Position numbers and translations under genes: made by a program
Assembly: GCA_003223295.1 (NCBI GenBank)
Contig: QHYM01000151.1
Span: 1-52,142 of the forward strand
Length of the DNA: 52,142 nucleotides
Direction of reading: 5' to 3'
DNA from: Acidobacteriota bacterium
Lineage (GTDB): Bacteria; Acidobacteriota; Terriglobia; Acidiferrales; UBA7541
Shown here: piece by piece, positions 1 through 52,142 of the stretch
Layout: the number at the start of each line of letters is the position of its first letter
Numbering within the stretch: the stretch's first letter is position 1
Notes under the pieces: model-generated
Databases searched by the model: none
Told to the model about the DNA's origin: nothing
What the model saw: only the letters and a program-made list of their open reading frames with translations

Positions 1-313
1 AGTGGTACCCGAAAAACCCAGAGAACAGATATACCAGGGCCGGGAAGACGGTCCAAACTAGAGGTCGTTCAGATTCAACCAACCAAATGACAGCCGCACC
101 AACTGCGGCCGCCACGAGCGCCACGGGAAAATGCTCCACCAACGGCATCACGACCGCTCCGTTAAACTGGCCCCTGTAGATGAGTCCTGCGGTCAATTTG
201 TAGAAGCCAAGCTCCAAAGGGATAGCTAGCCACCCGAATAGGCACAAAGCTCCTGCCCCCACAAGCAGATTTCTAACTGGGACCCTTTTGTGGAGTACGT
301 ACATTCGGTTCAT
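1..313 (-). CDS. Small membrane protein, partial (cut by left edge)
   Basis: Translating the minus strand from the ATG at 313 gives an unbroken frame to base 1 (104 codons, no stop), so the C-terminus lies outside the window. The peptide starts MNRMYVLHKR and has three hydrophobic stretches, around residues 15-33, 56-78 and 86-104, separated by short charged loops, as expected for a polytopic inner-membrane protein. A second in-frame ATG at 304 is an equally good start; neither has a clear Shine-Dalgarno sequence. It diverges from another small membrane protein at 503. I recognise no family and infer no function. Confidence 0.6.
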   Translation of the reverse strand, partial: MNRMYVLHKRVPVRNLLVGAGALCLFGWLAIPLELGFYKLTAGLIYRGQFNGAVVMPLVEHFPVALVAAAVGAAVIWLVESERPLVWTVFPALVYLFSGFFGYH

Positions 314-502
314 TCTGCAAGCGTAAGCGATGCTCGATTGGGAGTCTATTTAGTTTACGGTGGGCCTGCGTGTGAGTCATCGGACGCAAATCGCCGTTAC
401 CGAGAGATGAAATTAAACTCCCTGCAAATCAAATGTCCGGTTACGACCAGGAGCTACCGCTCTTTTGGATGTATGATGCCGGGGAAGCCGCTTCTCCGCA
501 AT

Positions 503-877
503 ATGCAGCACCCGATTGCGACATTCGTAGCTCTTTCACTGATTATCGGCGCGGTCTCGGCCGCCGTGCTGATTGCTTGGAGATTTCAAAAGCACGATAC
601 GAACGAACCAAAGTGGCGCGTGACGACTTCAACCATCGCGCTTCTCCTCGCAACGCTGTCCGTGTTTCTGTTTTTGACGTACAGGACCTACAACGCTGTG
701 ATTGGTGGCGAGGGGAATGGAAACTGGACCACCTTGCCTTCGATAAGAACTGGAAATTACATTTCTTTGCTGGGCCTACTTGCGAGCCTAACGGCAACGA
801 GGAAAATGCGGTGGCCGCTGCTGGCCGCCTCGTGTTTGATGGAATTCATTTGGTTCTCGCAAGGGGTGAGCCTGTAG
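503..877 (+). CDS. Small hypothetical membrane protein
   Basis: A 124-residue protein (first residues MQHPIATFVA) with hydrophobic segments near residues 5-27, 41-60 and 102-122, and a weaker one near 85-96, so probably three or four membrane helices. The open frame extends upstream to 290, but that extension is polar and non-hydrophobic, so I chose a start close to the first helix; the tandem ATGs at 473/476 are the alternative. No strong ribosome-binding site decides it. It sits between a divergent and a convergent small membrane-protein gene. No family is recognised. An overlapping frame (433-990) is Arg/Asp-rich without coherent features and is treated as noise. Confidence 0.5.
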   Translation: MQHPIATFVALSLIIGAVSAAVLIAWRFQKHDTNEPKWRVTTSTIALLLATLSVFLFLTYRTYNAVIGGEGNGNWTTLPSIRTGNYISLLGLLASLTATRKMRWPLLAASCLMEFIWFSQGVSL

Positions 878-997
878 CTCCTGGTAAACGCGGTATCGGA
901 AAACTGAAGTACTGGGAGGGAATTTTTCCGGTTTGGCGAACTTACCAGATGGCGCAATCTCGGGGAGGTCTTGTAAACGCCCGGTCTTAGTAGTGAC

Positions 998-1111
998 TCA
1001 GAGCATCCCATAAACCGCATAGAAGAACTGCTCCCGTGGAATTTCGCTGCAGACCTCGCCGAAGACGCCCGTCGCGCTGATTAACCAATACTGCCTCTCG
1101 TCAACACGACC
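998..1111 (-). pseudogene. Possible gene remnant, 37 codons
   Basis: Between two minus-strand stops (TGA at 1112-1114 and at 998-1000) lies a frame without any ATG, GTG or TTG start upstream of its well-formed centre. It reads RQYWLISATGVFGEVCSEIP and continues for about 14 residues. The composition looks protein-like rather than random, so it may be the tail of a decayed gene. This is a weak call: the stretch is short and no family is recognised. The rest of 878-1141 shows nothing I can support. Confidence 0.22.
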
Positions 1112-1141
1112 TCAGGGAGTCGGAAGTCGGAAGACTCGCCA

Positions 1142-1579
1142 CTACCGGGAGGGCGGCGACTGATGCCGGCGCAGCCATCTCGGAAGCAGGAATGCCGCGA
1201 GAAGCCCGAATGTACCCAGAACGGCTAGCGCTAGGGATGCGTAGCGCATCCAGGACGAAAAGCCGCGGTAGCCCGCGATCCCGCTTTCAAGAAGTAAGAG
1301 GTAAGGTGTCATCGCCAAAAACGTAGCGTGAATGAGAGAAAGTTGAAGGAAAGAGGGGAAGAGAACGGGATGCGAGCGAGAATCCCACTGCCCCCCAGGA
1401 CCAAATAGAATCCCGGCAAAGGCTGCAAGACCCAGGAAGAAGCCGATTCGATAGACGCCTCGATCAATGAGCGGGTACCAACACACCAAAAGCAAACCCA
1501 GCCCTATCGCCACTGCTTCGCCTGCGAGCAAGACGTTTAGGGCGTTGGTGTACGCAGGCAAGCTTTCGGTGTGTCCCAC
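1142..1579 (-). CDS. Small hypothetical membrane protein (four helices)
   Basis: A 145-residue protein beginning with GTG at 1579, preceded at good spacing by a strong AGGGGGA ribosome-binding site on the minus strand. Four hydrophobic segments (about residues 15-35, 44-60, 80-97 and 112-132) and a positively charged C-terminus (RWLRRH) indicate an integral membrane protein with a cytoplasmic tail. It resembles in size and style the two other small membrane proteins at the left end of the window, but I cannot show homology by eye. No function is inferred. Confidence 0.62.
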   Translation of the reverse strand: MGHTESLPAYTNALNVLLAGEAVAIGLGLLLVCWYPLIDRGVYRIGFFLGLAAFAGILFGPGGQWDSRSHPVLFPSFLQLSLIHATFLAMTPYLLLLESGIAGYRGFSSWMRYASLALAVLGTFGLLAAFLLPRWLRRHQSPPSR

Positions 1580-1893
1580 TAAGTCCCCCTATCTCGCGCC
1601 CTAAGATCGCCCGGCGTGCGCTAGTTCTCCTCAATCGCTGAATCGTCGTAAGCGATCAACCCAATGGTAAAGGCTATAGCGGAAAAGGCTTCCGCGTCCC
1701 AGTGAGTCCCGGACTATATCAGATGCAGAAATTCGCCGAAAAATTACCCGCCGCCATAGCACATCACAAAACAAATTATCCAGACGGTCTCCGGATGGCG
1801 CTTACGAATTTACTACAATGCTGATTTTAAGCATTTCAAATCTTCCACCCAATTTTCCCAAAGCAATATAAAATCAATACGTTAGCTCTCGTG
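1580..1893. other. Intergenic stretch upstream of the tRNA
   Basis: No coding frame here looks real. The right half (about 1790-1890) is clearly AT-richer than the surroundings, which fits a promoter region for the tRNA gene at 1894. Nothing else is recognised. Confidence 0.5.
1843..1872 (+). promoter_or_regulatory. Candidate tRNA promoter
   Basis: A TATAAA hexamer at 1867-1872 lies 21 bases before the mature tRNA 5' end. A poor -35 candidate (TTCCAC, 1843-1848) sits 18 bases upstream of it. The -10 match and the AT-rich context are visible; the -35 assignment is guesswork. Confidence 0.35.
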
Positions 1894-1969
<76 letters not shown>

Positions 1970-2030
1970 GTTTTTTGCGGTATCGAAGCGGACTCCACGA
2001 TCTCATACCGGACGTTTACGCGCTGGTCCT

Positions 2031-4334
2031 CTAAGCCAAGCCTGTTTTGGACAGCGGTAATTCGCGGATGCGCTTTCCGGTTGCGGCGAAAATGGCGTTA
2101 CAAATTGCCGGGGCGATGGCCGGAAGTCCAGGTTCGCCGATGCCGCCCGGAGGCGCGTCGCTTTCTATGATGTGCACATGAATTTCGCGGGGAGCCGTAT
2201 TCATGCGCGCCATCGGATAAGTATCGAAGTTAGATTGGTCGATCGCGCCGTTCGTCGCCGTGATCTCTCCATAGAATGCGATGCTCGTCCCCATCACGGC
2301 CGCGCCTTCAAACTGATTTCGCGCCATCTCTGGATTCACAACGGTTCCTGCATCCAGCGCGGAATCCACGCGCGCGATGTGCACTTTGCCCGCTTCGTTG
2401 ATCTGCACCTGCACCACGGATGCCGCGTAGGTCAGAAAACTGCGGTGCACGGCAAGGCCCATGCCAAATCCATTTCCTTGTTTCCTTTTGGCCCATCCGG
2501 ATTTCTCCGCGACCGTCTGCAAGACCCGGCGGAATCGCGCCGTGTCGATGGGATACTGCTCGTAGGGCTGCCCGTAATTCGAATAGTCCTTCGGGAGGTC
2601 GGTCTTTGGAATGACGCGATCCGGTCCCAAAAGTTGCAGCGCGTACTCAAGCGGATCCTTTCCCGCGGCGTGCGCCAATTCGTCGGCAAAGGATTGAATG
2701 GCAAACGCGTGATAGATATTGGCCACCGACCGGAACCATCCGATTCGCACATGGGCGGTAGCCGGCCCGTTTTCGGAACGGTGATTTGGAATGGCGAATG
2801 GCAGATCCGAGAATCCCAGCCCGAGTTCACCGGGGTCCGAATAGACCGCATCGGCATTAAAAGTGGAGCCGATGGGAGGAAAAACGGTGCGCTGTAGCCA
2901 CGCGGCCGGCTTCCCATCCGCGCCCAACGCCGCTTTCATATACATGGCGGAAACCGAGTGGTAGGAGTCGAACTGGATGTCGTCCTCACGGCTCCAGACA
3001 ACTTTCACGGGTTTGCCTGTTTTCTTCGAGAGCACCGCCGCTTCCACGGCATAGTCCGGGAACGATTTCCGGCCGAATGCGCCGCCTAGTAGAGTGACGT
3101 GCACCGTCACGTCTTCCTTCTTCGCACCCACGGCTGCGACGATCGCGTCGCGCGCCCCAACGGGACTCTGTGTGGGCGCCCATACTTCCACTTTGCCGTC
3201 GCGGTAGACGGCCAGCGCGGCCGGCGGCTCCATCGCAGCATGGGCCAGCAGTGGCGCGTAATACTCGGCCTCGACGATCTTTCCGCCTTGCGCAAACGCA
3301 GTGTCCACGTTCCCGACTTCACGCACGACTTTTCCGGGCTTTCGCGCGGTTTCCTGCAATTCCTTTCGATAGGCGCCGGAGTTGAAAACGCGATGAGCAC
3401 TCTCTTCCCATTCGACCTTCAGCTTCTTTCTGCCTTGCAGGGCAGCCCAGGTGTTGTCCGCCAGCACGGCCACGCCGCCGAGCGCCTGAAATAAAACAGG
3501 CGGCTTGAACGTGTCGATGGTCGCTGTGTGCTTGACTCCCTTGATGGCTAGCGCCGCCTTGTCGTCGACGGACTTCACCGTACTTCCAAGGACAGGCGGA
3601 TGCATCACACTGGCATACAGCATCCCTTCCATGCGGGTGTCCTGCCCGAAAACTCCTTTGCCCATGCACAGATCCTTCAGGTCGTAACCCACCGAGTCCT
3701 TTCCGATGTACCGCCACTCGCTGCGCGGCTTGAGCTTCAGTTCTTCCTTTTTTGGCACATCCAGTTTCGCTGCGGCTGCCGCCAGTTCCCCGTATCCCAG
3801 CTTCTTTCCGGATTTCCCGTGCACCACAGTGTGCAATTCCGTCGAGCATTCCGCTTCGGGGGCGTTCCATTGCTGGGCGGCCGCGCGGACCAGCATGAGC
3901 CTCGCTGCCGCACCGGCCTCGCGCAGCGGAACAAAGAAGCTCACCACCGAATGAGAGCCGTCTGTGTCCTGGTCTCCATATTTTTCATCGCCAGTGGCTT
4001 GCACAACTTTCACGCGCGTCCAGTCCGCATCGAGTTCGTCCGCAACAATGCGCGGCAAGGAGGTTCGCACGCCGTTGCCCATTTCCGAGCGGTGCGCGAC
4101 GATGTATGCCGTTCCATCCGTGTCGAGCGCCAGATAAACGCTCGGCTGCAGCGCAGCTTTGCCCATGGTGTCTGCGGCGTTCGCGCTTGCATTTGCCGAA
4201 ACCGCAAACAATTGCTCCGGCTTCCATTGCACGCTCAATACAAAAGCGCCCGCACCCAGCATGCCCTTCAAAAATCCGCGCCGGCTGCCTGAGAACTCCT
4301 GCTGGTTTTCTGAAATGTTATGGATTTGAATCAT
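2031..4334 (-). CDS. Xanthine dehydrogenase/aldehyde oxidase family, molybdopterin-binding large subunit (IorB-like)
   Basis: A 767-residue molybdenum hydroxylase large subunit of the isoquinoline 1-oxidoreductase beta type. A twin-arginine signal (SRRGFLKGMLGAGAFVLS, residues 17-34) predicts Tat export of the folded, cofactor-loaded enzyme. Family motifs include GGAFGRKSFPDYAVEA in the middle, and near the C-terminus GGIGEPGLPAIAPAICNA, where the Glu of GEPG is the conserved catalytic base. Length matches the family. The start at 4334 has GAGGA a few bases upstream. Members normally work with a small 2Fe-2S subunit (IorA) that passes electrons on. No such gene is adjacent: upstream is a DinB protein and downstream the tRNA. 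The substrate cannot be predicted. Confidence 0.9.
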   Translation of the reverse strand: MIQIHNISENQQEFSGSRRGFLKGMLGAGAFVLSVQWKPEQLFAVSANASANAADTMGKAALQPSVYLALDTDGTAYIVAHRSEMGNGVRTSLPRIVADELDADWTRVKVVQATGDEKYGDQDTDGSHSVVSFFVPLREAGAAARLMLVRAAAQQWNAPEAECSTELHTVVHGKSGKKLGYGELAAAAAKLDVPKKEELKLKPRSEWRYIGKDSVGYDLKDLCMGKGVFGQDTRMEGMLYASVMHPPVLGSTVKSVDDKAALAIKGVKHTATIDTFKPPVLFQALGGVAVLADNTWAALQGRKKLKVEWEESAHRVFNSGAYRKELQETARKPGKVVREVGNVDTAFAQGGKIVEAEYYAPLLAHAAMEPPAALAVYRDGKVEVWAPTQSPVGARDAIVAAVGAKKEDVTVHVTLLGGAFGRKSFPDYAVEAAVLSKKTGKPVKVVWSREDDIQFDSYHSVSAMYMKAALGADGKPAAWLQRTVFPPIGSTFNADAVYSDPGELGLGFSDLPFAIPNHRSENGPATAHVRIGWFRSVANIYHAFAIQSFADELAHAAGKDPLEYALQLLGPDRVIPKTDLPKDYSNYGQPYEQYPIDTARFRRVLQTVAEKSGWAKRKQGNGFGMGLAVHRSFLTYAASVVQVQINEAGKVHIARVDSALDAGTVVNPEMARNQFEGAAVMGTSIAFYGEITATNGAIDQSNFDTYPMARMNTAPREIHVHIIESDAPPGGIGEPGLPAIAPAICNAIFAATGKRIRELPLSKTGLA

Positions 4335-4428
4335 ACGTCCTCGCTCCGCGGCAGAATAAAGATGAAGATAAAACCGCGAATCATCAAACCTATCCTACAC
4401 TATTCCCGATTCCTGCAAGTCCAGCGAA

Positions 4429-4956
4429 TCACGGCGTGGGCCAGTCTCCCTGCGCGCGCCGCAAGTCAACGAGCTGGCCGAGATGATAGGAGTTGTGGTC
4501 TGCCAGCACCAGCGCCTCGCGCAAAACCGTCTGGCCATCGCCGTGCGAAATTTTCGCGTACAAATCTGTCTTCGGATTCTTCACCAAGCTGATCATTTCC
4601 TCCAGGTCGCGCCGGAATGCTTCTACGGATTTGTCCCACGCGGCCCCATCCGGAGGCACGGGCGTCTTCGGCCAGTAGCCTTCGGGAAATCCGGGCGAGA
4701 CGTGCTTCGGGTTCCGGCTAAACTCCAGAATGTCCCATTGCGCGATCCGCGAATGCTCCAAGAGTTGCCAGCCCGTGTGCGGCAGTCCGGCGACAAAAGC
4801 GCCGCGTTTCGCTTCCGGAAAACCCTCCACTGCGTCCATGAAGTGCACGTGCGCCCCGCCTCCTTTCAAAAGATAGACGAGGTGCTCGCGCAGAAGCTTG
4901 TCGTTGCTGCCCGACGCGTTTTTCTTCTTCTTTGCTGGCTTGACTTTTTTCTTCAT
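4429..4956 (-). CDS. DinB-superfamily protein
   Basis: A 175-residue protein with a very Lys-rich N-terminus (first 14 residues) followed by a four-helix-bundle DinB-like domain. The expected metal-site histidines are present: [13 protein letters not shown] in the first half, and [15 protein letters not shown] (HxxxH) near the C-terminus. DinB-fold proteins include damage-inducible proteins and metal-dependent thiol transferases (bacillithiol/mycothiol type), but the substrate here is unknown. The start lies 8 bases after the stop of the broken methyltransferase gene, within an AGGAAT context, so the two were probably co-transcribed. The Lys-rich leader is unusual and may bind nucleic acid; that is inference. 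Confidence 0.82.
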
Positions 4957-4964
4957 GGGGATTC

Positions 4965-5878
4965 CTATTTTTCTGAAAGCAGAACTTGTTGTGGCATATC
5001 CGGAACGGGATGCAAGTTCGTTTTTGCGAATCCCACGTTGCCGAACATCTTCTCATACTGCTGGCCTTGCCTGCTGGCTTCAGCGCCGTATGAACGCGGC
5101 GCATCAGTTTCTCGCACGTAGGGACGTCAAAATGATGGAATATGTTCGTGAGCAGAACGAAGTCGTACCCCTCGCCAAATTCGACCTCGAAGGCGCTGCC
5201 CGGCCGCGTCGTGTGGCGGTCTGCCACGCCGGATTTTTTAGCGTTCTCCCTAGCCACTTCCAGCACCGCAGGCCAGTCCACAGCGACAATCTGCGCATGG
5301 GGATTGCGCTTCGCCACGGTGATTCCATACATCCCGTGCCCAGCGGCAATGTCCAGCACTTTGCAGGGCCTGCCTTCCGCGGCGTTCGTCAATCCCGCAA
5401 TGAATTCCGCAGCCGGTATCGTCAACGGCGCCATCGAACGCGCAAAATTCACCCAGATATCTTCGTGAGCCTTGGTATGGTCGCCAGTTTCGCTGGCCGT
5501 TCCGCCTTTGCGCACGGCTTCTGCCAGCACCCCAAAATTCTTTCGGCTCCAAGGGCTGGCAAGAAAATCAATCATGGTCGCGAGGCAGGCCGGGGAGTGG
5601 CGATTCAGAAATACGGCAGACTCCTGCGTGAGCGCGTACCGCTCTCCCTTCTTGGTCAGAAGCTCTTTCACCGTAAAGTAATCGCACAGAATCCGAACGC
5701 CGCGTTCCGCTGCTCGGGTTTTCGCTGCGAGAGATGCGGCCGTGTCAGCTCCCTCCGCGATTGCCGTGAAAATGTCCAGCTCAATTGCTGCTTTGAGTGC
5801 TTCGGTCTCCTGAAACGCAATCATGGTATTGAAGATGCGTTCCGGAGTGGGCCGGGAGGTTGTTGTGGATGCAGCCAT
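4965..5878 (-). pseudogene. SAM-dependent (O-)methyltransferase, broken by internal deletion and frame change
   Basis: From the ATG at 5878 (AGGAG just upstream) the frame encodes a small-molecule O-methyltransferase: a winged-helix dimerisation region, then the SAM-binding motif VLDIAAGHGMYG, the acidic VAVDW loop and LLTNIFHHF. At about 5060-5070, after ALKPAG, the family's sequence stops. In the original frame the reading becomes nonsense ([13 protein letters not shown]) and runs through the DinB gene. In another frame a typical C-terminal tail resumes ([20 protein letters not shown]) and ends at TAG 4965-4967, 8 bases before the DinB start. By comparison with family members about 40-45 residues, the strand after LKPGG and the loop before the last helix, are missing. 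Either a recent deletion or an assembly error. Confidence 0.8.
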
Positions 5879-6032
5879 GAATGTGGCTCCTGTTCTTGAA
5901 TCGAAATAACCAGCTAATAGAGATGCGGCCTGTCGCGGACTGTTACGCCGCGCAAGCACCTCGTTGCGTCATTGCTCGAAACCCGCCCATGCTGGCATAC
6001 TTTCTCTCCCCGCGGCAAGCAAGAGGCATCCG

Positions 6033-6764
6033 ATGAAACGCGAATATCAGCGCTGGTACTCGCAGCGGCTCGGTTTGGAGCTGGGCGTCGCGGTTTATGG
6101 CCACTGGGGGCCGCCGCTGCTGGGCTTTCCGACCAGCGCTGGCGACGAGTGGGAACTCGAAGGCCAGGGCCTGGTAGATGCGCTCGGCGATTTCATCGAG
6201 GGCGGCAAAGTCAAATTGTTCACGGTGAATTCCATCAACGGGCTCAGCTTTTACAATAAAAGCGCGCACCCGTTCCACCGGAGCTATGTCCAGGCGGTTT
6301 TCGATTCCTATTTGCGCGAAGAAGTCGTGCCGTTCATCTGGAACAATTGCCAGACGCAGGGCATCGCCATCTCCACCATGGGCGCTTCCTTCGGTGCGTA
6401 CCACGCGGCAAATTCTCTATTCAAGCACCCCGACGTAATCAAGCGCTGCTTTGCTATGTCCGGTGTCTACGATTTGCGCAATTTCATGGATGGCATGTAC
6501 GACGACAATTTCTATTTCAACAATCCCGTCGATTACCTGTCGAACATGAGCGATCCCTGGTTTTACGAACAGGTTGCGAGCTGCGACATCCACGTCACGA
6601 CGGGGACGGGCCCGTGGGAAAACAGCGGCCCCACGTACCGTCTTTCGGAAGTCCTTTCCGGCAAAGGCATTCGTCACTCCCTCGATAACTGGGGTCCGCA
6701 GGGCGGCCACGACTGGCCGTACTGGAAGCACCAGATGCGGGAATACATCTCGCAACTTTTTTGA
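6033..6764 (+). CDS. Esterase/alpha-beta hydrolase, COG4947-like
   Basis: A 243-residue hydrolase. The ATG at 6033 has AGAGG seven bases upstream; the frame is open further upstream but without family-like sequence. The nucleophile elbow GASFG places Ser119, and a C-terminal GGHDWPYW supplies the likely catalytic His226; the acid is not assigned. The opening (MKREYQRWYS, then VYGHWGPPLLGFPTSAGDEW) matches my recollection of the uncharacterised esterase group COG4947. It is cytoplasmic: no signal peptide. It converges on the M29-type peptidase gene with only 45 bases between their stops and may belong functionally to the ligase cluster next door. Substrate unknown. Confidence 0.82.
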   Translation: MKREYQRWYSQRLGLELGVAVYGHWGPPLLGFPTSAGDEWELEGQGLVDALGDFIEGGKVKLFTVNSINGLSFYNKSAHPFHRSYVQAVFDSYLREEVVPFIWNNCQTQGIAISTMGASFGAYHAANSLFKHPDVIKRCFAMSGVYDLRNFMDGMYDDNFYFNNPVDYLSNMSDPWFYEQVASCDIHVTTGTGPWENSGPTYRLSEVLSGKGIRHSLDNWGPQGGHDWPYWKHQMREYISQLF

Positions 6765-6809
6765 AGTGAAGTTCTTCGAAAAATCAGCTTAGAGAAGATG
6801 AGCAGGTTC

Positions 6810-7835
6810 TTATATAAGGCCGAGGTGGCCGAGCTGGTAGCGGCCTTTTTCGATGACTTGGTCGTCATCGATCCAGACGTCGCACTTGCGGGTAAGCACG
6901 TCCACGTGCGTCGTGGATTTCCAGTCGGCGTGGGTTTGGCTGCCGTAGGGATCGCCGAACGCGAGGTGCACGCCCGGGAATTTCTCATCCTGAAGCAGGA
7001 TGCCGATCATTTCCGTTAACCCGAGATTCGTTCCGAAGGCCAGCTCGCCGACGCGGTCACTATTCTCATCGGTGTGGCAATAGTCCCAGAATTCCTGCTC
7101 CAAATCCTTGCGGGCACACGCAGCATCCACGAGACGCGCCGCTTTGATCGTCAAAGTAAGCGGCGTGGATTGCAGGTCGCCGTATTTTCCGTTGAAGTGA
7201 TCGCCCGCGGTAGCGTCACAAACAAACGTGCCATCCACCGTAGCGGGAGTCGTAAAAACCTCGCCGGCCGGCAGATTCGACCAGTAGCGAGGATTGATAA
7301 GCCCGCTGGTCTTCACCCAATCGAGCCGGCGGTCAAAGTGCGCGGCAAACTCCGTGCCCGCCTCGGTTTTGACTATCAGCATTTCGGCGCGCAGCATGCG
7401 CTCGCGCAGCTTCTCGCTCAAGCGGTCCACCATGCGGTAATCGGCGCGCATGCCCTGCTGCATGATCTGCGGCGTCACGCCCACCATGTGCGCGTAGCGA
7501 ATCTGGCGGCGCTCGACCACTCTCACGATGGCCATGCGCGCAGCGAGTTCACCTGGCTGCGGCGTCATACACATCACGCCGGCGTCCGCGGTTTCCAGCG
7601 CGCTCAAAACCTCTGCCGGCGCAGCGGCCATCGGCCGTGGACCTAGTTCTTCCAGCAAGAGTCCCTGGCAACGCGCTTCGCGTTCGACGAGCGCGGCAGA
7701 AATGCTGGCTGCTACAGCGCGGCTCGCTTCATCGGCAATCAGCGCGACCTGTTCGTCCGGACGCACACCAAGGCACGTTTCCACGGCGTTGCGCGCGCCC
7801 GGCATTAGCTCTGGGTTCGGGGCCCCGAAGTTCAT
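6810..7835 (-). CDS. M29-type aminopeptidase (thermophilic metalloprotease family)
   Basis: A 341-residue protein of the aminopeptidase T/M29 fold, a family that also contains 2,5-dihydroxypyridine dioxygenase. Metal-site features are visible in the C-terminal half: GELAFGTN, GVHLAFGDPYG and a terminal HADWKSTTHVDVL with His310-x-Asp312. The ATG at 7835 gives the normal family length. Its ribosome-binding site is weak, but the upstream extension to 7994 overlaps the preceding ligase gene and has no family resemblance. It follows the circularly permuted ATP-grasp gene by 106 bases in the same direction and is probably its last co-transcribed partner. It may trim or recycle the product of the ligases; that role is inference. 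Confidence 0.82.
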   Translation of the reverse strand: MNFGAPNPELMPGARNAVETCLGVRPDEQVALIADEASRAVAASISAALVEREARCQGLLLEELGPRPMAAAPAEVLSALETADAGVMCMTPQPGELAARMAIVRVVERRQIRYAHMVGVTPQIMQQGMRADYRMVDRLSEKLRERMLRAEMLIVKTEAGTEFAAHFDRRLDWVKTSGLINPRYWSNLPAGEVFTTPATVDGTFVCDATAGDHFNGKYGDLQSTPLTLTIKAARLVDAACARKDLEQEFWDYCHTDENSDRVGELAFGTNLGLTEMIGILLQDEKFPGVHLAFGDPYGSQTHADWKSTTHVDVLTRKCDVWIDDDQVIEKGRYQLGHLGLI

Positions 7836-7941
7836 CCCAATAATTTTACTTGAATCGCGGAGATTTTCTAGCGAAGTCGTTTGCTTGCGGCTTTTCTCCA
7901 ACTGGTCGAACGGACGGGCAAAGTCCGTAGCTACTTCCAGA

Positions 7942-9339
7942 CTAGTTGGAGGGCAAGCTTTTAGGGGAGACCCGAAACGCAGGCACCTGGCCACCCCCGC
8001 TGGTCACGTTGGCCAGTCCCGTGGAGCTGAGCCGCGTGAGAAACCCGCAGAGTTTTCCGCGGAACAAGTACGGCGCGAAGTCCACCAGCATGTCGCGGTA
8101 ATCCACCCTGCCCATATCCGCGATATACGGGAAAATTTCCCGGCGAATGGGGATGCGTTCCTGCACGATCCACGCGCCGTTCTTCGCCGACAGCGCGCGC
8201 TCGATGGCTTCGTCCCAGGCCGACTCGCTGGTTTCCCATCCCAACGTCACGCCGGAGCCGCCGTACTCATCGCTGGGCTTGAGCACCAGGTTCTCCCGCT
8301 CCTTGCGAATGAACGCAAGTAACTCAATGTGCTGGCCGTAGTGCGCGGTTTGCACGTCAGCGACGACGCGCGTCCACGGGACGTGCTTGCGAATCACTTC
8401 GCGTTCGCCCAGCGAGAAAAGGCCCCCGTTTTGCTCGTCGGTGAGGACCGCAAAAAACGCCTTCACATGCGGAATCTTGCAACGAAAGTTGTTCGCCACG
8501 CACACTGCGCCCGCCGTGTAGGCTTTGACCAGCGCCGAGCATTCCGTCGGCTTGGCCACGATGTCGTTGATCAGCACGCGGCGGTAGACCAGATCGATCT
8601 TCTTGCCTTGTGCCACCAGCGATTTGCCGTCCCATTCAAGCCACCGCGGGTCGGAAATGAGCGTGGGAATTCCCATTTGTTCGAAGCGCTCCTGGAGAAT
8701 TTCAAATTCGCTCCAGGTTGGAACTTCTTCCGAGTCCACAATGGCGATCTGCGGTTTTTGCTCCGAACCTCCCCAGTCCACGTAACTTTGCAGCAGCGCT
8801 TCGAGCAGCTTGGCGCTGAGCGAATACCGGTGCACTTCATATTTCCTGGCGAACTGTCCCATCACCGGAAGTTCGTTGAAAATCTCTGCGAGCGTTTCTG
8901 CATAGCCCGCGCCGGCCGGCGATTCTCCGTTGTATTCGGCAAATTTCAGGGAATCGGGAAGCAAGAACGCGTCCAGCCGCGACGCCGTGCTGGCAGGACC
9001 GAAGCCCACGTGAATGCGCGCCAGGCGCTCCTCTTCTTCGCGCAGATGCAATTGAGCAAAAGTGTGTTTGTCGCTCAAGGCGGAAATCACCACGCGCTCG
9101 CCAAGCTCCGCCATGGTCTCTGCCACAGTTCGAACGCGTTCTTCGTCTTCGGGAGAAAGAAAAAAGGGCCGCAGGAAAGGGCAGTGGACGCGATCGCCAA
9201 AGGTCAGCTTGGCCCGGCGCAAGCGCTTGAACAAATCTTCCGGAAGTCCGGGCATGCGCAAAAGCTGGGCCTTCAGGATTTCATGCCACTCCTCTGCCGG
9301 CGAAGGGGACAGAGGCGAAGGTGTGGGAGCAGTGGTCAT
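7942..9339 (-). CDS. Circularly permuted ATP-grasp ligase
   Basis: A 465-residue protein of the circularly permuted ATP-grasp type. The nucleotide-binding lysine strand and glycine loop (NLVLKPSDEYGGSGVTLGWE) lie in the C-terminal third, followed by AWIVQERIP and the terminal metal/phosphate motif LTRLSSTGLANVTSGGG. The N-terminal half (FAEYNGESPAGAGY, YRRVLINDI) is also typical of this group, which forms carboxylate-amine (peptide-like) bonds. The ATG at 9339 begins 2 bases after the stop of the upstream ATP-grasp gene, so coupling is likely. Frames upstream of 9339 run into that gene and are not used. Both substrates are unknown. Confidence 0.85.
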   Translation of the reverse strand: MTTAPTPSPLSPSPAEEWHEILKAQLLRMPGLPEDLFKRLRRAKLTFGDRVHCPFLRPFFLSPEDEERVRTVAETMAELGERVVISALSDKHTFAQLHLREEEERLARIHVGFGPASTASRLDAFLLPDSLKFAEYNGESPAGAGYAETLAEIFNELPVMGQFARKYEVHRYSLSAKLLEALLQSYVDWGGSEQKPQIAIVDSEEVPTWSEFEILQERFEQMGIPTLISDPRWLEWDGKSLVAQGKKIDLVYRRVLINDIVAKPTECSALVKAYTAGAVCVANNFRCKIPHVKAFFAVLTDEQNGGLFSLGEREVIRKHVPWTRVVADVQTAHYGQHIELLAFIRKERENLVLKPSDEYGGSGVTLGWETSESAWDEAIERALSAKNGAWIVQERIPIRREIFPYIADMGRVDYRDMLVDFAPYLFRGKLCGFLTRLSSTGLANVTSGGGQVPAFRVSPKSLPSN

Positions 9340-9341
9340 GC

Positions 9342-10367
9342 TCACGATCCTTGCGCGGAACTCCCGGCCGGTGCAGCGGCGGATTTCTGTCCTGACGCTG
9401 CGCTCTTGGGCGCTCCCGTGAAGCCTGAAGCAGCGCCAATCCCCAGCATTTCTTCCCAACGCGGCCAGGGAGAATTAGCCTGCCCGTGAAGCGCACGGTC
9501 GATCACCAGGCGCGCCATTTTTTCAACGACCAGCTCGAAATAAAATTCCGTGATGCGGTCACGCTCGAAATCCGGCGCGGGATTCAGGAAATCAATCGCA
9601 TAGGGAACGCCATCCTTGACGGCAAATTCGATGGTATTCATTTCATAGCCGAACGCCTGGTTGATGGTTTGCGCGTCTTTCACAATGCGCACGCCCAGTT
9701 CCGATGTTAAGTACGCATGGTCAACCAGATATTTACGTTCCTTTGGATCGTAATGAACGGGGATGATGTCCGTCTTGCCGAAGGTGAAGCAGCGCACGTA
9801 TTGCGTGAAATCGATGAATTCTTGCAGGGTCATGCAATACGGCGAAGTCTTATCGTAGGCGGCCAGCAACTCTTCCTTATTGTTGACCTTGTCAACGTGC
9901 TTCCAGCCTCCACCGGAGAATGGCTTGAGAATCGCCGGCCGCCCGACGTAGTCCAGCAAACCGTCCCAGTCCATGGGATATTCCAGGTTGTGGAGCGACT
10001 CCGAAGTGATGTCCACATCGCGGGGATAGCCCTTCTGCGGGAGCAGCACCGTCTTGGGAATAGCGATTCCCAGCTTCGCGGCGACCGAATAGTTGAAATA
10101 TTTGTCGTCGGCAGTCCACCAGAAAGGATTGTTGATGACGTAGGTTCCCTGCAATACGGCGTGCTTCAAATAACCGCGGTAATATTCGACTTCGTGCGAG
10201 ATGCGGTCGACGATCACGCTGTACTTGGCGGCCTCGCCCATGCGCGTGCCGCCCAGCTTCACGAATTCCGCGGCCACGCCGTCTTTCTTGCCGAGTTCGT
10301 TCACCCGCACGATAAACGCCGGAGGAAAACTGTATTCTCGCCCGCAGAGAAGGCCGACCTTTTTCAT
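9342..10367 (-). CDS. RimK-like ATP-grasp ligase
   Basis: A 341-residue conventional ATP-grasp protein. It begins MKKVGLLCGREYSFPPAF (N-terminal pre-ATP-grasp fold). The ATP-binding lysine and glycine-rich loop follow at RPAILKPFSGGGWKHV, then MTLQEFIDFTQYVRCF, and the metal-binding end of the fold at YAIDFLNPAPDFERD (Asp and Asn). The last 30 residues are a low-complexity Ala/Ser/Gly tail after WEEMLGIG. Such enzymes activate a carboxylate as acyl phosphate and couple it to an amine. It lies 50 bases after the GCS2 ligase gene and 2 bases before the second ATP-grasp gene, so three ligases sit in one transcription unit. Confidence 0.87.
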   Translation of the reverse strand: MKKVGLLCGREYSFPPAFIVRVNELGKKDGVAAEFVKLGGTRMGEAAKYSVIVDRISHEVEYYRGYLKHAVLQGTYVINNPFWWTADDKYFNYSVAAKLGIAIPKTVLLPQKGYPRDVDITSESLHNLEYPMDWDGLLDYVGRPAILKPFSGGGWKHVDKVNNKEELLAAYDKTSPYCMTLQEFIDFTQYVRCFTFGKTDIIPVHYDPKERKYLVDHAYLTSELGVRIVKDAQTINQAFGYEMNTIEFAVKDGVPYAIDFLNPAPDFERDRITEFYFELVVEKMARLVIDRALHGQANSPWPRWEEMLGIGAASGFTGAPKSAASGQKSAAAPAGSSAQGS

Positions 10368-10417
10368 TTGCGTTCTCCTGTCAGGAAGCTGTGGGACTGC
10401 CTCGCTTGCGATTCGCG

Positions 10418-11554
10418 TCAGTTCACGGCGTGTGCCGAAGAAGTCCGTGGCTCGGTCACGCCGGCACGCGTTTCCGCAACCAGATGGCGCACCACGGCTT
10501 TCAAATCGCCCGTCTCTCGATAAACTCGCAATTGGCGGTCTGCGCTGGTGCCTTCCTTTAGGATGGTGTGCACGTACTCGACGGCGCTGCGGCTTCCCAG
10601 GTCATCCACAACATCGTCCACGAGTTCCAGCAATTCCGGAATCAGTTGGCGCATGTTCACTTCGGTTTCTTTTCCGAAGTCAATCAGTTTGCCTTCGATG
10701 CCGTACCGCGCCGCGCGCCATTTGTTTTCCTCGATCAGCGCGCGGCGGTAAAGGCGCCAGCTCTGGTTGCACGTGTACAGCCGGTGCAGTTTCACGATGA
10801 TGGCCTGCGCCAGCGCGGCAATGGCGACGGCTTCTTCAACCTTGGTGGAAACATCAAACATGCGGAACTCCAGCGTGCCGAATGTCGGGTGCGGGCGCAC
10901 GTCCCACCAGATTTTCTTGCCGTTATCGATGCAGTTGAGTTTCACCAGCAGATTGATGAAATTCTCGTAGGCGCTCCAGGATTCGAATTGTTCCGGCACG
11001 CCGGTTCGCGGGAAGCGGCGGAACACCGTGGTGCGGAAGGATTTCAGTCCTGTGTTTCTGCCCATCCAGAAAGGCGAGCTGGTCGAGAGCGCCAGCAAAT
11101 GCGGTAGGAAGTAGCGCACCCCGTTCATCAAGTCGATAGTGGTCTGCTTGTCCGGCATGGCCACGTGCACGTGCATGCCGAAGATGAGCAGCGACCTTGC
11201 CAGTTGACCCATTTCCTCAACGATGTGCTCGTAGCGCTCCCCGGGAGAGATGACCTGGTCGATCCAGCTGGAAAACGGATGTGTGCCTGCAGCCGCCACC
11301 TGCAGCCCGGCGCGTTCCGCTGCGGCAACCAGCTCGCCGCGCGTGCGATGCATCTCGATGCGCAGATCGCTGACGCTGTCGCAAATGCGCGTGCCCGTTT
11401 CCACGATGGATTGGTGCAACTCGGGCTTGACCTGTTCCGCGATGTCCGGCGAAGCCTGGGAAATCAGCTGGCTGACGTGCGAACGCAGCTCGCACGTCGC
11501 AGGATCAATAATCTGAAATTCTTCTTCGACGCCGATGGTGAAGCGGTGAGCCAT
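10418..11554 (-). CDS. Carboxylate-amine ligase, GCS2 family (YbdK-like)
   Basis: A 378-residue member of the glutamate-cysteine ligase family 2. Visible motifs are IGVEEEFQIIDPATCEL (residues 7-23, metal/ATP-binding glutamates), GMHVHVAMPDKQ (His128, His130), LSTSSPFWMGRNTG and RPHPTFGTLEFRMFD. The ATG at 11554 is preceded by GGAGGG. YbdK-type proteins have weak gamma-glutamylcysteine ligase activity in vitro and unknown physiological substrates. This gene is first in a minus-strand run of three ligases and a peptidase; the 231-base gap to the divergent gene at 11786 would hold the promoter. Confidence 0.9.
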   Translation of the reverse strand: MAHRFTIGVEEEFQIIDPATCELRSHVSQLISQASPDIAEQVKPELHQSIVETGTRICDSVSDLRIEMHRTRGELVAAAERAGLQVAAAGTHPFSSWIDQVISPGERYEHIVEEMGQLARSLLIFGMHVHVAMPDKQTTIDLMNGVRYFLPHLLALSTSSPFWMGRNTGLKSFRTTVFRRFPRTGVPEQFESWSAYENFINLLVKLNCIDNGKKIWWDVRPHPTFGTLEFRMFDVSTKVEEAVAIAALAQAIIVKLHRLYTCNQSWRLYRRALIEENKWRAARYGIEGKLIDFGKETEVNMRQLIPELLELVDDVVDDLGSRSAVEYVHTILKEGTSADRQLRVYRETGDLKAVVRHLVAETRAGVTEPRTSSAHAVN

Positions 11555-11766
11555 GTGTGCTGGCCCTCCGGAGTGCGTGAACTTGTCGGGGACTTCGCAG
11601 TTGGTATCATACCGCGCCACGGATAGGATTTGCACGCGCGCGACTGAACCAGTGGGCAGCTTCCTACTTGCGGCTCTAGCCGAAGTCTGACGCTAGCTTC
11701 CCACATTCCTTGCCGTGCCCGAGCCGTTTCGGGTCTTGTATACGCGGGAATTCAGTTCCATGATAG

Positions 11767-11784
11767 AGGAGAGTTTAATCTCCT
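11767..11784 (+). promoter_or_regulatory. Hairpin burying the ribosome-binding site of the isomerase gene
   Basis: AGGAGA (11767-11772) and TCTCCT (11779-11784) form a perfect 6-bp stem with a GTTTAA loop, ending one base before the ATG at 11786. The left arm is the only Shine-Dalgarno-like sequence for that gene, so the stem could restrict initiation. With only six pairs, it may be fortuitous. Confidence 0.4.
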
Positions 11785-11785
11785 A

Positions 11786-12709
11786 ATGCCTAAGCGGATT
11801 GATCGAAGAGATTTTCTGCGAGCCGCGGGGCCGGCGGTCATTGCGGGACCGGAACTTGCCCGCGCAGCTCGGCCCTGGGCTCCGAAGCCAAACACAGAGC
11901 CGGCAACCGAAGCAGCGCCGCGGCTGCTCACCGGTTGCTGCGCTTACTCTTACAGCAAGCTCCTCGGCGCCGGTAAGATGACCATGGAGGAGGTCATTCG
12001 AAAGGCTGTCGAGCTTGGCATTGATGGTGTCGACATGACCGGATATTGGTTCAAATCCACCGACCCTGCCTACCTGGCTTCGCTCCGGCATTTGGCATTC
12101 AAAAACGGCGTATGTTTTTCCGGCGCAGCCATTGGAGCCAGCACCGTGCAAGCGGAACCGGGCAAGCGCGCTCAGGTCCTGGAGGAAATCAAGAAATGGG
12201 TGGATGTGACCGAATCTCTTGGGGCGCCCCACTTGCGTGTGTTCGCGGGCAAACTCCCGGCGGGAGCCACCATTCAGCAAGCAGTAGAATGGACGGTGGA
12301 TACGTTGAAGGCCGCCTGCGAATACGCGGGAAAGAAAGGCATCACTCTCGGAATGGAAGACCACGAGGGAATTACGCAGAACTCGGATGCGTGTTTAGAG
12401 ATCGTTCATCGCGTCGGCTCGCCTTTTTTCGGCATCAATCTCGACATCACCAATTTCATTGCCACTGCGAAAGCCGATGCTTACGCGCAAATCGAAGCCA
12501 CAGCCCCTTACGCCACGCATACGCACGTCCGCGACCGCTTCGCAGACGGGCAAGCCGTGGACCTCGACCGCGTGTGGCAGATTTTTGCACGGGCCAATTA
12601 CAAAGGCTTCATGTCCGCGGAATATGAAGGTGAAGAGGATCCTTCCGCGGGCGTGCCCAAGTTGGTCGACAAAATCAAAGCCCTTTGCAGGAAATATTCC
12701 TCAGTTTGA
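11786..12709 (+). CDS. Sugar phosphate isomerase/epimerase-like protein, Tat-exported
   Basis: A 307-residue protein of the xylose-isomerase-like TIM-barrel superfamily. The N-terminus KRIDRRDFLRAAGPAVIAGP is a twin-arginine signal. Barrel features include GIDGVDMTGYWF, LRVFAGKLPAG, GITLGMEDHEG and FFGINLDITNF (metal-binding Glu/Asp residues), and HTHVRDRF. This family often partners with Gfo/Idh/MocA oxidoreductases in breakdown of cyclitols and oxidised sugars, and such an oxidoreductase starts 17 bases downstream. Both carry Tat signals, so the pair probably acts outside the cytoplasm. The actual sugar is unknown. The start codon lies just behind a small hairpin. Confidence 0.85.
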   Translation: MPKRIDRRDFLRAAGPAVIAGPELARAARPWAPKPNTEPATEAAPRLLTGCCAYSYSKLLGAGKMTMEEVIRKAVELGIDGVDMTGYWFKSTDPAYLASLRHLAFKNGVCFSGAAIGASTVQAEPGKRAQVLEEIKKWVDVTESLGAPHLRVFAGKLPAGATIQQAVEWTVDTLKAACEYAGKKGITLGMEDHEGITQNSDACLEIVHRVGSPFFGINLDITNFIATAKADAYAQIEATAPYATHTHVRDRFADGQAVDLDRVWQIFARANYKGFMSAEYEGEEDPSAGVPKLVDKIKALCRKYSSV

Positions 12710-12726
12710 CCTATAGGAGCTAAGCT

Positions 12727-13968
12727 ATGCTAAATCGCCGCAGTTTCATCCATCAACTTACCGGAGGTGCCGCCGCCCTCGCAGGCTCGTCGATGCTCCC
12801 GCCGGCTCGCGTCCTCGGCGCCAACGACCGCGTCCGCTTCGGCCTCATTGGCGCCGGCGGCCGGGGAACGGCTATCTTCAAAGCCGCTCTGCAAGCGCCC
12901 AATACCCAGCCCATCGCAGTCGCCGACGTTTATTCACGCCCCCTGGACGCTGTGAAGCGCATCGTTCCGGCGATTCAGACCTACACCGACTTCCGCCGTT
13001 TGCTCGACGATAAGTCCATCGATGCCGTGCTCATCGCCACTCCCCAGCACCAGCATGCCCGCAACTTCATCCCCGCCATTCAAGCAGGCAAAGACGTGTA
13101 CCAGGAAAAGACCATGGCCTTTAACCCCGACCATGCGCGCCGTATGCGCCGCGCGTTGCAAGGGTCGAATCGCGTGGTTCAGGTTGGCATCCAGTCCGTG
13201 AGCGGAAACGCCTTCGAGCGCGCGCGTGAACTCTCCACGCCGGATCGCCTAGGAACCATCACTGCAGTTCATACGCATCATTATCGCAACAGCCCCTACG
13301 GCGGATGGAAAAGGGCGATTCCGACTGACTGTAACCTCGAACACATTGCTTGGAAAGAGTTCGAAGGAGAGGCTGCGCCGCACGACTTCGATCCTCAGCG
13401 CTTCATGAATTGGCGGTTTTTCTGGGATTATTCCGGCGGAAACGTTTTTGAGAACATGGTCCACCAGGTAGGGTTTTGGTACAAAGTGCTCGGGCTCAAG
13501 ATTCCGCGCCGCGTCACCATGGCTGGCTATAACTATCTTTCTCCAGAGATGGAAGTTCCCGACACCATGAATGTCTGCATGGATCAGCCGGAGAATCTGA
13601 TGTTCACGTGGAATTCGGTGTTCGGCAACAACTACTACGGCGAAGACGGAAACGACCTGGCACTGGGGAACAAAGGAACCGTGATACGTGTTGTGGACAG
13701 CGTGAACTATCTGCCGCAAAGCCATCACGCCGCACAAAAAACTCAAGCCACCTCATCGGTCGGGGGCGAGGCCAACATCGTCGGCTCGGATGAAAACGAT
13801 ACCGAAGCCCACATGCGTAATTTCTTTGATTGTGTCCGCAGCCGCAAAGAACCCAACTGCCCCTTCGAGCTAGGCTACAGTTCCGCGATCGCCTGCCAGA
13901 TGGCTATCGCTTCACTGCGCCAGGGACGCACCGTCAAATGGGACGCCGAAAAAGAGGACATCGTTTGA
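12727..13968 (+). CDS. Gfo/Idh/MocA family oxidoreductase, Tat-exported
   Basis: A 413-residue NAD(P)-dependent oxidoreductase. It opens with a Tat signal (NRRSFIHQLTGGAAALAG, residues 3-20), followed by the Rossmann motif FGLIGAGGRGT, DAVLIATPQHQHA and GKDVYQEKTMA, where the Lys of the EK motif is typical of the family. The C-terminal substrate domain contains FFDCVRSRKEPNCPFELG, a common ending in secreted family members. AGGAG lies eight bases before the ATG. It forms a two-gene unit with the upstream isomerase. Tat export fits a tightly bound NAD(P) loaded before export. Substrate unknown. Confidence 0.9.
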   Translation: MLNRRSFIHQLTGGAAALAGSSMLPPARVLGANDRVRFGLIGAGGRGTAIFKAALQAPNTQPIAVADVYSRPLDAVKRIVPAIQTYTDFRRLLDDKSIDAVLIATPQHQHARNFIPAIQAGKDVYQEKTMAFNPDHARRMRRALQGSNRVVQVGIQSVSGNAFERARELSTPDRLGTITAVHTHHYRNSPYGGWKRAIPTDCNLEHIAWKEFEGEAAPHDFDPQRFMNWRFFWDYSGGNVFENMVHQVGFWYKVLGLKIPRRVTMAGYNYLSPEMEVPDTMNVCMDQPENLMFTWNSVFGNNYYGEDGNDLALGNKGTVIRVVDSVNYLPQSHHAAQKTQATSSVGGEANIVGSDENDTEAHMRNFFDCVRSRKEPNCPFELGYSSAIACQMAIASLRQGRTVKWDAEKEDIV

Positions 13969-14193
13969 AGCTTTGGCCATCATCAGCAGAAGGATCGCCG
14001 TAGTTCCCGAGCTATTTGAGGCCAACTTCACTACTCACGATAGGTTGAGCCCCGCTCCGCCGCCACTCATCCTGGGTAAGAGCCGTATCCGTAGACGCGC
14101 TCGTACGGGTCTGTGCGGGGGGCGATCAGTGATGGTCGTCCCTACCGCGACAGTTAGCAGCTCGCCCGTTGGGTTAGTACCGAGAAACGCGCT

Positions 14194-14343
14194 TGTGGCG
14201 ACCACTGTAGCGTTTTCTTTGCTGGCAGCGAGCAGTTTTCTTCGAACCAGCCAGCTCACCGCAGTTTGCGCCGAACTCTTCGACAGTCCAACCGACTCGG
14301 CCAATTTGTCGGCATTCCGGTTCACAATCAGGGCGTTTCGTTG
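14194..14343 (-). pseudogene. Helix-turn-helix gene remnant
   Basis: The minus strand encodes a winged-helix/HTH-like core, NADKLAESVGLSKSSAQTAV followed by SWLVRRKLLAASKENA. It matches in style the HTH end of small bacterial regulators in which a few more C-terminal residues follow. The recognisable part stops near VVAT. On the amino side it is cut by an abutting plus-strand VOC fragment near 14310-14330. The frame is open from 14035 to 14385 but lacks family sequence at both ends, so a functional protein is unlikely. Confidence 0.55.
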
Positions 14344-14385
14344 AAGTTCTATACGGAAGCACTGGGGCTGAAGATAGTCACCGAT
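14308..14385 (+). pseudogene. VOC (glyoxalase-like) domain N-terminal fragment
   Basis: The plus strand reads VGIPVHNQGVSLKFYTEALG then LKIVTD, the first strand and helix of a vicinal-oxygen-chelate domain with its metal-site His at position 5 of this stretch. Immediately afterwards the sequence stops resembling the family and, in another frame, a DUF3052-like segment begins. Only about 26 residues remain of a domain normally exceeding 110. The left end overlaps the minus-strand HTH remnant. Confidence 0.6.
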
Positions 14386-14390
14386 TCATG

Positions 14391-14657
14391 CAGATCTTTG
14401 CAACTCGCCTCGCGGAGCTCCGCGCGTTCGCCAAGAAGCTGCCGAAGCACGCAGCTCCGAATGCACTGCTATGGATCTCCTACCCAAAGAAAACATCGAA
14501 GACCGGCAGCGATCTCAGTCGCGACGTAATCCGCGAAGCGATGAATAGCACGGGATGGCGCGCCGTGTCCATCGCGGCCATCGATGAAGTCTGGTCCGCA
14601 TTGCGCTTCCGCCCGGCAGCCCATGTAGGCTCCCGCTCGAAGCGCGGTCCGGGCTGA
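14391..14657 (+). pseudogene. DUF3052-like protein, 5'-truncated
   Basis: The frame reads FATRLAELRAFAKKLPKHAA, then NALLWISYPKKTSKTGSDLS and DVIREAMNSTGW, ending with AIDEVWSALRFRPA. This is the C-terminal two thirds of a small DUF3052-type protein (from memory about 130-145 residues). The usual N-terminal region (about 50-60 residues) is missing and is replaced by the VOC fragment in a different frame. The ATG at 14388 could in principle start an 89-residue protein, but there is no good ribosome-binding site. I regard it as a relic. Confidence 0.55.
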
Positions 14658-14770
14658 AACCAGAACGCAAGACTTCGATTTCCGAATCGTCGGCCAGGCG
14701 GAAACTAACCTGTACAGGCCGTCAATTTGGTTCTAGACGCGGAGCGGCGGGCCTTGCCAGACTCTTGGCT

Positions 14771-15883
14771 ATGCACATCAAGCCATTTCGCATCGAACAG
14801 TACTTCGGAAAATACGAATTCTCCGCCAAGTACTTGCTATCGAGTTCCGACGCCGAATCCCGCACCATTCAGGAACTGCTCGAGTTGGAATTGAGCTCTC
14901 AAGAAAAATTCTTGCAGCACTGGTGCGGGTATACGGAATCGCCGGGAGCGCCTGCTTTACGGGAGGTGATCTCCGGAATCTATCAAGGAATCAAGGCCAA
15001 AGATGTTCTTGTCGTGGCTGCGGCCGAGGAAGCTATTTTTGTTTTGTATCACGCGTTAGTTTCCCCCGGCGATCACGTCATTGTCGAGACGCCTTGCTAC
15101 GAAAGCGCCCTCGAAGTCGCGCGCAGCACTGGAGCGCAAGTCAGCGAGTGGCGCCGCTGTTACGAAAACGGCTGGGCGCACGATCTTGCTGCTCTCGAAA
15201 AACTTCTTCAGCCGAACACGAAAATCATCTATATCAACACGCCGCACAATCCGACGGGACTTCTCATGCCTGCGGGCACCTTCCAGCAAGTCATGAAGCT
15301 CGCCGCCAGCCGTGGAATTATCGTTTTTTGCGACGAAGTCTACCGCGAGCTCGAACACGATCCCGCCTCGCGCCTTCCGGCTGCTTGCGAAATCTACGAA
15401 CGCGCGGTCAGCTTGGGTTCCATGAGCAAGACCTACGGCCTGCCCGGCCTTCGCCTCGGCTGGCTTGTCTGCAAGGACGCAGAAATCCTGGAGCGCTGCC
15501 TCGAATTCAGGTACTACACCACGATTTGCAACAGCGCCCCCAGTGAATTCCTTACGGCCCTGGCGCTGCGTCATCGCGAAGTCCTGATCCGGCGCAACCG
15601 CGAAATCGTGCTCCGCAACATGGTTCTTCTGGAGGCTTTCTTGCGGCAACGTTCGAATCTCTTCGAATGGGTCAAGCCCAACGCCAGCACCATCGGCTTC
15701 ATGCACTACAAGCCCGGGCGCGATGTGCTTTCTTTTTGTGAGGACGCCGTGAAAAACGCGGGAGTCTTACTCCTGCCGGGCAGCGTTTACGACCAGCCGC
15801 GCCACATTCGCTTCGGCTACGGCCGCAAAAACATGCCGGAAGCTCTGGCGCAATTCGGCGCTTACCTCGACGCCCATTCTTAA
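14771..15883 (+). CDS. PLP-dependent aminotransferase, class I/II
   Basis: A 370-residue fold-type I aminotransferase. Cofactor residues are in place: INTPHNPTG (Asn160), IVFCDEVYREL (Asp188, Tyr191), the Schiff-base lysine in GSMSKTYGLPG (Lys220) and the phosphate-binding Arg228 in LRLGW. The N-terminus IEQYFGKYEFSAKYLLSSSD lacks a signal peptide, so it is cytoplasmic. I prefer the ATG at 14771 to a TTG six bases upstream; neither has a strong ribosome-binding site. It resembles the capreomycidine-synthase/MalY-like branch in general outline, but the substrate cannot be assigned. It stands alone, after the gene-remnant region. Confidence 0.87.
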   Translation: MHIKPFRIEQYFGKYEFSAKYLLSSSDAESRTIQELLELELSSQEKFLQHWCGYTESPGAPALREVISGIYQGIKAKDVLVVAAAEEAIFVLYHALVSPGDHVIVETPCYESALEVARSTGAQVSEWRRCYENGWAHDLAALEKLLQPNTKIIYINTPHNPTGLLMPAGTFQQVMKLAASRGIIVFCDEVYRELEHDPASRLPAACEIYERAVSLGSMSKTYGLPGLRLGWLVCKDAEILERCLEFRYYTTICNSAPSEFLTALALRHREVLIRRNREIVLRNMVLLEAFLRQRSNLFEWVKPNASTIGFMHYKPGRDVLSFCEDAVKNAGVLLLPGSVYDQPRHIRFGYGRKNMPEALAQFGAYLDAHS

Positions 15884-16107
15884 ACAGCGCTCCACTGTGC
15901 GGCCCTCTTCCTGCGCCGTCTCTGGCCGGCAAGTGAAATACGCGGTGGAAAAAAGAGCGAAGAAAACAGAATGGGAAAAAGAGCGGGCGGAAGCAATGAG
16001 GAGGGGGAAACAAAACAGGGACTGGGAAAACCAATCCGTCCCACCGGAAACGTTCTCCCCTGCGAGCCTTACTTCTGACCTTTAATCCCGAGCTTCGAAC
16101 TTCTAGC

Positions 16108-16407
16108 CTATGCCGCGCCCATGGCTCGCCGTTGCTGGAAGCATTCACGGCAAAAAACCGGCCGCCCTTGCGTTGGCCGGAAAGGCACCGTGGTTTCTTT
16201 CCCGCATTGCGAGCAATTGGTTTTTGTTTCTGCGCGCGCCGGAGCGGTGTGCCCACCGCCGCCTTCCGCTCGTTTTGCCTTGCACGCTTTGCAGCGCTTC
16301 GGTTCGTTCTTGAATCCCTTGTCGGCGAAAAACATTTGCTCGCCGGCAGTGAACACGAACTCCGCACCGCATTCCGAACACTTCAACACCTTATCGTGGT
16401 ATTCCAT
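16108..16407 (-). CDS. Two-zinc-ribbon protein
   Basis: A 99-residue protein with two CxxC...CxxC zinc ribbons: KCSECGAEF...KRCKACKAKR and NCSQCGKET...FCRECFQQRR. The region between the last Cys of the first ribbon and the second ribbon is Gly/Ala-rich. The ATG at 16407 follows GGGGAG at good spacing; a longer frame to 16554 adds Pro-rich, non-family sequence and is rejected. Small proteins of this kind, with one ribbon containing the GEQMFFADKGFKNEPKRC pattern, are widespread; their role is unknown. It lies downstream of rpsU in the same direction, but a hairpin separates them. Confidence 0.8.
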   Translation of the reverse strand: MEYHDKVLKCSECGAEFVFTAGEQMFFADKGFKNEPKRCKACKAKRAEGGGGHTAPARAETKTNCSQCGKETTVPFRPTQGRPVFCRECFQQRRAMGAA

Positions 16408-16619
16408 TGAGGCGCTCTCCCCTGGTTCCCGTACGGGCAGGGGTTTGGGAGGACTTTGCACCTCAGAGCCAAGATGCTTGAGGAGACCAGTATCCGGGGA
16501 CGCCGGGCGCGGATCCCTTGGGCCTGCGGGTACGAAGCTGCGTACAACACCCAAACGTTCTAGCCTAACGGGGGCCTGATTCTCGGAAGTTTTGCGCCTG
16601 GCAACGACGGATAACGGAA

Positions 16620-16645
16620 GGGCGGTCCACGCTGAAGGACCGCCC
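16620..16645 (-). terminator. Hairpin downstream of rpsU
   Basis: GGGCGGTCC and GGACCGCCC form a perfect 9-bp stem with an 8-base loop, starting 7 bases after the rpsU stop on the minus strand. The following minus-strand bases (CTTCCGTTATCC) are only mildly T-rich, so it is a plausible but not textbook intrinsic terminator. Confidence 0.55.
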
Positions 16646-16652
16646 CCGGTGA

Positions 16653-16850
16653 TTACTCCGATTCCCGCCGCTGCTTCTTGCGCAATCGCTTCCGCGAAAG
16701 CGCTTCTTTGGCCCGGCGCTTCTCGCCGGGCTTCATATAGAAACTATGCTTCTTGATCTCCTTGATGATGTCTTCCTGTTGCACCTTGCGCTTAAAACGC
16801 CGCAGTGCATTTTCCAGAGATTCATTCTCCTGGATGATGACTTCTGCCAC
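16653..16850 (-). CDS. rpsU: Ribosomal protein bS21
   Basis: A 65-residue protein beginning MAEVIIQENESLENALRRFK and continuing with the strongly basic helical region typical of bS21 (MKPGEKRRAKEALSRKRLRK). Length and sequence match the family exactly. bS21 is part of the 30S platform and helps initiation near the anti-Shine-Dalgarno end of 16S rRNA. GGGGTGA lies eight bases before the ATG. A perfect hairpin follows the stop. A candidate -10 (GATAAT on the minus strand, 16957-16962) lies about 107 bases upstream, without a convincing -35. Confidence 0.96.
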   Translation of the reverse strand: MAEVIIQENESLENALRRFKRKVQQEDIIKEIKKHSFYMKPGEKRRAKEALSRKRLRKKQRRESE

Positions 16851-17270
16851 TTTATAAATTCACCCCCAATCCGGTTCGGATTGGAAACTTGCGGAGCCTC
16901 TTGCCAGCTATGCTGCGGCCGGCTCATTACGTCTTCGAGCACCGCCCCTGTTCTTTATTATCGCACGATTGTCGCCGTATTGGCCGTCCTACAGACGCAC
17001 CCTGAAAGGTAGCTGGCTTCTTCTAATCAATTCGCGGCTTGTAGTCAAGGTTTCTTTGTAATATTACTAGGGTTTTGTAGGTACTAAGACCCTCTGATAA
17101 TCACCCTGCAAATATAGTGACGCAGATATAACAATTTGCCAGTGCCATATCATGCCGAGTCTCGTCTCCTTCCTCTTTCTGGCCTCCTTTCTGGAGAGTC
17201 TGCTTGTCCAATTGCTGGTTTCTGCTGTTAGAATGAGCCGCTTCTACATCCGCGTCGCGGGAGCCGGCTC
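16851..17270. other. Divergent promoter region between rpsU and glgC
   Basis: No coding frame is credible. The central part (about 17030-17140) is AT-rich. For glgC, TTGTAG (17039-17044) and TATTAC (17062-17067) with a 17-base spacer make a weak promoter candidate. For rpsU, a GATAAT hexamer occurs on the minus strand at 16957-16962. Nothing else is recognised. Confidence 0.45.
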
Positions 17271-18515
<1,245 letters not shown>

Positions 18516-18536
18516 CCCGCTCCTTTCGCCTCTTGC

Positions 18537-19001
18537 CTAGTCACGAATCCATAATGGCAATGACGCCTGAGCGCATTCTTCCAGCAGCTTTTGGTCATTC
18601 ACAGAGAAAGCGTCGGCGCGCTCACTTTCCACGTCAATCGTTCCAATCACCGTTCCACTTTGTGGATCAAGAATTGGCACGATGATTTCCGAGAGCGTGC
18701 TGCCGAACGCGGTCAGGTAGCGCGGGTCTTTCCTCACATCAGCCACAATGACAGTCGTTTTTTCTCGGATGGCGGCGCCCGTCAGTCCCTTCGTGATGGG
18801 AAACGTCGGGTACGCCGGCGCTCCCGGCCCGCTGTAGGCAATGATCGATACGGCCTCTTTGCCCACGCCGTACACGCCGGTCCAACGGTAATTTCCCAGG
18901 CTCCGCACCGCCTCGGCGAGTTGTTTGGCTCGCTCAGTGCGATCCCCGCTTGCCGTGACAATTGAACGAATCCTCTTCAAAGTCTCATCGGCGCCGCTCA
19001 T
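18537..19001 (-). CDS. GAF-domain protein
   Basis: A 154-residue protein that is essentially one GAF domain: YRWTGVYGVGKEAVSIIAY, TVIVADVRKDPRYL, SEIIVPILDP and GTVIGTIDVESERADAFS. It resembles the family of free methionine-(R)-sulfoxide reductases in size and the IGTIDVES motif, but it contains no cysteine at all, so that redox activity is excluded. It may sense a small ligand or be a divergent relative. It converges with glgC, 21 bases from its stop, with no output domain attached. Confidence 0.8.
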   Translation of the reverse strand: MSGADETLKRIRSIVTASGDRTERAKQLAEAVRSLGNYRWTGVYGVGKEAVSIIAYSGPGAPAYPTFPITKGLTGAAIREKTTVIVADVRKDPRYLTAFGSTLSEIIVPILDPQSGTVIGTIDVESERADAFSVNDQKLLEECAQASLPLWIRD

Positions 19002-19409
19002 CGAGGCTGTCTCTCCGATCCGTAAGTGTGCTGTCCCGGTTCCATTTTAGGAAGAAAGTGGGTACGCCCGGTAGTTTTTGAAGTCGCACACAAAGGGGTT
19101 AGAGGATACGGAACTTGGAAGAATATGCGGAAGACTGGAAGTTGACCCGTGGGGACTTCTGAGAGTCGGGACGCAGCTACCCCCATACCCGCGGTACTGT
19201 TGGATGGTTATCAAAGGAAAGGTCTTGCAAATTGGTCAGTTTGTAATTGGTTGAAAAGAAAGGGAGGGCAAAGTGCTTAATGAGTGGGCTAGCGGTACGA
19301 GGGGCACCGTGAAGGAGCGGCTGAAAATCACACTGAATGTTACCACAAAGTATACTAGTCGCCAAGGAATTTCTAAGTGCTTTGGATGCTGAAGGTTGGG
19401 AGAGTAACC
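19002..19409. other. Intergenic stretch without recognisable genes
   Basis: I checked both strands and found only short frames without family-like sequence. The right half (about 19200-19370) is AT-richer than neighbouring coding DNA. No tRNA, hairpin terminator or repeat is evident. Confidence 0.4.
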
Positions 19410-19760
19410 CTAAGGGCGGTTCGGCGAAGAAGGCTGCACGGCTTCGAGTCCTACCTCGCCTTCCTGCTTGGATCCTGGCTTGCCGACCCATATCACGTTA
19501 CAGCGAATGGCGTTCAGCTCATCGTCGCTAGGGATGACCTCGACGACTTGTCCACGCTTGAGCCGGAAACCGCCCCGGAGCCGGAACCCGTCGGGAGAGC
19601 GGTCCACAATCAGGCAGGGAACCCTTTGGGGGTGGGAACCGAGGTTGACAACAACGCTGGCTCCCTTCTTTACGACGACCCGCTTGGATCGGCGACCTTC
19701 GTGCTCAAAAAGGGTGGGCACGGTTTTATCCTCGAGACTGATTTTCCACATGTCAAGCAT
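19410..19760 (-). CDS. PilZ-domain protein (c-di-GMP binding)
   Basis: About 116 residues from the ATG at 19760 (a later ATG at 19751 and a TTG at 19781 are alternatives; none has a good ribosome-binding site). A single PilZ domain fills it: the RxxxR motif occurs as RRSKR and the DxSxxG motif as DRSPDGFRLRG, followed by LKRGQVVEVIPSDDELNAIR and a final strand. Both c-di-GMP-binding motifs are intact, so it is likely a receptor for this second messenger acting through an unidentified partner. No flagellar or pilus genes are nearby. Confidence 0.78.
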   Translation of the reverse strand: MLDMWKISLEDKTVPTLFEHEGRRSKRVVVKKGASVVVNLGSHPQRVPCLIVDRSPDGFRLRGGFRLKRGQVVEVIPSDDELNAIRCNVIWVGKPGSKQEGEVGLEAVQPSSPNRP

Positions 19761-19874
19761 ATTGAATAGGCGGCAGAACAATGGGCATCAGGTGAATACC
19801 TGTATTGTGCATGTGAAGTAAACGGGGGCGCAATCAGCTTCTCAAGCGAATGAACCGCGAGGGGAAATTGAGAG

Positions 19875-20369
19875 TCATTTGCCGAAGCGCTTCTGATGAC
19901 GCTCGAGCAGTAGTTGCTCTAGGGAATCGGAGACAGAAAAGCCGCTCCGCCTTAAATCTTGGAGAACGCAGGGAAAATCGTTCAAAAGCCCCAGCTTGTC
20001 GAGCCGTTCCAGGACGCCGAGCGTCCCGGAAACGGGAAGATTGCGGCTTAGGGCGACGGCTCGACCGGTTTGTTCATCCATCAGAAGCACATCGGACCGC
20101 AGGCTTTCAGCCAGCGCGATGGCTTCTCGCTCGCCTCGATGCAAAGTCACAGAAAACTTGGAGACAGGTGCATCTGCCACATTACGGACCTCCATCCAAG
20201 CAGGGAGGGATGACATCCAGTGACGGACAGGTTCCGGTGTTTTTTCGTCGGTCAGCTCTTCGTAAACGGCAGTGGGAATGAAGACCTTTTCAAACAACTG
20301 GCCTAAGAGACTCTCGATCTTGATGGCGATGAGATACCGCAAGGGAGTTGTATTGGAGACAGCAATCAT
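19875..20369 (-). CDS. DUF3368/PIN-like toxin
   Basis: A 164-residue PIN-fold protein of the DUF3368 type. It begins IAVSNTTPLRYLIAI; in this family the first acidic metal ligand is usually Asp in VSDTSPL, here replaced by Asn (SNTTPL). Other acidic positions are present: VYEELTD, GEREAIALAES and VLLMDEQTGRAVA, followed by GTLGVLERLDKLGLL. PIN toxins cleave RNA. It follows an UPF0175-like antitoxin gene by 12 bases, the usual order of such pairs. The Asp-to-Asn change could weaken catalysis, although Asn also occurs in some relatives as far as I recall. Confidence 0.82.
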   Translation of the reverse strand: MIAVSNTTPLRYLIAIKIESLLGQLFEKVFIPTAVYEELTDEKTPEPVRHWMSSLPAWMEVRNVADAPVSKFSVTLHRGEREAIALAESLRSDVLLMDEQTGRAVALSRNLPVSGTLGVLERLDKLGLLNDFPCVLQDLRRSGFSVSDSLEQLLLERHQKRFGK

Positions 20370-20381
20370 GCCGCGGACAGG

Positions 20382-20657
20382 CTAGCGCTTAGGATGATGG
20401 TAAGCGGCATCGAAGACGGAAGCCTCGCGGTCGAGATCAGACGTTTCCATCGCCGAGAGAGGGACCTGATGGCGGCCCAAGAAATCCTCCGCCTCGACGC
20501 GCGACAAACCAAGCATTTCGGACAATTGGTAGAGCGTCAGAGTCCGGTCGCGGTAGCCCTGAACAGCGAGCGCTTCGAGGGCGTGGCGTGACACGTCACG
20601 CCCGTCCGTGGAGAGCCGACGAGCCACATCATCAGGTATGTGCAGGGTCACTTCCAT
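20382..20657 (-). CDS. UPF0175-family antitoxin
   Basis: A 91-residue protein, first residues MEVTLHIPDDVARRL. A ribbon-helix-helix-like start is followed by RHALEALAVQGYRDRTLTLY and QLSEMLGLSRVEAEDFLGRH, the helix-turn-helix segment characteristic of UPF0175 proteins. The ATG at 20657 gives the standard length; upstream codons to 20693 have no family match. It precedes the PIN-type gene by 12 bases and probably neutralises it and represses the pair. The role is inferred from family and context. Confidence 0.82.
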   Translation of the reverse strand: MEVTLHIPDDVARRLSTDGRDVSRHALEALAVQGYRDRTLTLYQLSEMLGLSRVEAEDFLGRHQVPLSAMETSDLDREASVFDAAYHHPKR

Positions 20658-20742
20658 AGTTTGAAGTTTAACATGAGGGGCAGGGCCGCTCACGCTCTAA
20701 AAGGCAAATCTGCGAAATGGACCGGAGCGCGCAGAGCGGTAG

Positions 20743-22179
<1,437 letters not shown>

Positions 22180-22271
22180 GCTGACGAAGACATAGCGAAG
22201 CCTGGTTGATGCAACTAGTAGCGCAGCTTTCGCATCCCACCGGCCCAGATGACTTTATTCAGGAGAGGCCC

Positions 22272-23006
22272 ATGATGGTGAACGGCCGGCTTCTTGCGTT
22301 CCTCATCTCCGCATTGTTCGCTCTTCCGGCGGGCACAGAACCTTGGGACAAACCGCCAGAACAGTGGGACCTCGCGGATTCTTACAAGATTCTCCGCGAT
22401 TCGCCCTGGACTCCGTCGGTGACGAAGTTAGAAGCAAACTTTACGCAGCGGCACACCGACAAACTCACTGGCCGGGTGATTGATTCGCCGAGCAACACCA
22501 CGGATACTCCGCTAATTCGAGGCATGGAAGTCGGCCGTAACAAGCCGCTCCCAGCCTTGTCGATTTTGTGGTGGTCATCAAAAACCGTCAGACTCGCTCA
22601 GAGGCGCCTGGTTGAGCTTAGGAACTCACGCAAGGCACCGCGGACCCAAGTCGAAACGTTGCCCGATTATGTGATTGCGATTGAGGGCAGCGAGCCGCTG
22701 CGCATTTTCCAGGGCGCCAAAGAGGATTTGCACGAAACGGTTTTCCTGGTTCTGGATGAAGGGCTCACGCTGGATCTTGAGCAAGTGAAGTTCGTGGAAG
22801 CGACGGATGATACCGCCGCGCGTGTGGAGTTTCATTTTCCCCGGGAAGTAGAAGGTCATGCTGCGATCGATCCGCAGTCGGAGAAAATCGAGTTTCATTG
22901 CAAAGCTGAGGCGAAAACTCCGCGCCCGGGCCGGCAAAACGCGCTCTCCATCCGGTCGCAATTTCATCCTCGAGCTATGCGCGCCAACGGAGCGCCCGAC
23001 CTGTGA
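22272..23006 (+). CDS. Secreted hypothetical protein, acidobacterial type
   Basis: A 244-residue protein beginning MMVNGRLLAFLISALFALPA, a good Sec signal peptide, with AGGAGAGG directly upstream; the second ATG (22275) may be the true start. The mature part opens PPEQWDLADSYKILRDSPW, a Trp-rich pattern that I recall from families of secreted acidobacterial proteins often linked to GWxTD-domain genes. The rest has mixed strands with no catalytic motif I can name. The ending GAPDL looks natural. Function unknown. Confidence 0.65.
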   Translation: MMVNGRLLAFLISALFALPAGTEPWDKPPEQWDLADSYKILRDSPWTPSVTKLEANFTQRHTDKLTGRVIDSPSNTTDTPLIRGMEVGRNKPLPALSILWWSSKTVRLAQRRLVELRNSRKAPRTQVETLPDYVIAIEGSEPLRIFQGAKEDLHETVFLVLDEGLTLDLEQVKFVEATDDTAARVEFHFPREVEGHAAIDPQSEKIEFHCKAEAKTPRPGRQNALSIRSQFHPRAMRANGAPDL

Positions 23007-23083
23007 TTTGGGCTTGCGCGATACAGATTCGATTTTTGCCATCCAGAATCGTGCGAAGCCATTGACACGACGCGGCGTTCTTT

Positions 23084-23290
23084 CTAGCAAAGGTCCTGCA
23101 GTGCAACGCGCTCGTTCCTGGATGTAAGTTCGAAGCGCGCGGCATCTGTCAAGAGGAAGTGATCGCCGAATTCGCGGACCGCATCGCGACGGCGCACAAC
23201 ATGTTGGAGATCTCGGACGAGATTCTGGCGATGATCAGCAAAGCGATTCAGGAGAAAGGGCGCGTTCGCACGCGGTTTGCACGCGCGTAA
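23084..23290 (+). pseudogene. DUF1059-like copy lacking a start codon
   Basis: The plus strand reads KVLQCNALVPGCKFEARGIC, then EEVIAEFADRIATAHNMLEI and ends at TAA 23288-23290. This is clearly a sister of the intact gene at 23978, differing at about a third of positions plus a 3-residue insertion near the end. Where the sister has ATG, this copy has CTA; an in-frame TGA lies shortly upstream and no ATG, GTG or TTG intervenes. It is therefore probably untranslated as a full-length protein. Confidence 0.75.
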
Positions 23291-23409
23291 TTGTTCCCAC
23301 TATGGTCCAGACACAGTGGCGAGACTCGGCAGTCTCTTTTTGCGCGAAACAATGTCCGCTTTGCCGCGTTAGGACGCTTTTGGAGAGACTGCTCTGAAGT
23401 GCGAGGAGA

Positions 23410-23905
23410 TTACAAGCCGGGTCCGTAATAGCGGAAGTGTCCGGTGATTCTCCATTGGAACAAGACATCTTCCCTTTTCGGGCCCCGCCCGATGTGGTGC
23501 ACAAATGAGGTGGCGGTTACGCTCCGCCGATGTTTCTTCCACAACAATGCCGATGTGGGGAACTCCGCCGCCAAGGTCCCAGGTAACCAGATCGCCGGGC
23601 AAATAATCTTTTGCTTGTTCGGTGATGGGCAGTGTTTCTCCCTTGCGGCTGAAAAATATCATCAAGTTTGGCACTCGCCGATGATCGATGTTTGTGTCGG
23701 GATGCGAAGTAAGCCATCGCCAGCGGCGCGGGTAGGCTGAAAAGCTCTTCTCCACGCCCTCGTGAACTTCTTTTTGCAAATCGACGCCCACCGCATGATA
23801 GGAGCGAATCACTTCATCCGTGCATACGCCGAATTCTAGCAGCCTTCCGCTTTTCCTCGCCTCCACAATTACCTTGGCGGCTATTTGCCAAAGTACTATT
23901 GACAC
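23410..23905 (-). pseudogene. DUF1287-family gene, truncated and frameshifted
   Basis: The minus strand encodes the core of a DUF1287 protein: GVCTDEVIRSYHAVGVDLQK, NIDHRRVPNLMIFFSRKGE and YLPGDLVTWDLGGGVPHIGI. At a T-run (23503-23505) the frame is shifted by one inserted base. Removing it restores LIVHHIGRGPKREDVLFQWR followed by ITGHFRYYGPGL and a TAA at 23410-23412, the normal family ending. On the amino side the signal peptide and first conserved block are absent, the frame beginning with a GTG at 23905 and unrelated residues. Two independent lesions make a pseudogene likely. Confidence 0.78.
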
Positions 23906-23977
23906 GCTCCGCTGCCAGGCCTAACTTCGCACTCGCTTTCCATCTTCTTTCTTTGTTTCGTTTGAGGGGGGACCAGT

Positions 23978-24178
23978 ATGACGAAAGTCCTTAATTGCCA
24001 TGAGCTCGTTCCCGGGTGCAAGTTCGAAGCGCGCGGAACCTGCGACGAGGAAGTGATCGCCGAGTTCGCTGACCACATCGCCACAGTGCATAACATGGTT
24101 GAAATCTCTGATGAGATCCTGGCGATGGTGTGTAAGGCGATTCACGAAGAGGTTCGCATGCGCACCGCCCGCGCGTAA
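23978..24178 (+). CDS. DUF1059 protein
   Basis: A 66-residue protein (MTKVLNCHELVPGCKFEARG, then CDEEVIAEFADHIATVHN). It carries the conserved cysteines of this small family (positions 7, 14 and 22) and a helical tail MVEISDEILAMVCKAIHEEV. GAGGGGGGA precedes the ATG. The family is short and uncharacterised; the Cys pattern could bind metal, but that is inference. A broken duplicate lies 0.7 kb upstream, and a short T-rich hairpin follows. Confidence 0.82.
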   Translation: MTKVLNCHELVPGCKFEARGTCDEEVIAEFADHIATVHNMVEISDEILAMVCKAIHEEVRMRTARA

Positions 24179-24207
24179 GTCTCTTCGCGTGCTCGGCTCG
24201 CTAGGGG

Positions 24208-24226
24208 AAGAGCGCCCCGCTCTTTT
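24208..24226 (+). terminator. Intrinsic terminator after the DUF1059 gene
   Basis: AAGAGC and GCTCTT form a 6-bp stem with a five-base GCCCC loop, ending in TTTT. It lies 30 bases after the DUF1059 stop and 15 bases before the acetyltransferase start. Confidence 0.55.
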
Positions 24227-24240
24227 GATAAGCTGCGTGC

Positions 24241-24744
24241 ATGTCCGCCTCAGTAGGTCCTGAGTCCGCATCAAAAGGTTTCTCCATTCGTGTTGCCCAG
24301 CCCAACGATGTGCCCGAGCTTGTCCGCCTGATCAATGCGGCGTTTGTCGTCGAACAGCCGTTCATTGAAGGCGAGCGCATCGATCCTGAGGGTGTTCGTG
24401 GTTACCTGGAAAAAGGGAAGTTCCTTGTTGCGGAAGACCCGGTTGGCCTTGCGGGATGCATCTATGTCGAACTCGGGGGCGAGCGCGGCTATCTGGGGCT
24501 GCTGGGCGTTGCTCCACCGCGGCAAGGCACTGGCGTGGGCCGCAAGCTGATGGAGGCTGCCGAGAATTACTCTCGGGCTGCCGGTTGCCGCGCCATCGAT
24601 CTCCGCATCATCAGTCCTCGCACGTCGCTTGCGGCGTTTTACACGCAGCTAGGATATGCGCAGACGGGAACCGCTCCATTTGCAACAGATGTTCGGGTCA
24701 AAGTGCCCTGCCACTACATTCTCATGTCGAAATCGTTGTCCTGA
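24241..24744 (+). CDS. GNAT family N-acetyltransferase
   Basis: A 167-residue acetyltransferase of the GNAT fold. The first strand and helix are FSIRVAQPNDVPELVRLINA; the acetyl-CoA pyrophosphate loop is VAPPRQGTGVGRKLMEAAEN (the Q/RxxGxG/A motif); the later part reads SLAAFYTQLGYAQTG. Cytoplasmic, substrate unknown. There is no clear ribosome-binding site before the ATG at 24241. The last five codons are included in a 73-bp tandem duplication that continues into the intergenic region. Confidence 0.88.
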   Translation: MSASVGPESASKGFSIRVAQPNDVPELVRLINAAFVVEQPFIEGERIDPEGVRGYLEKGKFLVAEDPVGLAGCIYVELGGERGYLGLLGVAPPRQGTGVGRKLMEAAENYSRAAGCRAIDLRIISPRTSLAAFYTQLGYAQTGTAPFATDVRVKVPCHYILMSKSLS

Positions 24745-24875
24745 AACTTCTTGTCTAGCGGAGAGCGGGCGGGGCAAGCCCCGCCCCTACATTCTCAAGA
24801 ACAAATCGTTGTCCTGAAACTTCTTGTCTAGCGGAGAGCGGGCGGGGCAAGCCCCGCCCCTACATTCTCAAGAAC
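24730..24875 (+). repeat. 73-bp tandem duplication, two identical copies
   Basis: Bases 24730-24802 and 24803-24875 are identical by eye. Each copy contains the perfect palindrome GGGCGGGGC-AA-GCCCCGCCC (24767-24786 and 24840-24859). The first copy starts inside the acetyltransferase gene, so the second carries a spare set of its final codons and stop. A degenerate third start (CTGCCCTGAAAC) follows. Perfect identity implies a recent event. Confidence 0.92.
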
Positions 24876-25069
24876 CAATTTCTGCCCTGAAACAAAACAG
24901 CTCCCTTCCGGCGGCAGGCAGGCCCCCGCCCCGGGCCGCGGAAGACCGCGACCCGTGCGTCGGGGATGCCAGTTTAGGTAGTCGGGGTTCGGAGCCCATA
25001 CAGGGTCTCCCGGCTTTCCAATGGCCAGCGCTTTCAGGCAGAATACGGGCGCTCGTCTAAGGGGGAATC

Positions 25070-27236
25070 GTGTTCCGTCGCACTGTGTTTGCCTCGATTG
25101 TTTTTGCTTGCTTATCGTTTGCGCCTGCCGGCCATCACGTTATCGCCGAGGAGCAGCCTCTGTATGGTTATTCGGCGCAATCGTCGCAAGCCGAACGGCA
25201 GTGGGAAGAGAAGCTGCGCGCCATTCCGAGTCCGGAGAATCTGCGCGCATACATGGAGCGGCTCGCTGCGCATCCGCACCATGTTGGTTCGCCTTACGAC
25301 AAGCAGAACGCGGACTGGATCCTCGCAAAGTTCAAAGAATTTGGTCTGGACGCGCACATCGAGCAGTTTGATGTGCTCTTCCCAACGCCCAAGGAGCGCG
25401 CCGTGGAACTTGTTGAGGGCGGCCCTAAATTTGCCGCCAAGCTGCAAGAGCCGACGCTTCCGCAGGATCCCACTTCGAATCAACAAGCGGAGCAGCTCCC
25501 CACGTATAACGCGTATTCCATCGATGGCGACGTGACGGCACCGCTGGTCTATGTGAATTACGGCGTTCCGGAAGATTACGAGCAGCTCGAGCGCATGGGC
25601 GTGTCAGTGAAGGGAAAGATTGTCATCGCGCGCTATTTTCATTCCTGGCGCGGCATCAAGCCGAAGGTTGCCGCGGAGCACGGCGCCGTGGGGTGCTTGA
25701 TTTATTCCGATCCGCATGAGGATGGTTTTGTCGAAGGAGAGACGTTTCCTGCTGGACCTTATCGGCCGCTCGATGGTGTGCAGCGCGGCAGCGTCGCGGA
25801 CATGCCGCTTTATCCGGGCGACCCGTTGACGCCGGGAGTGGGCGCGACCAAAGACGCGAAGAGATTGAAAGTGGAGGAAGCGCCGACGATTACGAAGATT
25901 CCGGTGCTGCCGATTTCATACGCGGACGCGCAGCCGTTGCTCGCGGCGCTGAAGGGGCGCGTGGCTCCAGAGGATTGGCGAGGCGGTTTGGGGATTACTT
26001 ATCATGTGGGGCCGGGGCCGGCGAAAGTGCACCTGAAAGTGAAATCGAATTGGGACATCAAGCCGCTCTACGATGTGATCGGAAAAATTCCGGGCTCGAC
26101 GTTTCCCGACGAATGGGTGATTCGCGGGAACCATCACGATGGCTGGGTGAACGGCGCGGAAGATCCCGTTTCGGGGCAAATCGCGATTCTGGAAGAGGCG
26201 CGGGCGCTCGGCGAATTGGTCAAAGCCGGCTGGAAGCCGAAGCGAACGATTATTTATTGCGCATGGTGAGGTGGAAGGATCGCACACGCTGGAGAAATTC
26301 AGTAACGACGTCGCCCGCGATATCACCGACCCGGAGACAAAACTCAGTGTTTGGAAGCGCGACCGGCTTCATAAGATCGCCAATGCGAAAACCACAGAGC
26401 AGCGCGAAGAAGTCCGCACACGCGCAGACCTTCGGATTCCCGCGCTGGGCTCCGGATCGGACTACACGGCATTCCTGCAGCACGACGGCGTGGCCTCGCT
26501 GAATTTCGGTTTTGGCGGGGAAGACGGCGGCGGGATCTACCATTCGATTTACGACGATTTTTACTGGTACACACACTTCAGCGATACGGAATTTGTTTAT
26601 TGTCGCGCGCTGGCGCAGGCGGCCGGCACCGCCATGATGCGGATGGCGGACGCTGATGTGCTGCCGTTCGAATTCGGGGATTTTGCGGATACAGTGCAGG
26701 CTTACCTCAAGGAGCTGAAAGCCCTTGCGCAAAAGACGCAGGACCAGATTCGCGAACGCAACCGCGAGATCGATGAAGGCGTTTTTCAGGCCACCAACGA
26801 ACCCAAGCGCCCGCTCGTCCCGCCCTCGGCGGAAGCCGTTCCGCCCCATTTGAATTTTGCGCCGCTAGAAAACGCGGTCGAAGTGTTGAAACGCAGCGCC
26901 GAGGAGTATCGCAAAGCATTGGAACAGGTCAATGCCAAGGGCAGCGCGGCCCCGGCATCTGCATCACTCGCGGAAGTGAACAAGCTGCTGATCGAAAGCG
27001 AACGTCGACTGACCAACGCCGAGGGGTTGCCCAACCGGCCGTGGTTCAAACATCAACTCTATGCACCCGGTTTTTACACGGGGTATGCGGTGAAGACGGT
27101 TCCTGCCGTGCGCGAAGCGATTGAACTGAAGCAATGGAAGCAGGCGGATGAGGCAATCGTGGTCGTGGCGCGTGTGCTGGAGAATGAGGCGACGCTGATT
27201 TCTTCCGCCGCGCAGAAGCTGGCGACCGCTCACTGA
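25070..27236 (+). pseudogene. M28 peptidase (glutamate carboxypeptidase II type) with catalytic core deleted
   Basis: The gene starts with GTG at 25070 (AAGGGGGAA upstream) and a signal peptide. Next come the PA domain (VYVNYGVPEDYEQLERMGV, KVAAEHGAVGCLIYSDP) and the first metal ligands (NHHDGWVNGAEDP). The frame stops at TGA 26267-26269 right after RTIIYCAW. In the next frame GSHTLEKFSNDVARDI resumes, with SGSDYTAFLQHDGVASLNF, the His ligand in IYHSIYDDFYW and the dimerisation domain to 27236. Missing is the usual block with DGEExGLLGSTEW and INSD. Relative to human GCPII, that block holds the base Glu424 and zinc ligands Glu425 and Asp453. About 40 codons are lost and the frame changes. Confidence 0.85.
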
Positions 27237-27245
27237 GGGGAGGCT

Positions 27246-27899
27246 TCAACGTTTGAAGTTTTGTAAGTACTGCGGCAGAGGAATTGCTGGGTCGCAGCCC
27301 TCGTCGCGAATCGGCGCGTCTGCGGCGACATGGAAGGGAATCACCCCGGCCCAGACGGGCAAGGCGTAGTCCGCGTCGTCGTCTATGGGCGGGCCGCTGC
27401 GAACCTTGGCGGAAACTTCCGTCAGCGGCAAACGCAGAATGTTGGTGGCCTTCAATTCTTTTTCGTTGGGTTGGCGCGCGTCGTTCCAGCGGCCGGGAAG
27501 AATCTTGTCGGTGAAGGCGTGCAGCGCTCCGAGTTTTTCTGTTGGCGCATCGACGATCATCGCTTTGCCGAGAGCAACGACAGAGCGGTAATTCATGGAG
27601 TGGTTGAAGACGGAGCGAGCGAGAACGAATCCATCCGCTAGCGTCACCGTGATGCAGACGGGAATTCCCTCACCGAGATTTCGCAGCATACGACTGGCGG
27701 CCGAGCCGTGAAAATATATGGCCTCGCCCACGCGCGCAAATAGCGTGGGAATGACATAAGGCTGGCCATCGACGGAAAAGCCGACGTGGCACACAAATCC
27801 TTCGTCGAGAATCTTGTAAATGCTCTCGCGGTCGTAGACGCCACGCTGCGGCTCGCGCACCACGCGAGTGCGCTCTGTCGGCGGAACAATTTCGGACAC
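27246..27899 (-). CDS. Pyridoxamine 5'-phosphate oxidase-like flavin protein (NimA type)
   Basis: A 217-residue split-barrel flavin-binding protein of the PNPOx-like/nitroimidazole-resistance group. Characteristic parts are YKILDEGFVCHVGFSVDGQP, YVIPTLFARVGEAIYFHGSA, SRMLRNLGEGIPVCITVTLA and FNHSMNYRSVVALGKA. Such proteins bind FMN, F420 or heme and reduce small molecules; the substrate is unknown. It ends 9 bases from the convergent M28 gene. No signal peptide, so cytoplasmic. Confidence 0.85.
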   Translation of the reverse strand: MSEIVPPTERTRVVREPQRGVYDRESIYKILDEGFVCHVGFSVDGQPYVIPTLFARVGEAIYFHGSAASRMLRNLGEGIPVCITVTLADGFVLARSVFNHSMNYRSVVALGKAMIVDAPTEKLGALHAFTDKILPGRWNDARQPNEKELKATNILRLPLTEVSAKVRSGPPIDDDADYALPVWAGVIPFHVAADAPIRDEGCDPAIPLPQYLQNFKR

Positions 27900-28181
27900 G
27901 ATGCACCTCTGATAGAAACGTGGCGCGGAACCAGCTCGCTTCGCGGCCGTTCGTTTGATTTATAGCCGGCGCCACGGCGGCATGTGTAAATGCAGATGAA
28001 ATGATGCTATCACGCGAAGGGATGCAAATCGGCGTGACCGGGTTCCCGACGTACAGAAAACCATTGCCAAATTGGCAGAAGTCGTTGGCGCAAGTGATTC
28101 GAGCTTGGCCGCTACAAAGCGTGCGATGCCTATGAGAGACTACTTTGTTCGAGAGAGTGATTTCTCGATGGAAAGCAGACC

Positions 28182-29459
28182 ATGAGCACACCGGCGGTAC
28201 AGGGAACGGAAAGCAAGGCATTTGATATTGCTTGGGTGAGGGAACAATTTCCTTCGCTGCAATTGCAGGTAAACGGGCGCGCGGCGGCGTTTCTCGATGG
28301 ACCGGCCGGCACGCAGGTTCCGAAACAGGTCATCGAAGCAATTCAGAATTATTTTCTGAATGCGAATGCGAACACTTGCGGCGCCTTCGAAACGAGCCGT
28401 CGAAACGATGCGATGATTGCAGGTGCGCGCGAGGCGATGGCGGATTTTTTCAACTGCAGCCCCAGTGAAGTCGTCTTCGGGCAGAACATGACCACCATCA
28501 CCTTTGCGCTGGCGCGCGCGATTGGGCGGGAGCTGAAAGCGGGAGATGAAATCGTAGTGACCACGCTCGACCACGATGCAAACGTGGCGCCGTGGCGCGC
28601 CCTCGAGGAAAAGGACGTAGTGATTCGGCAAGTGGATATTCGCGAAGAGGATTGCACGTTGGACCTCGAAGACTTGAAACGCAACATTACCGGGAAAACC
28701 AAGCTAGTGGCAGTGGGCTACGCATCAAACATGGCCGGGACGATCAATCCAGTGGCGGAGATCACCAAGATGGCGCACACGGCAGGAGCGCTGATGTTCG
28801 TGGATGCCGTGCATTACGCCCCACATGGGTTGATCGACGTGAAGGCGCTGGACTGTGATTTTCTGGCGTGCTCGCCTTACAAATTCTTCGGGCCGCACAT
28901 GGGGACGCTTTATGGGAAGCAGGAGCATTTGCGCCGGTTCAAGCCATACAAGGTTCGGCCAGCGAGCGATGCCATTCCCGATTGTTGGGAGACGGGGACG
29001 CAAGTACAGGAGTTAATCGCTGGAATCGGTGCGGCTGTCGATTACATTGCAGGAGTAGGGAAGCACTACGATTCGAACGCGAAAAACCGGCGAGCGGCAT
29101 TACAGGCGGCTTATCGCGCGACAGTGCCCTACGAACGAACACTGCTGACGAAACTTCTGGAAGGCCTGCAAAGCATTCGCGAGGTGAAAGTTTACGGAAT
29201 CACCGATCCGAAACGCTTTGGTGAGCGCTGCGCCACGATCTCCTTGTGGATCGGTGAGCACCATCCGACGGAGATCGCGAAGTTCCTTGGCGATCGCGGC
29301 ATTTTCACCTGGGACGGAAATTTCTACGCCATGAATCTTTCCGAACGTCTGGGAGTGGAGCCAAAAGGCGGCGTACTGCGCATCGGGCTGGTGCACTACA
29401 ACACGGCGGACGAGGTGGAACGTTTGTTGAAAGCACTAAGAGAATTTTCTGCACGCTAG
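28182..29459 (+). CDS. Cysteine desulfurase-like protein (class V aminotransferase)
   Basis: A 425-residue PLP enzyme of the class V fold, matching the cysteine desulfurase-like subfamily (TIGR01976 type as I recall). It contains [61 protein letters not shown] and the Schiff-base lysine in [17 protein letters not shown]. The subfamily is distinct from SufS and IscS; its real reaction is unsettled and the active-site cysteine loop of SufS is not obvious here. Next to it, 50 bases downstream, starts gpmI; co-transcription is possible. Confidence 0.85.
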
Positions 29460-29509
29460 GACGTGCCGCCCCGAGTCCTGAAAAGACAAATTTACATCGA
29501 ACGAGAACC

Positions 29510-31069
29510 ATGACCAAACGACCGAAACCGATTGTATTGACCGTGTTGGATGGATGGGGATACCGCGCGGAGACCAAGGGAAACGCCATCGCTTTGGCTC
29601 GGAAACCAGCTTACGACGAGCTGATTCGCAATTTTCCAAGCACACTGATTCACACCTCGGGCCCCTTCGTGGGTTTGCCTGAAGGGCAAATGGGCAACAG
29701 CGAGGTCGGCCACATGAACATGGGCGCGGGACGAATCGTGCACATGGATATCACGCGGATCGATTTGATGATCGCCAACAAGCAATTGCAAAACGTGCCG
29801 CTGTTTCAGCAGGCGGTGGAACGCGGGCGGCAGCGGCAACTGCACTTCCTGGGATTGCTGAGCGATGGCGGCGTGCACTCTCACATCAATCATTTGTTCG
29901 CGCTGTTGGAGATGGCCAAGCAGCAAAAAGTGGAAAAGGTATTTGTGCATTGTTTCATGGACGGCCGGGACACGCCGCCGAATAGCGGACGTGATTACCT
30001 GCGGCAATTGCAACAGAAGATGCGCGAGCTGGGCGTAGGCGAAATCGCGACGCTGGTGGGGCGCTATTACGCAATGGACCGCGACAACCGCTGGGAGCGC
30101 GTGGAACTGGCGTATCGCGCGCTGGTGCATGGGGAAGCGGAGACAAGGACCAGCGATCCGGTAGCTGCGCTGCAGCGGAGTTACGAGCAAGGCGTGACCG
30201 ACGAATTTGTGAAACCAATCGTGGTGACGAAGGGTAGCGGGCCGGCGGCTACTCCTGTTGGGCTCATTCGCAGCGAGGACACGGTGATTTTCTACAATTT
30301 CCGCGCCGACCGCGCACGGCAAATGACGAAAGCGCTGGCAGAGCCGGGATTTGACAAGTTTGTGGATGAAAAGCGGCCGGAGAATCTTTTCTTCGTGGCG
30401 GTGACGCAGTATGAAAAAACGTGGCCGTGGCTGAAGTACGTCCTCGCGCCGGAAAAACTGGAGCATATCCTGGCGCAAGTGTTCGCGGAGTTGCAGTACA
30501 AGAATCTGCGCACGGCAGAGACGGAGAAGTACGCCCACGTGACCTATTTTTTCAATGGCGGCGTGGAAAAGCCGTTTGGCGGAGAAGAGCGGATTTTGGT
30601 GCCGTCACCGAAAGTGGCGACGTATGATTTGAAGCCGGAAATGTCCGCGGCGGGAATTACTGACACAGTGGTGAAAGCGATCGAGAAGGGCGAGTTCGAC
30701 GCCATCATTATGAATTATGCGAACGCCGACATGGTGGGACATTCGGGGAAATTAGAAGCGGCGATCAAAGCGGTGGAAGCCGTGGACGCGGGGCTGGCGC
30801 GAATTTATCAGGCGATGAAGCCGCGCGGGGGAGTGTGGATTATCACCGCGGACCATGGAAACGCCGAAACGATGATCGATCCCGCGACCGGGGGGCCGCA
30901 CACGTATCACACCACGAATCCGGTGCCGCTGATTCTGGTGCGCGAGGACGAAAAGGTGAAATTGAAGCGCGGCGGGTCGCTGCGGGACATTGCACCGACC
31001 ATGCTGAGCGTGCTGGGGCAGCCGCGGCCGGCGGATATGACCGGCAACGATTTGCGCATTGTTTCATGA
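29510..31069 (+). CDS. gpmI: 2,3-bisphosphoglycerate-independent phosphoglycerate mutase
   Basis: A 519-residue alkaline-phosphatase-fold mutase that converts 3-phosphoglycerate to 2-phosphoglycerate without cofactor. Visible are [11 protein letters not shown] (metal Asp), the phosphoserine loop [61 protein letters not shown] and [11 protein letters not shown]. Full length. It overlaps no other gene, and its stop is seven bases before the start of the next dehydrogenase gene, suggesting co-transcription. Confidence 0.97.
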
Positions 31070-31076
31070 CCTGCCA

Positions 31077-32084
31077 ATGAAGCGCACAATGCCTGCTGAG
31101 ACAAAACTGGTGATTTGCGTGTGGCACTCGTTTACGGAGTGGCGGCCGAAGCCGTTGATAGCGGAGGCGATTCGAAAGCGCTGGCCGGAGATGCGCGTCG
31201 TGCACCTGCCGGATTACGACAAATTGCCGGAGGAATTGCCGGACACCGACATTTTTGTAGGTTATTCGCTGCGCGCAAAGCAATTGAAGGACGCCAAGAA
31301 GCTCAAGTGGATTCATTCGACGGCTGCGGGAGTGGCGCAATTGATGTATCCCGAGCTGCGTGATTCGGGGATCCTGGTGACGAACCCGAGCGGTGTGTTT
31401 TCCGTGCCGATGGCGGAGCACACCATGGGATTGCTGCTGGCGCTGGCGCGAAATTTTCCGGATTCCGTGCGGCAGCAGGATCGCGCGAATTGGTCGCAAC
31501 AGGAGTTGTGGGACAAGCCTCAGCACCTGACAGAAGTGAATGGGCAAGTGCTGCTGATTGTGGGTTATGGCTCGATCGGGCGGGAACTGGCGAAACGCGC
31601 GAAAGGGTTTGAGATGCGTGTGTGGGGAGTGACGCGCTCGGGCCAGGGAGACAGCGCGCACGCGGAGCGGATTTTTCCCGCCGCAAAACTGCACGAAGCG
31701 CTGCCCGGGGCGGATTACGTGGTGATTGCCGCACCGGAGACGGCGGAGACGAAACATCTTATTGGAGTGGCGGAGATGGCCAGGATGAAGCGCGGCGCGC
31801 GACTAATCAATGTGGGACGCGGGTCGTTGCTGGATGAAAAGGCGCTAATCAGCGCACTCGAGACCAGGGCGTTGGGCGGGGCGGCGATTGATGTGGCGGA
31901 AACGGAACCGCTGCCGGCGGACAGCCCGCTCTGGAAGGCGCCGAGCCTTTTTATCACGCCGCATACCAGCGCGTTGAGCGACCGGCTTTGGAAACGCCAG
32001 GCAGCGATTTTGGCGGAATTGCTGGAGAGGTGGTTTGATGGTAGAGAGATGCTCAACCAGGTGGATTTGGGGCGAGGATACTGA
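31077..32084 (+). CDS. D-2-hydroxyacid dehydrogenase
   Basis: A 335-residue NAD-dependent dehydrogenase. The Rossmann motif is LLIVGYGSIGRELAKRAKGF. The catalytic Arg follows in INVGRGSLLDEKALISALE, the Glu in VAETEPLPADSPLW, and the His in FITPHTSALSDRLW. The early part (IHSTAAGVAQLMYPELRDSG, ILVTNPSGVFSVPMAEHTMG) is also standard. It groups with general 2-hydroxyacid dehydrogenases rather than SerA, and lacks an ACT domain. ATG at 31077 is used; a TTG 18 bases upstream would overlap gpmI. Substrate unknown (glyoxylate/hydroxypyruvate are the common ones). Confidence 0.87.
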   Translation: MKRTMPAETKLVICVWHSFTEWRPKPLIAEAIRKRWPEMRVVHLPDYDKLPEELPDTDIFVGYSLRAKQLKDAKKLKWIHSTAAGVAQLMYPELRDSGILVTNPSGVFSVPMAEHTMGLLLALARNFPDSVRQQDRANWSQQELWDKPQHLTEVNGQVLLIVGYGSIGRELAKRAKGFEMRVWGVTRSGQGDSAHAERIFPAAKLHEALPGADYVVIAAPETAETKHLIGVAEMARMKRGARLINVGRGSLLDEKALISALETRALGGAAIDVAETEPLPADSPLWKAPSLFITPHTSALSDRLWKRQAAILAELLERWFDGREMLNQVDLGRGY

Positions 32085-32198
32085 AGACGTTTTCAGTCGT
32101 GAGTTCTAAGTTCTAAGTAAGCTGTACCAGAAAGCCCAGGGCCGCTTTCGAAGAACACGAGGCCTTCACGGGAAAGCATTTGCCAAGACGCGACGGTT

Positions 32199-32230
32199 GA
32201 GATGCTTCGCTGCGCTCAGCATGACACGCG
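32199..32230. repeat. Imperfect palindromic element
   Basis: ATGCTTCGCTGCGCTCAGCAT (32202-32222, quoted in part: ends ATGCT...AGCAT) forms an imperfect hairpin in the gap after the dehydrogenase gene. Sequences of this style (cttcgctgcgctcag cores) recur in intergenic DNA of many GC-rich bacteria, to my recollection. Only one copy is seen in this window. Confidence 0.35.
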
Positions 32231-32319
32231 TTAGGATGGGTGAGTGGGAGACGCGCGTAATCTACAGCTCGATTCCGGTCCCTGAACTTGTAACTTGCAA
32301 CTAGGACTAAAGGCCGTTG

Positions 32320-33423
32320 TCAGTCGCCGACGCCGGCTTTGGTGGCTTGATAGCCTTCGCGCGCGTAAACCTGAAATTTCTGCTTCTTTCCCTTCTGGTC
32401 GACGATCGTCAGCGGACCACCGTCGGGAGCGACGAGTTCCACTTTAACTTTGTGGAATTTGCCGTCTTTCGCGCCGCTGGAGGGTGTGAAAGAAATGCTG
32501 TACTGGTGGCGGAGAAAAGCGGCAACGCTGCGGAAAATGTCGGGGATTTCGCCGTCGAACTGTGGGAACCACGCGAATCCACCGGTTTGCTGCGAAAAAG
32601 TACGAAGCTGATTCTCGGCTTGCAGATAATCCATATGCGCGCCGAGAGAGCCGCGCGTTTCGAGAAAGTTCGTCCAGGTTTTACCCAAGCCGACGCAGAA
32701 GATGGGAACGTCACTTCCACGAAGAGCTTTCATTGTTTGATCGAGAGTGTGCTTGGAAAAGGTGTCCACACCGCTGGCTAGCAGAAGAATGGATTTTTTC
32801 CCTTTCACGTCCTTGAGGCGCTCGGTCGTCTCGATCAGCGCATCAAAAACATTGGATTCGCTGAAACCCGGGAAATAAAGATGGTAGATGGCGTTGCGGA
32901 CTTCGTCTTTGTCTTGTGTAAAGTCCACCTCGATGCGAGTTTTCATGTCGAACGTTTCGAGAGCCACCCAGTCCTTCTGCTGCAGATTCGGGAAAAGGGC
33001 GTCAGCCCAGTATTTGGCATAAGCGGCGAACCAGCCGTACGCGTTTCCGCTGAATTGCATGAGCACGACCATGGTAATGGGTGCCTCAGTTGGCCCGAAA
33101 TTGCTAATAGCTTGTGGCACGCCGTCATCCAGAACACGGAAATTCTCTTTTTTGAGGTTGGGGATGAGGTCGCCATGCTGCGTGGCAGCCACCACGTCGA
33201 GCGTCACGACGGGCACGTCAACGCTGATGCTGACGTCGGATTGCGGCGGTTGCTGTCCTGGGGCCGGAGTTTGCGGCGGCGTGGGTTTCTGTTGCTGCTG
33301 AGGCGGAGGAGGCCCGCCCTGCGGGCCGGTGGGAGCTTGAGCAAGAGCAGGCCGTTCACTGACCGGCATCAGCAGAAGAGCAGGCAAAGCCAAGAACAAA
33401 AGTTTCGAAGCCATTCGTCCCAT
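32320..33423 (-). CDS. Secreted VWFA-related domain protein (acidobacterial type)
   Basis: A 367-residue protein starting at ATG 33423 (GAGG/AGGA just upstream). A signal peptide ending at ALA-Q is followed by a Pro/Gln-rich linker and then the VWFA-related domain: VTLDVVAATQHGDLIPNLKK, ENFRVLDDGVPQAISNF, KKSILLLASGVDTFSKHTLD and HQYSISFTPSS. This domain family is largely restricted to Acidobacteriota, which supports the taxonomic inference. The metal-ion site, normally D-x-S-x-S in the first strand, reads LMQFSGNAYGW here, so the first Asp and second Ser are lost and metal-dependent ligand binding is doubtful. Function unknown; probably periplasmic or surface-exposed. Confidence 0.87.
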   Translation of the reverse strand: MGRMASKLLFLALPALLLMPVSERPALAQAPTGPQGGPPPPQQQQKPTPPQTPAPGQQPPQSDVSISVDVPVVTLDVVAATQHGDLIPNLKKENFRVLDDGVPQAISNFGPTEAPITMVVLMQFSGNAYGWFAAYAKYWADALFPNLQQKDWVALETFDMKTRIEVDFTQDKDEVRNAIYHLYFPGFSESNVFDALIETTERLKDVKGKKSILLLASGVDTFSKHTLDQTMKALRGSDVPIFCVGLGKTWTNFLETRGSLGAHMDYLQAENQLRTFSQQTGGFAWFPQFDGEIPDIFRSVAAFLRHQYSISFTPSSGAKDGKFHKVKVELVAPDGGPLTIVDQKGKKQKFQVYAREGYQATKAGVGD

Positions 33424-33639
33424 CGTTCCTACCTCGTTAGCGCAGAAAAGTGCAATCCAACTGTATTCTCGTCTTCCTGCATCCCACGGCTCTGGCCAAG
33501 CGGTTGAGTTTAGGCAATGCGCCAGCAATGACCGGGCCGGGTCTCCATACCTGCATGTTAGTATGAAGCACGTTGGGTGCAAAACGTTAGCTGGCTGGTG
33601 CGGCCAGATGGTGGCCATTTCGCTGAGGAGGGTGGATTC

Positions 33640-35109
33640 GTGAATTGGAATGGGGTGGTGCAAGTTATCGCAGGGGCCGGGGCTCTGCTATTGGCTGCAA
33701 GCATTCCGGCGTCGGCGCAAGGAATCCCGCCAGCGGCGCCGGCGAGAGCGGCCAGTGGCTCTCCCCTGAATGACCCTCCGCCGATTGCGAGAGAGGCGCG
33801 CGGCTGGCTGGCGGACTTGATCAAGATCAACACCTCCAACCCGCCGGGGAACGAACAACTCGCGGCCATGTATGTAGCTGGAGTGCTGCAGAAGGAAGGG
33901 ATCAAACCGGAAATGCTGGATCTGGCGCCGGGAAGAAGCGCGGTCGTAGCGCGTCTGCGCAGCTCGGTGGTGCCAGACCCCTCGAAATCGCTACTTCTGG
34001 TGGCCCATTTGGACGTGGTGCCGGTGGACAAGGGGCGGTGGACGGTCGATCCGTTCGGAGCGGTGATTAAGGACGGCTATATGTATGGCCGCGGCGCCAT
34101 CGATGATAAAGGCATGCTGGCCGCGAACCTCGCGGTGTTCATTGGCTTGAAGCGGACGAACGCGCATCTGAACCGTGATGTGATTTTTCTGGCGACCGCT
34201 GATGAAGAACAGAGCGCAGACGCCAGCATCCGGATGCTCATTGCGAAATACTGGGACAAATTTGCGGCGGGCTTTGCGATCAACGAAGGCGGCAACGTTT
34301 TTCTGAAAAACGGCAAAGTGCAGTACATCGGCGTGCAGGCAAGCGAGAAAGTGGCGGTGAATGTCGCGGTGATTGCGCGCGGAACGTCGGGCCATGCTTC
34401 GCAGCCGACGAAGGATAATCCAGTGGTGCACCTGGCCGGGGCCATCACGAAGATCGGTACTTATTCCGCCCCGGTGCACTTCACAGCGATTGTCCGGCGG
34501 TACTTCGAGGGCATCGCACCGCTGGAAGACGACGAAATCGCGAAGTGGATCCGTTCGGTGGACACGCCGGACCGCGGCGAACACGCGCAACGCGTGGTGT
34601 CCGATGCCAGCCCGCTGTGGAATGCGATGTTGCGCGATACGATCGCGCCAACGGTGCTCTCGGCGGGCGTAGCTAACAACGTGATTCCCGCGGAGGCGCG
34701 CGCGAATCTGAACGTGCGGCTCTTGCCGGGAGATTCGATCGGCACGGTTGTGAATGATCTGAACAAACTGGTGAATGATCCGGCGGTAAGGCTGGAGGTG
34801 CAGCCAAACGCGGGACTGGCGGCCCCGCCGTCTTCGCTGGAATCGGATTTTTACAACTTGATCTGCCGGGTAGCTTCGAAGGAATTTGATGGCGCGCCTG
34901 CGTTGCCGTTTCAGTCGACGTGGTTAACGGACTCCGCGCAGTTGCGGCTGCACAATGTGCAGGCCTACGGGCTTGTGCCATTTCCCCTGACTCAGGAAGA
35001 TTTGAGGCGCATGCACGGCGATGACGAGCGGATTCCCTTGGTGGCTTTCGATAAGGGAGTAGGTGTGCTGACAAAAATTGTGACGGAGTTTGCGGTCACG
35101 CGTTACTAA
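33640..35109 (+). CDS. Secreted M20-family metallopeptidase
   Basis: A 489-residue protein. GTG at 33640 is preceded by GAGGAGGG and opens a signal peptide ending near PASAQG; the upstream frame to 33577 is not needed. Catalytic features are LLLVAHLDVVPVD (zinc His and catalytic Asp), GRGAIDDKGMLAANL (bridging Asp), LATADEEQSADASI (base Glu and zinc Glu) and a dimerisation domain around SGHASQPTKDNPV. The final His ligand is expected in the last quarter but is unclear: the region reads PFQSTWLTDSAQLRL where Thr-Asp/His is usual, and a possible His follows in RRMHGDDERIP. Broad exopeptidase of unknown specificity, likely periplasmic. Confidence 0.9.
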   Translation: MNWNGVVQVIAGAGALLLAASIPASAQGIPPAAPARAASGSPLNDPPPIAREARGWLADLIKINTSNPPGNEQLAAMYVAGVLQKEGIKPEMLDLAPGRSAVVARLRSSVVPDPSKSLLLVAHLDVVPVDKGRWTVDPFGAVIKDGYMYGRGAIDDKGMLAANLAVFIGLKRTNAHLNRDVIFLATADEEQSADASIRMLIAKYWDKFAAGFAINEGGNVFLKNGKVQYIGVQASEKVAVNVAVIARGTSGHASQPTKDNPVVHLAGAITKIGTYSAPVHFTAIVRRYFEGIAPLEDDEIAKWIRSVDTPDRGEHAQRVVSDASPLWNAMLRDTIAPTVLSAGVANNVIPAEARANLNVRLLPGDSIGTVVNDLNKLVNDPAVRLEVQPNAGLAAPPSSLESDFYNLICRVASKEFDGAPALPFQSTWLTDSAQLRLHNVQAYGLVPFPLTQEDLRRMHGDDERIPLVAFDKGVGVLTKIVTEFAVTRY

Positions 35110-35210
35110 CCAAGCGGCCGCTAAGAGAAATTCAAAAGGAAAATCGCACGGACAAAGCTTCCGTTGAATAATAGAAAGCCAGAAAGTTCAATCCGCCCTC
35201 GGAAGAAGGC

Positions 35211-36635
35211 ATGAATTTTCGTCACTCGAAGATTGTGTGCACCATCGGACCGGCAACCTGTTCGCCGCGGATGATTGACCGCCTATTCGCGGCGGGAATG
35301 GACGTGTCGCGGCTGAATTTTTCGCATGGGACGCATGAAGAGCATGCTCGGAACTTCGCGTTGATACGCGGCGCCTCCGGCGAGCACGAGAAGCCGGTTG
35401 CGATTCTGGCCGACCTCCAGGGCCCAAAAATCCGTACCGGGGCGCTGGCGGGCGGAGGTCCGGTGATGCTGCGCACCGGGCAGCGGTTCATCATCACCAC
35501 TGCCAAAGTGTTGGGCGATTCCACGCGCGTCAGCACCACGTTCACGGCACTACCCCGGGAGGTGCACCGTGGTGACCGCATCCTGCTCTCGGACGGATTA
35601 ATCGAGCTGCGGGTCGAGCAGGTGCGTAGCCGGGAGGTGATTTGCGAGATCGTGAATGGCGGAGCGCTCGGCCAGCATAAAGGCATCAATCTGCCTGGTT
35701 TGAAGCTGCGCGTGCCGGCGTTGACGTCAAAAGACCGCGCGGACCTAGCGTTTGCGCTGAAGCATGGCGCGAATTACATCGCGGTGAGCTTTGTGCGGCG
35801 GCCCGAAGACGTGCTGCTGGCGAAACAACTAATTCGACGCGCTGGAAAAGACACACCGGTAATTGCCAAGCTCGAAAAACCGCAGGCCATCGAGAATCTG
35901 GATGCCATCCTGCGCGCAGCCGACGGGGTGATGGTGGCGCGCGGCGACCTGGGCGTGGAAATGAGCCCGGAACGCGTGCCGGTGGTGCAGAAAATGATTA
36001 TCGCAAGGGCGAGGGAACTCCGGCGGCCGGTAATCACCGCGACGCAAATGCTGGAATCCATGACGGAAAATCCGCGGCCCACGCGAGCGGAGGCTTCCGA
36101 CGTGGCCAATGCCATTTTCGACGGATCCGACGCGGTGATGCTTTCCGCCGAAACGGCCACGGGAAAATATCCCATCGAGGCTGTGAGCATGATGGCGCGC
36201 ATCGTCGAAGAGGCGGAAGGGAGCGTCCGGGAATTTCCGCGACCCGCACATCAGGAGCAACTCAAAATACCGGGAACTGTGGCCGAGTTGGTGTGCCACG
36301 CTTCACGCGAATTGGACATGAAAGTGATCGCCGTGTTCACGCACAGCGGATTCACGGCCCGGCTGATCTCGCGTTACCGTCCCTTAATTCCGATCGTGGC
36401 GTTTTCTCCCGAACAGGAGACGCGGCGACGCCTGGCCATGATCTGGGGTGTGTACCCAAGGAATATTCAGGATGTGCGAAAGATAGACGGGCTGGCAGCA
36501 GTGGCCGAGAAACGTCTGCTGGAAGAACGGCTGGTGCGCAAAGGCGACGTCATTGGAATCGTTGCGGGAACGCCAATGGGGATCCGCGGCACGACGAACT
36601 TCATGAAGTTTCACTTGATCGGTGGGCCGGCGTAA
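35211..36635 (+). CDS. pyk: Pyruvate kinase
   Basis: A 474-residue pyruvate kinase: IVCTIGPATCS, MDVSRLNFSHGTHEEH, ILADLQGPKIRTG, the catalytic lysine region VIAKLEKPQAIENLD, metal-binding DGVMVARGDLGVEM, TATQMLESM and the regulatory C-terminal domain (ELDMKVIAVFTHSGFTARLI). It catalyses PEP + ADP to pyruvate + ATP, the last step of glycolysis. Length is standard for type II enzymes. The stop is 12 bases from the convergent rhomboid gene. Confidence 0.96.
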   Translation: MNFRHSKIVCTIGPATCSPRMIDRLFAAGMDVSRLNFSHGTHEEHARNFALIRGASGEHEKPVAILADLQGPKIRTGALAGGGPVMLRTGQRFIITTAKVLGDSTRVSTTFTALPREVHRGDRILLSDGLIELRVEQVRSREVICEIVNGGALGQHKGINLPGLKLRVPALTSKDRADLAFALKHGANYIAVSFVRRPEDVLLAKQLIRRAGKDTPVIAKLEKPQAIENLDAILRAADGVMVARGDLGVEMSPERVPVVQKMIIARARELRRPVITATQMLESMTENPRPTRAEASDVANAIFDGSDAVMLSAETATGKYPIEAVSMMARIVEEAEGSVREFPRPAHQEQLKIPGTVAELVCHASRELDMKVIAVFTHSGFTARLISRYRPLIPIVAFSPEQETRRRLAMIWGVYPRNIQDVRKIDGLAAVAEKRLLEERLVRKGDVIGIVAGTPMGIRGTTNFMKFHLIGGPA

Positions 36636-36647
36636 ATTGAACCGCCC

Positions 36648-37433
36648 TTAATTGACCCAATTGTCGGGGCGCGAGGGTGGTTCCTTGCGGTGCTTGCCCA
36701 TGTAAACTTCAAAGCGCCGGCGATTGCGGCGGTTTTGCCAATCGGAAACGCTGTTGCGCAAACTGTAAAGAAAAGACCCGCGGCGCAGATAAACGTAGCC
36801 CACCAACAGTCCGCCCAGATGACAGAGATGGCTTACTCGGTCAGCTCCCAACCCAAACGTCCCGAGAAAGGTGATGACGGTCATAACGATGACGACCGTA
36901 CGCATGCTCATGGCCACCGGGAAGGGAAGGAGATAGACGCGGCGATCGGGAAAGAGAATGGCGCAAGCAACGAGAATTCCGAAAATAGCGCCGGAAGCGC
37001 CGATCGTTGGCACATAGGAGAATCCCTGATGGAACAGGACGGGCACCGTTTTCACAATGACATTGATGACCCCAGCACCCACTCCCGTAAGCAAGTAATA
37101 GCGCAGGAAGCGATTTCTTCCCCAGACGAGCTCAAGCTCTCGGCCAAACATCCAGAGCATGAACATGTTCATGAGGATGTGCCAGATGCTGTTGAGGTCA
37201 TGCAGAAACAAGTAGGTGAAGGGCTGCCAGATGTGCAGCAGAGGAATGACGCCGGCAGGGACAAGGCCGAACCACTTCAACAGCTCTATGTACGCGGACG
37301 GCCCGGAAAAGCGGTAGAGGAGAGCTTCGAAAATGAATACCGCAAAGTTGGCGATAAGAAGAAGCTTGACTCCCGGAGTGACGTAGAAGTCAAAACTGAC
37401 CCTATAGTTCTTGATCCCGGACCGAGAATGCAT
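36648..37433 (-). CDS. Rhomboid family intramembrane serine protease
   Basis: A 261-residue polytopic protein. The catalytic dyad is present: Ser147 in GASGAIFG and His205 in SHLCHLGGLLVG. The oxyanion-site Asn89 is in HILMNMFMLWMFG, and FTYLFLHD precedes it. Six hydrophobic helices fit the rhomboid core. The C-terminus is a basic cytoplasmic tail (RRNRRRFEVYMGKHRKEPP). The ATG at 37433 is preferred to a TTG six bases upstream. Substrates cannot be predicted. It lies 112 bases after the OPT transporter gene, in the same direction. Confidence 0.9.
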   Translation of the reverse strand: MHSRSGIKNYRVSFDFYVTPGVKLLLIANFAVFIFEALLYRFSGPSAYIELLKWFGLVPAGVIPLLHIWQPFTYLFLHDLNSIWHILMNMFMLWMFGRELELVWGRNRFLRYYLLTGVGAGVINVIVKTVPVLFHQGFSYVPTIGASGAIFGILVACAILFPDRRVYLLPFPVAMSMRTVVIVMTVITFLGTFGLGADRVSHLCHLGGLLVGYVYLRRGSFLYSLRNSVSDWQNRRNRRRFEVYMGKHRKEPPSRPDNWVN

Positions 37434-37545
37434 TAACAAAGTTTACGGCCCGGGGACGGTTCCGTCAAAGCAGTGACGGGCAGGATCCGCCACCTCCGTG
37501 TCGCTTACTTGGAGGGACCTTCGAGCGTCGGCACCTCTTTTAGTT

Positions 37546-39765
37546 TCAATCGAGCTTCTTGCGCGCAAAATAAAATAACGACGCCGCCAGGGCCACGAAC
37601 ATGATCAGGCCGAAGAGATTGCTGGTTGCCAGTGGGCCCATCATCTCTGGCCCGAACGCGAAAAGGTCTGCACGCCACGGCAGGCGCAAAACAGCAGTGA
37701 CCCAGTGCGGCACGTGATTGGAAATTTCCGGGTCCTGCAGCAAGTTGATGACAATCCCCAACAAACCGAACACGCCTCCGGCGGCAATCAACCCGCTGGA
37801 ATAGAGCGCGCCAGGGCTGGCTTCGCTTTCGTCCTTTTTCTTGGTGGTTGCTTCCACGAGTACGCGGACTAACCCTCCCGCAAACATCGCCGCCGTCGTT
37901 CCGAGCGAAAGATACGAGCCAACGGCAAAGGCCAGCGACCGTATCCCGAGAATCTCCACGGCAATCACCAGCGCCACGCCCATCAGGACCAGACGCCACG
38001 GCAAGCGCTGGCTCAGGATGCCGTTGATTACTGTAGCCATTAATCGTGCCTGGGGGGCGGGTGCTTTGTCGCTGCCAATTCCCTGCGCCCACTGGAGTTC
38101 AATCCTTTTGGAGCTGGGGTCGTAGAGATACTCGCCATCGGGGACCTGGCTGGAGCCAAGCGCATTGATCAGGACGTAGTTTTTTCCCAGATGTTCGAAT
38201 GTGTCCTTTTCCACTTTAACGCCTGTAGGCAAGGCTTGCAGGTTGATCGGAATTTCGGTCGAAATATACTTCTCAAGGCCCTTATTCATCAGGCCGAGCG
38301 TGATGCCAATGGCAAAGGTGGAAACCGTCACGCCGACCAGCAGGCCCCACTGCTGGCGTACGGGCGTGGCGCCAACAAGATAGCCGGTCTTCAAATCCTG
38401 CGAAGTCGCGCCCGCGATCGCCGCGGCGATGCACACCGATCCGCCAATGGTAAGGGCCAAAACGCCGTAGCTCGGCGCAGTCCAGCCAGCAAGAAGAAAA
38501 ATCGCGCACGTCGCCATGAGCGTGCCGATGCTCATGCCGCTCACCGGATTGGACGAATTACCGAGCAAGCCGCTGATGCGCGAAGCTACAGTGACAAAGA
38601 GAAATCCGAAGATCACCACGAGGATGCCTGCAAGAAGGTTCTGATACCACGCGGTGTTTGCGCCTTTGACGGGAGCAACAGTCAGCAGCAGGAACAGCAG
38701 GATGATAATCACCGCGGAACCGGCAACCACCCAGCTCATGGGCATGTCGCGTTCAATGCGGCTAGCGGCATTGGACGTAGTGCCGCCTCCTTCTGCGCGG
38801 ACATCTTTGAGGCCCGCGCGCAAGGCGGAAATAATGGTTGGCATCGTTCGAATCAGGGTAATCAATCCCGCCGCTGCCACGGCTCCCGCCGCCATCGGCC
38901 GGATATACTGCCGCCACATATCATCAGGCGTCATCTGCGGGATGGGGATCGTCGAAGGATAGATGGGCGTATTTCCTGCGAGCTGCCCGAAAAACTGAAT
39001 CGCCGGCATCACCAGCAACCAGGAGATAACGCCGCCCGCAAAAAGAATCCCGGCCACCTTTGGGCCGATGATGTAACCCACGCCTAGGTATTCCGAGGTG
39101 ATGGTGGCGCGGAAAGAAGCTCCCGGAAACCAGCCGGGGCGTGCCTCCGGCTGGCCAGTCCACGCTTGCACCGTATTCATCAGGAAAGTGTAAACACCAC
39201 CTAGACCCAGCCCCCAAAACACGCGTCCGGCAAACGAGCCGCCGCGTTCGCCGGCCACCAGAACGTCGGCGCAGGCTGTGCCTTCGGGAAAAGTCAGGTT
39301 GCCGTGCTCCTTGACGATGAGCTGCCGGCGCAGCGGAATCATGAACAAGACGCCCAACCAGCCCCCCAGCAGCGCCAGCGGGAAAATACGCCAGAAGGTG
39401 AATTCCGAGCCGAAGCCCAGAAAAATGAGCGCAGGCAGCGTGAACATCACGCCGGCGGCGAGCGACTCCCCGGCGGAGCCGGTGGTTTGCACGATATTGT
39501 TTTCAAGGATGGTCGCGCGGCCGAACGCTCTCAGGATGCTGATGGAAAGTACGGCAATCGGGATGGAAGCAGAAACCGTGAGCCCGGCGCGCAATCCGAC
39601 GTACACGCTAACCGCGCCAAAGAGCAGGCCAAACAGCGCTCCCAGGACCACCGCGCGCACGGTGAATTCCATCAGGCTTTCTTCCGTGGAGATATAGGTG
39701 CGAAACTCGCCAGCAGGCGCCGTGGAACTCCATGGCCGATCGCGAACCGCCTTTTGTTCGCCCAC
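37546..39765 (-). CDS. OPT family oligopeptide transporter
   Basis: A 739-residue membrane transporter. GTG at 39765 has an excellent GGGAGGA at five bases and gives the N-terminus VGEQKAVRDR; a TTG upstream (39792) is less likely. The family signature is in LTVSASIPIAVLSISILRAF, NIVQTTGSAGESLAAGVMFT and FPEGTACADVLVAGERGG, with some 15 hydrophobic segments and a final ATSNLFGLIMFVALAASLFY. OPT proteins import small peptides or metal chelates with protons. In context with many exported peptidases, peptide uptake is likely. Upstream, the DUF3857 pair is divergent. Confidence 0.9.
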   Translation of the reverse strand: MGEQKAVRDRPWSSTAPAGEFRTYISTEESLMEFTVRAVVLGALFGLLFGAVSVYVGLRAGLTVSASIPIAVLSISILRAFGRATILENNIVQTTGSAGESLAAGVMFTLPALIFLGFGSEFTFWRIFPLALLGGWLGVLFMIPLRRQLIVKEHGNLTFPEGTACADVLVAGERGGSFAGRVFWGLGLGGVYTFLMNTVQAWTGQPEARPGWFPGASFRATITSEYLGVGYIIGPKVAGILFAGGVISWLLVMPAIQFFGQLAGNTPIYPSTIPIPQMTPDDMWRQYIRPMAAGAVAAAGLITLIRTMPTIISALRAGLKDVRAEGGGTTSNAASRIERDMPMSWVVAGSAVIIILLFLLLTVAPVKGANTAWYQNLLAGILVVIFGFLFVTVASRISGLLGNSSNPVSGMSIGTLMATCAIFLLAGWTAPSYGVLALTIGGSVCIAAAIAGATSQDLKTGYLVGATPVRQQWGLLVGVTVSTFAIGITLGLMNKGLEKYISTEIPINLQALPTGVKVEKDTFEHLGKNYVLINALGSSQVPDGEYLYDPSSKRIELQWAQGIGSDKAPAPQARLMATVINGILSQRLPWRLVLMGVALVIAVEILGIRSLAFAVGSYLSLGTTAAMFAGGLVRVLVEATTKKKDESEASPGALYSSGLIAAGGVFGLLGIVINLLQDPEISNHVPHWVTAVLRLPWRADLFAFGPEMMGPLATSNLFGLIMFVALAASLFYFARKKLD

Positions 39766-40086
39766 TGAATCCTCCCTCGTGCCAAAGTCCAAATTGGCCG
39801 CAACCGCGCGGGTGGATTATGCCCCACCCGGGCAGGACGGGAAAGAGTGAATCCTTGAGCGACGGGAGGCGGGCGTTTCTGGGCCCTCCCGCCTATTGAC
39901 TACTGTGCAAGCTCGCTGTATCGTGCACCGGATATTTTGCTCAGGTCGGTTGCACAGACCATGGGACGGGACCCTTCCATACCGTGGACGGCCGCGGATC
40001 ATTCTGCCGGCCACCATTCGGGCTGTTCTCTTCTGCCTAAGGGACTTCTTCTGTGTTTTCTCAGCCTTGAACAACGGAGGTTCATC

Positions 40087-42060
40087 GTGTTATCCCGCCG
40101 TCTTTCCTTGTTGGCAGCAATCATTTTCGTCGGGGCCGCTGTTCGCTTTAGCCTCCCGGTTAGTGCCGGCGACGAATGGCTACCCATTACTCCGGAAGAG
40201 CTGAAGGTGACCAGCGATCCAAAAGCCCCCGGGGCGCCCGCCATCACTCTTTACCGCCAGGTGGATCGGGACGACAGTGATCCGATGAGGCCCCACGAGT
40301 ACAACTATGTCCGCAAGAAGATTTTCACCGAGGAAGGCCGCAAGAATGCCGACGTGGAGATCCCCGTGTTGAAGGGGCAGTGGGATGCTCATAGCATTAA
40401 GGCCCGCACGATTCGGGCTGACGGATCGATCGTCAATTTTGACGGCAAGGTCTACGAAAAGGAAATTGTGAAGGCTCGCGGCCTAAAGTTTTTGGCGAAG
40501 ACCTTCACCCTGTCCGATGTCCAGCCCGGAAGCATCATTGAGTATCACTATATGCTCGATTTTGCCGAAGGATACGTTTTCAACTCGCATTGGGTTCTCA
40601 GCGATGATCTCTTTACCAAAGCCGCCAAATTTACGCTCAAGCCCTATGGCCAGTGGGCGTTGAGGTGGAGCTGGCCCAACGGTCTCCCGGAGGGGGCCAA
40701 GCCTCCGGTCCAGGAACACTCGTCAATTCATATGGAAGCTCAAGACATCCCGGCATTCCAGGTGGAAGACGATATGCCGCCGGAAGGAGCCATGACGTTT
40801 TTGGTGGATTTCATTTACAGCGAGGACACGTTCGAGAAAGAAGCGGATAAGTTCTGGAAGAAGCAAGGAAAGAAAATGGATGATGCCGCCGAGGGCTTTG
40901 TCAACAAGCGCAAGGCCATGGAGCAAGCGGTCGCGCAGATCGTCTCAACCGGCGATTCGCCGGAGGTGAAGCTGCAGAAGATTTACGCGAAGACCCAGAG
41001 CATCCGCAATACCAGCTACGAACTGGAAAAGACTGAGCAGGAACAGAAACGGGCAAAAGAAAAGGAAGTTAACAACGTGGAAGACGTTTGGAAGCGCGGC
41101 TATGGCGATGGAATTCAAGTTACCTGGCTTTTCCTGGGGCTTGCGCGCGCGGCAGGATTCGACGCTTCTCCGGTACGGATCTCCACGCGGGATGACCATT
41201 TTTTCAAAAACAATCTCATGAATGCCAGGGATCTCAACACCAATGTCGTGTCCGTTAAACTCGACGGCAAGGACATGTATTTCGATCCCGGCTCAGCGTT
41301 CACGCCGTTTGGCATGTTGCCCTGGTCGGAAACGGGCACGCCTGGGTTGAAGCTCGACAAGGATGGCGGCACTTGGGTGACCACGCCGAATCTCGACAGT
41401 TCCGCTTCGCAAATTATTCGCAAGGCGGATTTGAGTTTGACTTCCGAAGGCTCGCTGGAGGGCAAGCTTACGGTCACCTTTTCGGGGCTGGAAGCCGTCT
41501 GGCGCCGGGTCGAAGAACGCAACGAAGATGAGGCTCATCGCAAGAAACTGCTGGAAGATTATGTGAAGGAAATTGTTCCGGTCGGAATCGATGTTGAGTT
41601 GACAAACAAGCCGGACTGGACCAGTTCGGCGCCAACGCTCGTCGCGGAATATTCCCTGAAAGTTCCGGGATGGGTCTCCGGTGCAGGGAAGCGAGCGCTG
41701 ATGCCCGTGGGTTTGTTCAGCGGCCCGGAAAAACACATGTACGAGCATTCCACTCGCGTTCACCCCCTCTATTTTCATTATATGTACGAGAAATCCGATG
41801 ACGTCCGCATCGAACTCCCGCTAGGCTGGCAGGTAAGCAGCCTGCCCCAGCCCGTTACCAACGATGCGAAATTGCTCGTCTATACAATGAAAACCGAAAA
41901 TGAAAAGGGCGCGCTTCGCCTGGAACGTCATCTCAAGTGCAGTCTTACGATACTGGAGCAGAAGTATTACAACGCGTTGCGGAGTTTCTATCAGTCGGTG
42001 AGGAGCGCAGATGAACAGCAAATTGTCCTGCAGCCGCTCGGCATTTCTTCGGGTAATTGA
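40087..42060 (+). CDS. DUF3857 protein with inactive transglutaminase-like domain
   Basis: A 657-residue exported protein from GTG 40087 (GGAGG at about seven bases upstream; the frame is open from 39937 without signal-like sequence). The signal peptide is LSRRLSLLAAIIFVGAAVRF. The N-terminal DUF3857 domain (IKARTIRADGSIVNFDGKVY, FTLSDVQPGSIIEYHYML) is followed by a transglutaminase-like fold in which the catalytic Cys of the usual YGDCKDKA motif is Gly: RGYGDGIQVTWLFLGLARAA. The His strand reads LNTNVVSVKLDGKDMYFDPG, without the His. So the enzyme is probably dead, kept for structure or binding. Its 3' end overlaps the next gene by 50 bases. Confidence 0.85.
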   Translation: MLSRRLSLLAAIIFVGAAVRFSLPVSAGDEWLPITPEELKVTSDPKAPGAPAITLYRQVDRDDSDPMRPHEYNYVRKKIFTEEGRKNADVEIPVLKGQWDAHSIKARTIRADGSIVNFDGKVYEKEIVKARGLKFLAKTFTLSDVQPGSIIEYHYMLDFAEGYVFNSHWVLSDDLFTKAAKFTLKPYGQWALRWSWPNGLPEGAKPPVQEHSSIHMEAQDIPAFQVEDDMPPEGAMTFLVDFIYSEDTFEKEADKFWKKQGKKMDDAAEGFVNKRKAMEQAVAQIVSTGDSPEVKLQKIYAKTQSIRNTSYELEKTEQEQKRAKEKEVNNVEDVWKRGYGDGIQVTWLFLGLARAAGFDASPVRISTRDDHFFKNNLMNARDLNTNVVSVKLDGKDMYFDPGSAFTPFGMLPWSETGTPGLKLDKDGGTWVTTPNLDSSASQIIRKADLSLTSEGSLEGKLTVTFSGLEAVWRRVEERNEDEAHRKKLLEDYVKEIVPVGIDVELTNKPDWTSSAPTLVAEYSLKVPGWVSGAGKRALMPVGLFSGPEKHMYEHSTRVHPLYFHYMYEKSDDVRIELPLGWQVSSLPQPVTNDAKLLVYTMKTENEKGALRLERHLKCSLTILEQKYYNALRSFYQSVRSADEQQIVLQPLGISSGN

Positions 42061-44053
42061 TCGTCTCGGGTTTGGTCCAGTTTTGGCCGTGCTAGCCGTT
42101 GCACTGCTTAGCTTGCCGGCGCCTGCTCGCGCTGGCGACGCGCCGCAATGGATGCACGCTCTCGTGAATGTACCTCTTCCCGAGCATGACGAAAAAACAA
42201 ATGCGGTTTTGTTGCTCGCCGAGGATACCTTCACAGTTCAAGGCAACGGCAAAATGAAGCGCATCGAGCGGCGCGTCTACAAGATTCTGAGGCCCGATGG
42301 CCGGGCGTACGGAACCATTTACGCAAACTTCGATGCCGGGACCAAGATCAACAGCATTCATGGCTGGTGCATCCCGGCACAGGGAAAAGATTATGAAGTG
42401 AAGGATAAAGAAGCCATTGAGACAGCGCTGTTCGGCGTGCCCGATGGCATTTTGATGAGCGACGTGAAAACAAAAGTTCTTACTATCCCCGCTGCGGATC
42501 CCGGGAACATCGTCGGTTATGAAATGGAACAGGAAGTTCACCCCTACGTTATGCAGGACGTGTGGAGATTTCAGCACATAGGAGTGCCGGTTCGGGAGGC
42601 GCATTATTCTCTGCAATTACCGGCCGGGTGGGAGCATAAAGAAGTGTGGCTGAACCATTCAGAGACGGCTCCAGCTTCGTCCGGGTCGGGCCAATGGCAG
42701 TGGGCATTAACAAATGTTCCTGCCGTCAAACCGGAAAGCAATATGCCACCGTTAAGCGGAGTGGCGGGAAGAATGGTCGTTTCCTTATTTCCTTCCGGCG
42801 GCAGCGGGACTAAAGGCTTTGAGAGTTGGAGCGAAATGGCGCGATGGGAAGATGGACTCGACCGAGGCCGGCGCGATGCTTCTCCCCAGATCAAACAGAA
42901 AGTCGCCGCCCTGACGGTGTCCACACCCACGACGCTTGCGAAGATGCAAGTGTTGGCTCGGTTCGTGCAAACCGATATCCGCTATGTAGCGATCGAACTC
43001 GGGATTGGCGGTTTGCAGCCCCATCCTGCAGCAGAAATCTTCAATCACCATTATGGAGACTGCAAGGACAAAGCAACTCTGCTCGGGTCGATGCTGCACG
43101 AAATCGGCGTCGAATCGTTTCACGTTTCCATCAACACAACGCGCGGAGGAGCAGCGCCGGACCGCCCGCCGACCGAAGAGTGGTTTAATCACGAGATTCT
43201 TGCGATCCGGCTGCCGGACGACGTAAAAGATCCCTCGCTTTTTGCCATTCTCGATCATCCAAAACTTGGCAGGATTCTGATCTTTGATCCCACCGATGAA
43301 TGGACGCCGTTTGGACGTCTACGCGGGGAGTTACAAGCAAATTACGGATTGCTGGTGACGGGTGATGGCGGCGAGTTGATCAAGCCGCCGCAGTTGCCGG
43401 CGGCCTTGAATGGCGTGATGAGAACGGCCAAGCTCACACTCACTCCGTCGGGCACATTAAGCGGCGACTTCGTCGAGCAACGCAACGGAGACTACGCGAC
43501 CGAGCAGCGGGCTTCACTGAAATCCGTCTTGAAGGATGCCGACCGGATCAAGTTTCTTGAAAGCCTGATTTCTCACTCGTTGCCGACTTTTCAAATTACG
43601 AAAGCAAGCCTGCTGAATTTGAATCAGACCGACCAACCCTTTGGATATCAATATTCGCTGGTCGCGCAGAATTACGCGAAAACAGCCGGCAATTTGCTGC
43701 TGGTCCGGCCTAGGGTCGTGGGCGTCAATTCCAGTGATCTGCTGGAAACGAAGGAGCCCCGCCGGTATCCCGTTGAATTCGATGGCCCCTGGAAAAACAC
43801 GGACACGGTTGAAATTGCCATGCCGACGGGCTATGAAGTGGATGACCTGCCGCCGCCCGTGAACGCGGATTACAGCTTTGCGAGTTATCACAGCAAAACG
43901 GAAGTCAGCGGGAACATGCTGAAATATACGCGAACGTTTGAAGTGAAAGAGTTGAGCGTTCCGGTCAGCAAGGTTGAGGATTTGAAGAAGCTTTATCGCA
44001 TCATCGCCGGCGACGAGAGAAATACGGCGGTGCTGAAGCCCGCGAGCCACTGA
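42011..44053 (+). CDS. DUF3857/transglutaminase-like exported protein
   Basis: A 680-residue protein, start inside the previous gene with GAGGAG six bases before ATG. A signal peptide (LAVLAVALLSLPAPARAGD) precedes the DUF3857 domain and a transglutaminase domain with an intact triad: Cys in HHYGDCKDKATLLGSMLHEI, His in WFNHEILAIRLPDD and Asp in ILIFDPTDEWTPFG. It probably acts in the periplasm on an unknown peptide or protein. The arrangement with the degenerate relative in front of it suggests a complex in which one subunit is catalytic and the other is not, with synthesis linked by the overlap. Confidence 0.88.
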   Translation: MNSKLSCSRSAFLRVIDRLGFGPVLAVLAVALLSLPAPARAGDAPQWMHALVNVPLPEHDEKTNAVLLLAEDTFTVQGNGKMKRIERRVYKILRPDGRAYGTIYANFDAGTKINSIHGWCIPAQGKDYEVKDKEAIETALFGVPDGILMSDVKTKVLTIPAADPGNIVGYEMEQEVHPYVMQDVWRFQHIGVPVREAHYSLQLPAGWEHKEVWLNHSETAPASSGSGQWQWALTNVPAVKPESNMPPLSGVAGRMVVSLFPSGGSGTKGFESWSEMARWEDGLDRGRRDASPQIKQKVAALTVSTPTTLAKMQVLARFVQTDIRYVAIELGIGGLQPHPAAEIFNHHYGDCKDKATLLGSMLHEIGVESFHVSINTTRGGAAPDRPPTEEWFNHEILAIRLPDDVKDPSLFAILDHPKLGRILIFDPTDEWTPFGRLRGELQANYGLLVTGDGGELIKPPQLPAALNGVMRTAKLTLTPSGTLSGDFVEQRNGDYATEQRASLKSVLKDADRIKFLESLISHSLPTFQITKASLLNLNQTDQPFGYQYSLVAQNYAKTAGNLLLVRPRVVGVNSSDLLETKEPRRYPVEFDGPWKNTDTVEIAMPTGYEVDDLPPPVNADYSFASYHSKTEVSGNMLKYTRTFEVKELSVPVSKVEDLKKLYRIIAGDERNTAVLKPASH

Positions 44054-44071
44054 CTACCATTTCCAATTCTT

Positions 44072-44563
44072 TCAAGAATGATTGCCACGCAGGGTCTTAA
44101 CCGACCAGGCTGCATCGGCGCGACCAATCAAGAGGGCCACGAAGCAAAGGATGAACACAGAGTGGCTCAGGCTTGCGCCGAAGTACTGCCAGAAGGGTGC
44201 GCTGGCGCCTGGATAGTCGGAAGAAAAAAGCAGAGTGATCATGAAAATGAGGCCTCCGACGCTGGCAGGCCGCACAAGAATCCCGAAGATTAGCGCGATG
44301 CCGATAGCGAGTTCGCCATAAGCCACCAGAAACGCGATGGGCGTGGCGTGCGCGAGCACGAATCCGCGAAGCACTGGCGCCATAACTGGATAAGCTCCGC
44401 CCTCAAGAAATCGATTAATCCAGTACTGGAAACCGCCGTGAAGCGTGAATTGCGTGCCAAAGACTTTGTATTCGCCGAAGATCAGGAACAGAGTGCCGAC
44501 GCCAATGCGCAGAACCGCCACCGCGCGGGAATTCATGTCGGGCGAGGGCTGCGTTTCCTGCAT
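44072..44563 (-). CDS. DoxX-family membrane protein
   Basis: A 163-residue protein, ATG at 44563 after AGGAGAAGGA. It has four membrane helices with the family pattern AVLRIGVGTLFLIFGEYKVF, FLVAYGELAIGIALIFGILV, GGLIFMITLLFSS and SVFILCFVALLIGRADAAW. DoxX relatives include thiosulfate:quinone oxidoreductase subunits and proteins with redox or stress roles; nothing more specific can be said. It converges with the transglutaminase gene (18 bases apart). Confidence 0.83.
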   Translation of the reverse strand: MQETQPSPDMNSRAVAVLRIGVGTLFLIFGEYKVFGTQFTLHGGFQYWINRFLEGGAYPVMAPVLRGFVLAHATPIAFLVAYGELAIGIALIFGILVRPASVGGLIFMITLLFSSDYPGASAPFWQYFGASLSHSVFILCFVALLIGRADAAWSVKTLRGNHS

Positions 44564-44594
44564 GAATCCTTCTCCTGGTGGGGCAGGACAAATC

Positions 44595-45050
44595 TTATCC
44601 GAGTTTGGACAGGCGGTCGCGCACGCGATCGCTCAGTAACTTGCCATCGACCGTCTTGCCTTGCAGCACAGACTTTGCGGCTTTCACCACCGCGCCCATT
44701 TGCTTGATGGAATTCGCGCCGGTTTCGGAAATCGCCTTGGAGATGGCCGCATCCATATCCGCCTCGCTCGCACCGGCGGGCAGATACGACTCGATAATGC
44801 CAAGTTCCTTCGTTTCCTTGGCTGCGAGTTCGGGGCGGTTGCCTTTGGTGAATTGTTCGATGGATTCCTTGCGCTGTTTGACGAGCGTCTGCAAGATCTG
44901 AATGCTTTCGGACTCATCCAGCGCCCGTATTTTCTCCACTTCTTTGAGCTTGATGGCCGATTTGATTCCACGCAGCACGCTCAGGCGCAATTCATCCTTT
45001 GCCCGCATGGCTTCGACCAGATCAGTCTGAATTCTCTCAGCAAGGTTCAT
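44595..45050 (-). CDS. GatB/YqeY domain protein
   Basis: A 151-residue protein from ATG 45050 (GAGGAG upstream); the longer frame to 45125 is not family-like. Typical YqeY features are IQTDLVEAMRAKDELRLSVL, LQTLVKQRKESIEQFTKG, LGIIESYLPAGASEADMDAA and GAVVKAAKSVLQGKTVDGKL. This is a stand-alone homologue of the C-terminal tRNA-binding tail of GatB; its own role is unresolved. It precedes the DoxX gene in the same direction by 31 bases. Confidence 0.93.
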   Translation of the reverse strand: MNLAERIQTDLVEAMRAKDELRLSVLRGIKSAIKLKEVEKIRALDESESIQILQTLVKQRKESIEQFTKGNRPELAAKETKELGIIESYLPAGASEADMDAAISKAISETGANSIKQMGAVVKAAKSVLQGKTVDGKLLSDRVRDRLSKLG

Positions 45051-45157
45051 CGCCTGCTCCTCAAGCCATTCAATATAGCAGAGAGGCAGCACGCGGCGAG
45101 ACCGGATTGTCAGTCGTACGGGCATTCATACACGCTTTCGTACGGGTTTGTACTGAA

Positions 45158-45186
45158 TTGACAGCGCCGGAGGGACTCGCTACTTT
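45158..45186 (+). promoter_or_regulatory. Candidate serA promoter
   Basis: A perfect -35 TTGACA (45158-45163) is separated by 17 bases from TACTTT (45181-45186), giving a leader of about 70 bases before the serA start at 45265. The -10 is weak (three of six). Confidence 0.45.
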
Positions 45187-45264
45187 TGATCTCTTACACT
45201 GTGCGGCAAATTCGCGTCCGTTCTCCCGCGAATAAAACCATAGGAGCAACACCGAAGGGGCGGA

Positions 45265-46857
45265 ATGAAAGTTATCGTAGCGGACAAAATCAGCGAACGT
45301 GGCGTGAAACTGCTTAAAGAGCAGACAGACTGGAACACTGTTCTGACCACAAAGGAAACGCTCGAAGCCGAAATCGCGGACGCCGACGCGCTGATCGTGC
45401 GGAGCGCCACGAAGGTCACCGCGGAGTTGCTCGCTAAGGCGCCTAAGCTGCGTGCTGTGGGCCGCGCGGGCGTGGGCGTGGACAACATTGATTTGGAAGC
45501 AGCTACGAAGCGCGGGGTGTTGGTGATGAGCACCCCTGGCGGAAACGCCGTGAGCGTGGCGGAACACACCTTTGCGTTGCTGTTGTCGCTGGCGAGGCAA
45601 GTGCCGCGTCTGGACAAAGCCATCCACGAGGGGCGTTGGGAGAAATCATGTGCTGCGGGAACGGAAGTGCGCGGGAAGACGCTCGGCCTGGTGGGGCTCG
45701 GAAGAATCGGCAGCGAAGTCGCCGTGCGCGCGGAGGCTTTTGACATGCGCGTGCTGGCCTATGATCCGTTCATCAGTGAAGCAGCGGCGCGCGAAATGTC
45801 GGTCGAACTCGTGCCACTCGATCAATTGCTGGCGGAGAGCGATTTTGTTTCACTGCACACGGCGCTGAGTCCCGCGACGCAAAACCTCATCAGCGCGGCC
45901 AACATACGAAAGATGAAGAGCAGTGCGCGTATCATCAACACCGCCCGCGGGGAACTCGTGGACGAGGCCGCCCTCGCCGAAGCTTTAAAGTCCGGCAAAC
46001 TCGCTGGCGCGGCCGTGGACGTATTCGCGGAAGAGCCTCCCAAGAATTCTCCGCTCGTGGGGCTGCCGAACGTGATTGCCACGCCGCACGTGGCTGGTTC
46101 GACGGCGGAAGCACAAGAAGAAGTTGGCACGCAGGTAGCCGTGCAGATCAAGGATTACCTGGCGGAAGGAATCATCCGCAACGCCGTGAATCTTCCGGCG
46201 CTTTCGGCGGACCAATACCGGCGCGTGCGGCCTTACCTGGAATTGGCGGAGCGGCTCGGGTCGCTGGTTTCTCAGGCCGCGGCCGCGCGGCCTGCGCGGA
46301 TTCGCATTCGCTACGCGGGCGAGGTGGCGGAAGTGGGCACGCACTTGCTTCGCAGCGGCGTGCTCGCCGGAGTGTTGAACGCCGTCCTGGACGAGAAAGT
46401 CAACGTAGTGAATGCGCCCGCCGTGGCTGCGGCGCGCGGCTTGCGTGTGGAAGAAGAGACGCGCAGGCGCGAGCACGGCTTCCCGAATACGCTGGAGGTC
46501 TCGGCGCTGCCGGAAAAAACCGGTTCCGCGCCCGGCTTCACTGCGGAGGGAACGGTTTTGCATGATGGCTCGCAGCGCGTCCTGGCAATCGAGGGCATTC
46601 CGCTGGAAGCGCAGCTCGAGGGGACGATCCTCTATCTGCGGAACCGGGACGAGCCGGGCGTCATTGGCCAGGTGGGAACGGCGCTTGGGAAGCTCGGCGT
46701 GAATATCGCGACTTTCGCTCTGGGCCGCCGCGAAGCCGTCCGTGGAGCAGAAGCCGCCGCGTTAGTGAGGGTCGACGGCGCGGTGTCCACTTCAATCCTA
46801 GAGCCCATCCGCGCCATTCCCGCCATCACCGAGGCCAAGTTGCTCCGGCTAGCCTAG
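45265..46857 (+). CDS. serA: D-3-phosphoglycerate dehydrogenase
   Basis: A 530-residue long-form SerA, first enzyme of the phosphorylated serine pathway (3-phosphoglycerate to 3-phosphohydroxypyruvate). The NAD fold is GLVGLGRIGSEVAVRAEAFD (residues 141-160); the catalytic Arg, Glu and His lie in NTARGELVDEAAL, VFAEEPPKNSP and ATPHVAGSTAEAQE. An intervening allosteric domain (about 320-450) is followed by a C-terminal ACT domain (YLRNRDEPGVIGQVGTALGK), which suggests serine feedback. Its substrate is also the substrate of gpmI. A candidate promoter lies upstream. Confidence 0.95.
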   Translation: MKVIVADKISERGVKLLKEQTDWNTVLTTKETLEAEIADADALIVRSATKVTAELLAKAPKLRAVGRAGVGVDNIDLEAATKRGVLVMSTPGGNAVSVAEHTFALLLSLARQVPRLDKAIHEGRWEKSCAAGTEVRGKTLGLVGLGRIGSEVAVRAEAFDMRVLAYDPFISEAAAREMSVELVPLDQLLAESDFVSLHTALSPATQNLISAANIRKMKSSARIINTARGELVDEAALAEALKSGKLAGAAVDVFAEEPPKNSPLVGLPNVIATPHVAGSTAEAQEEVGTQVAVQIKDYLAEGIIRNAVNLPALSADQYRRVRPYLELAERLGSLVSQAAAARPARIRIRYAGEVAEVGTHLLRSGVLAGVLNAVLDEKVNVVNAPAVAAARGLRVEEETRRREHGFPNTLEVSALPEKTGSAPGFTAEGTVLHDGSQRVLAIEGIPLEAQLEGTILYLRNRDEPGVIGQVGTALGKLGVNIATFALGRREAVRGAEAAALVRVDGAVSTSILEPIRAIPAITEAKLLRLA

Positions 46858-46858
46858 C

Positions 46859-47145
46859 CAAGAACCAGTACTCTCGAAACGCCGCCCTCTCCATCATTCG
46901 GAAATTCAATTAAACCGATTTGATAAAGAATTTAGAAGAACTTGCCTTGACAGAACTATCAGCTTGTCCTAAAAACATAACCAATATTTCTTAGGTTTGA
47001 GTGGCGGGGGAAGGTTGCCTGAGGTCCTTCTAAATTTGCTAGAGGTCGCGGATTGCAATAGGCCGGTGTAGCCTTGCGTTTTCGCGGCATCCTTCCGCTG
47101 GCTCTGGTCCCCATTCTCAATTATGGTGCGCGAAAGGAGCAGTTT
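46859..47145 (+). repeat. Leader copy A in front of the first Oar-like receptor
   Basis: These 287 bases reappear in diverged form at 51137-51421. Shared blocks include CAAGAAC-AGTACTC, TTAAACCGATTTGATAAAG, TTGACAGAA, AAGGTTGCCTGA, the exact 19-mer TTCCGCTGGCTCTGGTCCC and GGTGCGCGAAAGGAGCAG. It contains a -35-like TTGACA (46947-46952) and a 165-base leader up to the ATG, and the ribosome-binding site AAGGAG (47134-47139). Confidence 0.85.
46947..46975 (+). promoter_or_regulatory. Candidate promoter, receptor 1
   Basis: TTGACA (46947-46952), 17-base spacer, TAAAAA (46970-46975). The -35 is perfect and conserved in the second leader copy at 51225-51230; the -10 is weak. Confidence 0.45.
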
Positions 47146-50100
47146 ATGAAGTTGTCTCTAAAGAGGACCGTTTCATTGCTCTCGATCTGCACGCTCTTGT
47201 TGTTTGCCAGCTTGGCTAAAGCCCAATCCGGTACTTCGACGATTCGCGGAGAAGTGTCAGACCCGCAGGGGAAGGCGGTCGCCGGAGCAGAAGTGACGAT
47301 CAAGAGCCCGAATACAGGTTTCACGCGCACCCAGACAACGAATTCGGCCGGGGGATTCAGTTTTGAGTTAATCCCCCCAGATGATTACGCCATGGAGGTG
47401 CAGGCTGCGGGATTCAAAAAGACCGTCCAGAATGTAAGCGCGCTCGTCGGATCAGCCATTTCCGCAGACGTGCGACTGGAGATTGGGCAGGTGGGTGAGG
47501 TCGTGCATGTGGAGGCTACGGGAGCTGTGGCGGTGAACACGGAAGACGCAACGCTGGGCAATAACTTTGACAACCAGCAGATTACACAGCTCCCCTTAGA
47601 GTCCCGCGATGTTTTGAATTTGCTTACGCTGCAGCCCGGTGTGACTCCAACGGGTTATGTCTCGGGAGCCCGTAGCGATCAATCCAACATCACCCTGGAT
47701 GGTGTGGACATCAATGACCAACAGATCCAGTCGCTCGTTCCTGGACAAGCCATTATCAACTCGCTGAAAACTCCCGTGCTGCGGCTAAATTCAGAGGCCC
47801 TTGAGGAGTTCCGCGTGACCACCATGAACGCCAACTCCAGTCAGGGGCGTTCTTCGGCCGCTCAAGTCAATCTTGTGAGCAAGAGCGGCACGGACAATTT
47901 CCACGGAGCGGCTTTCGAAGCGAACCGCAGCACCATCTTTACGGCAAACGACTTCTTCAATAACCGGATCGGATTGCCACGGCCGGCCTTGGTTCGCAAC
48001 GTGTTCGGTGGGGCCTTTGGGGGCCCCATTAAGAAGGATAAATTATTCTTTTTCTACAGTTATGAAGGATTGCGCGAAGCAAAAGGCGCCTCGGTTGTCC
48101 GAACTGTCCCGCTTGCTAGCATGGGCCAGGGGGACTTGCGTTACCTGGATGTGAACAACGTTGTCCAAACCCTTTCCGAAGCTCAGCTCAATCAAATCTT
48201 TCCTCAAGTCTTGATTAACGATGTGGGGCGCGCGGTTTTGGCTAACGCGGCTTCGAAATACCCTGCCAACGACTTCACTACAGGCGACAGCTCAGCCAAC
48301 CAACTGCTAAACACTGCAGGCTTCCGGTTCAATGCACCGACGCCGAGTGATTTGAATTCCCATGTGGCCAAGATTGATTGGAATATTACGAAGGACCAGA
48401 CCGCCTTTGTGCGCCTCAATACAATTTATGATCACATCGGTTTGCTGCCGCAGTTTCCCGATACGCCCGCCCCAAACGTGTGGTCGCACCCCTGGGGTTT
48501 CGTGGCGGCCCATAATTGGACGCTCGGGAGGAATTGGGTGAACAGCTTCCGTTACGGACTCACCCGCCAGGCCTTCAGCCAACTGGGCGACAGCAACACA
48601 AACAACATTAACTTCCGATTCGTTTTCTCGCCGCTGGCGTTCTCTCGTACCATCAATCGTACGACCCCGGTACAAACCATTCTGGACGACGTGGTCTGGC
48701 TGAAGGGCTCCCACACCTTTCAGTTCGGAACAAACCTCCGCATTATACGGAACAACCGGGGCAGCTTTGCCAATGCCTTTGACTTTGCTCAGACCAACCC
48801 CTCCGGGTATCAGCAGGGCGGAAACGTTGTTTCCGATCCGATTGCTGCTTATCTTGCGGCCAATAATCTTCCAGCCATGGGATCCTCCTCCATTTCGCCC
48901 GTGCAGAACGCCGCTACTGCCTTGATAGGACGCTTCTCAAACTACACTGCCAACTATACCTTCGGGCATGATGGTTCGGAGTTGCCGGCTGGCAGTCCAT
49001 CTCTGCGTGATTTTGCGACGGAGGCCTATGATTTCTACGTTCAGGATGCGTGGAAAATGCGGCACAACCTGACCGTCACCTACGGAATCCGATACACGCT
49101 GAGCCGGCCTGTCTATGAAAAAAATGGCTTGGAGGTCAGACCCAACATTCCGTTGGGTCTTCTATTGGACCAGAGGATCGCCTCGGCTGCGAAGGGCATT
49201 CCGGACAACACTCTTTTCTCAGTCAGCCCCTCGGGCCCAGCGAATGGCAAGCCTGGAATGTACGACTGGGATTACACCGACTTTCAACCGCGCATAGCCG
49301 TGGCGTGGCAGCCGAGTTTTAACAAAGGCCCACTTGGAGCGCTGCTTGGTGGAAGCGGCAAATCGGTCGTTCGCGGCGGTTTTGCCATCATCAATGATTA
49401 TTATGGCGAAGCGCTCGCCACGTTCTTCGACCTAAACAATATCCTGGGCTTTTCCTCCAGCCAGGTGATTCCCGTGAACACCTACAATGTCACCAACTCC
49501 CCAGCGCCGGCATTTACCGGATTCAACCAAGATGTGCGGAGCCTGCCCCTAATTACGCCACCTGCGTCCTTGCAGTTCCCGCTCTCGCAGGGTACGGGAC
49601 CAGGCGGTGATTTTGGGGATATCGAAACTTCTTTGGACTCGAATCTGCGCTCTCCGCGCGAATACACCTGGAATATGACGTATGAGCGGCAATTGCCCGG
49701 CGGCCTGTTGTTCCAAGCTTCCTACATCGGCCGATTGGGTCACAATCTTCTCCTGCAACGCGACGTTTCTCAGCCGAACGATTTGTTCGATCCCGGATCC
49801 AAGATGGATTGGTATACTGCGGCAACGGTTTTGGAGAAGATTCGCCAGACCCGTCCCCCGAACAATACAGCTGTGCCCACAATGGCTTACTTCGACAACA
49901 TTTTTCCGTCGAATCTGCGGGACACCATGGTTGCGTTCGAAGGTGTGTGCAAGGCACCTACCCCACAAAACCCCAATCCTCCGTGTATACCGGCTGGTTT
50001 TACGCCGACGCAGACCGTTTTCTGGATGGCCCGGAACCTGTTCGGAAACGACTGGACCGATACGCAATTTGATCTTGAGTTAGGCATAGACCAAAGCCTG

Positions 50101-50964
50101 TTCTTTCATCCGCAGAATGCCTCGCTCGTGGCGTGGAGCACGACCGGCAATTCGATTTATCACGGTGGCTCATTTTCGCTAAGACAGCGCGTCCACGATC
50201 TGCAATGGGATCTTAACTACACGATGTCTCATTCCTTAGATGACGCCTCTGGGCTTCAGAATAGTACCGCCTTTGGCGGCGGCTCGTTCATCCGGAACGC
50301 AATTCGGCAGCACGACAACTATGCGAATTCGGATTTTGACCTCCGTCACATCGTCAATGTGAATGCGATCTACGAGCTTCCCATTGGGCGTGGCAAACTC
50401 CTGGCTGGTGGAGCCGGGCGCGGGCTAGATGCTCTAATCGGCGGCTGGCAGCTGTCTGGTATTTTCCGCTGGAACACGGGCTTGCCAGTGAATGCTCCGA
50501 TCGACGACGCGCGTTGGGCGACGAATTTCCAGGTCCAGTCTTGGACGAGCTTGACCAGACCACTAAACACCTGTGTCACGAAAGGGAACGCTACTACCGC
50601 TCCGAAGCTTTTTGGCTGTGATCCCACATTTGCTTATCAGAGCTTCCGGAATGCTTATCCGGGAGAAACCGGAATGCGGAATATTTTCCGGCTGCCGGGG
50701 CAAACCAACCTTGACGCCGGACTCAGCAAGTCGTTCAGCCTGCCATGGAGCGAAAAACAGAAATTGCAGCTCCGCTGGGAGGTTTTCAATGTGGCTAATC
50801 TCCAGCCGTTGGGCGTGCTCGACAACAGCCGCAGCGGTTTCGGCATCGCATCCGACCCGTTGGTCCGGAATCTACAACCTGCAAAGAACTTCTCGAATTT
50901 TACGGCAATTCAGGCAACGGCCGCTCCGCGCTCCATGCAGGTCGGCCTTCGTTATTCTTTCTAA
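47146..50964 (+). CDS. Oar-like TonB-dependent receptor with carboxypeptidase-regulatory domain
   Basis: A 1272-residue outer-membrane protein. The ATG at 47146 has AAGGAG six bases before it and starts a signal peptide ending near LAKAQ; the frame upstream to 47074 is part of the leader. An N-terminal carboxypeptidase-regulatory beta-sandwich (STIRGEVSDPQGKAVAGAEV, SFELIPPDDYAMEVQAAGFK) precedes a plug (LPLESRDVLNLLTLQPGV, SDQSNITLDGVDIND, NLVSKSGTDNFHGAAFEA). The barrel follows and ends in aromatic QVGLRYSF, as expected for outer-membrane insertion. Such receptors are abundant in Acidobacteriota and probably take up large substrates; the ligand is unknown. A strong terminator follows. Confidence 0.92.
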   Translation: MKLSLKRTVSLLSICTLLLFASLAKAQSGTSTIRGEVSDPQGKAVAGAEVTIKSPNTGFTRTQTTNSAGGFSFELIPPDDYAMEVQAAGFKKTVQNVSALVGSAISADVRLEIGQVGEVVHVEATGAVAVNTEDATLGNNFDNQQITQLPLESRDVLNLLTLQPGVTPTGYVSGARSDQSNITLDGVDINDQQIQSLVPGQAIINSLKTPVLRLNSEALEEFRVTTMNANSSQGRSSAAQVNLVSKSGTDNFHGAAFEANRSTIFTANDFFNNRIGLPRPALVRNVFGGAFGGPIKKDKLFFFYSYEGLREAKGASVVRTVPLASMGQGDLRYLDVNNVVQTLSEAQLNQIFPQVLINDVGRAVLANAASKYPANDFTTGDSSANQLLNTAGFRFNAPTPSDLNSHVAKIDWNITKDQTAFVRLNTIYDHIGLLPQFPDTPAPNVWSHPWGFVAAHNWTLGRNWVNSFRYGLTRQAFSQLGDSNTNNINFRFVFSPLAFSRTINRTTPVQTILDDVVWLKGSHTFQFGTNLRIIRNNRGSFANAFDFAQTNPSGYQQGGNVVSDPIAAYLAANNLPAMGSSSISPVQNAATALIGRFSNYTANYTFGHDGSELPAGSPSLRDFATEAYDFYVQDAWKMRHNLTVTYGIRYTLSRPVYEKNGLEVRPNIPLGLLLDQRIASAAKGIPDNTLFSVSPSGPANGKPGMYDWDYTDFQPRIAVAWQPSFNKGPLGALLGGSGKSVVRGGFAIINDYYGEALATFFDLNNILGFSSSQVIPVNTYNVTNSPAPAFTGFNQDVRSLPLITPPASLQFPLSQGTGPGGDFGDIETSLDSNLRSPREYTWNMTYERQLPGGLLFQASYIGRLGHNLLLQRDVSQPNDLFDPGSKMDWYTAATVLEKIRQTRPPNNTAVPTMAYFDNIFPSNLRDTMVAFEGVCKAPTPQNPNPPCIPAGFTPTQTVFWMARNLFGNDWTDTQFDLELGIDQSLFFHPQNASLVAWSTTGNSIYHGGSFSLRQRVHDLQWDLNYTMSHSLDDASGLQNSTAFGGGSFIRNAIRQHDNYANSDFDLRHIVNVNAIYELPIGRGKLLAGGAGRGLDALIGGWQLSGIFRWNTGLPVNAPIDDARWATNFQVQSWTSLTRPLNTCVTKGNATTAPKLFGCDPTFAYQSFRNAYPGETGMRNIFRLPGQTNLDAGLSKSFSLPWSEKQKLQLRWEVFNVANLQPLGVLDNSRSGFGIASDPLVRNLQPAKNFSNFTAIQATAAPRSMQVGLRYSF

Positions 50965-50981
50965 TAGTCTTTCAGTTTCGA

Positions 50982-51015
50982 AAAGCCGGAGCACGAAAGT
51001 TCGTGCTCCGGCTTT
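50982..51015 (+). terminator. Intrinsic terminator after receptor 1
   Basis: AAAGCCGGAGCACGAA (50982-50997) and its exact complement (51000-51015) make a 16-bp inverted repeat with a two-base centre, followed by GCCTTTT. It starts 17 bases after the receptor stop and separates the receptor from the next leader. Confidence 0.85.
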
Positions 51016-51136
51016 GCCTTTTGCGCGGTGCCGCCAGGGTGTGAAAGAGCCTGTGGATGCCTTGGCGCTTTGCGTCATGGAGTTGTCGTTGCGTGATTCC
51101 TGTGATTCCCGGCTAAGAGCTTTGGCTGGCCCAGGG

Positions 51137-51421
51137 CAAGAACTAGTACTCTTGAACCCACGAATCATTCATCATTCGTAAAACCACTTAAACCGATTTG
51201 ATAAAGGATCTAGAAGAACTTCCCTTGACAGAAAGCCTCAAACTGTCCTAAAAGCTATCGCAACGGTTGCTAAAGTCGAGTGGCGGGGAAGGTTGCCTGA
51301 AGTCCCTCCAAGTTTGCTTGGGGTCGTGAATGGCGATAAGCCGGCGTAGCTTTGTGTTTGCCCGGCATTCTTCCGCTGGCTCTGGTCCCATCTCAGTCAC
51401 GGTGCGCGAAAGGAGCAGTCT
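51137..51421 (+). repeat. Leader copy B in front of the second Oar-like receptor
   Basis: A 285-base diverged duplicate of 46859-47145, with the same order of conserved blocks, a TTGACA at 51225-51230 followed after 18 bases by TAAAAG, and the ribosome-binding site AAGGAG at 51410-51415. The stretch between the terminator and this copy (51016-51136) shows nothing else. Confidence 0.85.
51225..51254 (+). promoter_or_regulatory. Candidate promoter, receptor 2
   Basis: TTGACA (51225-51230), 18-base spacer, TAAAAG (51249-51254). The position corresponds to the candidate promoter of receptor 1. Confidence 0.42.
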
Positions 51422-52142
51422 ATGAAGCGGTCATTTCTCATTAGCAATCTTGCGGTGTTGGTCTGCGCGCTATTTTTCGCGACGGCAGGCTGGGGGCAGA
51501 CCGGCGCGTCAACTATTCGTGGGACGGTGAAAGATCCATCCAACGCGCTCGTGTCAGGTGCAACCGTTACGCTCAGGAACCTCGAGACGGGCGCCGTCCG
51601 GAGCACGGTGACGACGTCGGGGTCATTTTCCTTTGAACTTGTCTCCGTTGGCGATTACGAGGTAATCGTCGAGGCCAAAGGCTTCCGAAAACTGGTTATT
51701 CGCCCAGTGCGAGCCCTGGTGGCAAACGTGACCGACGTTCCGGCGACACTGGAGGTCGGCGAGATCAGCTCGACGGTGACGGTCGAGGCCGTTGCGGCCA
51801 CGGTTGAAGTAAATACACAGGATGCAACGCTGGGAAACAATTTTAGTAGCGCGCAATTGACCCAATTACCCATCGAGGGGCGTGGAATCCTTCCATTGCT
51901 CACGTTGCAGGCCCAGGTGACGCCGGCTGGCTATGTGGCCGGCGGACGAAGCGATCAGTCCAATGTCACGCTAGATGGCGTGGACATCAACGACGCACAG
52001 ACGAGCGATGTCAGCGCACCTGTGCTGCGCCTGAATTCCGAAGCTATCGAAGAGTTTCGTGTAGTTACGGTGAACGCCAACGCCGATGAAGGCCGGTCGT
52101 CCGCGGCGCAGATCAACCTGGTGACCAAGAGCGGCACGAATT
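51422..52142 (+). CDS. Oar-like TonB-dependent receptor, partial (cut by right edge)
   Basis: The first 240 codons of a paralogue of the preceding receptor. ATG at 51422 follows AAGGAG. A signal peptide (ALFFATAGWGQ) precedes the carboxypeptidase-regulatory domain (STIRGTVKDPSNALVSGATV, GDYEVIVEAKGFRKL) and the beginning of the plug (LPIEGRGILPLLTLQAQV, SDQSNVTLDGVDINDAQ, QINLVTKSGTN), where the window ends. The two receptors agree in domain order and many motifs but differ at many positions in the mature N-terminus, so the ligand may differ. Transcribed separately, given the terminator and its own leader. Confidence 0.9.
   Translation, partial: MKRSFLISNLAVLVCALFFATAGWGQTGASTIRGTVKDPSNALVSGATVTLRNLETGAVRSTVTTSGSFSFELVSVGDYEVIVEAKGFRKLVIRPVRALVANVTDVPATLEVGEISSTVTVEAVAATVEVNTQDATLGNNFSSAQLTQLPIEGRGILPLLTLQAQVTPAGYVAGGRSDQSNVTLDGVDINDAQTSDVSAPVLRLNSEAIEEFRVVTVNANADEGRSSAAQINLVTKSGTN

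Follow-up and report, generated by a model that had tools for sequence, protein, structure and literature searches.

Peptide ligases of the ATP-grasp and glutamine-synthetase folds are said, in the work of Iyer et al. (2009, Mol Biosyst), to be linked with peptidases of unrelated folds. The amidoligase neighbourhoods predicted there (doi 10.1039/b917682a) reportedly combine peptide ligases with peptidases, as does the locus described here, whereas the exchange of an M29 peptidase for a second hydrolase (G15) and the spread of the gene set over two phyla were measured in this study. The work of Iyer et al. 2009 is cited in PMC7947786 and PMC3765264. A further system is described in PMC2588565 (2008): a carboxylate-amine ligase of GCS2 size adjoins either a GATase-like thiol peptidase or a gamma-glutamyl cyclotransferase, and its predicted products are peptides, whether related to glutathione or not. 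That ligase belongs to a different family, named from proteobacteria and firmicutes, and the words ATP-grasp, M29 and esterase are absent from the main text of the paper. Among the matches listed in our search, whose coverage took in little of the subscription literature, no published description of the present gene set was found.

The window, that is, the whole stretch of 52,142 nucleotides of Acidobacteriota DNA that was analysed, carries five neighbouring genes (Table 1). Three ligase genes are followed by an M29-like gene, with intergenic gaps in transcription order of 50 (GCS-AGR), 2 (AGR-CPG) and 106 bases (CPG-M29), and 45 bases separate the latter from the convergent EST gene. The open reading frames bear out these genes, positions and gaps as an earlier note on this DNA had given them, and the gaps are too short to hold an extra gene of ordinary size within the run. 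The same note had seen no carrier protein, NRPS, transporter or precursor peptide, and a Pfam scan of the five proteins indeed found no such family. Partners of the alpha-E family together with a transglutaminase or an NTN-hydrolase are the mark of the permuted ATP-grasp tagging system, and none of the five proteins has a Pfam match to these families either, which sets the locus apart from that system. What raises the five-gene grouping above chance is its recurrence in relatives.

Table 1. Genes of the ligase cluster, in positions of the window; functions are predicted.
Gene product	Position	Strand	Remarks
Esterase (EST, alpha/beta-hydrolase)	6033-6764	+	Convergent with the ligase run; PF00756
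M29-like metallopeptidase	6810-7835	-	ATG at 7835; frame open to GTG 7994; PF02073
Circularly permuted ATP-grasp ligase (CPG)	7942-9339	-	PF14403, PF04174
RimK/Ddl-like ATP-grasp ligase (AGR)	9342-10367	-	Profile match and predicted structure
GCS2/YbdK-like carboxylate-amine ligase (GCS)	10418-11554	-	Frame open to GTG 11635; PF04107, NF010039

By curated family cut-offs, GCS is a GCS2/YbdK-like ligase (PF04107, 204.7 bits against a cut-off of 21, 2.5e-60; NF010039, 530.4 bits against 371) with predicted glutamate-amine ligase activity, and its nearest solved structures are 1tt4 and YbdK (1r8g). The GhExE Mg/ATP motif described in PMC2588565 takes the form GVEEE in the window protein (P0005), and a GxExE-type motif occurs in 131 of the 134 GCS family frames collected. 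A gamma-glutamyltranspeptidase adjoins GCS at two loci (L175, L176). At three others (L053, L055, L056) a HAL-like enzyme lies upstream of GCS, which would point to a beta- or aromatic amino acid as substrate; since the three are closely related, this is a lead only.

AGR, which anchored our comparison, gave no match in the Pfam search, and its 33 bits against TIGR00768 (cut-off 143.4) lie below the cut-off of the RimK alpha-L-glutamate ligase family. A profile match to the D-Ala-D-Ala ligase 3r23 (2.8e-6) and an AlphaFold2 model (pLDDT 82.2) that resembles Ddl, RimK, LysX and ArgX (Foldseek E 5.4e-13, probability 1.00) place it in the ATP-grasp superfamily. The 50 Foldseek rows listed contain these enzymes and macrocyclases, and no glutathione synthetase; a comparison with 72,556 plasmid records gave no match. 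An N-terminal extension of AGR at one locus (L038) was taken for read-through.

The window CPG is assigned by Pfam cut-off to the circularly permuted ATP-grasp type 2 (PF14403, 38.4 bits, cut-off 32; PF04174, 25.9 bits, cut-off 23.1), with one relative (L062) scoring 30.5 for PF14403, below the cut-off of 32. Its sole match among solved structures is 3n6x (profile 2.4e-4), deposited as a putative glutathionylspermidine synthase. A protein of Terriglobia and other lineages, CPG2, was counted as a permuted ATP-grasp despite its weak link to CPG (hhalign E 4.7e-4, probability 33%, with a CPG profile that then still held fused AGR-CPG frames); this weak assignment comes mostly from position and shared motifs, with a sub-threshold PF04174 match in L110. 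The fused frames had contaminated both first profiles, so that an AGR-CPG profile likeness of 1E-159 was an artefact, and both profiles were rebuilt without them for the locus counts; one set of gene-order lists was drawn up with the first profiles. A single frame joining AGR and CPG in L017 was not taken as evidence of fusion because an unreadable base sits at the junction.

Cut-off and nucleophile motif place EST among the PF00756 esterases (40.8 bits against 22, 2.9e-10), with predicted activity. In an alignment of 20 sequences, that of the window among them, S119 (within GASFG) and H226 never vary, and the family frames carry GxSxG in 90 of 92 cases and HDW in 92 of 92; against solved structures, the best match was a catechol dioxygenase at only E 0.01. 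The M29-like protein passes the Pfam cut-off of PF02073 (37.3 bits against 27), and E193, E265, H291, H311 and D313 are invariant in 21 aligned sequences, again with that of the window. Judged by the positions in AmpT, these E, E, H and HxD residues may be the five metal ligands of the peptidase family, but the best profile match to a solved structure is pyridine dioxygenase 7cn3 (3.7e-6), ahead of the aminopeptidase AmpS at 1.4e-3.

The pathway idea of the earlier note was to fall if the neighbourhood were not conserved in relatives. It survived this check, with the association recurring across classes and in a second phylum despite changed gene order and flanks. Among the best 80 of 169 relatives, mostly close ones, the 7 kb around AGR hold GCS in 74, CPG or CPG2 in 74, EST in 55 and M29 in 53. 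In a less biased sample of 83 Acidobacteriota loci, which partly overlaps the former (identical AGR rows L065 = L089 and L080 = L140), GCS is within 7 kb of core AGR in 39 and not in 44, and all five functions come together in 10. Gene order is shuffled between lineages, and the flanks change too. In three Chloroflexi, EST-AGR is found at one place and CPG-GCS-M29 elsewhere. There are also partial sets, such as EST-AGR without GCS at four loci (L154, L160, L161 and L168), and most loci of family f22 have AGR without GCS nearby. Neighbouring genes were called with a home-made codon-based caller instead of a standard gene finder, and neighbours were scanned in part.

Whole genomes show the same co-occurrence. 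In 297 sampled Acidobacteriota genomes, kinship uncorrected, a strong GCS match is present in 66 of the 78 with core AGR versus 24 of the 219 others, so that 12 have core AGR without a strong GCS match and 24 the reverse; rows dropped before counting were 10 genomes with distant AGR only and 5 with GCS below 400 bits. In the phylum to which one Chloroflexi relative (L064) belongs, again uncorrected for kinship, GCS occurs in 49 of 54 AGR genomes versus 4 of 197 others, and GCS and AGR lie within 10 kb in 33 of the 49. Here 8 of 62 AGR-bearing genomes (<298 bits) and GCS matches <400 bits were dropped; one of the eight (G462), which is broken in two pieces, counts as GCS only. The bit-score limits were chosen after the lists had been seen.

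At some loci the place of M29 is taken by G15, an exchange that is new: of 163 core AGR loci, M29 is near 70, G15 near 12 and both near none. At least four exchanges are counted on an AGR tree of 140 of the 163 loci, from which rows that were short or ambiguous, and the majority of the window's close relatives, had been removed. G15, which is not in the window, has no Pfam match, and its fold is predicted to be class-I glutamine amidotransferase-like. Gamma-glutamyl peptidase 1 fills the first six Foldseek rows for its model (E 3e-7 to 3e-6, probability 1.00), which is of middling confidence (pLDDT 67.3) and has a TM-score to the best match no higher than 0.47. A second aligner gave Z 9.5 for gamma-glutamyl peptidase 1, 8.1 for PuuD and up to 9.6 overall, with its own warning that Z 7-8 is possible without kinship. 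The CH[ST][FY]G motif of 15/15 frames and the HPE found in its expected context in 14/15 correspond to the nucleophile Cys and His-Pro-Glu motifs of that class. Beside G15 in L039 stands a ligase that matches the model of BesA, the L-propargylglycine--L-glutamate ligase (NF042917, 2.6e-51); as its 174.8 bits are far below the cut-off of 750, it is a relative of BesA and not BesA. The called genes of the window include no such ligase, and a search for BesA found no paper. Both hydrolases are absent from 20 AGR loci taken from the phylum of L064 and, bar one weak partial match, from 25 of the 30 Acidobacteriota genomes with AGR that were searched in full, a set chosen mostly for having no hydrolase near AGR.

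Because the same enzymes accompany an esterase, and often an amide-breaking enzyme, in two phyla, the set probably produces a small peptide-like compound and recycles it; that a single pathway builds such an amide-linked compound and then trims or recycles it is the reading we lean towards, with some reserve. GCS would activate a carboxylate of glutamate with ATP, most likely the gamma one, and couple it with an amine or an amino acid, and AGR and CPG would each add one further amide bond. M29, or G15 instead, would cut one amide bond, either to remove a gamma-glutamyl protection or handle or to turn over the product, and EST may take off or form an ester or thioester. Catalytic signatures are kept by most members of the families. 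Telling against this reading are the 44 sampled Acidobacteriota loci with no GCS near core AGR, the partial sets, the loci and genomes that have neither hydrolase, the better M29 profile match to 7cn3 than to AmpS, and the middling G15 model. The earlier note had proposed gamma-glutamyl or peptide assembly with a processing hydrolase, and this part fits the M29/G15 exchange and the predicted fold of G15; its stepwise use of three ligases is not the sole reading, given the 12 Acidobacteriota genomes with AGR and no strong GCS match.

The order GshA, GshB, GspS is that of the ligases of glutathione and glutathionylspermidine synthesis, in which a GCS-type ligase is likewise followed by ATP-grasp ligases. 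The cluster might be a low-molecular-weight thiol pathway, with GCS making gamma-glutamylcysteine, AGR acting as GshB, CPG adding an amine in the manner of glutathionylspermidine synthase and EST acting on S-acyl forms. The parallel ligase order and the 3n6x match of CPG agree with this, as does the family of EST, since PF00756 also includes S-formylglutathione hydrolase. GCS moreover matches YbdK, a carboxylate-amine ligase to which a title cited in PMC2588565 ascribes gamma-glutamyl:cysteine ligase activity. We nevertheless find a thiol product unlikely: BshA, which opens bacillithiol synthesis, is encoded in the host genome (526.8 bits against a cut-off of 273.7), and glutathione synthetase is missing from the 50 AGR rows listed. 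The present set also differs from glutathione and glutathionylspermidine synthesis in that its ligases are joined by an esterase and an exchangeable hydrolase.

Still less probable is a route for the use or detoxification of amines like the Puu pathway, in which GCS would tag an amine with glutamate and the hydrolase later untag it. The PuuD match of the G15 model speaks for it, and so do two rows of genes, GCS, G15, a BesA-like ligase and a class-III aminotransferase in L194, and AGR, EST and an aldehyde dehydrogenase in L132. However, we know of no counterpart of AGR or CPG in the Puu pathway, and the aminotransferase and the dehydrogenase were noticed at one locus each among neighbours scanned in part. 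It seems quite improbable that the ligases tag a protein or cell-surface polymer in the style of RimK rather than a free small molecule: AGR resembles RimK, LysX and ArgX, and the row titles name proteins among the substrates of these enzymes, but apart from the families named above no protein of at least 70 residues keeps turning up next to the cluster in distant lineages, which argues weakly against it. Loose co-location of independently useful enzymes, which the partial sets would suit, has very little chance of being right against re-association in new orders over two phyla and co-occurrence in whole genomes.

The best clue to the proposed build-and-recycle pathway is the replacement of M29 by the gamma-glutamyl-peptidase-like G15, which would make the bond that is cut a gamma-glutamyl or N-terminal amide. 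More tentatively, and with rather less than even confidence, we suggest that the product may be an undescribed, widely shared gamma-glutamyl pseudopeptide serving as cofactor, protectant or signal, with an inherited core of EST, AGR, CPG and GCS in many Acidobacteriota and Chloroflexi and M29 and G15 as interchangeable deglutamylating hydrolases, the latter often accompanied by a BesA-like ligase. Both phyla occur widely, and their chemistry is in large part unexplored. Since expressing the genes does not require the organism, the metabolite is directly testable, and the hydrolase exchange shows which bond to seek. That a set of three ligases has been kept over such a distance, despite reshuffling and a new hydrolase, points to a compound worth long retention.

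Reading frames for the five genes claimed by the earlier note, a GCS2-like ligase (GCS), a plain ATP-grasp (AGR), a circularly permuted ATP-grasp (CPG), an M29-like peptidase (M29) and an esterase (EST), lie where it had placed them, and its intervals of 50 (GCS-AGR), 2 (AGR-CPG), 106 (CPG-M29) and 45 bases (M29-EST, convergent) were confirmed. GCS2, permuted ATP-grasp, M29 and esterase were assigned to the window proteins above curated Pfam cut-offs. The window's AGR had no Pfam match and only a sub-threshold RimK match; because its AlphaFold2 model (pLDDT 82.2) matches Ddl, RimK, LysX and ArgX, it is an ATP-grasp enzyme of this broad type. The strand presumed to form its metal site has DxxN where ExN is usual. 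Assigning the peptidase to M29 is insecure: against its profile, AmpS is outscored by a dioxygenase. In each family, most collected frames retain the catalytic patterns. The genes that follow the cluster downstream, which only the look of their sequences marks as methyltransferase-like and oxidoreductase-like, seem to be ordinary local synteny because similar flanking clusters recur among close relatives.

Positions of the genes discussed, and catalytic patterns with the collected frames retaining them
Feature	Position (strand)	Pattern	Frames
GCS	window 10418-11554 (-)	GxExE type	131/134
AGR	window 9342-10367 (-)	KPxxGGG[W/Y]	159/164
AGR		DxxN	154/164
CPG	window 7942-9339 (-)	KPxDxxGGxG	81/89
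CPG		C-terminal NxTSGG	66/89
M29	window 6810-7835 (-)	four patterns	66 to 69 of 71
EST	window 6033-6764 (+)	GxSxG	90/92
G15 (in place of M29 in relatives)		predicted nucleophile motif CH[ST][FY]G	15/15
G15		HPE, expected context	14/15 (in L196 matched another place)
Methyltransferase-like, oxidoreductase-like	window 4718-5959 and 2031-4334 (-)		
HAL/aminomutase-type	L053:5248-6768; L055:1-1449; L056:5134-6654		
Membrane dipeptidase (M19)	L072:1633-2703		

Iyer and colleagues reportedly made, in 2009, a general prediction linking ligases of such kind with peptidases. Among the papers listed in a literature search for this gene set, outside which that paper lay, none describes it. We file the set as a new version of the predicted linkage, the comparison with Iyer and colleagues being at the level of general prediction.

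How far does the association extend? Among the best 80 of 169 relatives kept from an AGR search of GTDB genomes, mostly close and hence biased, GCS lay within 7 kb of AGR in 74/80, CPG or its divergent counterpart CPG2 in 74/80, EST in 55/80, M29 in 53/80 and G15 in 6/80; only 44/80 had at least 4.5 kb of sequence on both sides of AGR. In a fairer sample of 297 Acidobacteriota genomes spread over the phylum, AGR occurred in 88, ten of them distant (~30% identical); 93 of the 96 matches listed were retrieved, leaving out the window itself and two fragments. Within 7 kb of the 83 core (non-distant) loci we found GCS at 39, CPG or CPG2 at 41, GCS with either at 25, EST at 33, M29 at 17, G15 at 6 and all five functions at 10. 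Therefore, GCS lies near AGR in about half of the cases phylum-wide, not always. The gene-neighbourhood comparison across Acidobacteriota proposed by the earlier note was borne out in part: the families recur, in differing orders, and GCS and AGR co-occur genome-wide, with proximity at 39 of the 83 core loci of this sample.

Counting matches above 400 bits as strong in both phylum surveys, GCS was present in 90/297 Acidobacteriota genomes, 66 of the 78 with core AGR versus 24 of the 219 others (Fisher 4e-33, related genomes counted as independent); the 12/78 core-AGR genomes without a strong GCS match speak against one pathway. We surveyed 251 genomes from the phylum of L064, whose record bears the title Chloroflexi, with an AGR threshold of 298 bits. 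AGR reached it in 54 (any AGR match, 62) and GCS exceeded 400 bits in 53, both together in 49, AGR only in 5 and GCS only in 4 (Fisher 2e-41, relatives again counted as independent); in 33 of the 49 they lay at most 10 kb apart on one contig. Twenty AGR loci from 19 genomes of this phylum were picked mostly for long contigs and retrieved as stretches of up to 16 kb; of these, 19 held CPG, 10 GCS and 7 EST, and neither M29 nor G15 turned up in any.

The order GCS-AGR-CPG-M29 with convergent EST characterises the window and its relatives, EST-AGR-GCS-M29-CPG2 is found in Terriglobia, and AGR-CPG-GCS in L062, L065 and several loci from the phylum of L064, among others. In three Chloroflexi of the first AGR search, EST-AGR stands separate and CPG-GCS-M29 lies elsewhere in the same genomes. 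Such repeated re-association in new orders and flanks carries more weight than simple synteny among close relatives, since there the flanking genes are conserved too. Partial sets are nevertheless common, and against one pathway stand EST-AGR without GCS in L154, L160, L161 and L168 and a family (f22) in most of whose loci AGR has no GCS nearby.

Other genes accompany some loci. A second esterase (EST2) lies near 23/163 core loci and an ATP-grasp_4-type protein near 8/163 (e.g. L028, L037, L047, L095, L099, L145, L148, for one or the other), and in L072 an M19 dipeptidase gene separates EST from AGR. In three related loci a HAL/aminomutase-type (histidine-ammonia-lyase) protein, Pfam-scanned in L053, directly precedes GCS; its cofactor motif is ACG, the usual one being ASG. 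Six genomes have a second AGR copy (L090, L092, L097, L101, L163, L166), with CPG near 4/6; on the AGR tree these copies form a separate branch. The distant-AGR loci (L113-L121, L174), possibly a second, related system, mostly carry an enterochelin-esterase-like hydrolase and in several cases a weakly peptidase-S51-like protein or EST; a 1,038-residue neighbour in L119 had no Pfam match. L016, titled Betaproteobacteria, has an AGR 88% identical to the window's in a cluster of Acidobacteriota kind and is probably a misnamed or mixed bin.

The hydrolase partner is exchangeable. M29 lies near 70 of the 163 core AGR loci, G15 near 12 and both together near none, with at least four switches on the AGR tree (quick method, 140 of the 163); L148, with G15 and a BesA-like ATP-grasp ligase (BESA), groups with the M29 loci L150 and L159 within one family. 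Whole-genome searches of 30 AGR-bearing genomes, most picked for having no hydrolase near AGR, gave strong G15 without M29 in 4, M29 without G15 in 1 and no strong match to either in 25, one of these with a weak partial M29 match; the window's genome had no G15 match. Because many AGR-bearing genomes lack both in the sequence searched, not every version of the cluster includes the hydrolase.

Three G15 proteins scanned had no Pfam match. With a model of middling quality (pLDDT 67.3, pTM 0.74), the six top Foldseek rows, with probability 1.00, E between 3e-7 and 3e-6 and TM-scores no higher than 0.47, were all Arabidopsis gamma-glutamyl peptidase 1. A second aligner placed the model among class-I glutamine amidotransferases and related homoserine acyltransferases (Z 9.6 for tm1158, 9.5 for gamma-glutamyl peptidase 1, 8.1 for PuuD). 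BESA adjoins G15 in 6/15 loci (L039, L122, L148, L194, L196, L197), grouped as GCS-G15-BESA in L194 and L197.

In the proposed pathway, GCS would form an amide of gamma-glutamyl or similar type, further units would be attached by AGR and CPG, M29 or G15 would cleave one bond and EST may act on an ester or thioester. The case for gamma-glutamyl chemistry draws on the predicted G15 fold and on what GCS2 relatives are known to catalyse (PMC2588565); for gamma-glutamyl peptidase 1, cleavage of a glutathione conjugate has been shown in vitro (PMC3042935). Among 20 GCS loci distant from AGR, the partner next to GCS is a gamma-glutamyltranspeptidase in two (L175, L176), an AstE/AspA-type amidohydrolase in two more (L179 by its scan, L180 by matching gene order) and G15 in L194; no such partner was recognised in the other 15, whose neighbours were scanned in part. 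That several unrelated amide hydrolases partner one ligase suggests that the bond made by GCS must be cut again.
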